This document shows, one piece after another, positions 1-64,000 of a stretch of 64,000 nucleotides of DNA. Position numbers and translations under genes: made by a program. This stretch comes from Thermodesulfovibrio sp. Lineage in GTDB: Bacteria; Nitrospirota; Thermodesulfovibrionia; Thermodesulfovibrionales; Thermodesulfovibrionaceae. The DNA lies in contig DYFF01000003.1 of assembly GCA_020725335.1 (NCBI GenBank), forward strand, positions 101,526 to 165,525, read 5' to 3'. The notes beneath the pieces are model-generated. The model was not told the origin of the DNA. It made no database searches and saw only the letters and a program-made list of their open reading frames with translations. Position 1 is the first letter of the stretch. Each line of letters begins with the position of its first letter.

Positions 1-580
1 TTAAATTAACAGCATTAGAAGAACCAACAATAACAAAAATAGCAAAAGGTAAATAAAAAATTCCCAAGTCAATTAGCCATTGTTTAAAAAAGGGTATACT
101 TAGAACTGTTGTATAGGGATCCTTAGGATTAAAATATAAAAATAGAGTGACTGCTGTAGCTAAAACTAACTGAGCAATTAATTTATATCTTCCCGGAAGC
201 CCCTTATAGTTCTGTCTGGAAACTTTTAGATAATCATCAATGAATCCTATTAAGCCGAATCCGAGAAAACTTAAAATCATTATCCACATATAGTGATTTC
301 TTAAATTACCCCATAGCAAAACTGAAAATAATACGGAAGCAATAATTATAATACCCCCCATCGTGGGAGTACCTTCTTTCTTAAGATGACTTTTTGGACC
401 ATCATCTCTTATGTGTTGTGTAAGACTTAATTTCTTTAACCATCTTATACATGCAGAAGCTATGAAAAAAGTAAAAAAGAAGGATGTTAAAATAGCAAGC
501 ATTGTTCTAAATGTAATATATCTAAAGACATTAAAAACAGAAATCTGATCACTTAAGCTATAGAATAATTCGTAAATCAT
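1..580 (-). CDS. mraY: phospho-N-acetylmuramoyl-pentapeptide-transferase, truncated at window edge
   Basis: Reverse-strand translation MIYELFYSLSDQISVFNVFRYITFRTMLAILTSFF...DDGPKSHLKKEGTPTMGGIIII...GFIDDYLKVSRQNYKGLPGRYKL; hallmark MraY motifs; ATGA overlap with murF stop. Confidence 0.95.
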   Translation of the reverse strand, partial: MIYELFYSLSDQISVFNVFRYITFRTMLAILTSFFFTFFIASACIRWLKKLSLTQHIRDDGPKSHLKKEGTPTMGGIIIIASVLFSVLLWGNLRNHYMWIMILSFLGFGLIGFIDDYLKVSRQNYKGLPGRYKLIAQLVLATAVTLFLYFNPKDPYTTVLSIPFFKQWLIDLGIFYLPFAIFVIVGSSNAVNL

Positions 581-1917
581 TCTATATGCCCTTGCCTTAA
601 AATTTCTAAAATTTTTTCCATTTTCATAGCTCTTGAACCTTTAATCAATATTATCTCTCCTCCTGTAAGCTGTTCCTTAAGAAATTTTCCTGCTTCTTCA
701 GAGTTTTCAAATACATTTCCATTTACATATGTTAATGCATTTTTAATAAACTTTCCCACCCCGATGAAGTTCTCTATTCCTGATTCTTTAAGCCACTTGC
801 CTATTTCTTCATGTGCCTTTTCAGTATATTCACCAAGTTCAAGCATATCTCCTAAAACAGCAATAGCTTTTCTATCTTTTTTTCTCCTTATAAGTTCATT
901 AAGAGCTACTCTCATCGAGGAAGGGTTAGCGTTATAGGCATCAAAAAATATTTCTATTCCATTAATCTGAAATATTTCTCCTCGCATTTTCGGAGGAGCA
1001 AAGGACTCTAATACATCCCTTATCATGCACTTTGATATACCAAAATGTACAGCTACAGCACATGCAGAAGTTATATTATAAACATTATGTAAACCTATAA
1101 GCTTAGCTTTAACTGAAAAGCTTGTAATATCTGTATTGAAAACAAACTCTATCCCATGATTTTTAAAATCTATATCACTTGCATAATAGTCATTTTCCTG
1201 ATTTAATCCAAAAGTTATCACATTTCCTTTCCAATTTTTAAGTCCTCCCATTAAAATTGTGTCATCGCCATTAGCAAAAACTGTCTTAACATAAGAAAGA
1301 ATTTCCAATTCACCATCTCTTACTCCTTCCAAAGAACCAAACCCTTCTATATGTTCATAACCTATATTAGTAATTACCGCATATTGAGGTCGAACAATTT
1401 CGCAAAGTTCTCTTATATCTCCCTTTCTGTTTGTGCCAAGCTCAAGAACCATTATTTCTGTATTGTTTTCAAGTCTACTTAAACAGAGGGGAACTCCAAT
1501 ATTGTTATTTAAATTGCCTTCAGTTTTTAAAACTATATATTTCTTTGACAGGCAGGCAGCAATAAGCTCTTTTGTTGTTGTCTTACCATTACTTCCTATT
1601 ACAGCAATTACCGTGCCTTTAAATTTACTTCTTAAATATCTTCCTAATGATTGTAATGCTTTAAGTGTGTCTTTAACCATTACAACGGTTTTCCCTGAAA
1701 AATCTACATCCACATCTTTTGAAATAACTGCACCATGAGATTTACCTAAAGCATCCATTACGAATTCATGGCCATCTCTCACTGTGCCTTTAAGTGCAAA
1801 AAATATATCATTCTGTCCTATTGTTCTTGTATCAATAGAGGCGCTATTAAAGATTTTTTCTGACTTAGATAGAATTTTCCCATCTGTAGCTTTTATCAAA
1901 TCATTAATAGTAAACAT
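577..1917 (-). CDS. murF: UDP-N-acetylmuramoyl-tripeptide--D-alanyl-D-alanine ligase
   Basis: ORF 446 aa; Mur ligase motif GSNGKTTTKELIAACL; dcw context. Confidence 0.96.
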   Translation of the reverse strand: MFTINDLIKATDGKILSKSEKIFNSASIDTRTIGQNDIFFALKGTVRDGHEFVMDALGKSHGAVISKDVDVDFSGKTVVMVKDTLKALQSLGRYLRSKFKGTVIAVIGSNGKTTTKELIAACLSKKYIVLKTEGNLNNNIGVPLCLSRLENNTEIMVLELGTNRKGDIRELCEIVRPQYAVITNIGYEHIEGFGSLEGVRDGELEILSYVKTVFANGDDTILMGGLKNWKGNVITFGLNQENDYYASDIDFKNHGIEFVFNTDITSFSVKAKLIGLHNVYNITSACAVAVHFGISKCMIRDVLESFAPPKMRGEIFQINGIEIFFDAYNANPSSMRVALNELIRRKKDRKAIAVLGDMLELGEYTEKAHEEIGKWLKESGIENFIGVGKFIKNALTYVNGNVFENSEEAGKFLKEQLTGGEIILIKGSRAMKMEKILEILRQGHIE

Positions 1918-1920
1918 TTT

Positions 1921-3399
1921 TTATTTCTTTAACTCCCTTAAAATTTTCCTTAATATCTCTCTGTCACTAAAGGGGAATCTTTTTCCTTCTATCTCCTGAT
2001 AGTCCTCGTGCCCTTTACCTGCAACAATTAAAATATCTCCCTTTTCACACATACTAATACCAATGCTCAAGGCATTGCTTCGATCAGGAACAACTATGAA
2101 ATTATCTTTCGAGATTCCCTCTTCAATTTCTCTTATTATCTGTCTTGGTTCTTCCCATCTTGGATTATCTGATGTAAGAATCACATAATCACTCAATTCT
2201 GACGCAATCTTGCCCATCTGAGGTCTTTTACCTTTGTCACGATTACCACCACACCCAAAAATAGTTATAATGCGTCCAACATGCCCGATTCCTTCTCTAA
2301 GCTTTATTACACTTTTAAGAAGTCTTTCAATCGCATCTGGTGTGTGTGCATAATCCACAAATACAAGGAAATCCTGACCTTCATCAATATTCTCAAATCT
2401 TCCCTCTGGAGCTTTAACATTTAATAGGGCTGATTTTATCGTATTCAAAGGAACATTAAGATATAAAGCAACTGATATAGCACTTAGCACATTATAAATA
2501 TTAGGGATTCCTAAAAGAGGTGTTTTTATAAAATGACTTTCTCCATTAATACAAACTTTTATTTCAGTCCCATTGAACATTAGTTTATAATCTTCCACAT
2601 AAATATCAGCTGATTTATCTCCAATTGAATAAAGTAATTTATTTCTACTTAATTCCTCAGCAAGTCTTTTCCCGTAATCATCATCAATATTTATCACGGA
2701 AATACCGTCGTCTCTAAGTAGTTCAGTAAAAAGTCTTCTTTTTGCTTGAAAATAATCTTCCATATCCTTATGAAAATCCAGATGGTCTCGGGAAAGATTT
2801 GTAAAAACTGCTACTTCAAAATTAGCATAATCAACTCTTTTTAAAGAAAGAGCATGTGATGATACTTCAGAAATCGCATATTTTATCCCTTTCTGTACCA
2901 TTTCATAAAGAAAATGCTGAAATTGCAAGGATTCAGGAGTTGTATGCTTAGCTATTATCTCATCTTCATCTATTAAATATTTAATAGTTCCTATCACCCC
3001 TGTTTTCTTGCCATCATTTTTAAGAATTTCTCTAATTAGATAGGAAGTGGTTGTTTTTCCATTTGTCCCGGTTATACCTATAAGATGCAGGCTGTTTGAA
3101 GGAGAACCATAAAATCTATTGGCAATCCATGCAAGAGCATCTCTTGATTCATTAACACCTATCCATGTGATATCTTCATTATTAAGTGGCTTATAACGAG
3201 CCTTTTCATATACTACAGCTACTGCACCCTTTTGTAAGGCTTCATATATAAAATTATGGCCATCTATGGTATGTCCTGCAATAGCAACAAATACAGTACC
3301 TTTCCCTACTTCATTTGAATTATATTGCACATTATTAAATTCAACATCAATATCTCCCCTCACTTCAAAATCTTCTCTGAGAATTTCTGAAAGTTTCAT
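1921..3399 (-). CDS. murE: UDP-N-acetylmuramoyl-tripeptide synthetase (MurE)
   Basis: ORF 492 aa; GITGTNGKTTTSYLI, TSDNPRWEEP; dcw context. Confidence 0.96.
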   Translation of the reverse strand: MKLSEILREDFEVRGDIDVEFNNVQYNSNEVGKGTVFVAIAGHTIDGHNFIYEALQKGAVAVVYEKARYKPLNNEDITWIGVNESRDALAWIANRFYGSPSNSLHLIGITGTNGKTTTSYLIREILKNDGKKTGVIGTIKYLIDEDEIIAKHTTPESLQFQHFLYEMVQKGIKYAISEVSSHALSLKRVDYANFEVAVFTNLSRDHLDFHKDMEDYFQAKRRLFTELLRDDGISVINIDDDYGKRLAEELSRNKLLYSIGDKSADIYVEDYKLMFNGTEIKVCINGESHFIKTPLLGIPNIYNVLSAISVALYLNVPLNTIKSALLNVKAPEGRFENIDEGQDFLVFVDYAHTPDAIERLLKSVIKLREGIGHVGRIITIFGCGGNRDKGKRPQMGKIASELSDYVILTSDNPRWEEPRQIIREIEEGISKDNFIVVPDRSNALSIGISMCEKGDILIVAGKGHEDYQEIEGKRFPFSDREILRKILRELKK

Positions 3400-5129
3400 C
3401 TTGATGCCATAACCTTGCTATTAGTTTCATTATTATTTATGGTAACAACAAGTCCCTTCTCCTTTGCATCATCTCTTGGAACATTAAGATATGCTAATGC
3501 TTCATCAGAAATAGCCTTAAAAACTGGCCCAGCTACAACTCCTCCGTAATGAGCTCCCTTAGGGTCATGAATTACAACTATTAGCGCAATACGAGGATTT
3601 TCAGCGGGTATAAATCCTACAAAAGAGCTAACAAATTTATCTTTTGAATATTTCCTTATTTTAGGGTCATACTTCTGTGCTGTTCCAGTTTTTCCTGCTA
3701 CATTGTTTCCTTCAACCTTAGCTGTTGTTGCTGTGCCACCTTCCTGAGTTACCCTTTTAAGAATTTCTCTCATAGTATAAGCAGTCTTCTCAGATAAAAT
3801 CCTATCTCTTTGAATAACAGCTTTATATAAAATATTTCCATCTGGAGAACGTATTTCGGAGACAATAAATGGTTTTACAAGATATCCGCCATTTGCAATA
3901 GCAGAATATGCTCGTAACATTTGAAGAGCAGTAACAGCTACTTCTTGACCTATAGGTATAGCTCCTATTGAAGTACCAGACCATTTACTGACAGGTTTAA
4001 TATGCCCTGATATCTCTCCTGGAAGATCAATTCCGGTTTTTTCACCTATACCAAATTTCTTAATATAATCATACAACTTTTCCCTACCAAGCATCATTGC
4101 AATTTTTATTGTACCTACATTAGAGGACTTTTGAATAATCTCTTCGAAAGTAAGCACCCCATATTTATGTACATCCTTGATTTTTTTACCTCCCACTTCA
4201 ATAAAACCCGGAGCACAATCTATCTTTGTAGTTGGTTTTATTATTTTTTCCTCTAAAGCAGCAGATGCGGCTACTATTTTAAATGTGGAACCAGGCTCGT
4301 ATAAGTCCGTTATTGATCTGTTTCTTATAACAGATAAATTCTTGATTGTTTTTAAATCATTTGGATTGTAATTTGGTCTATTTGCTAAAGCAAGAATTTC
4401 ACCTGTAAAAGGTTCCATCATAATTATAGTGGCAGAAGAAGCGTGCCATTTATTCATAGCTTCGTCCAGATGTTTCTCAACAATATATTGCAATCCCTCA
4501 TCAAGCGTCAAAAAAACATCATTACCTCTGATTTCCCCATAGTTACCATCAGATAATTTCTTGCCTGTAGCATCTCTTAGAACTATTTTCGAAGTTTTTT
4601 CAGCCTTAAGATACTTATTATAATATTTTTCTAATCCCTCAATACCTTCCTCATCAGTATTTACAAAACCTACCACATGAGAAGCTATTGAACCTTTTGG
4701 ATAATATCGTATATGTTCAGTAATAAAACCTACTCCTTGAAGCTTTAATTCCTTTATTTTCTTTGCTGTTTCATCATCGAGCTTTCTTTTTATCCATATA
4801 AATCTTTTATTATTTTCAGCATCATTTATGATTTCGCTATAATCAACATTTTTTATATAATTTTTTAATACATTTATTGTTTCGTTGCCTTTAATTAAAA
4901 CAGGATCAATAAAAAGAGAATCTCTCTCTAAGGAAACAGCTAAATCTCTGCCGGTTCTATCATAAATATTACCCCTTTTGGGCAAAATTTCCTCTTTTTT
5001 CACATGCTGCATATTAGCTTTTTGTAGATAGACTTCGTGCTCGACAAACATTATAAGAAAAAGTCTAAACACTATAACTAAAAAACAAAGGGTTATAAAA
5101 TATTTTAGGATATTAATCCTTGAGAGCAT
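3396..5129 (-). CDS. ftsI: penicillin-binding protein, FtsI/PBP3 class B transpeptidase
   Basis: ORF 577 aa; N-terminal TM, EPGSTFK, SSN, KTGTAQ motifs. Confidence 0.94.
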   Translation of the reverse strand: MLSRINILKYFITLCFLVIVFRLFLIMFVEHEVYLQKANMQHVKKEEILPKRGNIYDRTGRDLAVSLERDSLFIDPVLIKGNETINVLKNYIKNVDYSEIINDAENNKRFIWIKRKLDDETAKKIKELKLQGVGFITEHIRYYPKGSIASHVVGFVNTDEEGIEGLEKYYNKYLKAEKTSKIVLRDATGKKLSDGNYGEIRGNDVFLTLDEGLQYIVEKHLDEAMNKWHASSATIIMMEPFTGEILALANRPNYNPNDLKTIKNLSVIRNRSITDLYEPGSTFKIVAASAALEEKIIKPTTKIDCAPGFIEVGGKKIKDVHKYGVLTFEEIIQKSSNVGTIKIAMMLGREKLYDYIKKFGIGEKTGIDLPGEISGHIKPVSKWSGTSIGAIPIGQEVAVTALQMLRAYSAIANGGYLVKPFIVSEIRSPDGNILYKAVIQRDRILSEKTAYTMREILKRVTQEGGTATTAKVEGNNVAGKTGTAQKYDPKIRKYSKDKFVSSFVGFIPAENPRIALIVVIHDPKGAHYGGVVAGPVFKAISDEALAYLNVPRDDAKEKGLVVTINNNETNSKVMASR

Positions 5130-5131
5130 TT

Positions 5132-5461
5132 TTAATCTCTCTTATTAAAACTAACCCTGTTCACTGACGTGTTAGAATCTTGAGTTATATATATAACCTT
5201 CTTTCTATCTGGGAAATGGAGAGAAAAAAGTTCTCCCCTTTCAAGTCTTGCTATACTTGTTAGAGAAGATTTTTGAGCCAATAACATTTTTTGTTCTCTG
5301 AGTAGATTTTTCTTTTTTTCCTCCAGTTGACTTAGCTTATATTCAACAGCAACCACATTTGACCGTATCCACAGAATACCAAATACAGATAAAATAATAA
5401 GAAAAATAAATAAACAAAATATAATATTAAAGTATCTACACTTACAAACAAATCTATTCAT
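5132..5461 (-). CDS. ftsL: FtsL-like cell division protein (single TM plus coiled coil)
   Basis: Small TM/coiled-coil ORF between rsmH and ftsI. Confidence 0.75.
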
Positions 5462-6354
5462 AATTTTTCACCTCCTCTTAATCTTGCACTTCTTGCTGAA
5501 GGGTTTTTAGCAATTTCCTCTAAGGAGGGGAATATTGGCTTTTTAGTTATTATCAAAATGTTGCCTTTTTTCCCTTCTTCTTTGAAAAAATTTTTTACTA
5601 CTCTGTCTTCTCCAGAATGATAGGATATAATGCATATTCTTCCACCCTTTTTAAGCATATTCAACGAATTTATTAATCCTTCACGAAGCTCGTCTATTTC
5701 TCTATTGACTTCCATTCTTATTGCTTGGAAAACCTGTGTGGCTGGATGAATTTTAGCTTTTTTATGAATGATTGCCTTAACTAAATCAGCTAATTCCCTA
5801 CAAGTATCAATTGTCTTTTTTTGTCTCTGTCTTATAATTTCTCTTGCAATTCTTCTCGCAAAGGGTTCATCACCATAATCTTTGAGTATCTGAATCAGTT
5901 TATATTCAGGATATTTATTTACCACATCCCATGCTGTAAGCAAAGTTGATTGATCCATTCTCATGTCAAGCATCTCGTCGGAATGAAAGCTAAATCCTCT
6001 CGATAAATCTTTAAGTTGGAGCATGGAAACTCCGAGGTCGAAAAGAACGCCGTCAATTTCTTCAATTCCCATTTCATTTAGAGCTTGTTTAATTCGAGAA
6101 AATCCTACCTTTTTCAAAACCACCCTTTCATCATTAATAACTTCTCTCACACATTCTATGGCTCTTTCATCTCTGTCTAATCCTATCAATCTACCCATAC
6201 TCCCGAGTCTCTTAAGAATTTCTAAGGAATGTCCGCCACATCCTAAGGTAGCGTCAACATATACTCCATCTTCTTTTATGTTTAGAATCTGAATAACCTC
6301 TTCTACCATCACAGGAATGTGAATCTTTTTAGATTCCATACTTAGCAAGGGCAT
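5458..6354 (-). CDS. rsmH: 16S rRNA (cytosine1402-N4)-methyltransferase
   Basis: [37 protein letters not shown] motifs. Confidence 0.96.
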
Positions 6355-6784
6355 CCTGTATCCTCTTTATATCTACTTTTGTTGGGTCTGTAATGTTATC
6401 CCATGTTGTCTTATCCCAGATTTCTATTCTTTCAATCTGTCCTACTATGACTACTTCAGAATTAATACCCGCATCCTGTCTGTGTTCATAGGGAACGAGT
6501 AACCTTCCCTGCTTATCAAGCTCGCAAGGAACTGCTGAAGCTATAACCCTTCGTAAAAAATACATTACTGCTTCATCAGACCTTGGTAGTTCCCTTATTT
6601 TTTCTTCCATTTTTAGCCACTCTTCAAGAGGATATAGATGCAATGCTTTATCAAAAGGAGCATTTGTTAAATAAAGTTTTCCCGATGAGTATTTACTTGC
6701 CAGAACCTCTCTAAGAGAAGCCGGCATTATAACTCTTCCCTTTTGATCTAAATTATGGTAATATTTTCCTATGAAAGATATCAT
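6329..6784 (-). CDS. mraZ: transcriptional regulator MraZ (start placed at ATG 6784, not the ORF-track start 6814)
   Basis: [26 protein letters not shown]...; the longer ORF start lies inside the predicted promoter. Confidence 0.93.
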
Positions 6785-6787
6785 ATT

Positions 6788-6811
6788 CCACTTTCTACCA
6801 CCATTTACCAC
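6788..6811 (-). promoter_or_regulatory. putative MraZ operator: three GTGG repeats at exact 10-bp spacing
   Basis: Minus strand GGTGGTAAATGGTGGTAGAAAGTGGA; plus-strand CCAC at 6788, 6798, 6808. Confidence 0.8.
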
Positions 6812-6815
6812 CAAT

Positions 6816-6842
6816 ATTATACGAAGGTGAAAATTTTGTCAA
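6816..6842 (-). promoter_or_regulatory. sigma70-type promoter for dcw cluster (TTGACA ... TATAAT, 15-nt spacer)
   Basis: Minus strand TTGACAAAATTTTCACCTTCGTATAAT. Confidence 0.65.
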
Positions 6843-6854
6843 GAGGTATTTTTT

Positions 6855-8009
6855 ATGTCAGAAAAATTTTTTGAAATTTTTGAAAAAAAACTTGAAATGT
6901 TAAGAGAAAAATACCTTTATCGTTCAATCAAAGATATAGACTCAAAGATTGGAATGGAAATTACTATACACGGAAAAAAATTTATAAATTTTGCTTCTAA
7001 TGATTATCTTGGATTAAGTCAACATCCAGCTGTTAAAGAGACATCTATAGAGGCAATAAAATTATTTGGGATAGGAAGTGGAGCTTCAAGATTACTCGGT
7101 GGTGGTACAGTAATTCATAAAAAATTAGAAGAGTTACTATGTGCTTTTAAAAATTCTCAAGCATCTCTTATCTTAAATTCAGGTTATACGGCTAATACAT
7201 CTATAATACCTTCTATTGCTGAAGAAAATGACATTATCTTTACAGACGAATTAAATCATGCAAGTATAATTGATGGTTGTAGATTGAGCAGAGCAGAGAA
7301 AGTTATATACAAACATGGAGACATTGATGATTTAAATAAGTTAATAAAAAATTCATTCTGTAAAGGAAAAAAAATAGTCATAACCGATACAGTATTTAGT
7401 ATGGACGGAGATATTGCCCCTATTAGTGATATTTATGAACTATGCAAAAATGAAGAAGCCCTACTTTATCTTGACGATGCTCACGGAACTGGGGTTTTAG
7501 GACAAGGTTTTGGAGCACTCAAACATTTTAATTTAAATTCGGATAGTTTTATAATCCAAATGGGAACTTTTTCAAAAGCATTAGGTTCCTTTGGAGCTTT
7601 TGTCTGCGGTTCATCAACTCTAATAGACTGGTTTACTAATTCTTCTCGCGGATTTATCTTTTCAACTGCTCTACCTGCAAGTATAGTAGCATCTGCCTAT
7701 GCTTCTTTAAAGATTGTAATGCAAGATGGTAGTTTTGTCGAAAAACTTTGGGAAAATACTTATAAAGTGATAGGAATAATAAAAAGTCTGGGTTTAAAAA
7801 CAACTAATACTCAAACTCCTATTATTCCCATAATTTTTGAAGATATCAAAGATGCTATGCATGCATCCAGACTTTTACAAGACTCTAATATTTATGCACC
7901 TGTGATAAGACCACCTACAGTTAAAATTCCCCGGATAAGACTAACTGTATCAGCTGCACATAAACCAGAAGAAATTGAAGCATTAGAGCAAGCCTTAAAA
8001 AGATTATAA
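6855..8009 (+). CDS. bioF: 8-amino-7-oxononanoate synthase
   Basis: FASNDYLGLSQHP, GSGASRLLGGG, DDAHGTGVLG, GTFSKALGSFG. Confidence 0.92.
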   Translation: MSEKFFEIFEKKLEMLREKYLYRSIKDIDSKIGMEITIHGKKFINFASNDYLGLSQHPAVKETSIEAIKLFGIGSGASRLLGGGTVIHKKLEELLCAFKNSQASLILNSGYTANTSIIPSIAEENDIIFTDELNHASIIDGCRLSRAEKVIYKHGDIDDLNKLIKNSFCKGKKIVITDTVFSMDGDIAPISDIYELCKNEEALLYLDDAHGTGVLGQGFGALKHFNLNSDSFIIQMGTFSKALGSFGAFVCGSSTLIDWFTNSSRGFIFSTALPASIVASAYASLKIVMQDGSFVEKLWENTYKVIGIIKSLGLKTTNTQTPIIPIIFEDIKDAMHASRLLQDSNIYAPVIRPPTVKIPRIRLTVSAAHKPEEIEALEQALKRL

Positions 8010-9005
8010 GGGCAAATAGGCGCGAGCATTTAGAAAAAGATCTGACCTTTCACCTTTTTGAAATCTATGAAAGCCGGCAATAGCTATCATTGCTGCATTG
8101 TCTGTACATAAGGCTTTTGATGGTAGATAAACTTCTATACCATCCCCTTCAAGTTCCATTGCTCTTTTTCTTAATTCACTATTAGCAGCAACACCACCTG
8201 TTATTACTACTCTATTAAGTGCCTCTTGTTTCAATGCCATTTTTATCTTTTCTATTAGCACCTCCACCACAACAAATTGGAAACATGCAGAAAGGTCTTT
8301 TTTAAAATCTTCAGGTGGATTGCCTTCCTGAATATTTAGACTTTTAATCAGTACTTTTATTGCTGTCTTTAAGCCACTAAAACTAAAATCTAAACTTCCG
8401 TGTAAAAAAGGTTTTGGTAATTTGTATTTTTTAGAATTTCCCTCTTGCGCTAAAGCATCTATAATAGGCCCACCCGGATAGCTTAGTCCAAGCATTTTAG
8501 CAACTTTATCATAAGCTTCACCAGCAGCATCATCCCGCGTTCTGCCAAGTTCCAGATATTTACCAAAATCATTAACTCTATAAAGGCTTGTATGGCCTCC
8601 TGAAACTATAAGGCTTAAAAAAGGAAACTCTGGATATTTTTCTTCTAAAAAAACAGCTTGAATATGAGCTTCAAGATGATTAACTCCAATAATAGGCTTT
8701 CTTGCTGAAAAACTTATAGACTTTGCGAAACATAATCCTACAAGAAGTGAACCAATTAAGCCCGGTCCATTACAGACAGCTATTAAGTCAATGTCCTTTA
8801 ATTTAACATTAGCTATACTTAGAGCTTTTTCTGTTACATCCCAAATCCATTCCATATGTTTGCGGGATGCAATTTCAGGAACAATTCCGCCATATTTGCT
8901 GTGAAATTTTATCTGCGATGATACAATATTGCTAAGTATTTTTCTGTCCTCTATAACAGCAGCTGAGGTATCATCGCAGGAGGTATCAATTCCAAGTATT
9001 AACAT
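8004..9005 (-). CDS. tsaD: tRNA N6-adenosine threonylcarbamoyltransferase
   Basis: MLILGIDTSCDDTSAAV, PEIASRKHMEW, NHLEAHIQA. Confidence 0.97.
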   Translation of the reverse strand: MLILGIDTSCDDTSAAVIEDRKILSNIVSSQIKFHSKYGGIVPEIASRKHMEWIWDVTEKALSIANVKLKDIDLIAVCNGPGLIGSLLVGLCFAKSISFSARKPIIGVNHLEAHIQAVFLEEKYPEFPFLSLIVSGGHTSLYRVNDFGKYLELGRTRDDAAGEAYDKVAKMLGLSYPGGPIIDALAQEGNSKKYKLPKPFLHGSLDFSFSGLKTAIKVLIKSLNIQEGNPPEDFKKDLSACFQFVVVEVLIEKIKMALKQEALNRVVITGGVAANSELRKRAMELEGDGIEVYLPSKALCTDNAAMIAIAGFHRFQKGERSDLFLNARAYLPL

Positions 9006-9008
9006 CTA

Positions 9009-10067
9009 TTACATGCTTCCGTAAGAGTGTAATCCACTTAAAAATAAATTTACTCCAAGATAAGTGAACAGAGTTACAATAAAGCCAAACACAGCAACCA
9101 TTGAAGTTTTGCTTCCGCTCCAACCTCTAATAAATTTAGCATGAAGATAAAAAGCATATACAAACCAGGTAATTAGTGACCAAGTTTCCTTAGGATCCCA
9201 GCCCCAGTATCTACCCCAAGCCTGATCTGCCCAGATTGCACCAAAAACAAGTCCGCCTATTGTAAATATAGGAAACCCAAAAGCAATTCCTTTATATGTT
9301 ATTTCTTCAAGAAAGTTTGCATCAATTTTAAGCTCTTTTAGAATTTTTACTATAACTTCACCAAATCTCCAAAAAATTATAATGAAAACAAACATTGTTA
9401 TCCAACTTAAAATTGAAATAAAAGCTGAAGCGTTTCCTAAGGTAGAATGGAATATCCTAACAGCCTTTGGATTTCCTGCTGTCGCAATATCAATTAGCAT
9501 AGAAAATAATATAAAAACCATCAAACCTAAGAGGGTAGTTGAAAAAATATATTTAAAGGATTTCTTACTTTCTGAACTGATGATAATATGAAGCAACCCT
9601 GTGATAAAACTTATAGCAAAGGCTGCATAGGATATAAAACTTAATGTGACATGAGCGAGTAACCAATTGCTTTTAAGCGCAGGAACAAGTGGCTGAACTT
9701 CTTTTGTTACCCCAAGCAATTCTGTAAGTCCAATTGATATACCAGCAATAATTGAAACAAATACCCCAAAGCTTTTCTTTCTGTATTTCCATTCAATAAA
9801 AAGATACCCGATAACAAGGCATAAAACAAAAAAAACCAAACTTTCATACAGATTTGTAATAGGAATACTTCTCATAAATGAGTGATTAATCGCATACATT
9901 TCTTTAAATCTCTGAATAAAGCCATAAATATGTGCTAATAAACCGAGTGAAAGCGTTCCTGTTGCGAGATAGCCTATCTTATTGTTTTTTGTGAGCAAAT
10001 AGACAATATATAGAGGCATAGCAATTATGTAAAGTAAACCTGCAATCGATATTATCTGATAACTCAT
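9009..10067 (-). CDS. ccsA: cytochrome c biogenesis protein CcsA/ResC (System II, WWD domain)
   Basis: GAIWADQAWGRYWGWDPKETWSLITW. Confidence 0.93.
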   Translation of the reverse strand: MSYQIISIAGLLYIIAMPLYIVYLLTKNNKIGYLATGTLSLGLLAHIYGFIQRFKEMYAINHSFMRSIPITNLYESLVFFVLCLVIGYLFIEWKYRKKSFGVFVSIIAGISIGLTELLGVTKEVQPLVPALKSNWLLAHVTLSFISYAAFAISFITGLLHIIISSESKKSFKYIFSTTLLGLMVFILFSMLIDIATAGNPKAVRIFHSTLGNASAFISILSWITMFVFIIIFWRFGEVIVKILKELKIDANFLEEITYKGIAFGFPIFTIGGLVFGAIWADQAWGRYWGWDPKETWSLITWFVYAFYLHAKFIRGWSGSKTSMVAVFGFIVTLFTYLGVNLFLSGLHSYGSM

Positions 10068-11473
10068 TCTTTATCTCCTTTCAGTTTGTTAATTAATTCA
10101 TCAAGCTGTTTTTCAATAATAACTTTACCCTTCGAAGAAGGAGAATAAAAGATTACTCTATTCTTATGTATTGTAACAAAATAATTAATTGGGCGAAGGA
10201 ATAAAGATATAAAAAGTCCTATGCAAAGTAATATAGAACCTGCGTAGATTAAAGGAACACCCGGATCTTTTCTTATTTGTATTCCTGTAAACTGTGCTCC
10301 CCATAGTTCATCAAATCTTATTTTCCCATAGGGAGTTTCCCAAGTTTCTGGTATTTTCTTAAGTATCCAGTGGTGAGTCTTTTTTCCACCGATATCAAAT
10401 TCTACAAAAACTGCTGGATTTATCATATCCGTTGTCATATTAAATAATCTTCCCTGTTCATCTATGCCTAAAGCTGGAGAGAAATCTATAACTTTAAGGG
10501 TAACTGACTTGCCTGGAATTTTAGATTTCTCCTCAAACTTTGATTTAATTGTAATTTCTTTCCCACTTTCATCAAAGTAGGTAAATCTAAACTCTGCATG
10601 TTCTGCTGGCTGAAAACCATAGCTTGCTTGATAAAAAGTTATTCCCCTGTATGAAAAAGGTTGATTGACTTCTACTACTACAGTGTCTTTGCCGTTAAAC
10701 TTTATTGTTTGACCATTTTCTAAAACTCTTAAATAGCTTCTGTAAGCTTTAGGTACTGCTGAGTTTTCATAATAATCTACTTCAAACTTGTCACATATTA
10801 TCTGGAAATTAAGAGGGATTGTTTTACCTTCATCAGAAATTGCGAAGTCAAGACCCGTACCTTCTACTATGTTCATATGTCCTCTGAAACCAAAAAAAGT
10901 GCCTAAGAGTGCCCCAGCAAGAATAATAAGAATACTTAAATGTGTAAGATAAACAGCAAGTCTTGTTTTCTTCCATTTTTTTGCCTGTAATTGAACACCA
11001 TCAGGAGTTTGAAAAATATTAGTAGAAAAACCTTTCTTTTTTAAAATATCTAAAACTTTATCAGCTATGCTTGATTTATTGGATAATTCTATATCCCTTT
11101 TTACAGGCATTCTTTCTAATATTTCATGAGGGAGGGGTTGAGGAGCAGTTTTATAAGACTTTAATAGATTTGGAAGACGATCAATTGAGCAAACTATCAG
11201 ATTAAGAGCAAACATAAAAAGCAGAAAGGTAAACCACCAACTATGATAAAGATTGTTTAAATCTAAAAGACTCACTATTTCATATGCTTTTGTAGCATTA
11301 TTCATTGATAGAAATTTTAAGAAAAATCTGATAGTAGGCTCTGGTTCTAACTGTTGAGGGATAATTGTGCCTATTGCTGCACCAATAGAAATTACAATAA
11401 ATAAAGCTACTGCAAGATCAACAGAAGCAAAAAAATTCCAAATTTTCTCATTCCATTTTTCAAGCTTTGACAT
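10064..11473 (-). CDS. resB: cytochrome c biogenesis protein ResB
   Basis: SVDLAVALFIVISIGAAIGTIIPQ, THLSILIILAGALLGTFFGFRG; adjacent ccsA. Confidence 0.92.
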   Translation of the reverse strand: MSKLEKWNEKIWNFFASVDLAVALFIVISIGAAIGTIIPQQLEPEPTIRFFLKFLSMNNATKAYEIVSLLDLNNLYHSWWFTFLLFMFALNLIVCSIDRLPNLLKSYKTAPQPLPHEILERMPVKRDIELSNKSSIADKVLDILKKKGFSTNIFQTPDGVQLQAKKWKKTRLAVYLTHLSILIILAGALLGTFFGFRGHMNIVEGTGLDFAISDEGKTIPLNFQIICDKFEVDYYENSAVPKAYRSYLRVLENGQTIKFNGKDTVVVEVNQPFSYRGITFYQASYGFQPAEHAEFRFTYFDESGKEITIKSKFEEKSKIPGKSVTLKVIDFSPALGIDEQGRLFNMTTDMINPAVFVEFDIGGKKTHHWILKKIPETWETPYGKIRFDELWGAQFTGIQIRKDPGVPLIYAGSILLCIGLFISLFLRPINYFVTIHKNRVIFYSPSSKGKVIIEKQLDELINKLKGDKE

Positions 11474-11648
11474 GAACCCTCCGAATTATACTTTATAAAA
11501 ACAGTCAATTTTTTATAATAACCCAAAATTACTGATATAGGTAAACTATTTATAAATATCGAAAAATATTTGATAAAATTAGAGACCTGTCAAAAGGTAC
11601 AATCAGCAAAGATTTGCTTAATTTATAAAAGGTGTGCTATATTTTTTT

Positions 11649-12056
11649 ATGAAGAAAAATAAAATTATTATATTTTTTACAATTATATTTTATATTTCTC
11701 TGGTATTATCTATTCCTTTATATGCAGAAAGTAAGACATCGGTAGTTCTATATCTATTTTGGGGTGATGGTTGTCCTCACTGTGCAAAAGAAAAAGAATT
11801 TTTATCAGCAATCAAGAAGAAATATCCAAAACTTGAAATAAAAGATTACGAAGTCTGGTCAAATCCTGCCTCACGCGAACTTTTAATGACAATGTCAAAA
11901 TCTTATGGAATAAATCCTAATGGAATACCTGTTACTTTTGTTGGTGATAGAGGTATTGTAGGTTTCAACGAAGAAGTTGCCAACCAAATTGAACAGGCGA
12001 TAAAAGCCTGTATTAAAAAAATTTGCCAAGACCCTCTTTTTTATAAGAAGTATTAA
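11649..12056 (+). CDS. exported thioredoxin-fold protein (CPHC active site)
   Basis: Signal/TM N-terminus followed by LFWGDGCPHCAKEKEFL; ATG at 11649 preferred over GTG at 11634. Confidence 0.8.
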   Translation: MKKNKIIIFFTIIFYISLVLSIPLYAESKTSVVLYLFWGDGCPHCAKEKEFLSAIKKKYPKLEIKDYEVWSNPASRELLMTMSKSYGINPNGIPVTFVGDRGIVGFNEEVANQIEQAIKACIKKICQDPLFYKKY

Positions 12057-12172
12057 TCAAATTATTAAAAAAGTTTTATAACTTATAACAATATTTTTAA
12101 TTGATATTCTCTCTCCCATTTGTGTTATAATTTTCCAACCTTATTTTTAAATCTATATTTAAGGAGTGTGGG

Positions 12173-14173
12173 ATGAGGGCAATTGGTATTGTTGGATTAG
12201 TAATAATGTGTTTCTTAATCTCCTACTTAGTTCCTTTAAAAGAAGCGGTATCAAATGATACTAAATCTTGCCTGCGATGTCATGGAATCAGTACTCTTCA
12301 GAAAAAATTGGATAGTAAAGAAGCAATCTCTCTTTTTATTGATGGTAAGAAATTTGAAAAATCAGTTCATGGCGCAATGGATTGCTCATCCTGTCATCCA
12401 GGTATAAATCTTAAGAATCATCCTAAACCAAGAAAAATTACAGGTAAAAAAGACTATATTAAAGAGTTTTCCCCAAACTGTCTTAACTGCCATCCAAAAA
12501 ATGCATTAATGAAACCAGCAGTTCATGGCGAAATTGTCAAGAAAGGAGAAATTTACTGCTCTCAGTGTCATAACAGTCACTACATGCCTTCAATGAAAGA
12601 ATGGAAAAATAAAGTAAGCTTTACAGAATACTGTATGAGCTGTCACCAATTTGATATTAGCAAAACTTTACCAAGTAAGGAAAAAATTAGCCTTAAAGTT
12701 AATGAGCAAGAAATAAAAAAATCAGTACACGGTAAATTTCAATGCCTTGTCTGCCATGATGATTTTTCGAAGGCAAAACATCCTGTTTATAACTTTAAAG
12801 ACAAAAAACAATATAGAACAGAGATGAATAAAATCTGCACAAAATGCCATACTGATAAAGAACTTCAAAAAAATCCTGCTCACTATGCCTTATCTAAAAC
12901 AGCAACATGTATTGAATGTCACGGTTATCATGGTGTTAAACCAGCAAAAGTTGCCAAAGCAATGCCTGAAAATCAATACTGCTTAAGCTGTCACAGTAGA
13001 GCTATCTCCAAGAAAATGAAAAATGGTGAAACACTATCAGTTCAAGTAAAAGAATCTGATATCCTTAATTCAGCTCATAAAAAACTAAAGTGCACTGAAT
13101 GTCATAAAGAATTTTCTACCACACAGCATCCTATAAGAGCATTCGAATCCATAAGTGATTACAGAGCAAAAGCAAAAGACATTTGTAATAACTGTCATCA
13201 AGATGCAGTTAAAAGATTTGATAAAAGCATTCATGCAGAAGCTCTAAAGAAAGGCAATCAACAGTCTCCAGAATGTCTTAAATGTCATGACTATCATAAA
13301 GTAGGCTTTATCACTAAGGATAAAAAAGCAAGCTCAGATTTATGTATAAAATGTCATGGTGATTCAGGTAAGGCATTCAAAGATAGTGTTCATCAGCAAG
13401 CAATAGATCAAGGCAAACAAAACGCACCAAGTTGTGCTTCTTGCCATAACTCGCATGATGTTCTTCCTACTAATATTGCCAAACTCGGTGATTCCTGTGC
13501 AAAATGCCATAAGGATGTAAAAACAAGTCATAATAAATGGTTATGGAATCCACCTGTAAGACTTACCTCCTTTGTAGATGCCCATTTCAATTCAGCCTCT
13601 TGTGCTTCCTGTCATACAAAAGTTGAAAAAGCTATATTACTAACGCTTGTGGACAGGGCAAAGGGTAAACCTATAAAAGAAGACGAAGTAGCTAAAGCTT
13701 TAAATATAGACGCAAAGGCAATAAAAGGTAAAATTGATCAAAATGGAGATGGAAAAGTTCAGGAACAAGAGTTATGGCAATTTATGTCTTCAATGAAATC
13801 AAAAACTAATGCTAACCTCGCAGGGAGAATAGATGTATTAAATCCAAATGATGCACACAAAATAGAACCGAAAAATAAATCCATTAAAGATTGTGCCTAT
13901 TGTCATAATCCAAATGCTTCATTTAAGACAAAACTTGAAATTAATAAAGAAGGAGACAAAGCTGTAAAATTTGAAGTTGACAGTAAAGCTGTAAATTCTG
14001 CATACGCAATTCCAAACATAAAAGATTTCTATGTATTAGGACTAACTAAAATAAAAATTCTTGATATTCTCTTCTTCATCGCTCTTCTTGGCGGTATTGC
14101 TTTTCCTATTGGACACATAACCCTAAGAATTTTAACAGCTCCAATCAGAAGAAAGAAAAGGGAGGGAAAATAA
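12173..14173 (+). CDS. multiheme c-type cytochrome, 17 CxxCH motifs, EF-hand-like loop, C-terminal TM
   Basis: 17 CxxCH counted; DQNGDGKVQEQEL between hemes 16 and 17; TM ILDILFFIALLGGIAFPIGHITLRIL. Confidence 0.93.
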   Translation: MRAIGIVGLVIMCFLISYLVPLKEAVSNDTKSCLRCHGISTLQKKLDSKEAISLFIDGKKFEKSVHGAMDCSSCHPGINLKNHPKPRKITGKKDYIKEFSPNCLNCHPKNALMKPAVHGEIVKKGEIYCSQCHNSHYMPSMKEWKNKVSFTEYCMSCHQFDISKTLPSKEKISLKVNEQEIKKSVHGKFQCLVCHDDFSKAKHPVYNFKDKKQYRTEMNKICTKCHTDKELQKNPAHYALSKTATCIECHGYHGVKPAKVAKAMPENQYCLSCHSRAISKKMKNGETLSVQVKESDILNSAHKKLKCTECHKEFSTTQHPIRAFESISDYRAKAKDICNNCHQDAVKRFDKSIHAEALKKGNQQSPECLKCHDYHKVGFITKDKKASSDLCIKCHGDSGKAFKDSVHQQAIDQGKQNAPSCASCHNSHDVLPTNIAKLGDSCAKCHKDVKTSHNKWLWNPPVRLTSFVDAHFNSASCASCHTKVEKAILLTLVDRAKGKPIKEDEVAKALNIDAKAIKGKIDQNGDGKVQEQELWQFMSSMKSKTNANLAGRIDVLNPNDAHKIEPKNKSIKDCAYCHNPNASFKTKLEINKEGDKAVKFEVDSKAVNSAYAIPNIKDFYVLGLTKIKILDILFFIALLGGIAFPIGHITLRILTAPIRRKKREGK

Positions 14174-14805
14174 TGAAAAAGGTCTATCTTCATCCATTAC
14201 CCATAAGAATTTGGCATTGGATAAATGCTATAGGTTTTGTAATATTAATACTCACAGGTGCTCAGATTAGATTTGTTGATTCAATGAGATTAATGAGCTT
14301 TGAGACAGCTGTAGACATTCATAGCTGGCTTGGCTTTATACTTCTTGCTAACTACTTTATCTGGCTACTTTATTATCTCTTCACTGGTAAACTTTTTAAA
14401 ATATATATACCTCCTTTCTGGAAACCGATAGAATTCATTAAAAGATCAATAAGGCAGGCAAAATATTATGGATATGGTATCATGGTTGGGGATAAGAATC
14501 CTCATCATCCAACTCCAGAGAGTAAATTCAATCCGATGCAGCAAATATCATACTTGATGATAATGGCATTGCTGATACCAATACAAATTATAACAGGCTT
14601 GATTTTATGGGATCCTCAGCTTTTTGCTTCATTAGCCAAACTTTTTGGAGGCATTCAGATTGTTTCATTGATTCACACAGGACTATGGATTTTCTTTAGT
14701 GCCTTCATCATTGTTCATTTCTATCTTGCCACACTTGGACATACTCCAATGGCTCATATAAAAGCAATGTTTACAGGTTATGAAGAAGAACATGAGGAGC
14801 ATTAA
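14173..14805 (+). CDS. cytochrome b561-type integral membrane protein
   Basis: HPLPIRIWHWINAIGFVILILTGAQIRF, paired His in several TM helices. Confidence 0.9.
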   Translation: MKKVYLHPLPIRIWHWINAIGFVILILTGAQIRFVDSMRLMSFETAVDIHSWLGFILLANYFIWLLYYLFTGKLFKIYIPPFWKPIEFIKRSIRQAKYYGYGIMVGDKNPHHPTPESKFNPMQQISYLMIMALLIPIQIITGLILWDPQLFASLAKLFGGIQIVSLIHTGLWIFFSAFIIVHFYLATLGHTPMAHIKAMFTGYEEEHEEH

Positions 14806-14829
14806 AAATAAAAATTTTTACGAAAGGAG

Positions 14830-15222
14830 GTGATAAGGATGAAGGTTAAGAAAGGTTTTATAGTTCTTATTGCCGTATTTTTTGTTTTTGCTATTTCCTT
14901 TGTTTACGCTCAACCTAAGGATGTTTACAAGCTCCACTGGGAAGGTGCAAAATTTCCACCAACAGAGTTTAACCACAAAAATCATGCTGAAAAATACAAA
15001 ATAGACTGCAAACATTGTCATCACACTGATCCTAATCCAGCCGAAAAGGTAACACAATGTATTACTTGTCATGACCCATCAGGTGATGTTGCAGCAACAA
15101 AGGGTGGAGGCATTAAAGGAATGGATGCCTATCATAAACAGTGTATAGACTGCCACAAAAAGGAAAATGAATCAGGAAAGAACGCGCCTACTAAGTGTAA
15201 TGACTGTCATAAAAAAGCTTAA
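14830..15222 (+). CDS. tetraheme class III cytochrome c (c3/c7-like)
   Basis: Signal peptide; FNHKNHAEKYKIDCKHCHH and four CxxCH; RBS AAAGGAGGTGATAAGG. Confidence 0.9.
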   Translation: MIRMKVKKGFIVLIAVFFVFAISFVYAQPKDVYKLHWEGAKFPPTEFNHKNHAEKYKIDCKHCHHTDPNPAEKVTQCITCHDPSGDVAATKGGGIKGMDAYHKQCIDCHKKENESGKNAPTKCNDCHKKA

Positions 15223-15240
15223 TGATTTCCCATATCTTTA

Positions 15241-15267
15241 AGGAGACCCTTATCAGGTCTCCTTTTT
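15241..15267 (+). terminator. Rho-independent terminator
   Basis: GGAGACC-CTTATCA-GGTCTCC-TTTTTATTTTT. Confidence 0.92.
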
Positions 15268-15319
15268 ATTTTTAATTTTGAAATTAGCAACTGAATAGTG
15301 CTAAAATACTAATTATTTT

Positions 15320-15411
15320 GGAGAGGTGCCGGAGTGGCCGAACGGGCGCGACTGGAAATCGCGTGTGGGGTCTAAAAAGCTCCACCGAGGGTTCGAATCC
15401 CTCCCTCTCCG
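15320..15411 (+). tRNA. tRNA-Ser (anticodon GGA)
   Basis: GGAGAGG...CTGGAAA...long variable arm...GGTTCGAATCC...CCTCTCC-G. Confidence 0.96.
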
Positions 15412-15435
15412 TATTTTATTTTATAAGGAGGAATT

Positions 15436-16068
15436 ATGAAAGTAGTAGCCTTTAACGGAAGCCCTCGAAAAAATGGTAATACATATCATGCTATCAAGAT
15501 GGTCACAGAGGAATTAGAAAAAGAAAACATAAAGGTAGAAATAGTTCACGTTGGCAGTAAAGTAATAAGAGGATGCATTGCCTGCTATAAATGCGCTCAG
15601 AATAAGAATGAAAAGTGTTCTATAGATGATGAAGTCAATGGATGGATTCAGAAAATTAAAAAAGCAGATGGTATTATACTCGGGTCTCCTGTTTATTTTT
15701 CAGGGATTGCAGGAACATTCAAATGTTTTTTAGATAGAGCTTTTTTTGTATCTGCAGTAAATGGAGGTTTGTTTAGGCAAAAGGTTGCAACAGCTGTAGT
15801 AGCAGATAGGCGTTCTGGAGGTGTCAGTACTTTTGATCAACTTTGCCACTATTTACATTATGCTGAAATGCTTGTTCCCTCAGCCAATTACTGGAATGTA
15901 ATATTCGGGAGAAATCCAGGAGAAGTTTTAAAAGATGAAGAGGGTATACAAATTATGAGAATTCTTGGGAAAAATATGGCATGGTTACTAAAACTTGTAG
16001 AAAATGGAAAAGACAAAATAATCTCTCCTGAGAGAGAAAATAAAATATTCACTAATTTTATAAGATAA
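15436..16068 (+). CDS. NADPH-dependent FMN reductase / flavodoxin-like iron-sulfur flavoprotein family
   Basis: VVAFNGSPRKNGNTYHAI, CIACYKCAQN. Confidence 0.87.
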   Translation: MKVVAFNGSPRKNGNTYHAIKMVTEELEKENIKVEIVHVGSKVIRGCIACYKCAQNKNEKCSIDDEVNGWIQKIKKADGIILGSPVYFSGIAGTFKCFLDRAFFVSAVNGGLFRQKVATAVVADRRSGGVSTFDQLCHYLHYAEMLVPSANYWNVIFGRNPGEVLKDEEGIQIMRILGKNMAWLLKLVENGKDKIISPERENKIFTNFIR

Positions 16069-16071
16069 CCT

Positions 16072-18063
16072 TTAGTTATTTTCAGACTTTTGAAAAAAGT
16101 TTAAGGCCTCTATTAATTGTTTTTTGTGTCCAACATAAATAATCACATCACCTTCTTTTAAAACAAAGTCTGCAGAAGGGTTCAAAATAGTATCTTGACC
16201 TCTCTGCACAGCAATAACAGTAACTTTTGCTCTATGTCTTAGGTCGAGAGATTTTAATGAGTGACCTGCAAGCCATGAATTTTTTTCAATGAGAAAACTA
16301 TCAATATCTAATCCTTCAAAAATAACACATTCTATTCCAGCTCTTGTCTTGGGTATTTCTGATACTCTCAGAATTTCATATCCTTCTTGTCTTATTGTTT
16401 CTATCATCTGGAGGATATTATTTCTTGGGACTCCGAAAAGATGTAGCACTCTTGCAAATATCTCAAGAGAAGTTTCAAATTCCTCAGGAATAACCTCATC
16501 AGCTCCTAACTTCCTTAGCTCTTCCATTTCTGAAATAAATCTGGTTCTTACAATTATATGTATTTTAGGATTATCAGTTTTTGCTATTTGAACTATTCTT
16601 CTTGTAGCATTAGGATCAGATATTGCAATTACAAGAACCTTTGCTCTCTTTAAGCCAAGCTTATGTAATATTTCTGGACTTGTACCATCTCCATAATATA
16701 TCGGTTCGCCTTTTTTCCTCATTTTTCTTACTGTATCAGGATTTAACTCTAAAATTGTATATGGTATTTTAGTTTCTTTAAGTACTCTCGCAAGATTTCT
16801 TCCATTTAAACCAAAACCGATAATGATAACATGATTAGATTTTTTTACAATGACTTCGGACTCTTTAATTTTACCTGCCTTTTCAAGATGCTTAAATGGA
16901 TTCATCTGCACAAGACGATCGATAAAATGGGGCGAGTATTTTATTATCAGAGGAGTGAAAAGCATTGTCATTACAGATGCTGAAATGAAACTCTGATAAG
17001 CATAATCGTCTAAAAGGCCTGTTGTTTTCCCTGTAAAAGCAAGTATAAATGAAAACTCTCCTATCTGAGAAAGTGAAAAAGCTGATTTTAGAGACACCTT
17101 TAGAGAATGAATGAACATGTATGAGATTAAAATTATAATAAGTGCTTTAATAAGAAAAATATTTCCTACCAATACAACTTCCTGTAATAAATTATTTTTA
17201 ATGAACTCAAGATTAAGAAGCATTCCTACAGAAATAAAGAAAATCCCCGAAAAAGTCTCTTTAAATGGTAAAATATCTGATACTGCCTGTGCAGAATACT
17301 CAGATTCAGAAATAACAACTCCTGCCAAAAAAGCTCCAAGCGCCAGAGAAAGCCCTAATTTTGAAGTAAAAAGGGCTGTACCAACACAGATTGAAATAGT
17401 GACAATTATAAAAAGTTCTCTACTTTTAGTTTTCACCACCTCATGCAGTATGTAAGGCACAGCAATTCTTGAAAACACAAAGACAATTGATAGAATTACA
17501 AATGCCTTTATAATTACGGTAAAGAAATTATAGTAACTCTCTCCTTTCCCAGCAAGCATTTGAGTAAAAAGCATTAGTGGTACAACGCAAAGGTCTTGGA
17601 ATAGAAGTATCCCCAAACATATCTTACCGTGAAGAGTATTTAATTCTCCTCTATCAGCAAGAAGTTTCATGACAATTGCAGTGCTACTTAAAGCAATAAT
17701 AAATCCATAAAAAATAGCATTATTAAGTTCAGCATTAAGTGCAAACTGACTGATTAGGGTTATAACAAGTATTGTAATCATAACTTGCAGAGTGCCTAAG
17801 AGAAAAACCTCTTTTTTCAAAGATATTAATCTTGGAATAGAAAATTCTATGCCTATAGTAAACATTAAGAGAATAACCCCAATTTCTGCAATTATCTCAA
17901 CCTCATGAGGGTCCTTTATAAGTCCCATTCCATAAGGACCTATAATTGTTCCTGCAATTAAAAACCCTACTATAGGAGGAATCTTTAGTTTACCAAGCAC
18001 ATAGATTATTAAACCTGATACACCAAAAATGATAAGGATTGATTGCAAGAATTCATCAATCAT
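16072..18063 (-). CDS. Kef-type K+/H+ antiporter (CPA2) with TrkA-N and TrkA-C domains
   Basis: 12-TM N-terminus, IIGFGLNGRNLARVL Rossmann motif, C-terminal RCK_C. Confidence 0.93.
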   Translation of the reverse strand: MIDEFLQSILIIFGVSGLIIYVLGKLKIPPIVGFLIAGTIIGPYGMGLIKDPHEVEIIAEIGVILLMFTIGIEFSIPRLISLKKEVFLLGTLQVMITILVITLISQFALNAELNNAIFYGFIIALSSTAIVMKLLADRGELNTLHGKICLGILLFQDLCVVPLMLFTQMLAGKGESYYNFFTVIIKAFVILSIVFVFSRIAVPYILHEVVKTKSRELFIIVTISICVGTALFTSKLGLSLALGAFLAGVVISESEYSAQAVSDILPFKETFSGIFFISVGMLLNLEFIKNNLLQEVVLVGNIFLIKALIIILISYMFIHSLKVSLKSAFSLSQIGEFSFILAFTGKTTGLLDDYAYQSFISASVMTMLFTPLIIKYSPHFIDRLVQMNPFKHLEKAGKIKESEVIVKKSNHVIIIGFGLNGRNLARVLKETKIPYTILELNPDTVRKMRKKGEPIYYGDGTSPEILHKLGLKRAKVLVIAISDPNATRRIVQIAKTDNPKIHIIVRTRFISEMEELRKLGADEVIPEEFETSLEIFARVLHLFGVPRNNILQMIETIRQEGYEILRVSEIPKTRAGIECVIFEGLDIDSFLIEKNSWLAGHSLKSLDLRHRAKVTVIAVQRGQDTILNPSADFVLKEGDVIIYVGHKKQLIEALNFFQKSENN

Positions 18064-18201
18064 ATCTTAATTATCAACAAAAATAAATAATATTTCAAGA
18101 AGTTATATATTTTCTCGCAATAAAATCTATTGAAAAGAATAATATGATAGTTTATAATTTTATTAAGTTTTATTATACAATTTAAGAGAGAAAATATCCC
18201 G

Positions 18202-19470
18202 ATGAAAAATATATTAAAATCAATTCTACCAGATGACTATAAACAAAAGGGGCTAACCCTTGTTGAAGTTGCTATAGTTCTTGTAATTCTTGGCTTATTA
18301 ATTGGCCTCGGCGCAAGCCTTATTGGTCCGCTTACAAAAAGGGCTAAAATTAACGAAACAAAGGAGAATTTGAGTGGAAACATAGAGGCAATCACAAGTT
18401 GGTCAGCAGGGAATAAGAGATTGCCAAAATTTTATCCAAATTTTAATGGGGACTGTAATAGTTACAGAGATGACTTTAGATGTGTTATACGTAGCAGAAA
18501 TGATTCATGGGGTAAGCAATTTTATTATGTTGTTGACAACGAATTAGTCCAGTCACCCTCTGGCACAGAACATAGGATTTGTGATAGAAGAACAACAAAA
18601 ATAACAGTAAGGGTCTTTCAAGACGCGAATAATTATCAGGATATTGCGAATGTTGCTTTCATTATTATTAGCAGTGGAGAAAATTATAATAATCAGACAT
18701 TTGGGACACAACAAATAAATAACTCAACAACTATACAGATTCCCTATCCCGATGCTCCAAATATTGATAATTATTCTGTTGACTTTAATCGTCCTGAGCC
18801 CTATGATGATATTGTTAAATGGATTACCCTTGATGAACTAAGGATAAAAGTAGGGTGTCAAGGGGCGCAATTAAAGATACTAAACAATGAGTTGCCTTAC
18901 GGCTATGTAGGGTCTCAATATAATGCAACCGTATATGCTGAAGGCGGAGTTCCTTTTACATCAGGAGGCAGATATCAATGGTGTCGAGAAGGAAGCTTAC
19001 CCTCTGGATTAAATGCTAATCCTTCAACAACATCAACTGATTGTGCTAATTATACTAATTGGGGACAGTCCGATAGTCTCACAATTACAGGAACTCCTAA
19101 TGCCTTCGGGACATATAATTTAAAATTTTATAGCAAAGATAGCGAAGGTAATTTAGCTTCAAGGGCTTTTGTTTTAACAATAAATCCTTCTTCTGCAGGA
19201 ACTGGATGCGCTTCATATAGAGTTTGGAATCAGACAGGTGGAACATTTGATTTTAGGATAAATTCTTGCCTCACTGTAGCAAATGGTTCTGAAATAACTA
19301 CTTCTGAACAATTAATAGCTGGTGGAAGCATAAGTAGATATAATTCTACTCATGCTAATTGCCCACCCGGACAGCTACTACAAACTTTAACTTACTCTCA
19401 GGCTCAGGCTGCCGATACTAATGGAAATTGTCAGGTAAACTTTACAACTTCAGGATTTACTGATAGATGA
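18202..19470 (+). CDS. type IV prepilin-like protein with putative-Ig (He_PIG-like) segment
   Basis: KG|LTLVEVAIVLVILGLL prepilin motif; LPYGYVGSQYNATVYAEGGVP...ITGTPNAFGTYNLKFYSKDSEGN. Confidence 0.85.
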   Translation: MKNILKSILPDDYKQKGLTLVEVAIVLVILGLLIGLGASLIGPLTKRAKINETKENLSGNIEAITSWSAGNKRLPKFYPNFNGDCNSYRDDFRCVIRSRNDSWGKQFYYVVDNELVQSPSGTEHRICDRRTTKITVRVFQDANNYQDIANVAFIIISSGENYNNQTFGTQQINNSTTIQIPYPDAPNIDNYSVDFNRPEPYDDIVKWITLDELRIKVGCQGAQLKILNNELPYGYVGSQYNATVYAEGGVPFTSGGRYQWCREGSLPSGLNANPSTTSTDCANYTNWGQSDSLTITGTPNAFGTYNLKFYSKDSEGNLASRAFVLTINPSSAGTGCASYRVWNQTGGTFDFRINSCLTVANGSEITTSEQLIAGGSISRYNSTHANCPPGQLLQTLTYSQAQAADTNGNCQVNFTTSGFTDR

Positions 19471-20318
19471 TAGAGCAAAAAAAGAAAGACATACCACCAG
19501 GGTTACTTAGAATAGTTAGGGGAAGCAAACCTTCAAAAAAGTTTTTTCTTCTATTAGGGCTTTCTTTATTTTTAGTAATTTCAGGATTTGGGGTTGTATA
19601 TTTTTATACTCAATACTTTTCATCAGCAATAAAGAATCAAACTAATACTAAGCAAACAGTTACTCAAAACATACCTCAAGTTCCGGTTGAAAACAAAATA
19701 ACAGACCAAGCAAAGGAAATTAATAAAGAAATGAAAATAACAGAACAAATAACTCCTTCAGAAAAAAAACAAAAGCAAACCAAACCTATAAAAACTGCAC
19801 AAAATAATAAAATTGAGAACAAAGTTGCACAAAAAGAGGTAACACTCGCATCAGTTGATACTTTCAAGGGAGCAGATTACCTTTATAGAGCGCAAGACTA
19901 TGAACAGAAAGGTATGCTAAATGAAGCAATAAATGAATACAAAGAATATATTAATTACTCTGGAAAGGCAGACACAAAAATTCTCAATAAAATTTCTACT
20001 CTTTATTTACTCTCTGGCAACTTAAAAAATGCAAATCATTATGCGGAGCTCGCAATTCAGAGTAGTAAAAATAATAAAGAAATACTTATTAATTATGGAG
20101 TTATCAAAGCAAAAATGGGTGAACTAATTAAAGCAGAGGAAAGTTTCAATAAGGTCCTTTCTCTTGAGCCTGAAAATAAAAATGCCCTTTTCAATCTTGC
20201 TTTAATCAAAGAACAGAAAGGAGATTATAAAGAAGCCCTTAAGCTTTATGAAAAACTTTATCAACTCGGTGATTTATCAGCAGTAAATTCTCTTGAGAGG
20301 CTTAAAAATTATAGATAG
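19467..20318 (+). CDS. membrane-anchored TPR protein (MshN-like position)
   Basis: One TM near N-terminus, low-complexity linker, several TPRs; next to ExeA/MshM-like ATPase. Confidence 0.75.
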   Translation: MIEQKKKDIPPGLLRIVRGSKPSKKFFLLLGLSLFLVISGFGVVYFYTQYFSSAIKNQTNTKQTVTQNIPQVPVENKITDQAKEINKEMKITEQITPSEKKQKQTKPIKTAQNNKIENKVAQKEVTLASVDTFKGADYLYRAQDYEQKGMLNEAINEYKEYINYSGKADTKILNKISTLYLLSGNLKNANHYAELAIQSSKNNKEILINYGVIKAKMGELIKAEESFNKVLSLEPENKNALFNLALIKEQKGDYKEALKLYEKLYQLGDLSAVNSLERLKNYR

Positions 20319-20342
20319 CAGATATTTTCGCTTTTATAAACA

Positions 20343-21164
20343 CTAAAAATTAAGATGTTTCAAGACTGCTTTTATATAAGATTTTTTTATTGTATAAGAG
20401 CTTTCCAAGTAACCAACCATTAATGCCCTTGAGCATATAAGATTTATTAATCTTGGAATTCCCTTTGAAGCTTTATGAATTGCCTTGATTGCTCCTTTTT
20501 CAAAAGTCACTGGTGCTTCTCCTGCTCGCTGAAGTCTAAATTTTATATAGGATTCAACTTCTTCTCTGTCAAAATGAGAAAGCCTTACTTTCAAACTAAT
20601 CCTCTGATTAAGCTGGACATATTCTTTTCGGGATAACTTCTCCTCAAAATATGGCTGAGCAAGAAGTATAAAATGTAATAGCTTTTCCTTGTCTGATTCA
20701 ATGTTTGAAAGGTGTTTTATCTCTGTGAGTGTTTCCTCTGGTAAGTCCTGTGCCTCGTCAATAATTATCAAATTTTTTGTCCCTGAAAGTTTTCTTCTTG
20801 TGAATTCTTCTTTTAAAATATTTGAAAGTTCTGTCTTATCAAGTTCTTTATCACTTACAGTATCCTGTTCTTTAATTATCAATTTTACCAAAGCTTTGAG
20901 GAATTCCTTAGGATTTAATGTGGAATGATAGATTACAACAGGAGAAAGAGTGCTACAAAAGTTTTTTAAAAATGTCCTTATAAGAGTTGTTTTACCTGTG
21001 CCTGGTTCACCTGTAAGAAGCATAAATCCTTCACCCTTTGTTATAAGATACTCCATTGACTGAAGAGCCTCAGTATGCCACTTGGATGGATAGAAAAAAT
21101 CAGGATCTGGCGTTATACCAAAAGGATCTTCCCTGAATTTATAAAAATTCAAATATTCCATCAT
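20343..21164 (-). CDS. ExeA/MshM-like AAA ATPase
   Basis: YKFREDPFGITPDPDFFYPS, GEPGTGKTTLIR, IIIDEAQDL. Confidence 0.9.
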   Translation of the reverse strand: MMEYLNFYKFREDPFGITPDPDFFYPSKWHTEALQSMEYLITKGEGFMLLTGEPGTGKTTLIRTFLKNFCSTLSPVVIYHSTLNPKEFLKALVKLIIKEQDTVSDKELDKTELSNILKEEFTRRKLSGTKNLIIIDEAQDLPEETLTEIKHLSNIESDKEKLLHFILLAQPYFEEKLSRKEYVQLNQRISLKVRLSHFDREEVESYIKFRLQRAGEAPVTFEKGAIKAIHKASKGIPRLINLICSRALMVGYLESSYTIKKSYIKAVLKHLNF

Positions 21165-22375
21165 CCTCTCCCGAGTTTTGATATAAGGTCATAAAGAGGG
21201 CTGAGCAAACTTACAAGAACTATCGCAAAGAACAAACCAATCACACCAATCATAACAGGTTCTATAACCTTGCCAAGCCTGGCAGAGTATTCACGCAGGT
21301 AAGCTGTGTAATGGTTATTCAAAAATTTTAACTGTTCTTCAAGCCTTCCAGAAGTTTCACCCACATTTACAAGCCTTATTAAAAGGGGCGGGAAAATGTT
21401 TTCTTCCTTTAAGGATTGAGATATGCCCTGCCCTGTTAGGATTTTTTCTTTCGCATTAGAAATGGCTCTTTTCATAATCTCATTGTTTATCACATCAGCA
21501 GTCATGTCCAAGGCATTATCAATAGGAATTCCTGCTCCCATAAGTATTCTCATCTGTTCGCAAAAAAGAGCAACAGCACGAGTATAGAAAATCTGTTTAA
21601 ATATAGGAAGCTTAAAACTTAAGTAACTTCTTGCCCATCTAAATTTCTCATTTTTTTTGAGAATTGTAAAAAACATAAAAATTAATAAAATAATGAAGGG
21701 AATGAGATAAAAAAATTTCTGAAATAAAATCCCCACTTCAACAAGCACCATAGTAATAAAAGGAATCTTAACATCCATACTCTTCATAGCACTTACAATC
21801 TTTGGAAGGACATAGACTATCCAGAAACCCATGGCACTTAATGAGGCAACAGTTGCAAAAATTGGATATATCAATGCTCTTTTTATTGCTGTTTTCAAAT
21901 CCTCAATCTTTTGAAAATGTTCTGCTATATCGTCAAGACTGTTATCAAGACGCCCCGTTTCCTCGCCTATTTTTATTAGATAATGAAAAATCTGAGGGAA
22001 AACATCGCTATGATAGGCAATTGCTTCACTGAAAGACACACCTTTTTCCACAAGATCTCTTAAATCTACAATAACTCTCTTAAATTTTTCCTTTGTCATA
22101 TTCTCAGCAATATCTGACAAAGCTGTTGTAAGAGGTATACCTGCTTTAAGCATTATTGAAAGATTTTTGGCAAACTCTATCAGTTCAATATTTTTTACTT
22201 TTGCTGAAAAAATTGGAACAAAGGGAGATAAAAACTTTGGAATTTCAGCAATTGAAAGGATATATAAATTTTTAAGCGTAAGATTTGAAATTGCAACAGA
22301 CTCATTCTGAGCTTTTAAAAAACCTGTAAGAATCTTACCACTAATATCAATTGCTTTGTACCTATAAATATTCAT
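21161..22375 (-). CDS. type II secretion / type IV pilus inner membrane platform protein (GspF/PilC/MshG)
   Basis: IDISGKILTGFLKAQN, two repeated T2SSF domains. Confidence 0.93.
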   Translation of the reverse strand: MNIYRYKAIDISGKILTGFLKAQNESVAISNLTLKNLYILSIAEIPKFLSPFVPIFSAKVKNIELIEFAKNLSIMLKAGIPLTTALSDIAENMTKEKFKRVIVDLRDLVEKGVSFSEAIAYHSDVFPQIFHYLIKIGEETGRLDNSLDDIAEHFQKIEDLKTAIKRALIYPIFATVASLSAMGFWIVYVLPKIVSAMKSMDVKIPFITMVLVEVGILFQKFFYLIPFIILLIFMFFTILKKNEKFRWARSYLSFKLPIFKQIFYTRAVALFCEQMRILMGAGIPIDNALDMTADVINNEIMKRAISNAKEKILTGQGISQSLKEENIFPPLLIRLVNVGETSGRLEEQLKFLNNHYTAYLREYSARLGKVIEPVMIGVIGLFFAIVLVSLLSPLYDLISKLGRG

Positions 22376-24012
22376 CCTACAACTCTTTCAACTTCAGAGA
22401 GTGTTGAAAGACCATCAATAACTTTCCGCAATCCATCAATTTTAAGAGGGATCATACCATTTTTCTGTGCTGCTTGAACTAATGTGTTAAAAGAAGCGCC
22501 TGCATAAATCATCTCTCTTATCTCTTCGTTTACAGTCATTAATTCCCCTATGGCAGTTCTTCCAAGATAGCCTGTATTTCTACACATTTTACAGCCCTTA
22601 CCATAATAAACCTTGTCGACTTTAAAATCAACAGAATTAAAAACTTCTCTTTCTTTTTCATTTAAATCTCTTTCTGACCTACAAAAAGGACATATCTTTC
22701 TTATAAGCCTCTGGCTTAAAACTGCGAGCAAAGATGAACTGAGAAGAAACTTATCTGCTCCTAAATCAAAAAGTCTTGGCACAGCACTTACTGCATCGTT
22801 TGTATGAAGAGTGCTTAAAACAAGATGTCCTGTAATTGATGCCCTGATGGCTATGCGTGCTGTTTCTTCATCCCTTATCTCACCAAGAAGAATAATGTCA
22901 GGGTCATGCCTCATGAAATTTCTTCCTGCAAGGGCAAAGTCATAGCCTATTTTTTCATTGACCTCACTTTGCTTTGCAAAGCTCATTCTATATTCCACAG
23001 GGTCTTCAATAGTAATAACACTTCTACGAAGTCTGTCCACCTGTCTTAATAAAGCATAAAGGGTTGTACTTTTACCAGAGCCTGTAGGACCTACTACAAG
23101 CATTATTCCATGTGGTTTTTTTATCAAACTTCTAAGTCCTTCAACAAGTGACTCATTAAAACCAAGCCTTGGCAGGCTATATATTGCCTCTGAACTACCA
23201 AGAAGAATTCTAAGAACCATGCTTTCGCCTGCAATTGTAGGAATGGTAGAAACTCTCACTTCGTATCTTCTGCCAAGAAAATCAAATACAAAGGAGCCGT
23301 CCTGCGGTAGTCTTTGCTCTGCTATGTCAAGTCTTGAGAGAATTTTTATACGGGAGATGATACCGCTTTGTATAGTTCTTGGTAGAGAAAAAGCATAGTG
23401 AAGTATTCCGTCAACTCTATAAGATATGCTCACTACACCAGCATTTATTGCAATATGTATGTCAGTTGCATTTCTCCTTATCCCTTCTGCCAGAATAGAC
23501 TCTACAAGTTGCGGAAGTCTATCTGGAGGAAGTGTACCTGTCGTCAACGTAATATCGTTAATTTCATCAATAACTCGCTCGGCAGGGTTTTCAAGAAAAT
23601 AGTAAGCCTTTTCAATTGTCTCTGCAAAGCCTTCTTCATCAGTAAGATAAGGCGTTGCCTTTTTACCCATAATTGTCTTTACTCTATCAATTGCAACAAT
23701 GTTACTTGGGTCAACAACAGCAATTTTTACTGTTTCTTCAACTTCCTCAAGAGGAAGAAATCTTGTCGTTTCTGTCATATTTTTTGGAAATCTTTTCAAA
23801 AGCTCCGTCTGAATAGGATACTGTCTTACATCTACATATTCAAGTCCATGCTGAATTGCTAAAACTTCAGCAAGTTCTTGAGTAGATATGAAACCAAGAA
23901 TTACAAAACATTTACCAAGAACATGTCCTGTTATTCTCTGAACGCTTAGAGCTATGTTTAACTCTTCTTCATTGATAAAGCCCTTTTCAATTAAAAGGTC
24001 TCCAAGTCTCAT
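22372..24012 (-). CDS. pilus assembly ATPase (GspE/PilB/MshE) with MshEN domain
   Basis: VVGPTGSGKSTTLYA, STLHTNDAVSAVPRL, tetracysteine CPFC/CKMC; N-terminal RLGDLLIEKGFINEEELNIALSVQ. Confidence 0.95.
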   Translation of the reverse strand: MRLGDLLIEKGFINEEELNIALSVQRITGHVLGKCFVILGFISTQELAEVLAIQHGLEYVDVRQYPIQTELLKRFPKNMTETTRFLPLEEVEETVKIAVVDPSNIVAIDRVKTIMGKKATPYLTDEEGFAETIEKAYYFLENPAERVIDEINDITLTTGTLPPDRLPQLVESILAEGIRRNATDIHIAINAGVVSISYRVDGILHYAFSLPRTIQSGIISRIKILSRLDIAEQRLPQDGSFVFDFLGRRYEVRVSTIPTIAGESMVLRILLGSSEAIYSLPRLGFNESLVEGLRSLIKKPHGIMLVVGPTGSGKSTTLYALLRQVDRLRRSVITIEDPVEYRMSFAKQSEVNEKIGYDFALAGRNFMRHDPDIILLGEIRDEETARIAIRASITGHLVLSTLHTNDAVSAVPRLFDLGADKFLLSSSLLAVLSQRLIRKICPFCRSERDLNEKEREVFNSVDFKVDKVYYGKGCKMCRNTGYLGRTAIGELMTVNEEIREMIYAGASFNTLVQAAQKNGMIPLKIDGLRKVIDGLSTLSEVERVVG

Positions 24013-25661
24013 TTTGAAATAATCCTCGGCTGAAGTAGTATAACAAGCTCGGTATTTGACTGAATTCTGTCATGTCCCTTAAAAAGAGTACCAATTATTG
24101 GAATATCACCAAGTATAGGTGTTTTACTTTCTGAAATTCCTTCTTGTTTTTTGATAAGTCCACCGATTATTACAACCTCGCCATCCTTTACTTTTACAGT
24201 AGTGCTTAATTCTCTCAAGTCAACAACGGGGAGTTGTATTATTGTTTGAGCTCCTGTAGAACCATAAGTTTTTTCAGAGATATTGATGAGATTTGATATA
24301 ACAGGTGTTATTGTAAGAGATATTTCTCCTTTTTCATCAATATAAGGCACAATTCCAATTATTAATCCTGAAAGAAGATTGCTTGTTTCAACAGTATAAG
24401 TTATTATGGGACTTCCTCCAGAAGATGTAGTTACATTACTTTCTGCTTTAGAAATAAAAGTAAAGTTTCTTCCCACAGTAAGCAATGAAGTCTGACCATT
24501 CATTATGCTAATACGTGGATTTGAAAGTGTCCTTATATCTCCGAATTCTGAGAGAGCCTTAATGACAAAAGAAAAATCTCTTATAGCAGTTGTTGTTAGA
24601 GAAAATCTAATATCGGAGTAAGGAGAAGTAGAAGGCACTACTGATGTAAAATCCTTAGTGCTTCCACCGATACTCCAGTTATGAGTTCCATGGGACCATT
24701 CTCTCAAAAATGACCAATCTATTCCATATTTTAGTGAATCAGAAAGCGATACCTCTATAACCTTAGCCTCAATTAAAACCTGTCTGCCCATTACAGCCTT
24801 TATAGTATTGAGATACTGTTCAACTCTTTCCATATTTTTCTTCGTTGCCGTGACCATTATAGTGCCCGTTAGTCTATTTATTACAAAATGTTCTTGAGTT
24901 GTTATAACTGGTTGAATAACTGCCCTTGCAGGCTGTATCTGTCCAGTTGGAGGCTGTATTGTTGTTGTTTGAGTTAGTTGTTGAGAACCTATATTTGACT
25001 GAGTTCGTATGCCGAGTATAGATGAAAGAGCCTTTTCAATGCTATCCCAGAACTTATAAGCAGAATCATCTGATTTTTCTGTTTTAGATACATTACCTTT
25101 TAATTCTGTAGAAGTTGTACCACCCCCGCCTGTAGTACCACCTGTAAGCTGTCCAGTAACTCCACCGAGAATATCTCCTCCTACTTCAGTTGAGTAAGTT
25201 TGATGCACAGGAAATATATTTAGATGAAATATTCGTGTATCAGTTGCTGAAATCTTCAGCATATTTCTTTCAATTTTATAGAAATAGTCTGTTGAAGCGA
25301 TAACAGAATCAAGAGCATCCTGAAGTGTCACATCCCTAACAATAACTGTAATAGGCAAATCAGGGTCAACATCTCTATCAAGGATGAGATTTAATCCCGC
25401 ATCCTTTGCTATGACAAACAACACATCTCTTAGGGCAGTTGCCCTTACATTGATTGATATTCTCTTTAGTTGAAGAGGATTGATAGGTGGATTTTCCACC
25501 CTGAAATCAGGCTTTGGCTGTATAATTTGCCCAGATTGAGAATCCTTTTTAGGTAAATCAACCTGAGGTATCTGAATGTCACTTTTCATATTTCTGCTAT
25601 TACAACTAAAAATAAAAAGGCATAAAGCCAAAAGGATTAATAATTTTCCAGCTTTAACCAT
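24009..25661 (-). CDS. secretin (MshL/PilQ-like), lipoprotein signal
   Basis: SCN lipobox; VIVRDVTLQDALDSV, secretin domain VVIIGGLIKKQEG...PILGDIPIIGTLFKG. Confidence 0.92.
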   Translation of the reverse strand: MVKAGKLLILLALCLFIFSCNSRNMKSDIQIPQVDLPKKDSQSGQIIQPKPDFRVENPPINPLQLKRISINVRATALRDVLFVIAKDAGLNLILDRDVDPDLPITVIVRDVTLQDALDSVIASTDYFYKIERNMLKISATDTRIFHLNIFPVHQTYSTEVGGDILGGVTGQLTGGTTGGGGTTSTELKGNVSKTEKSDDSAYKFWDSIEKALSSILGIRTQSNIGSQQLTQTTTIQPPTGQIQPARAVIQPVITTQEHFVINRLTGTIMVTATKKNMERVEQYLNTIKAVMGRQVLIEAKVIEVSLSDSLKYGIDWSFLREWSHGTHNWSIGGSTKDFTSVVPSTSPYSDIRFSLTTTAIRDFSFVIKALSEFGDIRTLSNPRISIMNGQTSLLTVGRNFTFISKAESNVTTSSGGSPIITYTVETSNLLSGLIIGIVPYIDEKGEISLTITPVISNLINISEKTYGSTGAQTIIQLPVVDLRELSTTVKVKDGEVVIIGGLIKKQEGISESKTPILGDIPIIGTLFKGHDRIQSNTELVILLQPRIISK

Positions 25662-26065
25662 GTTTTCTCTCCTTTTTTATCCCTTATTAAAACTTTGTCG
25701 TTTAATATTTTAACTACTTTAAAATCACCTACTCTCTCTCCTTCCTTAGCAATGCTATCACCGAACATAACATATTTCTTCTTGCCCTGATAAATGAGTG
25801 AAACATAAGGCATTTCTGATTGCCTTTTTGCTAAATCTCCTTGAGTTGCTCTTTTGCCTCTATCAGTAAGCTTAAAGGGATCATCTAAAATAAACTCTTT
25901 AAGTCTATTTTTCTCACTAATCTCAATTCTTGATGGTTCTTGAAATTGAGCAATTTTTATCTCAAGAGGATTTAAAAACTTAGGTGGTTTAAGCTGATAG
26001 GCTAACATTGGAAGAGTAAAGGAAATTATGAATATTATTACATTTAGCTTATTCAACTTTTTCAT
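25637..26065 (-). CDS. MshK/PilP-like pilus assembly protein
   Basis: Position between secretin and MshJ-like gene; TM plus GDSIAKEGERVGDFKVVKI domain. Confidence 0.6.
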   Translation of the reverse strand: MKKLNKLNVIIFIISFTLPMLAYQLKPPKFLNPLEIKIAQFQEPSRIEISEKNRLKEFILDDPFKLTDRGKRATQGDLAKRQSEMPYVSLIYQGKKKYVMFGDSIAKEGERVGDFKVVKILNDKVLIRDKKGEKTWLKLENY

Positions 26066-26559
26066 TTTACTAACCTTAGCTCTCCTTTAAGTTCGAAGGT
26101 TACTAAATTTTCTTTTGCTTTGAGCGAAACTGAATTTACAAAACAGGCTGGGTAAATCTCTTGCTTAAGGAAACTTAATAAATCTATAAATCTATTAAAA
26201 CTACTATCACCCCTAATTGAAAAGGATAAAACTATCTCTTCCCCTTCCTTTTTCTCTGTTGATAGCTCAAACTTTGCTTCTTTAAATTTTGAATTAAGGG
26301 TATCAAAAAATTGTGCTACTGCAATCTCTTTATTATTAATTTGAGGCATTGTGAATTTTTCAATGTATCTTTTTATTTCATATTTTCTATAAATTTTTGC
26401 TTTTACTGTTTCAAGTTGCTTTATGTCTTGTTGTAATGCAACTTTTACCTTTTTTAAATATAAAGATGTTGAAAATAAGATAGAAAATATTAAAAATAAC
26501 ACTGACAACAATAGAATCTTCCTATTTTTCTTATTATGGCAAAGTTCGCCGAGCTTCAT
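26062..26559 (-). CDS. PilO/MshJ-like protein
   Basis: TM plus coiled coil plus alpha/beta domain; position. Confidence 0.6.
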   Translation of the reverse strand: MKLGELCHNKKNRKILLLSVLFLIFSILFSTSLYLKKVKVALQQDIKQLETVKAKIYRKYEIKRYIEKFTMPQINNKEIAVAQFFDTLNSKFKEAKFELSTEKKEGEEIVLSFSIRGDSSFNRFIDLLSFLKQEIYPACFVNSVSLKAKENLVTFELKGELRLVK

Positions 26560-27868
26560 ATTCTCCCTCTAAGGTAAAATCACCATTAGTAATATCCCAC
26601 TTTTCATTTGAAATTTTAAAACCCTTTTCAACAAGTGTATTCTTAAAATCTAAATAAGCTTTCTGTCTCTCAGTAAAACTATAACCTGCGATATTCCCAG
26701 TAATCTTAATCTTTTGTGGCACTTTATTTTCAATGTCAATAGAATTAATCTGAACCTCTTTTATTTTCGAAGCCTCACTTATAGGATAAATAGAACCCCT
26801 AATGTCACCTTCAGAGTTTTTTCTATTCTGCAGATTAATGAAAGGGCTTAAATTTTTCTCAAAATAATTTATTTGCTCCTGCAAAACTAAAAAATCTCTC
26901 TCCTTTAATGCCATCTCATTTCTGTAAAAATTGAGAATTCTCCATTGACCATTAATTTCATTTAAAATATAGAGATTATAAAATAGAAATAAGATAGACG
27001 CTAAAAGGAGGGAACCAATTCCATAGTTGATGTATTTGCTTGTGGATAAATATTTTTTATATTCTGGCAAAAAAAACTCTTTACCTTTAAGTTGGCTTTG
27101 AAATTTAAAAAGACAAAAAGGAATGGTAAGCGCGTTGATATTTTCAGGAATTTCTAAAAAGTCATAGGAGATTGTCAAACCTTCTATTTCTTGCTGTCTT
27201 TCACCTATGAAAATAACCTTTTCAGGTTTTATTCTTAAATTCTGTATAGAATAACTTACAGTCATGTTTATGTTAATAACATCCTCGTCGCCTAAACTCT
27301 CTACAGAACTTTCAAAACTTCTTTGTAAAATAAGTTCCTCACCGTGTAAAACAAAAATATATCTTAACTTGCCTGAAAACAAGCAAATAATCTGGTCATG
27401 TTTAACTAATTCTTCACGAACTTTAAGAAGTTCAATTAGGGGTAAAAAGTTTGGATAAAAGGCTTTTACATTCAACCCTTCAATTATAAGTTTATTAACA
27501 GTGTCAAAGTTCGCTTCATCTAAAAGATAACATCTTACATAAGCTCCGGCAGCACCTTCATAGAGTTTATATATAAATGAGAAATTATGCAGGGCAGGGT
27601 ATCTTTTTCTAATCTCTCCCATAACAATTCCATCCAAAATTTTCTTTTTCTTTAGATTCTTATAGGCAAAGGGCAAATTAAATCTAAAAGTTATAAGATT
27701 TGGAAGAAATTGAGAAATTATAAGTTCTTTTACGCCTTTGTTTCTAACAAATTCGGGCAAATCCTTTAATTCAAACTTATAAAAATTTTCTTCGTTGAGA
27801 GTTTTACCAGTGCTTATATAAACTTGAACATCTGCTCCTTCTATGCTTATGTATGCAGTTTTGCTCAT
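26534..27868 (-). CDS. PilM/PilN-like (MshI/GspL-like) assembly protein
   Basis: Actin-like N-terminal region, single TM, PilN-like C-terminus; position. Confidence 0.6.
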   Translation of the reverse strand: MSKTAYISIEGADVQVYISTGKTLNEENFYKFELKDLPEFVRNKGVKELIISQFLPNLITFRFNLPFAYKNLKKKKILDGIVMGEIRKRYPALHNFSFIYKLYEGAAGAYVRCYLLDEANFDTVNKLIIEGLNVKAFYPNFLPLIELLKVREELVKHDQIICLFSGKLRYIFVLHGEELILQRSFESSVESLGDEDVININMTVSYSIQNLRIKPEKVIFIGERQQEIEGLTISYDFLEIPENINALTIPFCLFKFQSQLKGKEFFLPEYKKYLSTSKYINYGIGSLLLASILFLFYNLYILNEINGQWRILNFYRNEMALKERDFLVLQEQINYFEKNLSPFINLQNRKNSEGDIRGSIYPISEASKIKEVQINSIDIENKVPQKIKITGNIAGYSFTERQKAYLDFKNTLVEKGFKISNEKWDITNGDFTLEGEYEARRTLP

Positions 27869-27878
27869 TTTTTACACA

Positions 27879-27974
27879 CTATTTTACTTTATCCTCAAAA
27901 TCTTTTATAATATCATCCTCTTTTAAGTTTAAATTTATCCTCTTTGTTTTGAGATATCTTTCTCTTGTAGTCAT
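27879..27974 (-). CDS. candidate 31-aa small ORF at head of pilus operon
   Basis: MTTRERYLKTKRINLNLKEDDIIKDFEDKVK*, SD GAGGA 7 nt upstream, TATAAT at 28012-28017. Confidence 0.5.
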   Translation of the reverse strand: MTTRERYLKTKRINLNLKEDDIIKDFEDKVK

Positions 27975-28026
27975 CTATATTCCTCGAAAATAAAAGTGTA
28001 ACAATTTCAGTATTATAGCAGATTTT

Positions 28027-28197
28027 TTATCTACTTCTTCTATAAATATAAATCATTAAATAAATCCCACCAGCTATACTTATTCCCATACCTACGAAAG
28101 CTTGAATAAGCATTCTTTCAAAGGTAGCATCAGAAGGAACAGTGAATAAAATTAGATAGCCAACAACAACCAGAATAAGACCAGTGAGTAAAAGCAT
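28027..28197 (-). CDS. small membrane protein, 56 aa
   Basis: MLLLTGLILVVVGYLILFTVPSDATFERMLIQAFVGMGISIAGGIYLMIYIYRRSR*, two hydrophobic helices. Confidence 0.55.
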   Translation of the reverse strand: MLLLTGLILVVVGYLILFTVPSDATFERMLIQAFVGMGISIAGGIYLMIYIYRRSR

Positions 28198-28200
28198 AAA

Positions 28201-28224
28201 TTAAAAGGGAGGCAATGCCTCCCT
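28201..28224 (-). terminator. intrinsic terminator after pilin gene
   Basis: Minus strand AGGGAGGCA-T-TGCCTCCCTTTTAA. Confidence 0.8.
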
Positions 28225-28229
28225 ATGGA

Positions 28230-28850
28230 TTAGAAACTCATCCAAATATCTAAGTAACCTGAGGAAGGATAGGCATCACCATTGCATGCTGTTCCAGCGT
28301 ATCTTGCGATTGAACCAGTTGTACACTTTCCATCATCCATGGCTCTATCAATAGCCTCAGCAGCTTGAGTCTCTATATTTCTTAATGTGATCCAGAGTCC
28401 TGAACGGCTTACTCCACCTACAGTATAAGTTCCAGTGAACATATCCATATTACCCCCAAAGGTATGTTTTGGAAGAAGGGTTGCGGGTGTAGCATCTGCC
28501 GGATCTCCACTTATTATGTTTGCATATCTCAAATGTCTCCAAAGATTGCAAGATTCCTCACCAGCAGTATCACAATATCCACCCTCAACAAGTCCATTTC
28601 CGTTACCATTAGGAGATCCAGTCCAACGACTGGAAGCACTCGGATCATCACCAGGATAATAACCATATTTGTCATAATAGGTATAAAATGCTGCTATTGA
28701 TTCTTTAATTTGACTTTGCACTCTTTTTACTTTTGCGTTATAAATCAGCTCCTGTCCTTTTAGCACTGCACCGAGAATGATTCCGATGATTACAAGAACA
28801 ATTGCTAACTCAACAAGGGTAAAACCTTTGTTACTTCTTAGGTGTTTCAT
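28230..28850 (-). CDS. type IV (MSHA-like) major prepilin
   Basis: NKG|FTLVELAIVLVIIGIILGAVLKGQELIYNAKVKR; RBS AGGAGG. Confidence 0.9.
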   Translation of the reverse strand: MKHLRSNKGFTLVELAIVLVIIGIILGAVLKGQELIYNAKVKRVQSQIKESIAAFYTYYDKYGYYPGDDPSASSRWTGSPNGNGNGLVEGGYCDTAGEESCNLWRHLRYANIISGDPADATPATLLPKHTFGGNMDMFTGTYTVGGVSRSGLWITLRNIETQAAEAIDRAMDDGKCTTGSIARYAGTACNGDAYPSSGYLDIWMSF

Positions 28851-29056
28851 GGCAACTCCTCCTTTTTTTATTTATCAAAATTTTTGCCACAAACTTTTAT
28901 TTTTTGTCAACTTTTTTCACCCCCTTTTTTTCGTATTAGATTTAAAATCGTCATTTAATTCTAAATAATTTAATGCGTAAATTTGAGAAATTTTTTAGGA
29001 GAAGGTTATTTGCATATTGAAAGATTTAACCTCTAAAAAATTGTTATAATATGCCT

Positions 29057-30115
29057 ATGCTTGAAGCAATAAAATGGGTAAAGGACAGAGTTTATATTCT
29101 TGAACAAAGACTACTTCCTGAAAAAATTGAATACTTAGAGTGTACTGATTACGAAGAGGTTGCTCTGGCAATTGAAAATTTATCAATAAGAGGAGCGCCT
29201 GCAATTGGAATAGCTGCTGCAATGGGAATTGCTCTTGCCTGTATGAACATAAAGGCTTCAACAGCCAAAGAAATATATGATAAACTAAAGCCTGTTTTTA
29301 ATAGACTTATCAGTACCAGACCCACAGCAGTCAACATAAAATGGGCTATTGAAAGGATGGAAAGACTAATTAAAAACAATCTTAACCTCTCACCTGATAA
29401 GTTAAAAAAGGCCTTAAAAAATGAAGCTATAAAAATTCAAGAGGAAGACATAGAGATAAATAAAAAAATAGGAGAATACGCCCTTCCTCTATTTAAAAAT
29501 GGATGTACTGTGATGACTTATTGCAATGCTGGAGCACTTGCAACAGGTGGATACGGCACTGCAACAGCTCCTATGTATCTTGCAAAAGAAAAGGGTATAA
29601 ATTTCAGGGTAATTGCCTGCGAAACCAGGCCTGTGCTTCAGGGTGCAAGAATAACCTCTTTTGAGCTTTTGCAGGCAGGTATAGATGTTACCCTTATTAC
29701 AGACAACACTGCAGGCGTACTCCTTAAAAAAGGCATGATTGATTTTGTAATATTAGGCACAGACAGAACTGTTAGAAATGGTGATGTCGCAAACAAAATT
29801 GGCACTTACTCTTTAGCAGTGCTCTGCAAGGAAAACAAAGTTCCCTTTTATGTTGCTGCTCCCACTTCAAGCATAGACCTAAGGATCAAATCGGGAGTGC
29901 AAATTCCCATTGAAGAAAGAGACCCAAATGAAGTAACAAAAATAAAAAATGTTCCTATTGCACCAGAAGGTATAAAAGTCATAAACATGGCATTTGATGT
30001 AACTCCGGCAAAATATGTAACTGCAATCATTACTGAAAAAGGAGCTTTCTTGCCTAATCACATTAAATATATAAACAATTCAGAAAAAATAGAAAAACTG
30101 AGGCTTAAACTGTGA
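29057..30115 (+). CDS. mtnA: S-methyl-5-thioribose-1-phosphate isomerase
   Basis: [40 protein letters not shown]. Confidence 0.94.
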
Positions 30116-31080
30116 ATTTCAACTCTATATTCAAAGAATACGAAGAAGAATTAAAGGAAGTAGAAAAGGAACTTGCCAATATTTTTCAATCTGAAGCAAC
30201 CTTAATACCCACAATAGGTGCATATATAATAAATTCAGGTGGCAAAAGGCTAAGACCTCTTTTTTTACTTCTCAGTGCTGACCTTGCTGGATATAAAGGG
30301 TACAAAAGAGTCATACTCGCTGCAGTAATAGAAGCACTTCACACCGCCAGTCTTCTACACGATGATGTGGTTGATGAGGCAGAAATACGAAGAGGTAGAA
30401 AGTCTGCTAACAGAATATGGGGTAATCAGGTTGTTGTGCTTCTCGGAGATTACCTCTATGCAAAGGCTCTGCATCTGAGTGTGGCACAGGAAAGTTTACC
30501 GATTATGGAAGCCCTTTCTCGTGCAACTTCTCAAATGGCAGAGGGAGAAATCCTCCAACTTATGAAAGCAGGAGACCCATCGATTACTTTTGAGGACTAT
30601 ATAAAAATAATAACAGGCAAAACTGCTGGACTTATTACTGCAGCCTGCAGAATTGCAGGACTTCTTGCCAATCTACCTCAAGAAAAAATACAAGCTTTAA
30701 CAGACTTCGGACATAACTTGGGTATAGCTTTTCAAATGATAGATGACATTCTTGACTATGTGGCAGAGGAAAAAGATTTGGGTAAAAAATTAGGTAAAGA
30801 CTTAATGGAAGGTAAAATTACCCTTCCCCTTATTGAACTTTTGAAAATGGCTAAGGAAAAGGACGAAATTGTTGAGATTATAAAAGGGGAGAGATTCTCT
30901 GAAGAAAATCTTTCAAAAATTTTATACTATCTAAAAAAATATAATTCCATAGCCTCCTCTATGGAGATAGCAAAAGAATATATTCAAAAAGCAAAAGATG
31001 CAATTATGATATTCCCTCCTTCACCACATAGACAAACTCTTTTTAATATATCCGATTACATTTTACAGAGGAATAAATGA
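30112..31080 (+). CDS. polyprenyl diphosphate synthase
   Basis: [37 protein letters not shown] start. Confidence 0.94.
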
Positions 31081-31081
31081 C

Positions 31082-31837
31082 ATGGCTTTGATTCTTGTTA
31101 CCAATGATGACGGTTTTTTTTCTAAGGGGATACAAACTGTTGCAGAGGCATTAAAAGAACTTGGTGAAGTTTACATAGTTGCACCAGACAGAGATCGTTC
31201 AGCAGTAAGCCATGCCCTCACAATGCACCGACCTCTTAAAGTCGACTTAATAAAAGAAGGATGCTACAGCGTAAACGGAACACCCACTGATTGCGTGGTT
31301 GTAGGTGTAAAAAAAATCTTACCCCGTGAACCAGACCTTTTAGTGTCAGGTATAAACAAGGGTGCTAATTTAGGTGAAGATGTGACTTATTCAGGGACAG
31401 TATCTGCAGCCATTGAAGGAACTATTCTTGGTGTGCCCTCCTTTGCCATTTCACTTGTTGGAGATAGACCCTTCAAATATGAAACAGCAAGCCATTTTGC
31501 AATCAGACTTGCCAAGTTTATTATTGAAAAAGGTCTTCCACCCGACACTCTTTTAAATGTTAATGTTCCTAATAAAAGCTTGCAAGAAATAAATGGAATA
31601 AAAGTAACAAAGCAGGGAAAAAGGTCCTATGAAAACTCCATTCATGAAATTTATTCACCCTGGGGAGAAAAACAATACTGGATAGGTGGAGGAGTTGTTT
31701 CTTGGCAAAAGATGGAAAACACAGACATTCAGGCAATTATGGAAGGATATGTGTCAGTCACTCCTCTCCATATTGATTTAACCAATCATCAGGCTTTAGA
31801 TTATCTTATAGAAAATGAAATTGAAAAAAGAATATGA
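31082..31837 (+). CDS. surE: 5'-nucleotidase SurE
   Basis: ILVTNDDGFFSKGI, VSGINKGANLGEDVTYSGTVSAA. Confidence 0.96.
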   Translation: MALILVTNDDGFFSKGIQTVAEALKELGEVYIVAPDRDRSAVSHALTMHRPLKVDLIKEGCYSVNGTPTDCVVVGVKKILPREPDLLVSGINKGANLGEDVTYSGTVSAAIEGTILGVPSFAISLVGDRPFKYETASHFAIRLAKFIIEKGLPPDTLLNVNVPNKSLQEINGIKVTKQGKRSYENSIHEIYSPWGEKQYWIGGGVVSWQKMENTDIQAIMEGYVSVTPLHIDLTNHQALDYLIENEIEKRI

Positions 31838-33200
31838 TGTAATAGTCGTTGGTGCAGGACCTGCAGGAATATTTACAGCCTTAGAAATAATTCAAAACAC
31901 CTCATTAAAAGTTTTAATCATTGAAAAAGGCAAAAGCATTGAAAAAAGAAAATGTCCTATGGAGGAAACGGGAAAGTGCATGGACTGCCCTGTCTGCGAC
32001 ATTATAAGTGGATGGGGAGGTGCTGGTGCTTACAGCGATGGCAAATTGAATTTATCTCCTTCTATCGGAGGATTTTTAGATAAATACATTGATAGGCAAA
32101 AACTCTCAAAAACCATTGATTACGTAGATAAATTATATCTTAAATTTGGTGCTCCAAGTAAAACTTTTGAGCCAGATAGAGAAACTTTTGAAAAAATTAA
32201 AGCCGAGTCAGCCAAAAAAGGACTTCTATTAGTTCCATCAAAAATAAGGCATATTGGCACAGAAAAATGTTTTCATATTCTAAAGGCTATGAAAGAAACT
32301 TTACAAAAAAGAGTTGACTTCCTTTTCAATATATCAGCAAATAGAATAATTGTAGAAAAGGGAAAAGTAAAAGGGATTGAACTTACAAATGGAAATCAGC
32401 TTAAAGCGAAATATGTTGTATTAGCTCCTGGAAGAGGCGGTAGTAAGTGGCTCAGTGAAGAAGCCCAAAGGCTTAAATTAGGAACTGAACTCAATCCTGT
32501 TGATATTGGCGTGAGAGTAGAGGTCTCCGCCTCTATATGTGAAAACCTTACAAGTATTCTTTATGAGCCAAAGTTTATCTATTATTCAAAAACTTTTGAT
32601 GATATGGTAAGAACTTTCTGTGTTAATCCCTACGGTGAAGTTGTGCGAGAAAACATTAATAGTATATGGACTGTAAATGGTCATAGTTACGCAGACAGAA
32701 AAACAGACAACACTAATTTTGCCATCTTATCAAGTACATACTTTACAGAACCCTTCAGAGAACCTATTTTATATGGACAATACATTGCAAGGCTGGCAAA
32801 CTTTCTTGGACAAGGAGTCTTAATTCAGCGACTTGGTGACTTGAAAAAAGGAAGAAGGTCAACCATAGAGAGAATATCCCGCAATCCTGTTAAGCCAACA
32901 CTTAAAGATGCCACGCCTGGAGATTTAAGCTTTGTTTTGCCCTATCGTTATCTTGTAAATATCCTTGAAATGCTTGAAGCTCTTGATAGAATAATGCCTG
33001 GGATAAATTCTCCTCAAACTTTGCTTTATGGAGTAGAGGTGAAACTCTATAGCATGAGACTTAAATTAAACAAATGTCTTGAAACAGAAATAAAAAACCT
33101 CTTTGCTGCTGGCGATGGTGCAGGTATTTCAAGGGGCTTGATTCAAGCCTCAGCATCTGGTATTCTTGTAGCAAGGGAGATAATTAATCGCCATGGATAG
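31815..33200 (+). CDS. FAD-dependent dehydrogenase (COG2509-like)
   Basis: DVIVVGAGPAGIFTALE, SGWGGAGAYSDGKLNL. Confidence 0.87.
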   Translation: MKLKKEYDVIVVGAGPAGIFTALEIIQNTSLKVLIIEKGKSIEKRKCPMEETGKCMDCPVCDIISGWGGAGAYSDGKLNLSPSIGGFLDKYIDRQKLSKTIDYVDKLYLKFGAPSKTFEPDRETFEKIKAESAKKGLLLVPSKIRHIGTEKCFHILKAMKETLQKRVDFLFNISANRIIVEKGKVKGIELTNGNQLKAKYVVLAPGRGGSKWLSEEAQRLKLGTELNPVDIGVRVEVSASICENLTSILYEPKFIYYSKTFDDMVRTFCVNPYGEVVRENINSIWTVNGHSYADRKTDNTNFAILSSTYFTEPFREPILYGQYIARLANFLGQGVLIQRLGDLKKGRRSTIERISRNPVKPTLKDATPGDLSFVLPYRYLVNILEMLEALDRIMPGINSPQTLLYGVEVKLYSMRLKLNKCLETEIKNLFAAGDGAGISRGLIQASASGILVAREIINRHG

Positions 33201-33840
33201 ATACAAAAAATTAAGAGAATGGATGGTTGAAACACAAATTGTTGAAAGAGGGATAAAGGATAAACGCGTTATAGAAGTAATGAAAAAAATCCCGAGACAT
33301 CTATTTGTGCCAGAAGATATTATGGATGATGCTTACGATGACAGAGCGCTACCAATTGGTCATGGTCAGACAATTTCCCAGCCCTATATAGTAGCTTTAA
33401 TGACAGAATTACTTGAGGTTAAAGGAGACGAAAAGGTTCTTGAAATTGGTACAGGTTCAGGATATCAGGCAGCAATTCTTGCAGAACTCGTAAAGGAAGT
33501 TCACACAATTGAAAGAATTGAAGCCCTTGCTGAGGAAGCAAGGAAAAAATTTGAAAAATTAGGCTATAAAAATATCAAAGTTTACATAAAAGACGGCACA
33601 GAAGGGTTACCCCAAGAAGCACCTTTTGACAGAATAATAATAACAGCTGCTACTCCCAAAATTCCCGAACCCCTTATTGCTCAACTTAAAGAAGGGGGTA
33701 TTATCGTTGCTCCTGTCGGTGAAAGATACTCCCAATACATGCTTAAGGCAGAGAAAAAAGAAGGCAAACTTGAAGAACATTATCTAATCCCTGTTGCCTT
33801 TGTTCCACTAATAGGCAAATACGGCTGGCAAGATTCATAA
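33193..33840 (+). CDS. pcm: protein-L-isoaspartate O-methyltransferase
   Basis: GHGQTISQPYIVALMTELL, VLEIGTGSGYQAAILAEL. Confidence 0.95.
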   Translation: MDRYKKLREWMVETQIVERGIKDKRVIEVMKKIPRHLFVPEDIMDDAYDDRALPIGHGQTISQPYIVALMTELLEVKGDEKVLEIGTGSGYQAAILAELVKEVHTIERIEALAEEARKKFEKLGYKNIKVYIKDGTEGLPQEAPFDRIIITAATPKIPEPLIAQLKEGGIIVAPVGERYSQYMLKAEKKEGKLEEHYLIPVAFVPLIGKYGWQDS

Positions 33841-33951
33841 GTTTGAATAATTTTAGCAATCCCAGTCAATTTAAGTTAAAATATTAAGAGCTATCTTATC
33901 TCTGCCTTGCAGGGCGAATTGCTTTGAACATATATGGAGGAATAGATAAGG

Positions 33952-35484
33952 GTGAATAAAGGTAAGGTTTATCTTGTAGGGGCAGGCCCTGGAGATGCAG
34001 GCTTAATTACTCTAAAGGGTATTAGAGCCATTCAATTGTCTGACTGTATTGTATATGATTTCCACATAAATCCTCGTCTTTTAACCTATGCAAAGGAAGG
34101 TGCCGAATTTGTCTATGCAGGTAAGAGGGGTGGACATCATGAAATGACTCAGGATGAAATAAATGCAGTTTTAGTGCAAAAAGCAAAGGAAGGCAAAAGA
34201 GTATGCAGACTCAAAGGTGGTGACCCCTTTGTTTTTGGTAGAGGTGGAGAGGAAGTAGAGATTCTCCACGAAGAAGGTATAGAGTTTGAGATAATTCCCG
34301 GAATAAGCTCTGTAATTGCTGTTCCTGCTTATGCAGGCATTCCTGTTACCCATAGGAAAGTTTCTTCTGCTTTTACAGTAATCACAGGGAATGAAGACCT
34401 TTCAAAACAAGACAGAATTTTCACCCATATCAGAGCTTCCAATGCAGCTGAAACAATGATTTTTCTGATGTGTGTGCGAAACCTTGAAACAATCACAGTC
34501 AAACTAATTCAGGAAGGACTCAAACCAGAGACTCCCTCTGCTATAATCCGATGGGGGACAAGACCTGAACAAAAGGTATTAACAGCAACAATTTCTGAGA
34601 TTGCCCAGCTTGCAAAGGAGCATAAAATTTCTCCTCCGGCCATTCTTGTAATCGGTGATGTGGTCTCTCTTAGAGAGAAGTTAAACTGGTATGAAAAAAA
34701 GCCACTTCATGGGCATAGAATTCTAATTACAAGACAGTTAACTGAGGAATACCTATCCCTTGAAGACATGGGAGCTGAACTTTTCGTATTTCCTACAATA
34801 GCCTTTTTAGCACCAGAAGATTATACAGAATTAGATAGAGCAATAGAGAAAATTGAAGAATATCAATTTATTGTCTTTCCCTCACCAAGAGGGGTTAAAT
34901 TCTTTTTTGAACGATTTATGACACTTGGCAAAGATATGAGAAACTTAAGAGGGATTTTAATATGTGCAATTGGTCGGGAGACTGCAAAAAGTTTAAGGGA
35001 TTACGGTATAAATGCTGATATAGTTCCTGAGGAATTTAATTCAGAGGCTATGGCAAAAACTATAAGGGAAGAGATTCTTCGCTTCGCTTCGGCTCAAAAT
35101 GAGGGGAAAAGAATTCTTTATCCCCGTTCAGATATTGCATTAAAAGGTTTTGTTGAAGAAATGGAAAAATATGGAATCAAAGTAGATGCACCTATCACAT
35201 ACAGAACAGTAAAACCTACAGAGCATGGGAAAAGACTTGCAAGATTTCTAAGAGAGGGCAAAATAACAATCGCTACCTTTACTTCTCCTTCAAGCTTTAA
35301 TAACTTGATAGATATTCTTAAAGATGATGCCAGAGATATGCTCAAAGAAGTTGTTATTGCTGCAATAGGCAAAACTACTGCAAAGGCAATTGAAGATGCA
35401 GGCTATAAAGTAAACATAATTCCTGAAAAATCAACAATAAAAGACATGGTGGAGGCAATCATAAAATGGGCACAACAGAAATAG
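33952..35484 (+). CDS. cobA-hemD: uroporphyrinogen-III C-methyltransferase / uroporphyrinogen-III synthase fusion
   Basis: KVYLVGAGPGDAGLITLKG, GGDPFVFGRGGEE, C-terminal HemD domain. Confidence 0.94.
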   Translation: MNKGKVYLVGAGPGDAGLITLKGIRAIQLSDCIVYDFHINPRLLTYAKEGAEFVYAGKRGGHHEMTQDEINAVLVQKAKEGKRVCRLKGGDPFVFGRGGEEVEILHEEGIEFEIIPGISSVIAVPAYAGIPVTHRKVSSAFTVITGNEDLSKQDRIFTHIRASNAAETMIFLMCVRNLETITVKLIQEGLKPETPSAIIRWGTRPEQKVLTATISEIAQLAKEHKISPPAILVIGDVVSLREKLNWYEKKPLHGHRILITRQLTEEYLSLEDMGAELFVFPTIAFLAPEDYTELDRAIEKIEEYQFIVFPSPRGVKFFFERFMTLGKDMRNLRGILICAIGRETAKSLRDYGINADIVPEEFNSEAMAKTIREEILRFASAQNEGKRILYPRSDIALKGFVEEMEKYGIKVDAPITYRTVKPTEHGKRLARFLREGKITIATFTSPSSFNNLIDILKDDARDMLKEVVIAAIGKTTAKAIEDAGYKVNIIPEKSTIKDMVEAIIKWAQQK

Positions 35485-36812
35485 TTGTAGTAGGTGGTGG
35501 CATTTCAGGGCTTTCCTTTGCCTATTTTTTACTTAAGAAAAATCCCCAGCTTAACATAAAAATAATTGAAGCAGAAAAGAGAGCAGGTGGGAAAATAATT
35601 ACAGAAAAAGCTTCAGGTTTTCTTTGTGAAGGTGGTGTTAATGGCTTTTTGAGTAATAAACCTTCTACTTTAAATCTTGCAAGCCAGTTAAGTTTAGAAC
35701 CTCTTAAAGGAAGCGAAGATTCAAAAATCAGATACATTCTAATTGATGGAAAACTTACAAGAGTTCCTGATAATCCGCTCAAGTTTTTTCTATCGCCTCT
35801 TCTTTCCTTTTCTGGGAAAATAAGAATGCTCAGAGAATACTTTACTCCGCCAGTAAAAGAGGATTTAGACGAAACTGTGGAAAGCTTTGTATCCCGAAGA
35901 GTTGGAAGAGAATTTTACGAAAAACTCATTGATGCCATGTCAACGGGAATTTACGCAGGAGACCCAACAAAAATGAGCATGAAAAGCTGTTTTCCTAAAG
36001 TTTACTGGCTTGAAAAAAAATACGGCGGACTTATAAAGGGATTAATTGCCCTTAAAAAAGAAAAAAAGGATGCTAAAGCTCAGCCCTCAGCTGTTTTAAT
36101 GTCCTTTAGCGGAGGAATGGGTGAACTCATTGGAAGCCTTGAGAACTATCTCTCCTCAAAAATTTTAAGTGAGAAGAAAGTTTTAAGTATAGAAAAAAAA
36201 GGAAATCACTTCACAGTTAATCTAAATGATGGAAGCAGTATTGAGGCAGAGAAAGTTATACTTGCCTGTCCTGCCCATGAATCAGCAGAGATATTGAAAG
36301 AATTAGATAAAGAAATCTCAGGTATTTTAAAAACCATACCCTATCCACCCTTAAGTGTTGTTGCTTTTGGATTTAGAAAGGGGCAAATAGGCTTTGGAAC
36401 TTCTCTCTATGGCTTTTTAATTCCTAATAGGGAGAAGAGAAAAATTCTTGGAACTCTTTTTGACTCAAGCATCTTCCCTAACAGAGCACCTGAAGGCTAT
36501 GTTCTACTTAGAAGCATGATTGGAGGAAGAAGAGCACCAGAACTTGCAATGCTGCCTGATGAAAAGCTTATTGATACAGCTTTGTCAGAGTTAAAGCCAC
36601 TTTTGAATATTAAAGGAGAACCTGAGTTTATAAAAATATTCCGATGGGAAAAAGCAATTCCTCAGTATGAATTAGGGCATGAAGAAAAACTAAATCGCAT
36701 ACAGCAGGCACTTTCCAAATTTCCCGGCCTTTACTTAACAGGTAATGCTTATAAAGGTGTTAGTGTTAATGACTGTATAGAAAATTCTTTAAAATTAGCT
36801 GAACAAATTTAA
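35466..36812 (+). CDS. hemY: protoporphyrinogen oxidase (HemY/HemG type)
   Basis: IVVVGGGISGLSFAYFL, YAGDPTKMSMKSCFPK, NAYKGVSVNDCI. Confidence 0.93.
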   Translation: MGTTEIVVVGGGISGLSFAYFLLKKNPQLNIKIIEAEKRAGGKIITEKASGFLCEGGVNGFLSNKPSTLNLASQLSLEPLKGSEDSKIRYILIDGKLTRVPDNPLKFFLSPLLSFSGKIRMLREYFTPPVKEDLDETVESFVSRRVGREFYEKLIDAMSTGIYAGDPTKMSMKSCFPKVYWLEKKYGGLIKGLIALKKEKKDAKAQPSAVLMSFSGGMGELIGSLENYLSSKILSEKKVLSIEKKGNHFTVNLNDGSSIEAEKVILACPAHESAEILKELDKEISGILKTIPYPPLSVVAFGFRKGQIGFGTSLYGFLIPNREKRKILGTLFDSSIFPNRAPEGYVLLRSMIGGRRAPELAMLPDEKLIDTALSELKPLLNIKGEPEFIKIFRWEKAIPQYELGHEEKLNRIQQALSKFPGLYLTGNAYKGVSVNDCIENSLKLAEQI

Positions 36813-36836
36813 CAATAAAAAGCCGAGCTTATAACT

Positions 36837-36920
36837 TAAATTAAAATTATAAAGCAGCATAGCTTTACGTCTTTTTTCAAAATAAAATCTCTATTTAAGG
36901 CAGAGACTAATTTTAATTTA
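36837..36920. repeat. 84-bp element with 13-bp inverted ends and a 28-nt core shared with 63812-63839
   Basis: TAAATTAAAATTA...TAATTTTAATTTA flanking TTACGTCTTTTTTCAAAATAAAATCTCT. Confidence 0.55.
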
Positions 36921-37002
36921 GATTTTTAATGATTCAATTCAAACATAGAAAAATTTTTCTAAATCGTGTATAATTTATTGATTTAAGGTTTTATCTCTCG
37001 CT

Positions 37003-37533
37003 ATGGAAAAAGAACTTCTCAATGAGCAGGAAATAGAAAGAATCCTAACCAGGATTACCTACGAGATATTGGAAAAAAACAAGGGAGCTGAAAATATTTG
37101 CCTAATAGGGATTGTAACAGGCGGCGTATATCTTGCTGAAAGAATTAAGAGAAAAATAAAGGAAACAGAAGGTATGGATGTGCCAACAGGTGTTCTTGAT
37201 ATATCTTTTTACAGAGACGATATTAATCTATCAAAAAAACGGAAGGCTATTAAACCTACTAATATTCCCTTTAACATTGATGAAAAAAGGGTTATATTAA
37301 TTGACGATGTCCTCTACACAGGAAGGTCTACCCGTGCTGCAATGGATGCACTCATGGATTTTGGTAGACCATCAGAAATTCAACTTGCTGTATTGATAGA
37401 TAGAGGGCATAGGGAACTACCAATTATGCCAAACTACACAGGTAAGTATATCCCTACTTCAAGGAATGAAAAGATAAAAGTTTACCTGAGGGAAATTTCA
37501 GGGAAAGATTCAGTTGTACTAATTACACAATGA
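37003..37533 (+). CDS. pyrR: bifunctional pyr operon regulator / uracil phosphoribosyltransferase
   Basis: GIVTGGVYLAERI, VILIDDVLYTGRSTRAAMDAL; TATAAT at 36967-36972. Confidence 0.94.
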   Translation: MEKELLNEQEIERILTRITYEILEKNKGAENICLIGIVTGGVYLAERIKRKIKETEGMDVPTGVLDISFYRDDINLSKKRKAIKPTNIPFNIDEKRVILIDDVLYTGRSTRAAMDALMDFGRPSEIQLAVLIDRGHRELPIMPNYTGKYIPTSRNEKIKVYLREISGKDSVVLITQ

Positions 37534-38438
37534 AAGACCTTGTAGGAATAAAAGAGCTTTCAAGGCATGAAATTGAGGAAATCCTCAATACAGCTAAAGC
37601 TTTTAAAGAAGTCCTTCAAAGAGATATTAAAAAAGTTCCAACCCTAAGAGGTAAAACAGCTATTAATCTTTTCTTTGAACCTTCTACAAGAACACGCACA
37701 TCTTTTGAGCTTGCTGAGAAGCGTCTTAGTCTTGATGTGCTTAATTTTTCTGTTAGCACAAGCAGTGTTGTAAAGGGTGAAACTCTTTATGACACCTTAA
37801 AAACAATTGAGGCATATAATGTGGATTATATCGTCATGAGGCATTCTTCTTCAGGTTCTGCAAGATTTGTAGCAGAACATACACCAGCTTCTGTGATAAA
37901 CGCAGGTGATGGCACAAATGAGCATCCTACACAGGCATTGCTTGATGCCTTCAGTATTATTGAAGTAAAAGGAAGACTTGATGGACTTAAAATAGCTATA
38001 GTCGGAGATATTAATCATAGTAGAGTTGCTCGCTCAAATCTTTATCTGCTGAGTAAGTTTGATACTCAAATAAATTTCGTAGGACCTCCCACTCTACTCC
38101 CCTTAGAAGCACCTGATAACGTAAAAATTTTTTATGATCTAAAAGAAGGTATAAAAAATGCTGATGTGGTAATGCTTCTAAGAGTTCAGCTTGAAAGACA
38201 AAAGGGAGCATACATTCCTTCGCTAAAAGAGTACTCCCATGTATGGGGAGTAAAGAAAGAGGCATTTTCTTATCTTAAAAATGATACAATCATAATGCAT
38301 CCTGGTCCTATGAATAGAGGTGTAGAGATTTCAACAGAGATTGCAGACAGTTCACGTTCCATTATTTTAAAACAGGTAACAAATGGAATTGCTACGAGAA
38401 TGGCTGTGATTTATTTGTTAACACCTAAGGAGGCTTAG
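37530..38438 (+). CDS. pyrB: aspartate carbamoyltransferase catalytic subunit
   Basis: FFEPSTRTRTSFELAEKRL, HPTQALLDAF. Confidence 0.96.
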   Translation: MKDLVGIKELSRHEIEEILNTAKAFKEVLQRDIKKVPTLRGKTAINLFFEPSTRTRTSFELAEKRLSLDVLNFSVSTSSVVKGETLYDTLKTIEAYNVDYIVMRHSSSGSARFVAEHTPASVINAGDGTNEHPTQALLDAFSIIEVKGRLDGLKIAIVGDINHSRVARSNLYLLSKFDTQINFVGPPTLLPLEAPDNVKIFYDLKEGIKNADVVMLLRVQLERQKGAYIPSLKEYSHVWGVKKEAFSYLKNDTIIMHPGPMNRGVEISTEIADSSRSIILKQVTNGIATRMAVIYLLTPKEA

Positions 38439-39749
38439 TTGATTATTAAAATTTATAACGCTTCCATAGTTGATCCCTTTACGAATAAAGAGGGAATTGT
38501 TGATATAGTTGTTGATGAAGGTATAATTTCGAATGTTAAGTTTAAGAGGAAAATTAAATCTATTACCTTAAACCTTAGAACCTCACCCTCTATTTTAGAG
38601 ATAGACGCCCAAGGACTTTATGTCTTCCCAGGGTTAATAGACATTCATACCCATTTAAGAGAACCAGGATATGAATATAAAGAGACCATTCGCACTGGAA
38701 CTCTTGCTGCTGTAAAGGGTGGATTTACCTCTATATGTTGTATGGCAAACACTAATCCTGTGAATGATAATCCAGAAGTTACATATTATATACTTGCTAA
38801 AGCTAAGGAAGAAGGTAGTTGTGACGTGTATCCAATTGGAGCTATAACAAAAGGACTTAAAGGAGATGAAATCTCTGATATGGCTATGTTAAAAGAAGCA
38901 GGTTGTATTGCTTTTTCTGATGATGGCATGCCTGTAATGAACTCTCTTATTATGAGAAGAGCCCTTGAATATTCAAAAGCAGTAGGCGCCCCAATAATTT
39001 CACATTGCGAAGACTTGAATTTAAGTGAAGATGGGGTAATGAACGAGGGAAAACTTTCCTTTTATCTTGGGCTTAAAGGAATTCCTAAAGCATCAGAAGA
39101 GGTAATGATAGCAAGAGATATAATTTTAAGTAAAAATCTTAAAACACCTATTCATATTGCCCATGTCTCAACAAGCGGTTCTATTGAATTAATAAAAAAA
39201 GCTAAGGAAGATGGTGTATTTGTCACAGCCGAAACCTGTCCTCATTATTTTACTCTTACAGAGGATGCTGTGCAAAATTACAACACTAACGCTAAAGTAA
39301 ATCCTCCTTTACGTTCAGAAAAAGACCGTGAAGCAATAAAAGAAGCATTAAAATATGGAATAATTGATGTTATCGCTACAGACCATGCCCCACATCACAT
39401 AGACGAGAAAAAAGTACCTTTTCAGGAAGCATTAAATGGTATTTCAAGTCTTGAAACAGCCTTTGCCCTTAGTCTTAACCTTGTACATGAAGGTATTTTA
39501 AGCATTAGAGAACTTATTGAAAAGCTAACTATCAATCCTTCAAAAATTTTAAAAATACATAAAAAGGGAATAGTTGAAGGAAGTCAGGCTGATATAATTC
39601 TCGTTGACATAAATAAAAAATGGACAGTAAATAAGGATAATTTTTCGTCACTTGGCAAAAATACGCCCTTTGATGGTTGGGAGTTAAAGGGAAAAGTCTT
39701 GCTTACAGTTAAAGGAAAGAAAATTTTTGATATGAGAGGAGAAAATTAA
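38439..39749 (+). CDS. pyrC: dihydroorotase
   Basis: GLIDIHTHLREPGYEYKE, ATDHAPHH; TTG start. Confidence 0.95.
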   Translation: MIIKIYNASIVDPFTNKEGIVDIVVDEGIISNVKFKRKIKSITLNLRTSPSILEIDAQGLYVFPGLIDIHTHLREPGYEYKETIRTGTLAAVKGGFTSICCMANTNPVNDNPEVTYYILAKAKEEGSCDVYPIGAITKGLKGDEISDMAMLKEAGCIAFSDDGMPVMNSLIMRRALEYSKAVGAPIISHCEDLNLSEDGVMNEGKLSFYLGLKGIPKASEEVMIARDIILSKNLKTPIHIAHVSTSGSIELIKKAKEDGVFVTAETCPHYFTLTEDAVQNYNTNAKVNPPLRSEKDREAIKEALKYGIIDVIATDHAPHHIDEKKVPFQEALNGISSLETAFALSLNLVHEGILSIRELIEKLTINPSKILKIHKKGIVEGSQADIILVDINKKWTVNKDNFSSLGKNTPFDGWELKGKVLLTVKGKKIFDMRGEN

Positions 39750-40840
39750 TGAAAAAAGCAATTTTAGTCCTTAAAGATGGGACTATTTTTGAAGGTTTCT
39801 CCTTTGGAGCAGAAGGAGAATCAATAGGAGAGGTAGTTTTTAATACTTCTATGACAGGTTATCAGGAAATACTTACAGACCCTTCTTATAAAGGACAGAT
39901 TGTGGTAATGACCTATACACAGATTGGAAATTACGGCGTAAATGAAGAAGATGTTGAATCTATTGGGGGTCCTAAGGTAGAGGGCTTTGTAGTAAGAGAA
40001 TATAAGGATTATCCGAGCAACTGGCGAGCAGAGGAAAGCCTTGGGAAATATCTAAAAAAGCATAATATTGTTGGTATTCAAGGAATTGATACTCGTGCCC
40101 TAACAAAACATTTAAGAGACAAAGGTGCTCAGATGGGGATTATCTCAACAGAAGACCTTGATCCTGTAAGTCTTCAACAGAAAGTTGTAACACATCCTGA
40201 TATTTCAGAAATTGACCATGTAAGTAACATGATGTGTAAAGAACCTTATTGGTTTTATAAAGATAACAACCTCCCTCTCTGCATAGTTTATGACTATGGA
40301 GTTAAGCTTAACATACTGAGAAATTTAAAAAGAGTTGGGTTTTCAGTTTATGTTGCACCTGGCAAAACCCCTGCTGAAGTTCTGCTTGATATGAACCCTA
40401 ACTGTATAATGTTAAGTAACGGTCCTGGTGACCCTCAAATTCTTACTTATGCAGTGGAAAATATAAAAAAATTAATTGGCAAAAAACCTCTTTTTGGTAT
40501 ATGTCTTGGTCATCAACTAATCGGCCTTGCTTTAGGAGGTAGAACATATAAGTTAAAATTTGGCCATCATGGAGGAAATCATCCTGTGAAGGATTTAAAA
40601 ACAGAAAGGATCGCAATTACAGCACAGAATCACAATTACTGTGTTGATATCAACAGTTTAAATGGTCAGGTAAGATTAACCCATAAAAACCTATATGACG
40701 GAACAGAAGAAGGGATGGAACATGTGGAATACCCCATTTTCTCAGTTCAACACCATCCTGAGGCAGGACCTGGTCCAAATGATGCTCTTGATGTTTTCGA
40801 AAGATTTAGAGAAATTGTGAAAGATTATGAAAAAATATAA
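39749..40840 (+). CDS. carA: carbamoyl-phosphate synthase small subunit
   Basis: GFSFGAEGESIGEVVFNTSMTGYQEILTDPSY, FGICLGHQLIGLALGG. Confidence 0.96.
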   Translation: MKKAILVLKDGTIFEGFSFGAEGESIGEVVFNTSMTGYQEILTDPSYKGQIVVMTYTQIGNYGVNEEDVESIGGPKVEGFVVREYKDYPSNWRAEESLGKYLKKHNIVGIQGIDTRALTKHLRDKGAQMGIISTEDLDPVSLQQKVVTHPDISEIDHVSNMMCKEPYWFYKDNNLPLCIVYDYGVKLNILRNLKRVGFSVYVAPGKTPAEVLLDMNPNCIMLSNGPGDPQILTYAVENIKKLIGKKPLFGICLGHQLIGLALGGRTYKLKFGHHGGNHPVKDLKTERIAITAQNHNYCVDINSLNGQVRLTHKNLYDGTEEGMEHVEYPIFSVQHHPEAGPGPNDALDVFERFREIVKDYEKI

Positions 40841-40926
40841 CCTAATTTTAAAAAATTTTAAAAAGGAGATTAATCGGTTAAATAAAGGGTAAAGACTAAA
40901 AGGATTGGAGGAATTTTTAAAAGAAT

Positions 40927-43900
40927 ATGCCAAAGAGAACAGATATTAAAAAAATATTAATAATAGGTTCAGGGCCAATAATAATTGGGCAAGCATGTGA
41001 GTTTGACTATTCTGGTGCTCAAGCATGTAAAGCTTTAAAACAAGAAGGCTATAAAGTAGTGCTGGTAAATTCAAATCCTGCCACTATCATGACAGACCCT
41101 TCAATGGCAGATGCTACCTATATTGAACCTTTGACTGCTGAAATTCTTGAACTGATAATAAAAAAGGAAAAACCTGACGCTCTTTTGCCTACGCTCGGAG
41201 GGCAGACCGCTCTTAATCTTGCTGTGGAACTTGGCAATTCTGGTGTGCTTGATAAATACTCTGTTGAGCTCATTGGAGCAAATCTGCAGGCTATTAAAAA
41301 AGCAGAGGATAGACAACTTTTCAAAGATGCAATGGCAAAGATAGGACTTGATCTGCCTCGTTCAGCAGCTGTTAACAGCCTTAAAGAAGGACTTGAAGTA
41401 ATTGACTGGATAGGCTTTCCCGCAATCCTTAGACCTGCATTTACTCTCGGCGGGACAGGTGGAGGAATAGCATATAACATTGAAGAATATAAAGAACTTC
41501 TTGACAGAGGATTAAAACTAAGCCCTGCAAGTCAAGTTCTTGTTGAGGAGAGTCTACTTGGATGGAAAGAATTTGAGCTTGAGGTTATGAGGGATAGTGC
41601 AGACAATGTTGTCATCATCTGTTCAATTGAAAACTTTGATCCTATGGGAGTGCATACAGGAGATTCCATCACAGTTGCGCCTGTTCAGACACTTACAGAC
41701 AGAGAATATCAGATAATGCGTGACAGTGCTATAAGAGCAATTAGAGAGATAGGTGTTGATACTGGAGGGAGTAACATTCAATTTGCTGTAAATCCTAAAA
41801 ATGGCAGAATGGTCATAATAGAGATGAATCCAAGAGTATCTCGCAGTTCCGCTCTGGCAAGTAAAGCAACAGGTTTTCCTATAGCAAAAATTGCTGCAAA
41901 ATTAGCTGTTGGGTATACACTTGAGGAAATTCCCAATGATATAACAAAGGTTACTCCAGCAAGCTTTGAACCAACTCTTGATTATGTGGTTGTAAAGATA
42001 CCAAGATTTACATTTGAGAAATTTCCTGAAGCTAATCCTATTCTTACTACACAGATGAAATCTGTTGGAGAAGTAATGGCTATCGGAAGGACATTTAAGG
42101 AAGCAATTGGCAAAGCCATCCGTTCTTTAGAGATAGGGTCTTACGGATTAGAAGAGACAAAGGTATCCTCTGAGGAAATAAGATGGAGGATTAAGAATCC
42201 CAATGCAGAGCGACTGTGGTACATAGGAGAGGCAATACGTAGAGGTTTTAGCATAGAGGAGATATATGAATTAAGCGGAATTGACCCTTGGTTTTTACAT
42301 AATATAAAGGAGATAATAGATGTTGAAGAAAACATCAGGTTTTCAAGAAATATAAAGATGAAAGAAGATGAGCTAAAAGAACTCCTATTAAATGCGAAAC
42401 AGTGTGGACTTTCAGACAGAAGAATTGCCTATTTAATGGGTAAAAAAGAATGGTCCATAAGAAATTTAAGAAAGTCCCATGGAATTATTCCTGTATATAA
42501 GCTGGTTGATACTTGTGCTGCCGAGTTTATTGCCCATACTCCTTATATGTATTCAAGTTATGAGAAAGAATATTATTCTTTAAACTCTTCTGCCTGTTAT
42601 GACTCTGATGCTCCTCCCACGTCAAACAAAAATAAAGTGATTATTCTTGGTTCAGGTCCAAACAGGATAGGACAGGGGATTGAATTTGACTACTGCTGTG
42701 TTCATTCAGTCTTTGGCTTAAGAGAGCTTGGCTATGAAACTATCATGATAAACTGTAACCCAGAAACAGTAAGTACAGATTATGATACATCTGATAGACT
42801 TTATTTTGAACCTTTAACCCTTGAAGATGTTATACACATAGTTGAAAGGGAAAAACCTCTTGGTGTAATACTTCAGTTTGGGGGACAAACACCTCTAAAA
42901 CTTGCAAAAGCTTTGGAGGCTCATGGAGTAAATATTCTTGGCACAAAGGCAGATGCTATTGATAGGGCAGAAGACAGAAAACGTTTTAAAGAACTTGTTG
43001 ATAAGTTAGCTTTAAAACAGCCACCAAGTGGAACAGCTACATCTCTTGAAGAAGCATTAAAAATAGCAGATTCACTTGGGTATCCTATCCTTGTGAGACC
43101 TTCCTATGTGCTTGGTGGAAGAGCTATGGAAATTGTTTATGATGAAGAATCTTTGAGAAGGTATATGAGAGAGGCAGTTAAAGCCTCCGAAGACCATCCT
43201 GTGCTAATTGATAGATATTTGGAAGATGCTATTGAGGTTGATGTAGATGCTATTTCTGACGGGGTTGACGTGGTTGTAGCGGGCATAATGCAACACATTG
43301 AGGAAGCAGGCATTCACTCGGGTGATTCTGCTTGTTCTCTTCCTCCCTACTCACTTTCAGAGGAAATAATTGAAAAGATTAAGGAAGAAACCATAGCAAT
43401 TGCAAAAGAGCTTGAAGTAAAAGGGCTCATGAATGTTCAGTATGCTATCAAAGATTCTGATGTTTATGTTCTTGAGGTAAATCCTCGAGCTTCAAGAACT
43501 ATCCCCTATGTCAGTAAAAGCATAGGGGTGCCTTTAGCAGCAATAGCATCAAAGATAATGGTAGGAAAAACATTAAAAGAACTTGGTCTCCTCAGTGATA
43601 TAAAAATTCCATATGTAACAGTAAAGGAGGCAATCTTCCCCTTTGATAAATTCCCAGAAGTAGATATAATTCTTGGACCCGAGATGAAATCCACAGGAGA
43701 AGTAATGGGGATTGATGAAGACTTCGAACTTGCCTATGCAAAAGCACAAATGAGTGCAATGGGGAAAATTCCTTTAAGTGGTAAAGTATTTATAAGCGTC
43801 AAGGATAGGGATAAGGTTCATGTTGTTCACATTGCAAAAGAATTTATAGAGCTTGGATTTACGGTTATAGCTACAGGGGGAACTGCAAAGTTTTTGATGG

Positions 43901-44184
43901 ATAATGGTTTAAAGGTGGAAACAATCAATAAACTTCAAGAAGGAAGACCTCATGTGCTTGATTTAATTAAAAACAAACAGATTAGTTTCATAATAAACAC
44001 AGTTTTTGGAAAGCAGGCGCAGAGAGACTCTATGTACATTAGAAGAGGAGCTCTGCAATATAAAATTCCCTATACTACAACAATTTCAGGAGCAAATGCC
44101 ATTGTTAAGGCTATTCGAAGACTTAAAGAACATCCTATAAGTATTAAATCTATTCAGGAATATCATAGGGAGGTGCAGGGTTGA
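40927..44184 (+). CDS. carB: carbamoyl-phosphate synthase large subunit
   Basis: Duplicated ATP-grasp, [41 protein letters not shown]. Confidence 0.97.
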
Positions 44185-45719
44185 TAAAAAGAGCATTAAT
44201 AAGTGTATGGGACAAAAGAGGTATAGTTGATTTCTCAAGGGAATTGAGTAAGCTTGGAGTTGAAATACTTTCAACAGGAGGAACGGCAAAACTTTTAAGA
44301 GAATCAGGAATTAATGTAATAGATGTATCTAAATATACAGGATTTCCTGAAATAATGGATGGCAGGGTAAAAACTCTTCATCCATTCATCCATGGAGGAA
44401 TTCTTGCAAGAAGACATAACAAAGAGGATATTGATGCAATGGATAGATTGGGCATCAACCCTATTGACATGGTTGTAGTTAATCTATATCCCTTTGAATC
44501 AACAATAAAAAAAGAAGGTACAACTCTTGAGCAAGCTATTGAAAATATTGATATTGGTGGACCTACAATGCTTAGAGCTTCTGCAAAAAATTACAAAGAT
44601 GTGATAGTAATTGTTGACCCTGATGATTATTCTTCTATAATTGAGGATATTAAAAAAGGAGAAGTCTCTATTGAGAGAAGATTTGAACTTGCCAAAAAGG
44701 TTTTTTCTCATACTGCAAGATATGATGCCCTCATAGCTGATTATTTCAGCAAACTCTCTGAATCCCCGTCAGCCTTCACAGAGGAATGGACATTGCCATT
44801 AAAAATGGTACGTACCTTGAGATATGGAGAGAATCCTCATCAAAAAGCTTCTCTTTATTCTTTGAATGAAAAACCTTCTCTTATAGATGCAGAAGTTTTA
44901 CAAGGAAAAGAAATGTCTTTTAATAACTATCTTGATACTCATTCAGCAGTGCTTTTAGCTGCTGAGTTTAATGAACCTGTATGCGTTATTGTAAAACATA
45001 ATAATCCCTGCGGAGTTGCTACTGGTAACAACCTCCTTGATGCCTATAAAAAAGCCTTCGAATGCGATCCAGTAAGTGCTTTTGGTGGAATAATCGCTTT
45101 TAATAGAATAGTTGATAGGAAAACTGCAGAAGATGTCATTTTGACATTCTATGAGGTTATTATTGCTCCAGACTTTGAAGCTGAGGCAATTGAGGTTTTT
45201 GGGACGAAGAAAAATCTTAGAGTTATTAAATTCCCCGCATTGAAAGAAAAAATTATTCCCTCTGGCTTTGACTTAAAAAGAATACTCGGTGGATTTATAG
45301 TTCAAGAGTGGGATAAATTGGAAGATGAATTTGCCCATTCTAAAGTTGTTACCAAAAGACAACCTACAGAAGATGAATGGAAAGCACTCAAATTTGCGTG
45401 GAAGGTTTGCAAACATGTAAAATCTAATGCCATTGTATATGCAACAGAGGACTGTACAGTAGGGCTTGGTATAGGACAAACAAGTAGAGTTTTTTCAGCT
45501 AAAATCGGAGCTATGCATGCTTTAAGCCCTCTTAAAGGAACCGTCGTTGCCTCTGACGGATTCTTTCCTTTTAGAGACAACATTGATGTGCTTGCACAAA
45601 ACGGCGTTACTGCAATAATTCAACCCGGAGGATCTGTTCGTGATCAGGAAGTGATTGATGCAGCAGATCAGTATGGCATAGCAATGGTTTTAACAGGGAT
45701 AAGACATTTTAGGCACTAA
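44181..45719 (+). CDS. purH: bifunctional AICAR formyltransferase / IMP cyclohydrolase
   Basis: [33 protein letters not shown] start overlapping carB. Confidence 0.96.
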
Positions 45720-45720
45720 T

Positions 45721-46617
45721 ATGAGACCTTTCAAGGAAATAAAGGCAAATTATTATTTCACAAAGGAGGACGAAAGAAGGCTTCTTGAACTAAAGATAGT
45801 AATGGAAAAAAGAGTTGATAGAGCTGTTGAAGCTCTTTATCAATGGATTAATTCTACAGACTCAGCTAAAAAAATTTTTAGAAATGAATCTCTTATAAGA
45901 CATGTAATGAAACTTGTCCGTTTCTGGTTTATAAGTCTTTTCTCTGGTAAATATGACAATTATTTCTATGACAGTCTCATAAAAATAGGACAGAGACATG
46001 AAAAAGTTGGCGTAGAACCTCATTTTATGACAAGAGCTATTAATATAATCAGAAATACCACTGTAGATATTATATGTGAGGAGATTGAACTTCCCGAAGA
46101 AAGAGAAAAATATATAATCTCCGTAAATAAGATACTTGACATTAATCTTGATATAATTATATCGGCTTATCTTGAAGAGGAAGTTAGAGGATATTCAGCA
46201 GCCTACAGGGTAAAAAGTAGAGTAGTTAAGTTTGGGGAAATTTTTGCTCAATTGACAAGCATTGCTCTTATTTTAGGATTAATATTACTAACAGGAGCAG
46301 TAGTATATCTATGCGGTAGAGATATATATGAAATATTTACTGGTAGACTTGAACAAACTATTATAACTGCCCTTGGTTCGGTTCTAATTTTGTGGGTTAT
46401 GCTTGAACTAATAAATACAGAAATAGCCCATTTGCGAGGCGGAAAATTTAAGATAAGTGTTTTCGTTGGAGTAGCGCTCGTAACCACAATAAGAGAAGTC
46501 ATGATCGCAACTTTGAAACATGACACTATTGAATTTATTGTTGCGCTTGTAGCATCGGTACTTGTGATAGGAATTATATACTGGTTGGTTAAAAAGACAG
46601 AGGAGGAAAGAAGATGA
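45721..46617 (+). CDS. protoglobin-type globin sensor domain fused to PsiE-like membrane domain
   Basis: IKIGQRHEKVGVEPHFMTRAINII (sensor-globin F-helix region); C-terminal 4-TM region aligning by eye to E. coli PsiE. Confidence 0.75.
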   Translation: MRPFKEIKANYYFTKEDERRLLELKIVMEKRVDRAVEALYQWINSTDSAKKIFRNESLIRHVMKLVRFWFISLFSGKYDNYFYDSLIKIGQRHEKVGVEPHFMTRAINIIRNTTVDIICEEIELPEEREKYIISVNKILDINLDIIISAYLEEEVRGYSAAYRVKSRVVKFGEIFAQLTSIALILGLILLTGAVVYLCGRDIYEIFTGRLEQTIITALGSVLILWVMLELINTEIAHLRGGKFKISVFVGVALVTTIREVMIATLKHDTIEFIVALVASVLVIGIIYWLVKKTEEERR

Positions 46618-47879
46618 AAGTACTTGTAATAGGCTCAGGAGGCAGAGAACATGCAATAGTGTGGAAACTTGCCCAATCCAGAGTTGTTGATAAAATCTAT
46701 TGTGTTCCAGGAAATGCAGGAATCTCTGATATAGCTGAATGCGTAGAGGTAGAGAGTAAAAATCTATCAAGCCTGTTAGATTTTGTAAAATACGAATGGA
46801 TTGATCTTACAGTAGTGGGACCTGAAGATCCTCTCGCTCACGGAATTGTGGATATTTTTGAAAAAGATGGGCGAAAGATTATCGGACCAACAAAAGCAGC
46901 TGCTCAACTTGAAAGTAGCAAAGTATTTGCTAAAGATTTCATGAAAAGACACAAAATACCTACTGCAGATTACAAAGTTTTTACCTCTTACACCCATGCA
47001 GAAGAGTATATAAGGCTAAAAGGAACGCCAATAGTTATAAAGGCTGAGGGTCTTGCAGCTGGTAAAGGTGTTTTTGTTTGTCAAAACTACGATGAGGCAA
47101 TAGATGCTCTAAAATTAATCATGAAAGAAAAGATTTTTGGCTCCGCAGGTGATAGAGTCGTAATAGAGGAATGTCTTCAGGGAAAAGAGGTGTCTTATCT
47201 TGTCTTTACTGATGGTAAACATATAATACCAATGGTTACATCAAAAGATCACAAAAGACTTCTTGATAAAGATGAAGGTCCTAATACAGGTGGTATGGGA
47301 ACCTTTAGCCCCAATCCAATTATAACTCCTGAACTTGAAAAGGATATTATTGAAAATATAATAAAACCAACGATTAGGGGCTTAAAACTGGAAGGAATTA
47401 TTTACAAAGGTATTCTTTATGCGGGACTTATGATAATAAATAATAAACCCTACGTACTTGAATTTAATTGCCGATTTGGAGACCCTGAAACTCAAGTAAT
47501 TTTACCACGACTTGAAACAGATTTAGTAGATATATTTATGGCTATTGCAGAACAGAGACTGAATAAAGTAGAAATTAAATGGAAAGCAGATGCCTCTCTA
47601 TGTGTAATTTTAGCTTCAGAGGGTTATCCTGGAAAGTACAAGAAAGGTATACCTATTTCAGGACTTGATATGGTTAAAGGATTAGAAGATGTAATGGTTT
47701 TTCATGCAGGCACTAAATTTAATGAAGAAGGTCAGATAGTAACTAATGGTGGAAGAGTTTTGGGTATAACTGCCTTAGGTAAAGATATAAAAGAAGCAAG
47801 ACAAAAAGCTTATAATGCAGTAGAATTGATTAATTTTCAAGGTATGCAATATAGAAAAGACATTGGTTTAAATATCTGA
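46614..47879 (+). CDS. purD: phosphoribosylamine--glycine ligase
   Basis: [41 protein letters not shown]. Confidence 0.97.
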
Positions 47880-47901
47880 AAATTTTTTAAAATAAAATAT
47901 T

Positions 47902-47982
47902 GCGAGAGTGGCGGAAAGGCAGACGCGCTGGACTTAGAATCCAGTGGGGAGACCCGTGAGGGTTCAAATCCCTCCTCTCGCA
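47902..47982 (+). tRNA. tRNA-Leu (anticodon TAG)
   Basis: GCGAGAG...GGACTTAGAATCC...variable arm...GGTTCAAATCC...CTCTCGC-A. Confidence 0.95.
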
Positions 47983-48077
47983 TTTGATTGTAGGAAATTT
48001 TGACTCTTTGAGGTACTTTTTGCCTACCTTTTGACACCTAAAACCTTTAAATCTATTTAATTTTTTAAGTAATTATA

Positions 48078-48095
48078 GTGGCATTATTCTTGCTT
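48078..48095 (+). promoter_or_regulatory. sigma54-type -24/-12 promoter
   Basis: GTGGCATTATTCTTGCTT; GG-N10-GC spacing; 24-nt leader to RBS AAAGGAGG and ATG 48129. Confidence 0.7.
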
Positions 48096-48128
48096 TAAAA
48101 ATAATAAAATGTTTTAAAGGAGGAAAAA

Positions 48129-48886
48129 ATGAATCCACAAATCATATCAATCAATCTTAATAAAAATATTAATAAATTTTTTGCTCTTAATACGCTTGTT
48201 GTTATAGCTGCGATTGTTTTATTATTTCTTCTTACCGATTATGAAAAAAAGATTTGCTCATTGCTATATCCTTAATTTCTGCTGGAATAATTGCTACTAA
48301 CCTTTATATAACAAAGTCTATTCGAAAAAGAGTTGATAAATTAATAAGGCATTCCTTTGAAAAGGTCGAGTCTCAACTTTATTTTGATGAATTAACTTCT
48401 GTTTATAATAGAAAAACAGGAATGAACAGGTTAAATGAAGAAATGATTCGTTCAAAAAGAACAGGAAAACCTTTGTCAATAGGAATTCTCGATATTGATG
48501 ATTTTAAACAAATAAATGATAAATATGGTCATCTTGTGGGAGATAGAGTCTTGAACCATGTTGCCATACAGATTAAAAATTCTTTAAGAGGATGCGATGT
48601 TGTCGCGAGATACGGTGGCGAAGAATTTTTAATAATATTATCAGAAACAGACGAAATACACGCTATATCAGCCCTTGAAAGAGTAAGAAGTCAGATAGCT
48701 AAAAAGGCAATAAAAGTTGGAAATGAAAGGCTTCATGTTACTGTAAGTATAGGGGTAACGGAAATAGGATTTGATGAAGACCCTGTTGAATCAATTCATA
48801 AAGCTGATTTGGCTTTGTATCAAGCAAAGAGAAATGGTAAAAATAAGGTAGAACTTTTCTTGAAATATACTAAAAATAGAAATTAG
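48129..48886 (+). CDS. two-TM diguanylate cyclase (GGDEF), reading frame split by apparent -1 shift at A_AAA_AAG (48245-48251)
   Basis: 0-frame ORF 48129-48275 gives a TM segment then stop; -1 frame continues [12 protein letters not shown]...[10 protein letters not shown]; RxxD I-site RGCD. Confidence 0.8.
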
Positions 48887-50955
48887 GCTACAGTAAAGTT
48901 GTCTATTTTATTTTTCCAGAATTCTTCTAATTTTGCCTTTAGCGGGGGAAAACCTTTTAAATAAGGGTCTTTCCCCAAAATTAATTCAGCTTCTTTTCTT
49001 GCAATTTCGAGTAAATCTTTATCTCTTATAATATTGGCTGATTTTAAATCCGGCATGCCTGATTGTTTTGTGCCGAAAAGTTCTCCCGGACCTCTGATGT
49101 TTAAATCCTCTTCTGCTATTTTAAAACCATCATTAAAAATTACCATTGCCTTTAGTCTAAGTTCTGCCTCTTTAGTTAGATTATAGGGGATTAAGACACA
49201 TTTCGAAGGTCTCATTCCTCTACCTACTCTTCCTCTTAACTGATGTAACTGGGCTAATCCAAATCTTTCAGCATTAGTGATGATCATGAGCGAAGCGTTT
49301 GGTACATCAACACCCACTTCAATAACAGTTGTAGCAACAAGAATTTTTATATCTCCCCTTCTGAAAGATTTCATTATTTCATCTCTCTGTTTAGATGGTA
49401 ATTTGCCATGTATTAATCCGACAGGATAATTGGGAAACATTTTTTGTAAAACCTCATATCCCTTTGTAGCATTAAATAAATCAAGATTTTCAGATTCTTC
49501 TATGAGTGGATAAACTACGTATACCTGTCCACCATTTTTTATTTCATCCTCTATCATTTTATAGGCTATCTTTTTACTATTTTTATCTATAATCTGTGTT
49601 ATTATAGGCTTTCTTCCTGAGGGAAGTTCATCAATTATTGAATAATCAAGATCTCCATATACAGTAAGAGCCAATGTTCTTGGTATAGGGGTTGCTGTCA
49701 TTACAAGAGTATCTGGATTAAATCCTTTTTTCTTCAAAAGATATCTTTGCATGACACCAAATCTATGTTGTTCGTCTATTATTACTAATCCCAGATTTTT
49801 AAATTTCACATATTCTTGGATTAAAGCATGAGTTCCAATTACTATGTTGGCATCCCCTGAAGATATCAAATTAGCATATTTATCATATTCGGAAGTATGA
49901 ATTATCACATTCACTTTCAGATTTTTTAGAAGAGAAACTATATTATAAAAATGTTGCTCTGCCAAAATCTCAGTAGGTGCCATTAATGCTGCTTGATATC
50001 CTGCTTCCACAGCTGCAAGCATAGCAACCAAAGCAACAACAGTTTTACCGCATCCTACATCTCCCTGTAGAAGTCTATTCATAGGTGTGGGCTTCTTCAT
50101 ATCACCAAGAATTTCCCCTATAACTCGTTCCTGAGCCTTTGTAAGTTTAAAGGGTAGATTACTAATGAAATCCTTAATCAGCTTTCCGCTTCCACAGATA
50201 GATATTCCTCTCTCATTTAACCTCGAATTTTTTATGAGGATGATTCCAAGTTGAAGAAGAAAAAGCTCATCAAAAATTATTCTTTTATGGTAAGGGGTGG
50301 TGCTCTCGTTTAGAGCTTTTACTTCAATATCTGAGGGAGGAAAATGAACATTTAAAATAGCTTCAGAGAGACTGGGTAATTTCAATTTTTTTATTACTTG
50401 TTCTGGAATATAATCTTCTAAATATACCTTGGAATATTCTAAAGCAGATTTAATAATGTTACGTATCTGTTTTTGTGATAACCCCTCAGTTAGTCTGTAT
50501 ACAGGTAAAATCTCTATTTTTTCTTCAAAAGTATTCTGATCAATAATTTCAAATTCTGGATTTAGGATTTCAAAAGCATTTCCTCTAAAGTCTAATTGTA
50601 TTTTCCCGAATAATTTTATTTCTGTTTTGGGCTTGAGAATTTTTTTTAAATAACTCTGATTGAACCATTTAGCTTTAAGAAACCCTGTTCCATCAGATAC
50701 TACAACTTCCAATATTTTTAAGCCATTTCTTGGAATAATCTCATTGATTTGAACTATTTTACCATTGATATTAACAAAATCGCCTGCAACTATTTCATAA
50801 ATAAATTTTTTATTTCTTCGATCCTCATAATGATTTGGTAGATGATATATGGCATCATAGACAGTGTGAATGCCTAATTTTTTAAGAAGTAATGCTTTTT
50901 TAGGCCCTACACCTTTTAAATATTGGATAGGAATTTTTAATCCAGTTTTTTGCAT
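48883..50955 (-). CDS. recG: ATP-dependent DNA helicase RecG
   Basis: [34 protein letters not shown]. Confidence 0.97.
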
Positions 50956-50960
50956 TAATT

Positions 50961-52058
50961 TCAGGCATTGTCTTCTTGCTGAAGTCCTTCTTTAAAGTTT
51001 TTATTCGCCTCTTTTATTCTTATCTGTGAATATTCAGACTCGCTTAAAACATCAATATTCCAACCTGTTAGTTTTGATGCTAATCTGACATTCTGACCTT
51101 TTTTACCTATAGCTAAAGAGAGTTGTTCGTTCTCTACAACCACTATTGCTGTTTTTTCCGATTCATTTATTCCTACTTTCAGAACAGTAGCAGGAGTTAA
51201 AGCTTTTGCAATAAAAATGCTCGGGTCTTCGCTATAGGGTATAATATCTATTCTTTCGCCTTTTAATTCCCTAACAACTGACTGAACCCTCGTTCCTTTC
51301 ATGCCCACACAAGCACCTACTGGGTCTACTGAAGAATCTTTTGAATATACAGCAATTTTGGTTCTCTCTCCCGGGTCTCTTGCAATATTCTTAATTTTAA
51401 CAATGCCATCCTGAATTTCTGGCACCTCAAGAGTAAATAATCCGATCACGAATTGAGAATGAGTTCTCGATACTTTTATTATAGGCTCCTTAGATGTCTG
51501 CTTTACTTCATAAATATAAGCTTTAATAATGTCACCCCGCTTTAAATTATCCTGAGGCAATATCTCTTTTTCTGGTAAAATAACTTCAGCCTTCCCAACT
51601 AAAATATAAAAATTAGCCTTTTCTTTTCTAAGCACAGTTCCGCTTACAACAGTTCCGACTTTATCTTTAAATTCCTCATAAATTACTGAACGTTCTATAT
51701 CTCTAATTTTCTGAAAAAGAACATGTTTTGCTGTTTGAACAGCTATTCTACCAAAATCCTGAATGGAGAGAGGTATTTCAACTGTATCTCCTATTCCTTT
51801 ATTCTCAAACTTTTCTTTGGCTTCTTCAAAGGAGATTTCTGAGAAAGGATCAGATACTTCTTCGACAACTTTTTTTATCTCAAAAATATTAATATCAAAA
51901 GTTTGAGGATCAATTTTTAATTTAATAATTGATTTATTGCCATATTTTTTCCTAATAGCTGAAATTAAAGCTGTTTCAAGCAGTTCAATAACTGCATCTT
52001 TATTGATGCCTCGTTCTCTCATTATTTGTTCTGTTAAAATTTTTAACTCTTTCCCCAT
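50961..52058 (-). CDS. nusA: transcription termination/antitermination protein NusA
   Basis: S1 plus KH domains, [25 protein letters not shown]. Confidence 0.96.
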
Positions 52059-52062
52059 AATT

Positions 52063-52578
52063 TTAACCTAAATAAATTTGTGCTTTTAAAATTTTATCAA
52101 ATGGTATAAATAATAATTCGCTCTTTTGAGCCTTTTTAGTTCCCTTTGCCTTGCTTTCTTTAACTTCGATCCTAACCCAGTCTTCTCCCACGTCAATAAT
52201 TTTACCTATGAAAAAAGTTCTTTCGGAAATTTTTTCTTTTGTTGTAATTTTTATATCTCTACCTAAATTTTTTAAAAAATCCTTATTATTTTTCAGTGGT
52301 CTATCCAGTCCCGGAGACGAAACTTCAAGAATATATGAGCCTTTTATAGGATCCTCCACATCAAGTATTGCCTCTAAGGAACGTGAAAAAGTCTCGCAAT
52401 CTCTTACTGTTACTCCACCCTCTTTATCTATGAAAACAGTTACCACTAATCCTTTACTGCCAGGGTGAATTTCTAAATCAACTACGTTGACTCCTTCCGT
52501 TTCACTAATTTCCTTAGCATATTTTTTTATTAAATCTTTTAATTCTTGAATATTCATAAAAATTCCTTTAAGTATCAA
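52063..52578 (-). CDS. rimP: ribosome maturation factor RimP
   Basis: VTVFIDKEGGVTVRDCETFSRSLEAILDVEDPI, YILEVSSPGLDRPL; probable start at ATG 52557. Confidence 0.94.
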   Translation of the reverse strand: MILKGIFMNIQELKDLIKKYAKEISETEGVNVVDLEIHPGSKGLVVTVFIDKEGGVTVRDCETFSRSLEAILDVEDPIKGSYILEVSSPGLDRPLKNNKDFLKNLGRDIKITTKEKISERTFFIGKIIDVGEDWVRIEVKESKAKGTKKAQKSELLFIPFDKILKAQIYLG

Positions 52579-52582
52579 AATA

Positions 52583-52606
52583 AAAGAGTGGGTTAGCCCA
52601 CTCTTT
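52583..52606. terminator. hairpin/terminator-like
   Basis: AAAGAGTGGG-TTAG-CCCACTCTTTG. Confidence 0.65.
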
Positions 52607-52632
52607 GAAATTTTAACACTTTTAGAAAATTT

Positions 52633-52666
52633 AAAGCAACACCAGGAATAATCCCAGTGTTGCTTT
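52633..52666 (-). terminator. long hairpin downstream of lipoprotein gene
   Basis: AAAGCAACAC...GTGTTGCTTT, 10-bp arms. Confidence 0.65.
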
Positions 52667-52683
52667 CATTATATCCTGCTAAA

Positions 52684-52923
52684 TTATTTTTTCTTCTCAG
52701 CAGGTTTTTCAGGAGCTTTTTCAGGAGCCTTTGGAGCCTCTGGAGCTTTTGGTGCTTCAGGAGCCTTTGGAGCCTCTGGAGCTTTTGGTGCTTCAGGAGC
52801 TGGTGCTGGTGCTGGTGCTGGTGCTTCTGGTTTCTTTGGTTCCTCAGCCTTTTTGCATCCTAAAGCAAAGCTAAAGGATACCATAAGGATTAATGAAAGT
52901 ACTAATGCTAATATTTTCTTCAT
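52684..52923 (-). CDS. small lipoprotein with PEAPKA-type repeats
   Basis: MKKILALVLSLILMVSFSFALGCKK lipobox; RBS AGGAGGTGA; Pro/Ala/Glu/Lys repeats. Confidence 0.8.
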   Translation of the reverse strand: MKKILALVLSLILMVSFSFALGCKKAEEPKKPEAPAPAPAPAPEAPKAPEAPKAPEAPKAPEAPKAPEKAPEKPAEKKK

Positions 52924-53033
52924 CTTATGTAGTCACCTCCTTTCGCCTTGAATTTTACTGCCTAAAACCGAAATCCCTTTGACTTTTATTTTTTACCATT
53001 GAACAGGTTTTTTTGTCAACTATAATTTTATCC

Positions 53034-53405
53034 TTATTTTACAACAACTCTATGCCCGGTAAGATTAATAATTAAAACTACCAAGGCAATAATAACAAGT
53101 GCTAATACTATAGCCAGCCCAGCATCACCCGCTACCTTCAATTCATCAATTTTTAGAGCAAGACTATGTAGAGTTTGTTCGTCAAGATTATTAAGCCTAT
53201 CCATTATTTCTTTTTCTGAATAGCCAAAATCTTTAAGTCTTTGAGATACAATTTTCATCTCAAGAAATTTCTGAACCTTTTCCAAATTCTCAACTTTACT
53301 ATTAAGAGTTACTTCAGAAGGGATAAAAGCAGCACCAGCAGACTGAACAAATCCAATAAAAAATACCGCTACCGCTAAATAAACTGCGAGTACTTTCTTA
53401 AACAT
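53034..53405 (-). CDS. PA2779-family membrane protein
   Basis: Signal peptide, FIPSEVTLNSKVENLEKVQKFLEMKIVSQRLKDFGYSEKEIMDRLNNLDEQTLH, C-terminal TM. Confidence 0.7.
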   Translation of the reverse strand: MFKKVLAVYLAVAVFFIGFVQSAGAAFIPSEVTLNSKVENLEKVQKFLEMKIVSQRLKDFGYSEKEIMDRLNNLDEQTLHSLALKIDELKVAGDAGLAIVLALVIIALVVLIINLTGHRVVVK

Positions 53406-53415
53406 TTTACACCTC

Positions 53416-53886
53416 CTACTTTGTTTTTAGTTTATTTACTTTATCAAGGGTGTCTTTATAAATTTTTAGTTTATCTTGATTTCCCTTTTCAAGTTCAATA
53501 GCTTTTTTGACTAAATCTTCTGCTTCATCGAGTCTCTCACCTTTTATATAATAAAGCCATGCAAGATTATTGTAGGCATCGGCAAGTTTGCTGTCTTTTT
53601 TTATTGCTTTTTTATAATTTTCTTCAGCCTGGTCATGTTTTCCCTGATTTAAGTACAAATTGCCTATTAACAAAAAACCCCTTGCATCATTCTTGGAAGC
53701 TTCTTCATAATGCCTAATTGCCTCATCTAATAATCCCTTTCTCTCATAACTGAGTCCAAGCTGAAGGTGTTCTTCTGCTGTGAGAGGATCATTCAGAACT
53801 ACAATTTTTGGCATACTACAGGCAAAAATTGATAGACATGCAATTATAAGAATAAAGAAACGAAAATATTTAAAAACTAAAATCAT
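53416..53886 (-). CDS. TPR lipoprotein
   Basis: Lipobox LSIFAC; two to three TPRs. Confidence 0.8.
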   Translation of the reverse strand: MILVFKYFRFFILIIACLSIFACSMPKIVVLNDPLTAEEHLQLGLSYERKGLLDEAIRHYEEASKNDARGFLLIGNLYLNQGKHDQAEENYKKAIKKDSKLADAYNNLAWLYYIKGERLDEAEDLVKKAIELEKGNQDKLKIYKDTLDKVNKLKTK

Positions 53887-53923
53887 TGTGTAAATTATAA
53901 CATAAAACTGTTAAAATTAGGTT

Positions 53924-55804
53924 ATGCCTTATTATGATGTATCTATTCCCCTCAAATTAAAAACTCTTACTTATTATTATGAAAGTGAAGATGATTTAAA
54001 AGGGTTTGCAGTAACTGTACCGTTGAAAGACAAGTTATATGATGGAATTGTTATAAATCAAAGATTAGATAAACCGGAAAGAGTCAAAGATGTAAAAAAA
54101 ATTGAAACCCTTTGGGGACAGGTGTACTCAAAGAATTTTATAGATTTTCTTCTTTGGATGAGTTTCTACTATATAACGGAAACGGGGACAGTATTAAGAC
54201 TTACCTTTTTCGAAGAGATAATGTCATATCTAAAAGGCAAAAAAAAACAAAACAGATTAAATACTGAACATAAAAATCAGAAAGAGAAAAATTTTCTTGA
54301 TGATTTATCAATAAATCAAGATACCTATTTAAAAATTATCAATGCAGTGCAAAAAAGAGAATATAAAACCTTTCTTATCCAATCTCCTAATATTCCTTAT
54401 GAAATGAAATTAATGACAGAAATTGCTAAAAAGCTTTCTTCTCTTAACGAAATAATTCTTTTAATACTGCCCGAAATAAAAGAGGTAAAAGAAATATACA
54501 TGTTTTTGAGGGATAAACTCGGTGAAAATGCTATAATGCTTCACAGTAAAATGAAAGCTTCTGAATGTTACTCTGCTATTGAAAAGATTATAGAAGATAA
54601 AGCAAAAATAATCGTGGGCACAAGATTTGCCCTTTTTGCACCTATAAAAAAGTTATCTTTAATTATGCTTTCTCAGGAATCAAGTTGGATTTATAAGGCT
54701 GAGGAATCTCCAAGATATAATACAAGAGAAGCTGCCATAATGAGAGGATTTTTAGATAAATGTCCTGTTGTTTTATGTGATAGTTTGCCCTCTGTTAACT
54801 CTTATTGGAACTCAATTAGAGGTAAGTTTGAATTTATAGACGATTTTTCCCAATACCCCCATCCTGAGTTAACAATTGTAAAACAGCCCCACATAGGCAT
54901 TTTCCATCCTGAAGTATTGCTATACTTGAAAATGTATGAAAAAGAAGGAATTCTTGTCATTACTCCCAGAACAGGATTTAGTTTACTAAGATGCGCTGAA
55001 TGTGGAGAAGTTTTAAAATGTGAAAAGTGTAGCTATAGTTTAATTTACTATAAAGATAATCAAACCGTAGGATGCAATAGATGTAATTTAAAAACTAAAA
55101 CACCAGATAGTTGTCCATATTGTGGAGGAATAGAAATCCATCCTACAGGTGTAGGGGTAGAAAGGTTATGGAAGGAACTCGAAAATATTTTTTCTAAAAG
55201 AGGAGTATCGATAAAAAATTACAATCTTGAAAATGAACAGATTCAGGGTGTTTTTATTGGGCAGGCAGGGAAAATAAGAAAAAGTTATACATCTCAATTC
55301 AAAGGTATAGTATTTGTTGATTTTGATTTCTTTCTTTCTATTCCTGATTATAGAGCTGTAGAGAATGCTTTTGGAAAAGTGCTTTCATTAAGTCATCTTG
55401 TTAAAAATGATGGAAGTATATTTATTCAGACAAGAAATCCGGAAAGTGAAATTTTTAAATTTTTTCGTTCCTATAAATTTAGAGAATTTTATCTATATGA
55501 ATTAAAACATCGTAAAGAAGCTATATATCCCCCATTTGTAAGACTTATCAAACTAAATATAAAAATAAAAAAGACTGCGTCTGAGGATGTAATAGAGAGG
55601 ATAAAAAATTTTTTAAAATTACATATCCAAGCAGAAATTATAGGCCCTTTAAAAACCCAGAAAAAGGAAGAGATATTTTTTATAATTCGTTCCCAAGATA
55701 AAAGAAAACTTATAGAAGACCTGAATCTTTATATCGATAAAATTAAAAGTTTTAGAGGAATTTCCCTTAAAATTGAGGTAGACCCTGTTACTCTAAAAGT
55801 TTAA
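53924..55804 (+). CDS. PriA-like primosomal protein without recognisable helicase ATPase motifs
   Basis: Zn-binding Cys set CAEC/CEKC/CNRC/CPYC and flanking PriA blocks retained; Walker A/B and motif VI absent. Confidence 0.8.
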   Translation: MPYYDVSIPLKLKTLTYYYESEDDLKGFAVTVPLKDKLYDGIVINQRLDKPERVKDVKKIETLWGQVYSKNFIDFLLWMSFYYITETGTVLRLTFFEEIMSYLKGKKKQNRLNTEHKNQKEKNFLDDLSINQDTYLKIINAVQKREYKTFLIQSPNIPYEMKLMTEIAKKLSSLNEIILLILPEIKEVKEIYMFLRDKLGENAIMLHSKMKASECYSAIEKIIEDKAKIIVGTRFALFAPIKKLSLIMLSQESSWIYKAEESPRYNTREAAIMRGFLDKCPVVLCDSLPSVNSYWNSIRGKFEFIDDFSQYPHPELTIVKQPHIGIFHPEVLLYLKMYEKEGILVITPRTGFSLLRCAECGEVLKCEKCSYSLIYYKDNQTVGCNRCNLKTKTPDSCPYCGGIEIHPTGVGVERLWKELENIFSKRGVSIKNYNLENEQIQGVFIGQAGKIRKSYTSQFKGIVFVDFDFFLSIPDYRAVENAFGKVLSLSHLVKNDGSIFIQTRNPESEIFKFFRSYKFREFYLYELKHRKEAIYPPFVRLIKLNIKIKKTASEDVIERIKNFLKLHIQAEIIGPLKTQKKEEIFFIIRSQDKRKLIEDLNLYIDKIKSFRGISLKIEVDPVTLKV

Positions 55805-56746
55805 AAAAAGTTTTGTTTTATCCTTACTAAATACTTTCTTAGCTTCCTTAATATCCATAGCTATACTTTGTTTAAGTTCTTCTGGAGAGGAAAATTTCTT
55901 TTCATCTCTAATTCTTGCAATGAAATGAATCCTAATAGACTTTCCAAGTAAATTTTCATTGAAATCAAGAATATGTACTTCATAACTGAGACTTTCATTG
56001 TTAAAGGTAGGATTTTTACCAATATTGGCAACTCCCCTAAAAGTTTTTGATAAATGTTTTATAGTTACCTTTACGGCATAAACACCTTCTTTAGGTATAA
56101 TCTCTTGAATAGGTAATATGTTTGCTGTAGGGTATCCCAGAAGAGAAGAACCTCTTCCAAAACCCTTTGTAACCTCCCCATCTATATGATAGGCTCTTCC
56201 GAGAAAAAGATTTGCCTCTCTGACATTGCCTTCTTTTAGAGCATTCCTGACTGCTGTGCTACTTAATATTTTTCCTTTTCGCTTATAAGCTTTAAGAACT
56301 TTAACTTTAAATCCATATAAATTCCCAAGAGTTTTCAGTAAGTCTCTGTCACCCTTTCTACCCTTGCCAAATTTATAATCATAGCCTACTATAACCCATT
56401 TAGCATTAAATTTCTGGATTAGAATATCTCTTACAAAATCTTCTGCTTCAATCTGGGCAAAAGTAGGAGTGAAAGGTATAAGCACTGTGATATCTATTCC
56501 ACATTTTTCAATTAATTTAAGTTTATCCTCTGTAGTAGTGATTAATTTTAATGGATGCTCTTTGAATAGAACTTTAATTGGGTGGGGATGAAAAGTTACT
56601 ACCACACTTTTACCATTTATTAGTTTTGCCTTCCTTTTAACAAATTCAAAAATTTTCTGATGCCCTCTATGAACACCATCGAAATTTCCAATGGTTATAA
56701 CTGTATTTTCAACTTCAAGTTTCTCAATCCCTCTAATTACCTGCAT
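55793..56746 (-). CDS. ribF: bifunctional riboflavin kinase / FAD synthetase
   Basis: VITIGNFDGVHRGHQKI, GRAYHIDGEVTKGFGRGSSLLGYPTANI. Confidence 0.96.
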   Translation of the reverse strand: MQVIRGIEKLEVENTVITIGNFDGVHRGHQKIFEFVKRKAKLINGKSVVVTFHPHPIKVLFKEHPLKLITTTEDKLKLIEKCGIDITVLIPFTPTFAQIEAEDFVRDILIQKFNAKWVIVGYDYKFGKGRKGDRDLLKTLGNLYGFKVKVLKAYKRKGKILSSTAVRNALKEGNVREANLFLGRAYHIDGEVTKGFGRGSSLLGYPTANILPIQEIIPKEGVYAVKVTIKHLSKTFRGVANIGKNPTFNNESLSYEVHILDFNENLLGKSIRIHFIARIRDEKKFSSPEELKQSIAMDIKEAKKVFSKDKTKLFLNF

Positions 56747-57344
56747 ATTTTCTCTCCATTGCTATAAGTTTTTGAAATATTGCTTCTACCTGTTGCGATG
56801 TTTCTTCTGTAGTTCCTGAATTATCTATTATATAATCAGACTTTGATTTTTTCATCTCTATAGGGAATTGACATTTCAATCTTTTTATTGTTTCCTCTCT
56901 CGGAATACCCTTTTCTTCAAGACGTTTTATAGCTATCTCTTCATCAGTAAAAACTGTAATTATTATGTCAAATTTATTTTGATATCCTCTCTCAAAAATA
57001 ATCGGAGCTTCTACGACCACTATAGTAGGTTCTCCTCTAAGAGGTATTTTTTCTATTATTGCGTCTATCCTTTCAAAGACACGTGGATGAATAATATTCT
57101 CAAGATAAATTCTCATCAAAGGATTTTCAAATACTATATTAGCTATGTATTTTTTATTCAATTTACCATCCTCAAAAACTTCATCGCCAAACAATGTTCT
57201 TATCTCTTCTATTACTTTTGGTTCTTCTAAAAGACCTTCTACGATTTTATCAGTATTTATTACATATGCCCCTAATTTTTTGAAAAACTCCGCCACTGTG
57301 CTTTTACCCATACCAAAATTTCCGGTAAGTCCAATTTTAATCAT
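56733..57344 (-). CDS. coaE: dephospho-CoA kinase
   Basis: IGLTGNFGMGKSTVAEFFKKLGAYVINTD. Confidence 0.94.
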   Translation of the reverse strand: MIKIGLTGNFGMGKSTVAEFFKKLGAYVINTDKIVEGLLEEPKVIEEIRTLFGDEVFEDGKLNKKYIANIVFENPLMRIYLENIIHPRVFERIDAIIEKIPLRGEPTIVVVEAPIIFERGYQNKFDIIITVFTDEEIAIKRLEEKGIPREETIKRLKCQFPIEMKKSKSDYIIDNSGTTEETSQQVEAIFQKLIAMERKYAGN

Positions 57345-59905
57345 TCCCCTAACATCTCCTTTAATTCTTTAAGCTTTTTTAATGCCTTGTGAGGACTCAG
57401 AGAGCCAATGTCAATTTTTAAGAGTTCCGCCTTTATAGGGTCTTCCTGAAAAAAAAGGTCAAGCTGTTTCGTCTTTACTGAAAAAATCTGAAATTCCTTT
57501 TTCTCAAGTTTATGCAAAATCTCTTTTGCTCTGCTTAGTATTTCCGAAGGGAGTCCAGCAAGCCGGGCAACCTGAATCCCGTAGCTTTTATCAGCTCCCC
57601 CTTGCTGTATTTTTCTTAAAAATATGATTTCATCTCCCCATTCTTTCACCACAACAGTATAATTCTTAATGCTATCAAAATTGAAAGCAAGGTCAGTAAG
57701 TTCATGGTAGTGTGTAGCAAATAGTGTTCTTGCTTTAATTCTCTCTGCAATGTATTCTACCACTGCCCAAGCTATACTTATTCCATCAAAAGTGCTTGTA
57801 CCTCTGCCAACCTCATCAAGTATTATAAAACTTTTTTTAGTTGCATTATTGAGAATATTTGCAGTTTCTATCATTTCCACCATAAAGGTGCTCTGTCCCT
57901 TTGCGAGAAAATCAGATGCGCCAATACGTGTAAATATCCTGTCAACAACTCCTATTTTTGCATAAGTTGCAGGGACAAAAGAACCAATTTGAGCCATAAG
58001 CACAATAAGTGCATTCTGCCTCATATAGGTTGATTTACCTGCCATATTAGGTCCTGTAAGAATTATTATCTTTTGCTCATCAGTCCCTATTAGAAGGTCA
58101 TTGGGAATGAATCTGCCTTCATAAAGCTTACCAAGCTGTATAAGTCTTTCAATAACAGGATGTCTACCTTCTTTTATTTCTATAATATCCCCGTCGTTGA
58201 TCTCAGGTTTTACATAATTATATTTTGATGCAACTTTTGCTAAGGCAAGAAGAAAATCTATAAAAGCTATTATCTCAGCGTTTTTCAATATTTTGTCAAC
58301 AAATGAAGATAATAAATTTGTCAATTCTATAAAGAGTTCTTGTTCAAGTATTTTGAGTTTTTCTTCAGCGCTCATTATTTTTAATTCAAGTCCCTTAAGC
58401 TCTTCTGTAATAAATCTCTCTGCATTTGTAAGGGTTTGCTTTCTAATATAATGCGAAGGAACAAGATGAAGATTTGGCTTTGTTACTTCTATGTAATATC
58501 CAAAAACTCTGTTATATCCTATTTTAAGAGAGTTTATACCTGTTTTTTTTCGTTCCTCAGCTTCCATACTGATAATGTATTTTTTACTTTCACGGCTTAA
58601 TTTTCTTAATTCATCTACATCTCGATTATAGCCCTCTCTGAAAATACCACCCTCAGTTATTACATTAGGAGGGTTTTCTATTAAAGCAGATTCAAGCTTT
58701 AGTACAACTTCATTTAGCTCGTCTATTAAATTGGAGAGGCTTTTAAGCATTTCCGAGGCATCCTTTAGAGCCTCTTTTAGTTCTGGAATTCTTTTTATAC
58801 CATCATTAAGATATTTTAATTCTCTGGGATTAATAATCTGAGTTCTAATTTTGAGAGCAAGCCTTTCTATGTCAGGTAAATCTTTAAGTGCTTTCTCCAC
58901 TTTTTGTCTCAATAGATAGTCCTTATAAAAATCTTCCACGCCATCCAGTCTTTTCTTTATCTCTGATATATTAATTAAGGGGCAAGCTATGGCATTTCTT
59001 AAAAAACGAGTACCCATAGAAGTGAGAGTTTCATCTAAAACCCATAGTAATGAGCCTTCAAAGCTGCCATCAAGGGATGAAAAAATTTCAAGATTTTTTT
59101 TAGTAGTACTGTCAAGTAACATAAAGTCTGAAAGATTTAAAACTTTTAATTGTTTAAATTCTCTTTGTTGTTTATTGGCTTCAAGATATTTTAGAAGAGC
59201 TCCTCCTGCTGAGATGGCATTACTCAATTCTTCTGCTCCAAAACTTCTTAGAGAAGCTACTTTAAAATGTTCTAAAAGGTTTTTATAGGCAATAACATAA
59301 TCAAATTTCCAGTCTTCAATAAATGTTTTATTATAGCTAAATGCTTCAAATCTTAAAGCATCCTCAAGACTTAAAGGAAGTAGAATCTCCCTTGGTTCGA
59401 ATCTATCAATTTCGTCAGTAATATCTTTATCAGTTTCATAAAGAAAAAATTGACCTGTAGTAATATCCGCTAAGGCTATGCCGGTTTTGCCTTTTGAGGG
59501 ATATATAGACATGATATATATGTTTTCCTTAACGCCTTCAGGTAGATATGTTCCAGGGGTTAACACCTTTACCACTTCTCGTTCAACTATACCTTTTGAA
59601 CTTCTTGGATCTCCAATCTGCTCACATATTGCCACTTTATAGCCTTCTCGTATTAATTTCTCAATGTATGGGCCTGATGAAAAATAGGGTATCCCGCACA
59701 TAGGTATAGGATTTTCCTTTGATTTATCTCTTGAGGTCAATGTTATTCCTAAAATTTTAGATGCAATAACCGCATCGTCTCCAAACATCTCATAAAAATC
59801 ACCGAGTCTAAAAAAAACAATAGCCTCCTTGTAATTTTCTTTGATTTTGAAGTACTGCCGCATAAGGGGTGTTAATTCTTCCTGTGAGATTTCTATGAAG
59901 TTCAT
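57341..59905 (-). CDS. mutS: DNA mismatch repair protein MutS
   Basis: VFFRLGDFYEMFGDDA, LTGPNMAGKSTYMRQ, DEVGRGTSTFDG. Confidence 0.97.
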   Translation of the reverse strand: MNFIEISQEELTPLMRQYFKIKENYKEAIVFFRLGDFYEMFGDDAVIASKILGITLTSRDKSKENPIPMCGIPYFSSGPYIEKLIREGYKVAICEQIGDPRSSKGIVEREVVKVLTPGTYLPEGVKENIYIMSIYPSKGKTGIALADITTGQFFLYETDKDITDEIDRFEPREILLPLSLEDALRFEAFSYNKTFIEDWKFDYVIAYKNLLEHFKVASLRSFGAEELSNAISAGGALLKYLEANKQQREFKQLKVLNLSDFMLLDSTTKKNLEIFSSLDGSFEGSLLWVLDETLTSMGTRFLRNAIACPLINISEIKKRLDGVEDFYKDYLLRQKVEKALKDLPDIERLALKIRTQIINPRELKYLNDGIKRIPELKEALKDASEMLKSLSNLIDELNEVVLKLESALIENPPNVITEGGIFREGYNRDVDELRKLSRESKKYIISMEAEERKKTGINSLKIGYNRVFGYYIEVTKPNLHLVPSHYIRKQTLTNAERFITEELKGLELKIMSAEEKLKILEQELFIELTNLLSSFVDKILKNAEIIAFIDFLLALAKVASKYNYVKPEINDGDIIEIKEGRHPVIERLIQLGKLYEGRFIPNDLLIGTDEQKIIILTGPNMAGKSTYMRQNALIVLMAQIGSFVPATYAKIGVVDRIFTRIGASDFLAKGQSTFMVEMIETANILNNATKKSFIILDEVGRGTSTFDGISIAWAVVEYIAERIKARTLFATHYHELTDLAFNFDSIKNYTVVVKEWGDEIIFLRKIQQGGADKSYGIQVARLAGLPSEILSRAKEILHKLEKKEFQIFSVKTKQLDLFFQEDPIKAELLKIDIGSLSPHKALKKLKELKEMLGE

Positions 59906-59959
59906 TTTGTATTATAACGTATTGACAACGTCGCCTTAAATGTTCTATTTTTAACTGTA

Positions 59960-61252
59960 ATGGTTTTATTAAAATCCTTTAGTGTTCTTGTCATTTCTGA
60001 CGAAGCAAAAAAGCTATATGAAATTTTCAACTCTGTAGGGATTACTCTCAGAAAAACAACTAAGTTAAAATCTTCCTCTAATACAAACTTTTTTAGCTAT
60101 GATATCGCATTTATAGATATAGATTCAGAAGGTTGGGAAAAAAGACTAATTGAGCTCAAACAATATATGCCTGTGATAACTTTTGGAAAAGCTGATATAA
60201 AAAAGGCTATAAAATCCATGAAATTAGGTGCAACAGATTTCCTAAATAAACCACTGAAAAATGAATCAGTAAAAGAAATTTTTGAAAGTTTTAAGGACAA
60301 ACCAAAGGTAGAAATAGAAGGACTTATTGGAAAAAGTAGAATCATGGAAGATATCTATAGCGGTATTAGAAAGGCAGCACTAACAGATAGTAATGTACTT
60401 ATAACAGGAGAGTCAGGTACAGGTAAAGAGTTAGTTGCAAGAGCAATTCATATCTTAAGTGAAAGAAAAGAAAATCCCTTTATTGTTATAAATTGCTCAG
60501 CCATACCAGATACATTACTTGAATCAGAACTTTTCGGCTTCGAGAAAGGAGCATTCACTGGGGCTAATTACACTAAAAAAGGACTTGTGGAGTGGGCTGA
60601 TAAGGGAACTTTATTTTTCGATGAAATAGGCGATGTTTCACCTCTCTTTCAGACCAAAATTCTCAGAGTCATACAAGAGGGTGAATTCATACGAATAGGT
60701 GGCGGTCATCCAATAAGAGTTGATGTCAGATTTATTGCTGCAACCAACAAAGACCTTACAAAAGCTTGTAAAGAAGGTGTTTTTAGGGAAGATCTCTTTT
60801 ATAGGCTAAATGTCATACATATAGAAATTCCTCCATTAAGAAGTAGAAAGGAAGATATTCCCTTACTTACTGAATTTTTTATAAAAAAACATTCATCTAA
60901 AAGAAAGGATTTATCTATTAAGGGAATTACAGAAGAAGCTCTAGATGCTTTAATGAACTATTCTTTCCCAGGAAACGTAAGAGAACTTGAAAATATAGTT
61001 GAAAGAGCTATAGCATTTACTAACTCTGTTGAAATTACAGTTAAAGACCTTCCAGCCTATTTATTAAAAGCTCAACATTCTAAGAAACCACTGCATGGAA
61101 CATTAAAAGAAGCAGTAGATAATTTTGAGAAAGAAATAATATGGTCAGCCTTGCAGAAAAGCAGAGGCAATATTTCAAAAGCTGCAGAATTGTTAGGAAT
61201 TCATAGGCAACAGCTTCAGCGAAAACTAAAACAGTTCAAGATAGCAACATAG
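59960..61252 (+). CDS. sigma54-dependent response regulator (receiver, AAA+, Fis-type HTH)
   Basis: GESGTGKELVARAIH, ELFGFEKGAFTGA, C-terminal GNISKAAELLGIHRQQLQRKL. Confidence 0.95.
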   Translation: MVLLKSFSVLVISDEAKKLYEIFNSVGITLRKTTKLKSSSNTNFFSYDIAFIDIDSEGWEKRLIELKQYMPVITFGKADIKKAIKSMKLGATDFLNKPLKNESVKEIFESFKDKPKVEIEGLIGKSRIMEDIYSGIRKAALTDSNVLITGESGTGKELVARAIHILSERKENPFIVINCSAIPDTLLESELFGFEKGAFTGANYTKKGLVEWADKGTLFFDEIGDVSPLFQTKILRVIQEGEFIRIGGGHPIRVDVRFIAATNKDLTKACKEGVFREDLFYRLNVIHIEIPPLRSRKEDIPLLTEFFIKKHSSKRKDLSIKGITEEALDALMNYSFPGNVRELENIVERAIAFTNSVEITVKDLPAYLLKAQHSKKPLHGTLKEAVDNFEKEIIWSALQKSRGNISKAAELLGIHRQQLQRKLKQFKIAT

Positions 61253-61368
61253 TTTTAATTGGTCTCTTAATGAGACTTTCTCAAAAAAAATATATTAGAA
61301 CGCAATAATTTGTTGCATTAATTATCTTTTTTTTTATCATTAATTCTTATTTTTAGCTTTTTTTTGGG

Positions 61369-61385
61369 TTGGCATATCTATTGCT
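61369..61385 (+). promoter_or_regulatory. sigma54-type -24/-12 promoter
   Basis: TTGGCATATCTATTGCT; GG-N10-GC spacing. Confidence 0.7.
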
Positions 61386-61421
61386 ATAAATATTTTTTTA
61401 ATGAAAAAAGTTTGGAAAAAA

Positions 61422-61550
61422 ATGAAAGATTTATTGGTATCAATAACTTTTTCAAAACCAAAAGAATTTGACAGACTAAGTAAAAAGTCTGAAAAAAATA
61501 AAAAAAAGGTGACAGAGAAGAAAGCGGATAAAATGAAAAAATTTATTTAA
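61422..61550 (+). CDS. candidate small basic protein (42 aa; 49 aa if started at 61401)
   Basis: (MKKVWKK)MKDLLVSITFSKPKEFDRLSKKSEKNKKKVTEKKADKMKKFI*; follows sigma54-type promoter; weak GGA upstream of ATG 61422. Confidence 0.4.
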   Translation: MKDLLVSITFSKPKEFDRLSKKSEKNKKKVTEKKADKMKKFI

Positions 61551-61712
61551 TAAAATCAATACTTGAAAAGACTTTTCAAGCTCTTCTTTAAATTCCTTAA
61601 AAACTTTTCTCTCTTAGTCTTCTTTCAACTTCTTTCCATAATTCAGAAAGCTTAATTATACAATTTGTAAATTTATGACTTTTAATCTTAGCTATTTCAA
61701 AGTAGACATGTT

Positions 61713-62648
61713 CTATTTTATCTCGCAACGATTTCTTCCTTTTCTTTTTGCTTCATACAATGCATCATCTGCTCTTTTTAATACGTCCACTCCTTCATCT
61801 GTTTGTAATAACTCAGCAATGCCAAAGCTTGCAGTGATTTTTTCTTTAATTCCCTTGAATTTTGTTTTCTCTATTTTTTGCCTAATTCTTTCACAAACTT
61901 CCAAGGCAGAATCTATATTTGTATTAGGTAACAATAGAATAAACTCCTCTCCTCCGAATCTTGCAAGAATATCTTCATGCCTGATTGATTTATGTATTAT
62001 TTTAGCAAAGCTCTTTAAAACATAATCTCCTACCTCATGTCCATAAGTGTCATTTATCCTTTTAAAACGATCAATATCAATCATTACAAAGGAAAGAGGA
62101 AGATTATGTCTCCTTGCAAAAGAAATTTCCCTCTTTATTATCTTTTCAAGCGCTCTTCTATTAAGAATCCCTGTTAAAGGATCTGTATTTGTAATTTTTT
62201 TTATGGTAGTTAAAGCCTCAGAAAGCTGAAGATTTTTCTTTTCAAGTTGTCTTGTAATATCGACAATCTGGTCATTAAGTTTGGACATCTTTGTAAGTAA
62301 TTCATTATAGGTAAGACGATATTGCTCAAAAATCATAAGATATAAATTATCAACTGGGAAAATAGCGCCTCTTAAAAGTATTTCAACATTTCCTATACCT
62401 TTAAAAATAAGAGTAGTCATATTGAAAGCACTATCTGGCAGCAGTAACTTTTCAGAATATCTTGATAAAAATTTAGTCAAGTTATAATTAATAGGTTTTT
62501 CCCTTAATCCCAAAATTTTAATAAAACCACTGTTACAGTCTAAAATTTTCTTATCTTTGTCTATCAGAACGAGTGCCAGACTGCTTAACTGGTCAAAATA
62601 TGAGATAATTTCATCATGATAATTTTTAAATATTGTTTCTATGTTCAT
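61713..62648 (-). CDS. diguanylate cyclase, PAS-like N-terminus plus GGDEF
   Basis: FGGEEFILLLP, RxxD (RHED), TDPLTGILNRRAL; ATG adjoins upstream stop. Confidence 0.93.
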   Translation of the reverse strand: MNIETIFKNYHDEIISYFDQLSSLALVLIDKDKKILDCNSGFIKILGLREKPINYNLTKFLSRYSEKLLLPDSAFNMTTLIFKGIGNVEILLRGAIFPVDNLYLMIFEQYRLTYNELLTKMSKLNDQIVDITRQLEKKNLQLSEALTTIKKITNTDPLTGILNRRALEKIIKREISFARRHNLPLSFVMIDIDRFKRINDTYGHEVGDYVLKSFAKIIHKSIRHEDILARFGGEEFILLLPNTNIDSALEVCERIRQKIEKTKFKGIKEKITASFGIAELLQTDEGVDVLKRADDALYEAKRKGRNRCEIK

Positions 62649-63740
62649 TTAGTTTTTAAATTGACTTGCAATCTCAACTGCTTTTTTAGCATCAGGTGCC
62701 CAAAAGTCTGCACCTATTTGTTTATATATGTCGGGTAATAAATTAAAGGCTATGCCTCCTACAATGATTTTAGGTTTTGCAGTCTTAATATCTTTTACCT
62801 TTTTTATTAATTCAGCTGCTTTTTCGATGTTAAAAGGCATCGTCACTGAAATAGCAACTATCTTGGGATTAGTTTTATTGACAAGTTTGATTAAGTCCTG
62901 AACAGGAACATTAGCACCTAAATAATAGACATCCCACCCATTCATTTCAAGTAAATCTGCAACAATTCTTCCACCTAATTCATGATACTCGTTTGGTGAT
63001 GAACTCACCACTGCTTTTGCTTTCCTTTTTGTCTTCGGAAACTTACTATATATATTTGCCATTACTCTTCCTACAATTGCAGTTGCAAGATGTTCCTCTG
63101 CAACAGAAATCTTGCCAGTTTCCCATAGATTTCCAACATCATAAAGAGCAGGCTGGACGATTTTAAGATAGAAATTTTCAATATCTTCTAAGGATTTAAT
63201 AAATCTATTTGAAAAATTTACTGCTGAATCAAAATCAGCCTCTAAAAGAAAAGATAAAAATCTATCCTTTTTAGCTTTCCATTCTTCTTCAAGAGGTATT
63301 ACAAAACTACTTTGACTCTGGGAGAGTTCAATCATTATCGGATGTTTTTCTATCATCCAGTCATAGGTTTTATTTATTTCCTTAGCAAAATTTTTTTGAA
63401 GAAATTTATTTGTAGCTTTTTTCCACGTTTCTAACTCTATTGGGAAGTAATCATAGGAGAAATCATGATTATGATAAGATTTATAGACCCAAGGAATGAT
63501 TCTTACAAGCATTTCAAAAAGAGAATATTTAAAAACATTAATCATAAAATTTACATGATTTCTGTGGTTATCATACATCATCTGGAGAGGATTTCCGCCA
63601 ATCAATTTAATAATATCAGGTCTCTTAGACATCTCTTGATTAACAAAATCAAGCATAAGGTCTCTTTTTTCTTCATATTCTCTTGCTACTTCAGGGGAGA
63701 CAATTAGTTTTTCTTTTGCTTCTCTTATTAAATCATCCAT
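62649..63740 (-). CDS. cobalamin-binding sensor protein with CarH-like helical cap
   Basis: NLWETGKISVAEEHLAT (W-x9-EH) and SPNEYHELGGRIVADLLEMNGWDVYYLGANVP (ExHxxG); start at ATG 63740 with SD GGGAGG. Confidence 0.88.
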   Translation of the reverse strand: MDDLIREAKEKLIVSPEVAREYEEKRDLMLDFVNQEMSKRPDIIKLIGGNPLQMMYDNHRNHVNFMINVFKYSLFEMLVRIIPWVYKSYHNHDFSYDYFPIELETWKKATNKFLQKNFAKEINKTYDWMIEKHPIMIELSQSQSSFVIPLEEEWKAKKDRFLSFLLEADFDSAVNFSNRFIKSLEDIENFYLKIVQPALYDVGNLWETGKISVAEEHLATAIVGRVMANIYSKFPKTKRKAKAVVSSSPNEYHELGGRIVADLLEMNGWDVYYLGANVPVQDLIKLVNKTNPKIVAISVTMPFNIEKAAELIKKVKDIKTAKPKIIVGGIAFNLLPDIYKQIGADFWAPDAKKAVEIASQFKN

Positions 63741-63791
63741 TTTATCCCCTCCCACAAATTTAAAATCTTGTAGTAAGATTATATCAGAGAG

Positions 63792-63868
63792 AAATTATGC
63801 TTTCAATATGTTACGTCTTTCCTCAAAATAAAATCTCTTTGAAATAGAATTAAACTTTCTCATAATTT
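63792..63868. repeat. second copy of 28-nt core repeat with 8-bp inverted flanks
   Basis: AAATTATG...CATAATTT flanking TTACGTCTTTCCTCAAAATAAAATCTCT. Confidence 0.5.
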
Positions 63869-64000
63869 AACCTCCTTAGTTTATTTTCATAAGAAACTGA
63901 TAAAGCCTCTGTCAATCTTTCTATCTCTTCACTTAGCCATACTATATCTATGGACTCTCTTAACTTTAAGAGTCTCTGTTTTTTCTCTTCAGAAATACAA
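63850..64000 (-). CDS. C-terminal end of a coiled-coil protein, truncated at window edge
   Basis: ...CISEEKKQRLLKLRESIDIVWLSEEIERLTEALSVSYENKLRRLNYEKV*. Confidence 0.6.
   Translation of the reverse strand, partial: CISEEKKQRLLKLRESIDIVWLSEEIERLTEALSVSYENKLRRLNYEKV

Follow-up and report, generated by a model that had tools for sequence, protein, structure and literature searches.

The locus

The window (the whole stretch of 64,000 nucleotides that was analysed, from a contig of Thermodesulfovibrio, a group of heat-loving bacteria that reduce sulfate) contains a run of pyrimidine and purine genes in the order pyrR-pyrB-pyrC-carA-carB-purH-GCS-purD, at the end of which, immediately before purD, lies a gene encoding a globin-coupled sensor (GCS) fused to a PsiE-type membrane domain. 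The features concerned are the following.

37003..44184, + strand: pyrR, pyrB, pyrC, carA and carB, running into purH (pyrR, pyrB and pyrC from Pfam; carA and carB from ORF sequence)
44181..45719, + strand: purH, directly upstream of GCS-PsiE (PF01808, PF02142)
45721..46617, + strand: GCS-PsiE gene, 298 aa (ORF; full length kept in relatives at 40-90% identity)
45733..46182, + strand: Protoglobin/sensor-globin domain, residues 5-154 (PF11563 2e-28; 2w31 6.6e-29; Foldseek 2w31 TMt 0.93)
46183..46245, + strand: linker, residues 155-175 (AF2 helices 125-158 and 160-207, of low confidence here)
46246..46602, + strand: PsiE domain, residues 176-294, four predicted TM helices (PF06146 1.1e-22)
46614..47879, + strand: purD, directly downstream of GCS-PsiE (PF01071, PF02844, PF02843)

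Just upstream of the pyr run (33952-36812) there is a cobA-hemD fusion together with a gene of the amine-oxidase type that may encode a protoporphyrinogen oxidase, and downstream of purD (48254-48886) there is a GGDEF protein, as there is at this position in some close relatives.

Domain assignment

The initial annotation, made from the sequence by eye, had proposed a protoglobin or sensor-globin domain at the N-terminus and a PsiE-type membrane domain with four TM helices at the C-terminus, and both halves are borne out by significant profile matches. Pfam Protoglobin scores 99.8 bits against a cut-off of 25 over residues 5-154, while Pfam PsiE scores 81 bits against a gathering cut-off of 23.9 over residues 176-294, covering profile positions 3-121 of 122, so that the fusion at 45721-46617 is real. 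The NCBIfam equivalog for the E. coli-type protein (NF002763) gives only 18.9 bits, far under its cut-off of 138, and the C-terminal half is therefore a member of the PsiE family rather than an orthologue of E. coli PsiE itself.

Strong purifying selection acts on each of the two domains, with dN/dS of approximately 0.05-0.08 for the globin and 0.03-0.09 for PsiE (calculated only where dS could be estimated). This bears on the idea that the globin is a relic without a signalling role, or a heme store, with PsiE performing some independent housekeeping role. The 1.8 Mb host genome does contain, beside its single Protoglobin, one further PsiE, which is free-standing, and to that extent the idea has something in its favour; given the low dN/dS, and the conservation both of the two domains and of the proximal histidine described below, it is nonetheless highly improbable.

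The globin fold and predicted heme site

Of the solved chains, the globin domain of the Geobacter sulfurreducens GCS (GsGCS; 2w31, 6.6e-29) comes closest to that of the window protein, followed by AfGcHK (2.4e-11). In an AlphaFold model of the window protein, built from 11 relatives, the globin part is good (pLDDT mostly above 80) and the PsiE part weak (about 60); Foldseek aligns this model to 2w31 with a TMt of 0.93. In an alignment of 66 homologues His93 and His101 are invariant, and His93 aligns with His93 of GsGCS and with His99 of AfGcHK, the latter being the proximal ligand of that protein (PMC8697598). The histidine of the motif IGQRHEKVG, previously put forward as a candidate proximal ligand, is this same residue 93, and it is through His93 that the window globin is expected, judging from sequence, to bind heme b.

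On the distal side the window protein has Tyr40 at the B10 equivalent and Val66 at the E11 equivalent. Tyr40 aligns with Tyr45 of AfGcHK, the O2-recognising residue of that protein (PMC8697598), and the window protein has, in this sense, the distal tyrosine of O2-sensing globins with TyrB10. Within the genus position 40 is mostly Tyr, four members having Phe or His instead, and E11 is Val or Ile. Elsewhere the pocket is different: E11 is mostly Gln in families f25, f10, f13, f5, f8, f9 and part of f12, where position 40 is Ser, Asn or His, and it is His in f6, f7 and f14, so that the 66 homologues show pockets of the types Tyr/Val, Ser/Asn/His-Gln, X-His and X-Arg. The proximal side is thus fixed, while the distal side has been adjusted differently from one lineage to the next; the ligand may accordingly differ between lineages, and it is unlikely that one ligand serves every member of the family. 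For the Tyr40/Val66 pocket of Thermodesulfovibrio, the ligand could be either O2 or NO.

PsiE as a probable exchangeable output

E. coli PsiE is annotated as phosphate-starvation-inducible, and a PsiE relative occurs in a transmissible heat-resistance island (PMC8290217, PMC7010813). Even in E. coli the family is without an assigned function. The recurrence of the globin fusion across the phylum, in a sister lineage next to nitrite and nitric oxide genes, offers a rare handle on what these proteins do. In the Nitrospirota family f32 PsiE lies behind a BLUF domain in proteins of 294 aa (PsiE 2e-36 and 1e-36; BLUF 3e-33 and 2e-34), the gene adjoining one for DNA photolyase in both of the f32 loci examined (L097 and L098). 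In a further genome (G330; L112:2516-3400 and 3452-4486) two BLUF-PsiE-like genes, recognised by sequence likeness, stand in tandem and have almost the same sequence through most of their length.

Two residues, Glu229 in TM2 and Arg258 in TM3, are kept in E. coli PsiE, free-standing PsiE, BLUF-PsiE and globin-PsiE alike. When E. coli PsiE is compared with the fusions, no His is among the positions that never vary, and PsiE shows no conserved His pair. Since structure searches found no solved relative of PsiE, and since this part of the model is of low confidence, no claim is made here as to its fold. Given that PsiE is fused also to BLUF, it behaves like a membrane output that is driven by a sensor and can be swapped between sensors; its attachment to two unrelated sensors suggests that PsiE is something a cell switches. 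The two inputs are also ready handles, through gas and light respectively, for switching PsiE in an assay. As regards earlier reports, a search of the open literature found no paper that names both PsiE and globin-coupled sensors and, going by titles, none on a BLUF-PsiE fusion; the architecture may already be listed in domain databases.

Distribution and the purine setting

The architecture is no one-off: in a census of 396 sampled Nitrospirota genomes the full-length globin-PsiE fusion recurs across the phylum, being present in 64. A plasmid search gave no full-length match. Around the distant fusions of family f28 (L088, L090-L093) there are genes for a universal-stress-like protein, for a 95-aa protein that belongs to no known family and for a P-type ATPase.

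The placement of the gene between purH and purD in a pyr/pur operon, with spacing of 1-4 bp, was read correctly in the initial annotation, there being a 1-bp gap to purH and a 4-bp ATGA overlap with purD. The order purH-GCS-purD is found in all 16 of the same-genus genomes examined, and also in families f12, f8 and f7 and in part of f5 and f10 (f6 has purD alone, and in one f12 genome, L082, the fusion is upstream of purH instead), but the linkage is lineage-specific, and in many close relatives the fusion is located elsewhere. In a quick tree, with several open forks, the deepest split within the order has pur-linked fusion genes in either branch, and the linkage consequently looks old, with later moves away.

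It could be argued from this that the gene serves purine synthesis, as a regulator of, or membrane anchor for, PurH and PurD that is tied to oxygen or redox state. The constancy of the arrangement in the genus and in many relatives, its presence on either side of the deepest split and the very tight spacing would all be in keeping with such a role. A stable biosynthetic operon can, on the other hand, carry an unrelated gene with it, and many close relatives have the fusion elsewhere; we regard a purine role as decidedly unlikely.

A separate observation concerns purH itself. In eight loci (L105, L073, L083, L084, L085, L106, L107 and L108) the purH-like gene upstream of the fusion matches only the first 190-230 or so residues of the window PurH, the IMP cyclohydrolase part being present and the transformylase part missing there, so that purH appears, on sequence, to be split in these genomes.

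Nitrogen-oxide genes beside the fusion in a sister family

In the sister family f25 the surroundings are of another kind. Alongside the fusion, 13/13 loci contain one gene for a CBS-domain protein and one of the HPP family, and norB and/or nrfHA lie by it in six of the 13 (norB at L064, L066, L067 and L068; nrfHA at L063, L064 and L078). L064 has norB, globin-PsiE, CBS, HPP and nrfAH all in one locus, and in one f10 locus (L070) nrfHA is divergent from the fusion. The neighbours were identified through PF02335 (NrfA), TIGR03153 above its cut-off (NrfH), PF04982 (HPP) and, for NorB, a match to the solved cNOR 3o0r at 1e-109. An estimate of such adjacency by chance gave 0.17 hits expected, a figure made post hoc on related loci and so indicative only. 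One HPP protein, from Arabidopsis, has been reported to be a candidate transporter of nitrite (PMC4137279).

This adjacency of norB, nrfHA, CBS and HPP genes makes NO or nitrite the leading candidate for the signal in f25, the most likely signal there being NO or something derived from nitrite. In the genus of the window none of the CBS, HPP, norB and nrfHA genes stands beside the fusion gene, its neighbours there being purH and purD. HPP was considered as a required partner of the window fusion and rejected, as Thermodesulfovibrio has no HPP genes. The window's own genome has an NrfA elsewhere, away from the fusion gene; genome-wide co-occurrence of NrfA with the fusion was set aside as evidence, being confounded by kinship.

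The same neighbours, as redox enzymes of NO and nitrite, might be taken to mean that the protein is not a ligand sensor at all: it could be a heme redox or electron-transfer device, its globin heme exchanging electrons (for example with the quinone pool via PsiE) in the manner of a membrane-tethered globin that detoxifies NO or O2. The E11 His of f6, f7 and f14 would suit this, since in GsGCS that position provides the sixth ligand of a bis-His heme (PMC4476040). PsiE, however, lacks a conserved His pair that could hold a second heme, and its pairing with the light sensor BLUF fits signalling better, which leaves this alternative looking rather unlikely.

Proposed mechanism

The best reading, and in our judgement probably the correct one, is that the protein is a membrane-anchored GCS, in which a heme gas or redox sensor switches a PsiE membrane effector. 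The N-terminal globin would be cytoplasmic, with heme b bound through His93, and the G/H helix bundle of a globin dimer would move when the iron meets a diatomic gas (O2 or NO) or changes its redox state. This shift might then pass along a continuous helix, running from the globin H helix through the linker, into TM1, and so bring the four helices of PsiE, which lie in the inner membrane, into another state. On this scheme PsiE would exert its effect either within the membrane or on some partner located there, and not as an enzyme of nucleotide messengers. For other globin-coupled sensors it has been proposed that a signalling helix connects the H helix of the globin with the output (PMC10882959), and the model of the window protein is consistent with one, though too weak to serve as proof.

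A broader version of this proposal, possible but on balance doubtful, is that PsiE is a general sensor-switched effector for varied inputs (globin, BLUF), the globin form in Nitrospirota sensing NO and, at the inner membrane, tuning how nitrite and NO are dealt with.

Comparison with known systems

The sensor half of the protein is not new, given that GsGCS, a close globin relative, has already been characterised. GsGCS is the best match to the globin in both sequence and fold, and shares with it the N-terminal start, the length and the position of the proximal His93; it differs in having His66 at E11, the sixth ligand of its bis-His heme (PMC4476040), where the window protein has Val66. A search of the open-access literature on the C-terminal domain of GsGCS found nothing. 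That part of GsGCS is presumably membranous too, and may be PsiE. AfGcHK (5ohe) agrees with the window protein at the heme, its proximal His99 and distal Tyr45 aligning with His93 and Tyr40, but its output is a histidine kinase rather than a membrane domain. HemAT, DosC/YddV and BpeGReg likewise have the sensor-globin fold in common with it (Foldseek), and differ in their outputs, which are MCP or GGDEF domains in place of PsiE.

For the other half, E. coli PsiE (b4030) has the family PF06146 and the Glu and Arg in common with the window domain, but is free-standing and only 17% identical to it in the alignment. BLUF-PsiE (L097, L098 and the tandem pair in L112) has the same C-terminal PsiE after an N-terminal cytoplasmic sensor, that sensor being a flavin blue-light domain, beside photolyase in L097 and L098, instead of a globin. 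In the window protein are found the sensor-globin fold, the F8 His and the C-terminal output domain that characterise the GCS family, together with, as far as the model can indicate, a helix linking the two; the globin-coupled sensors would thereby gain an integral-membrane output to stand beside the known MCP, GGDEF and kinase outputs.
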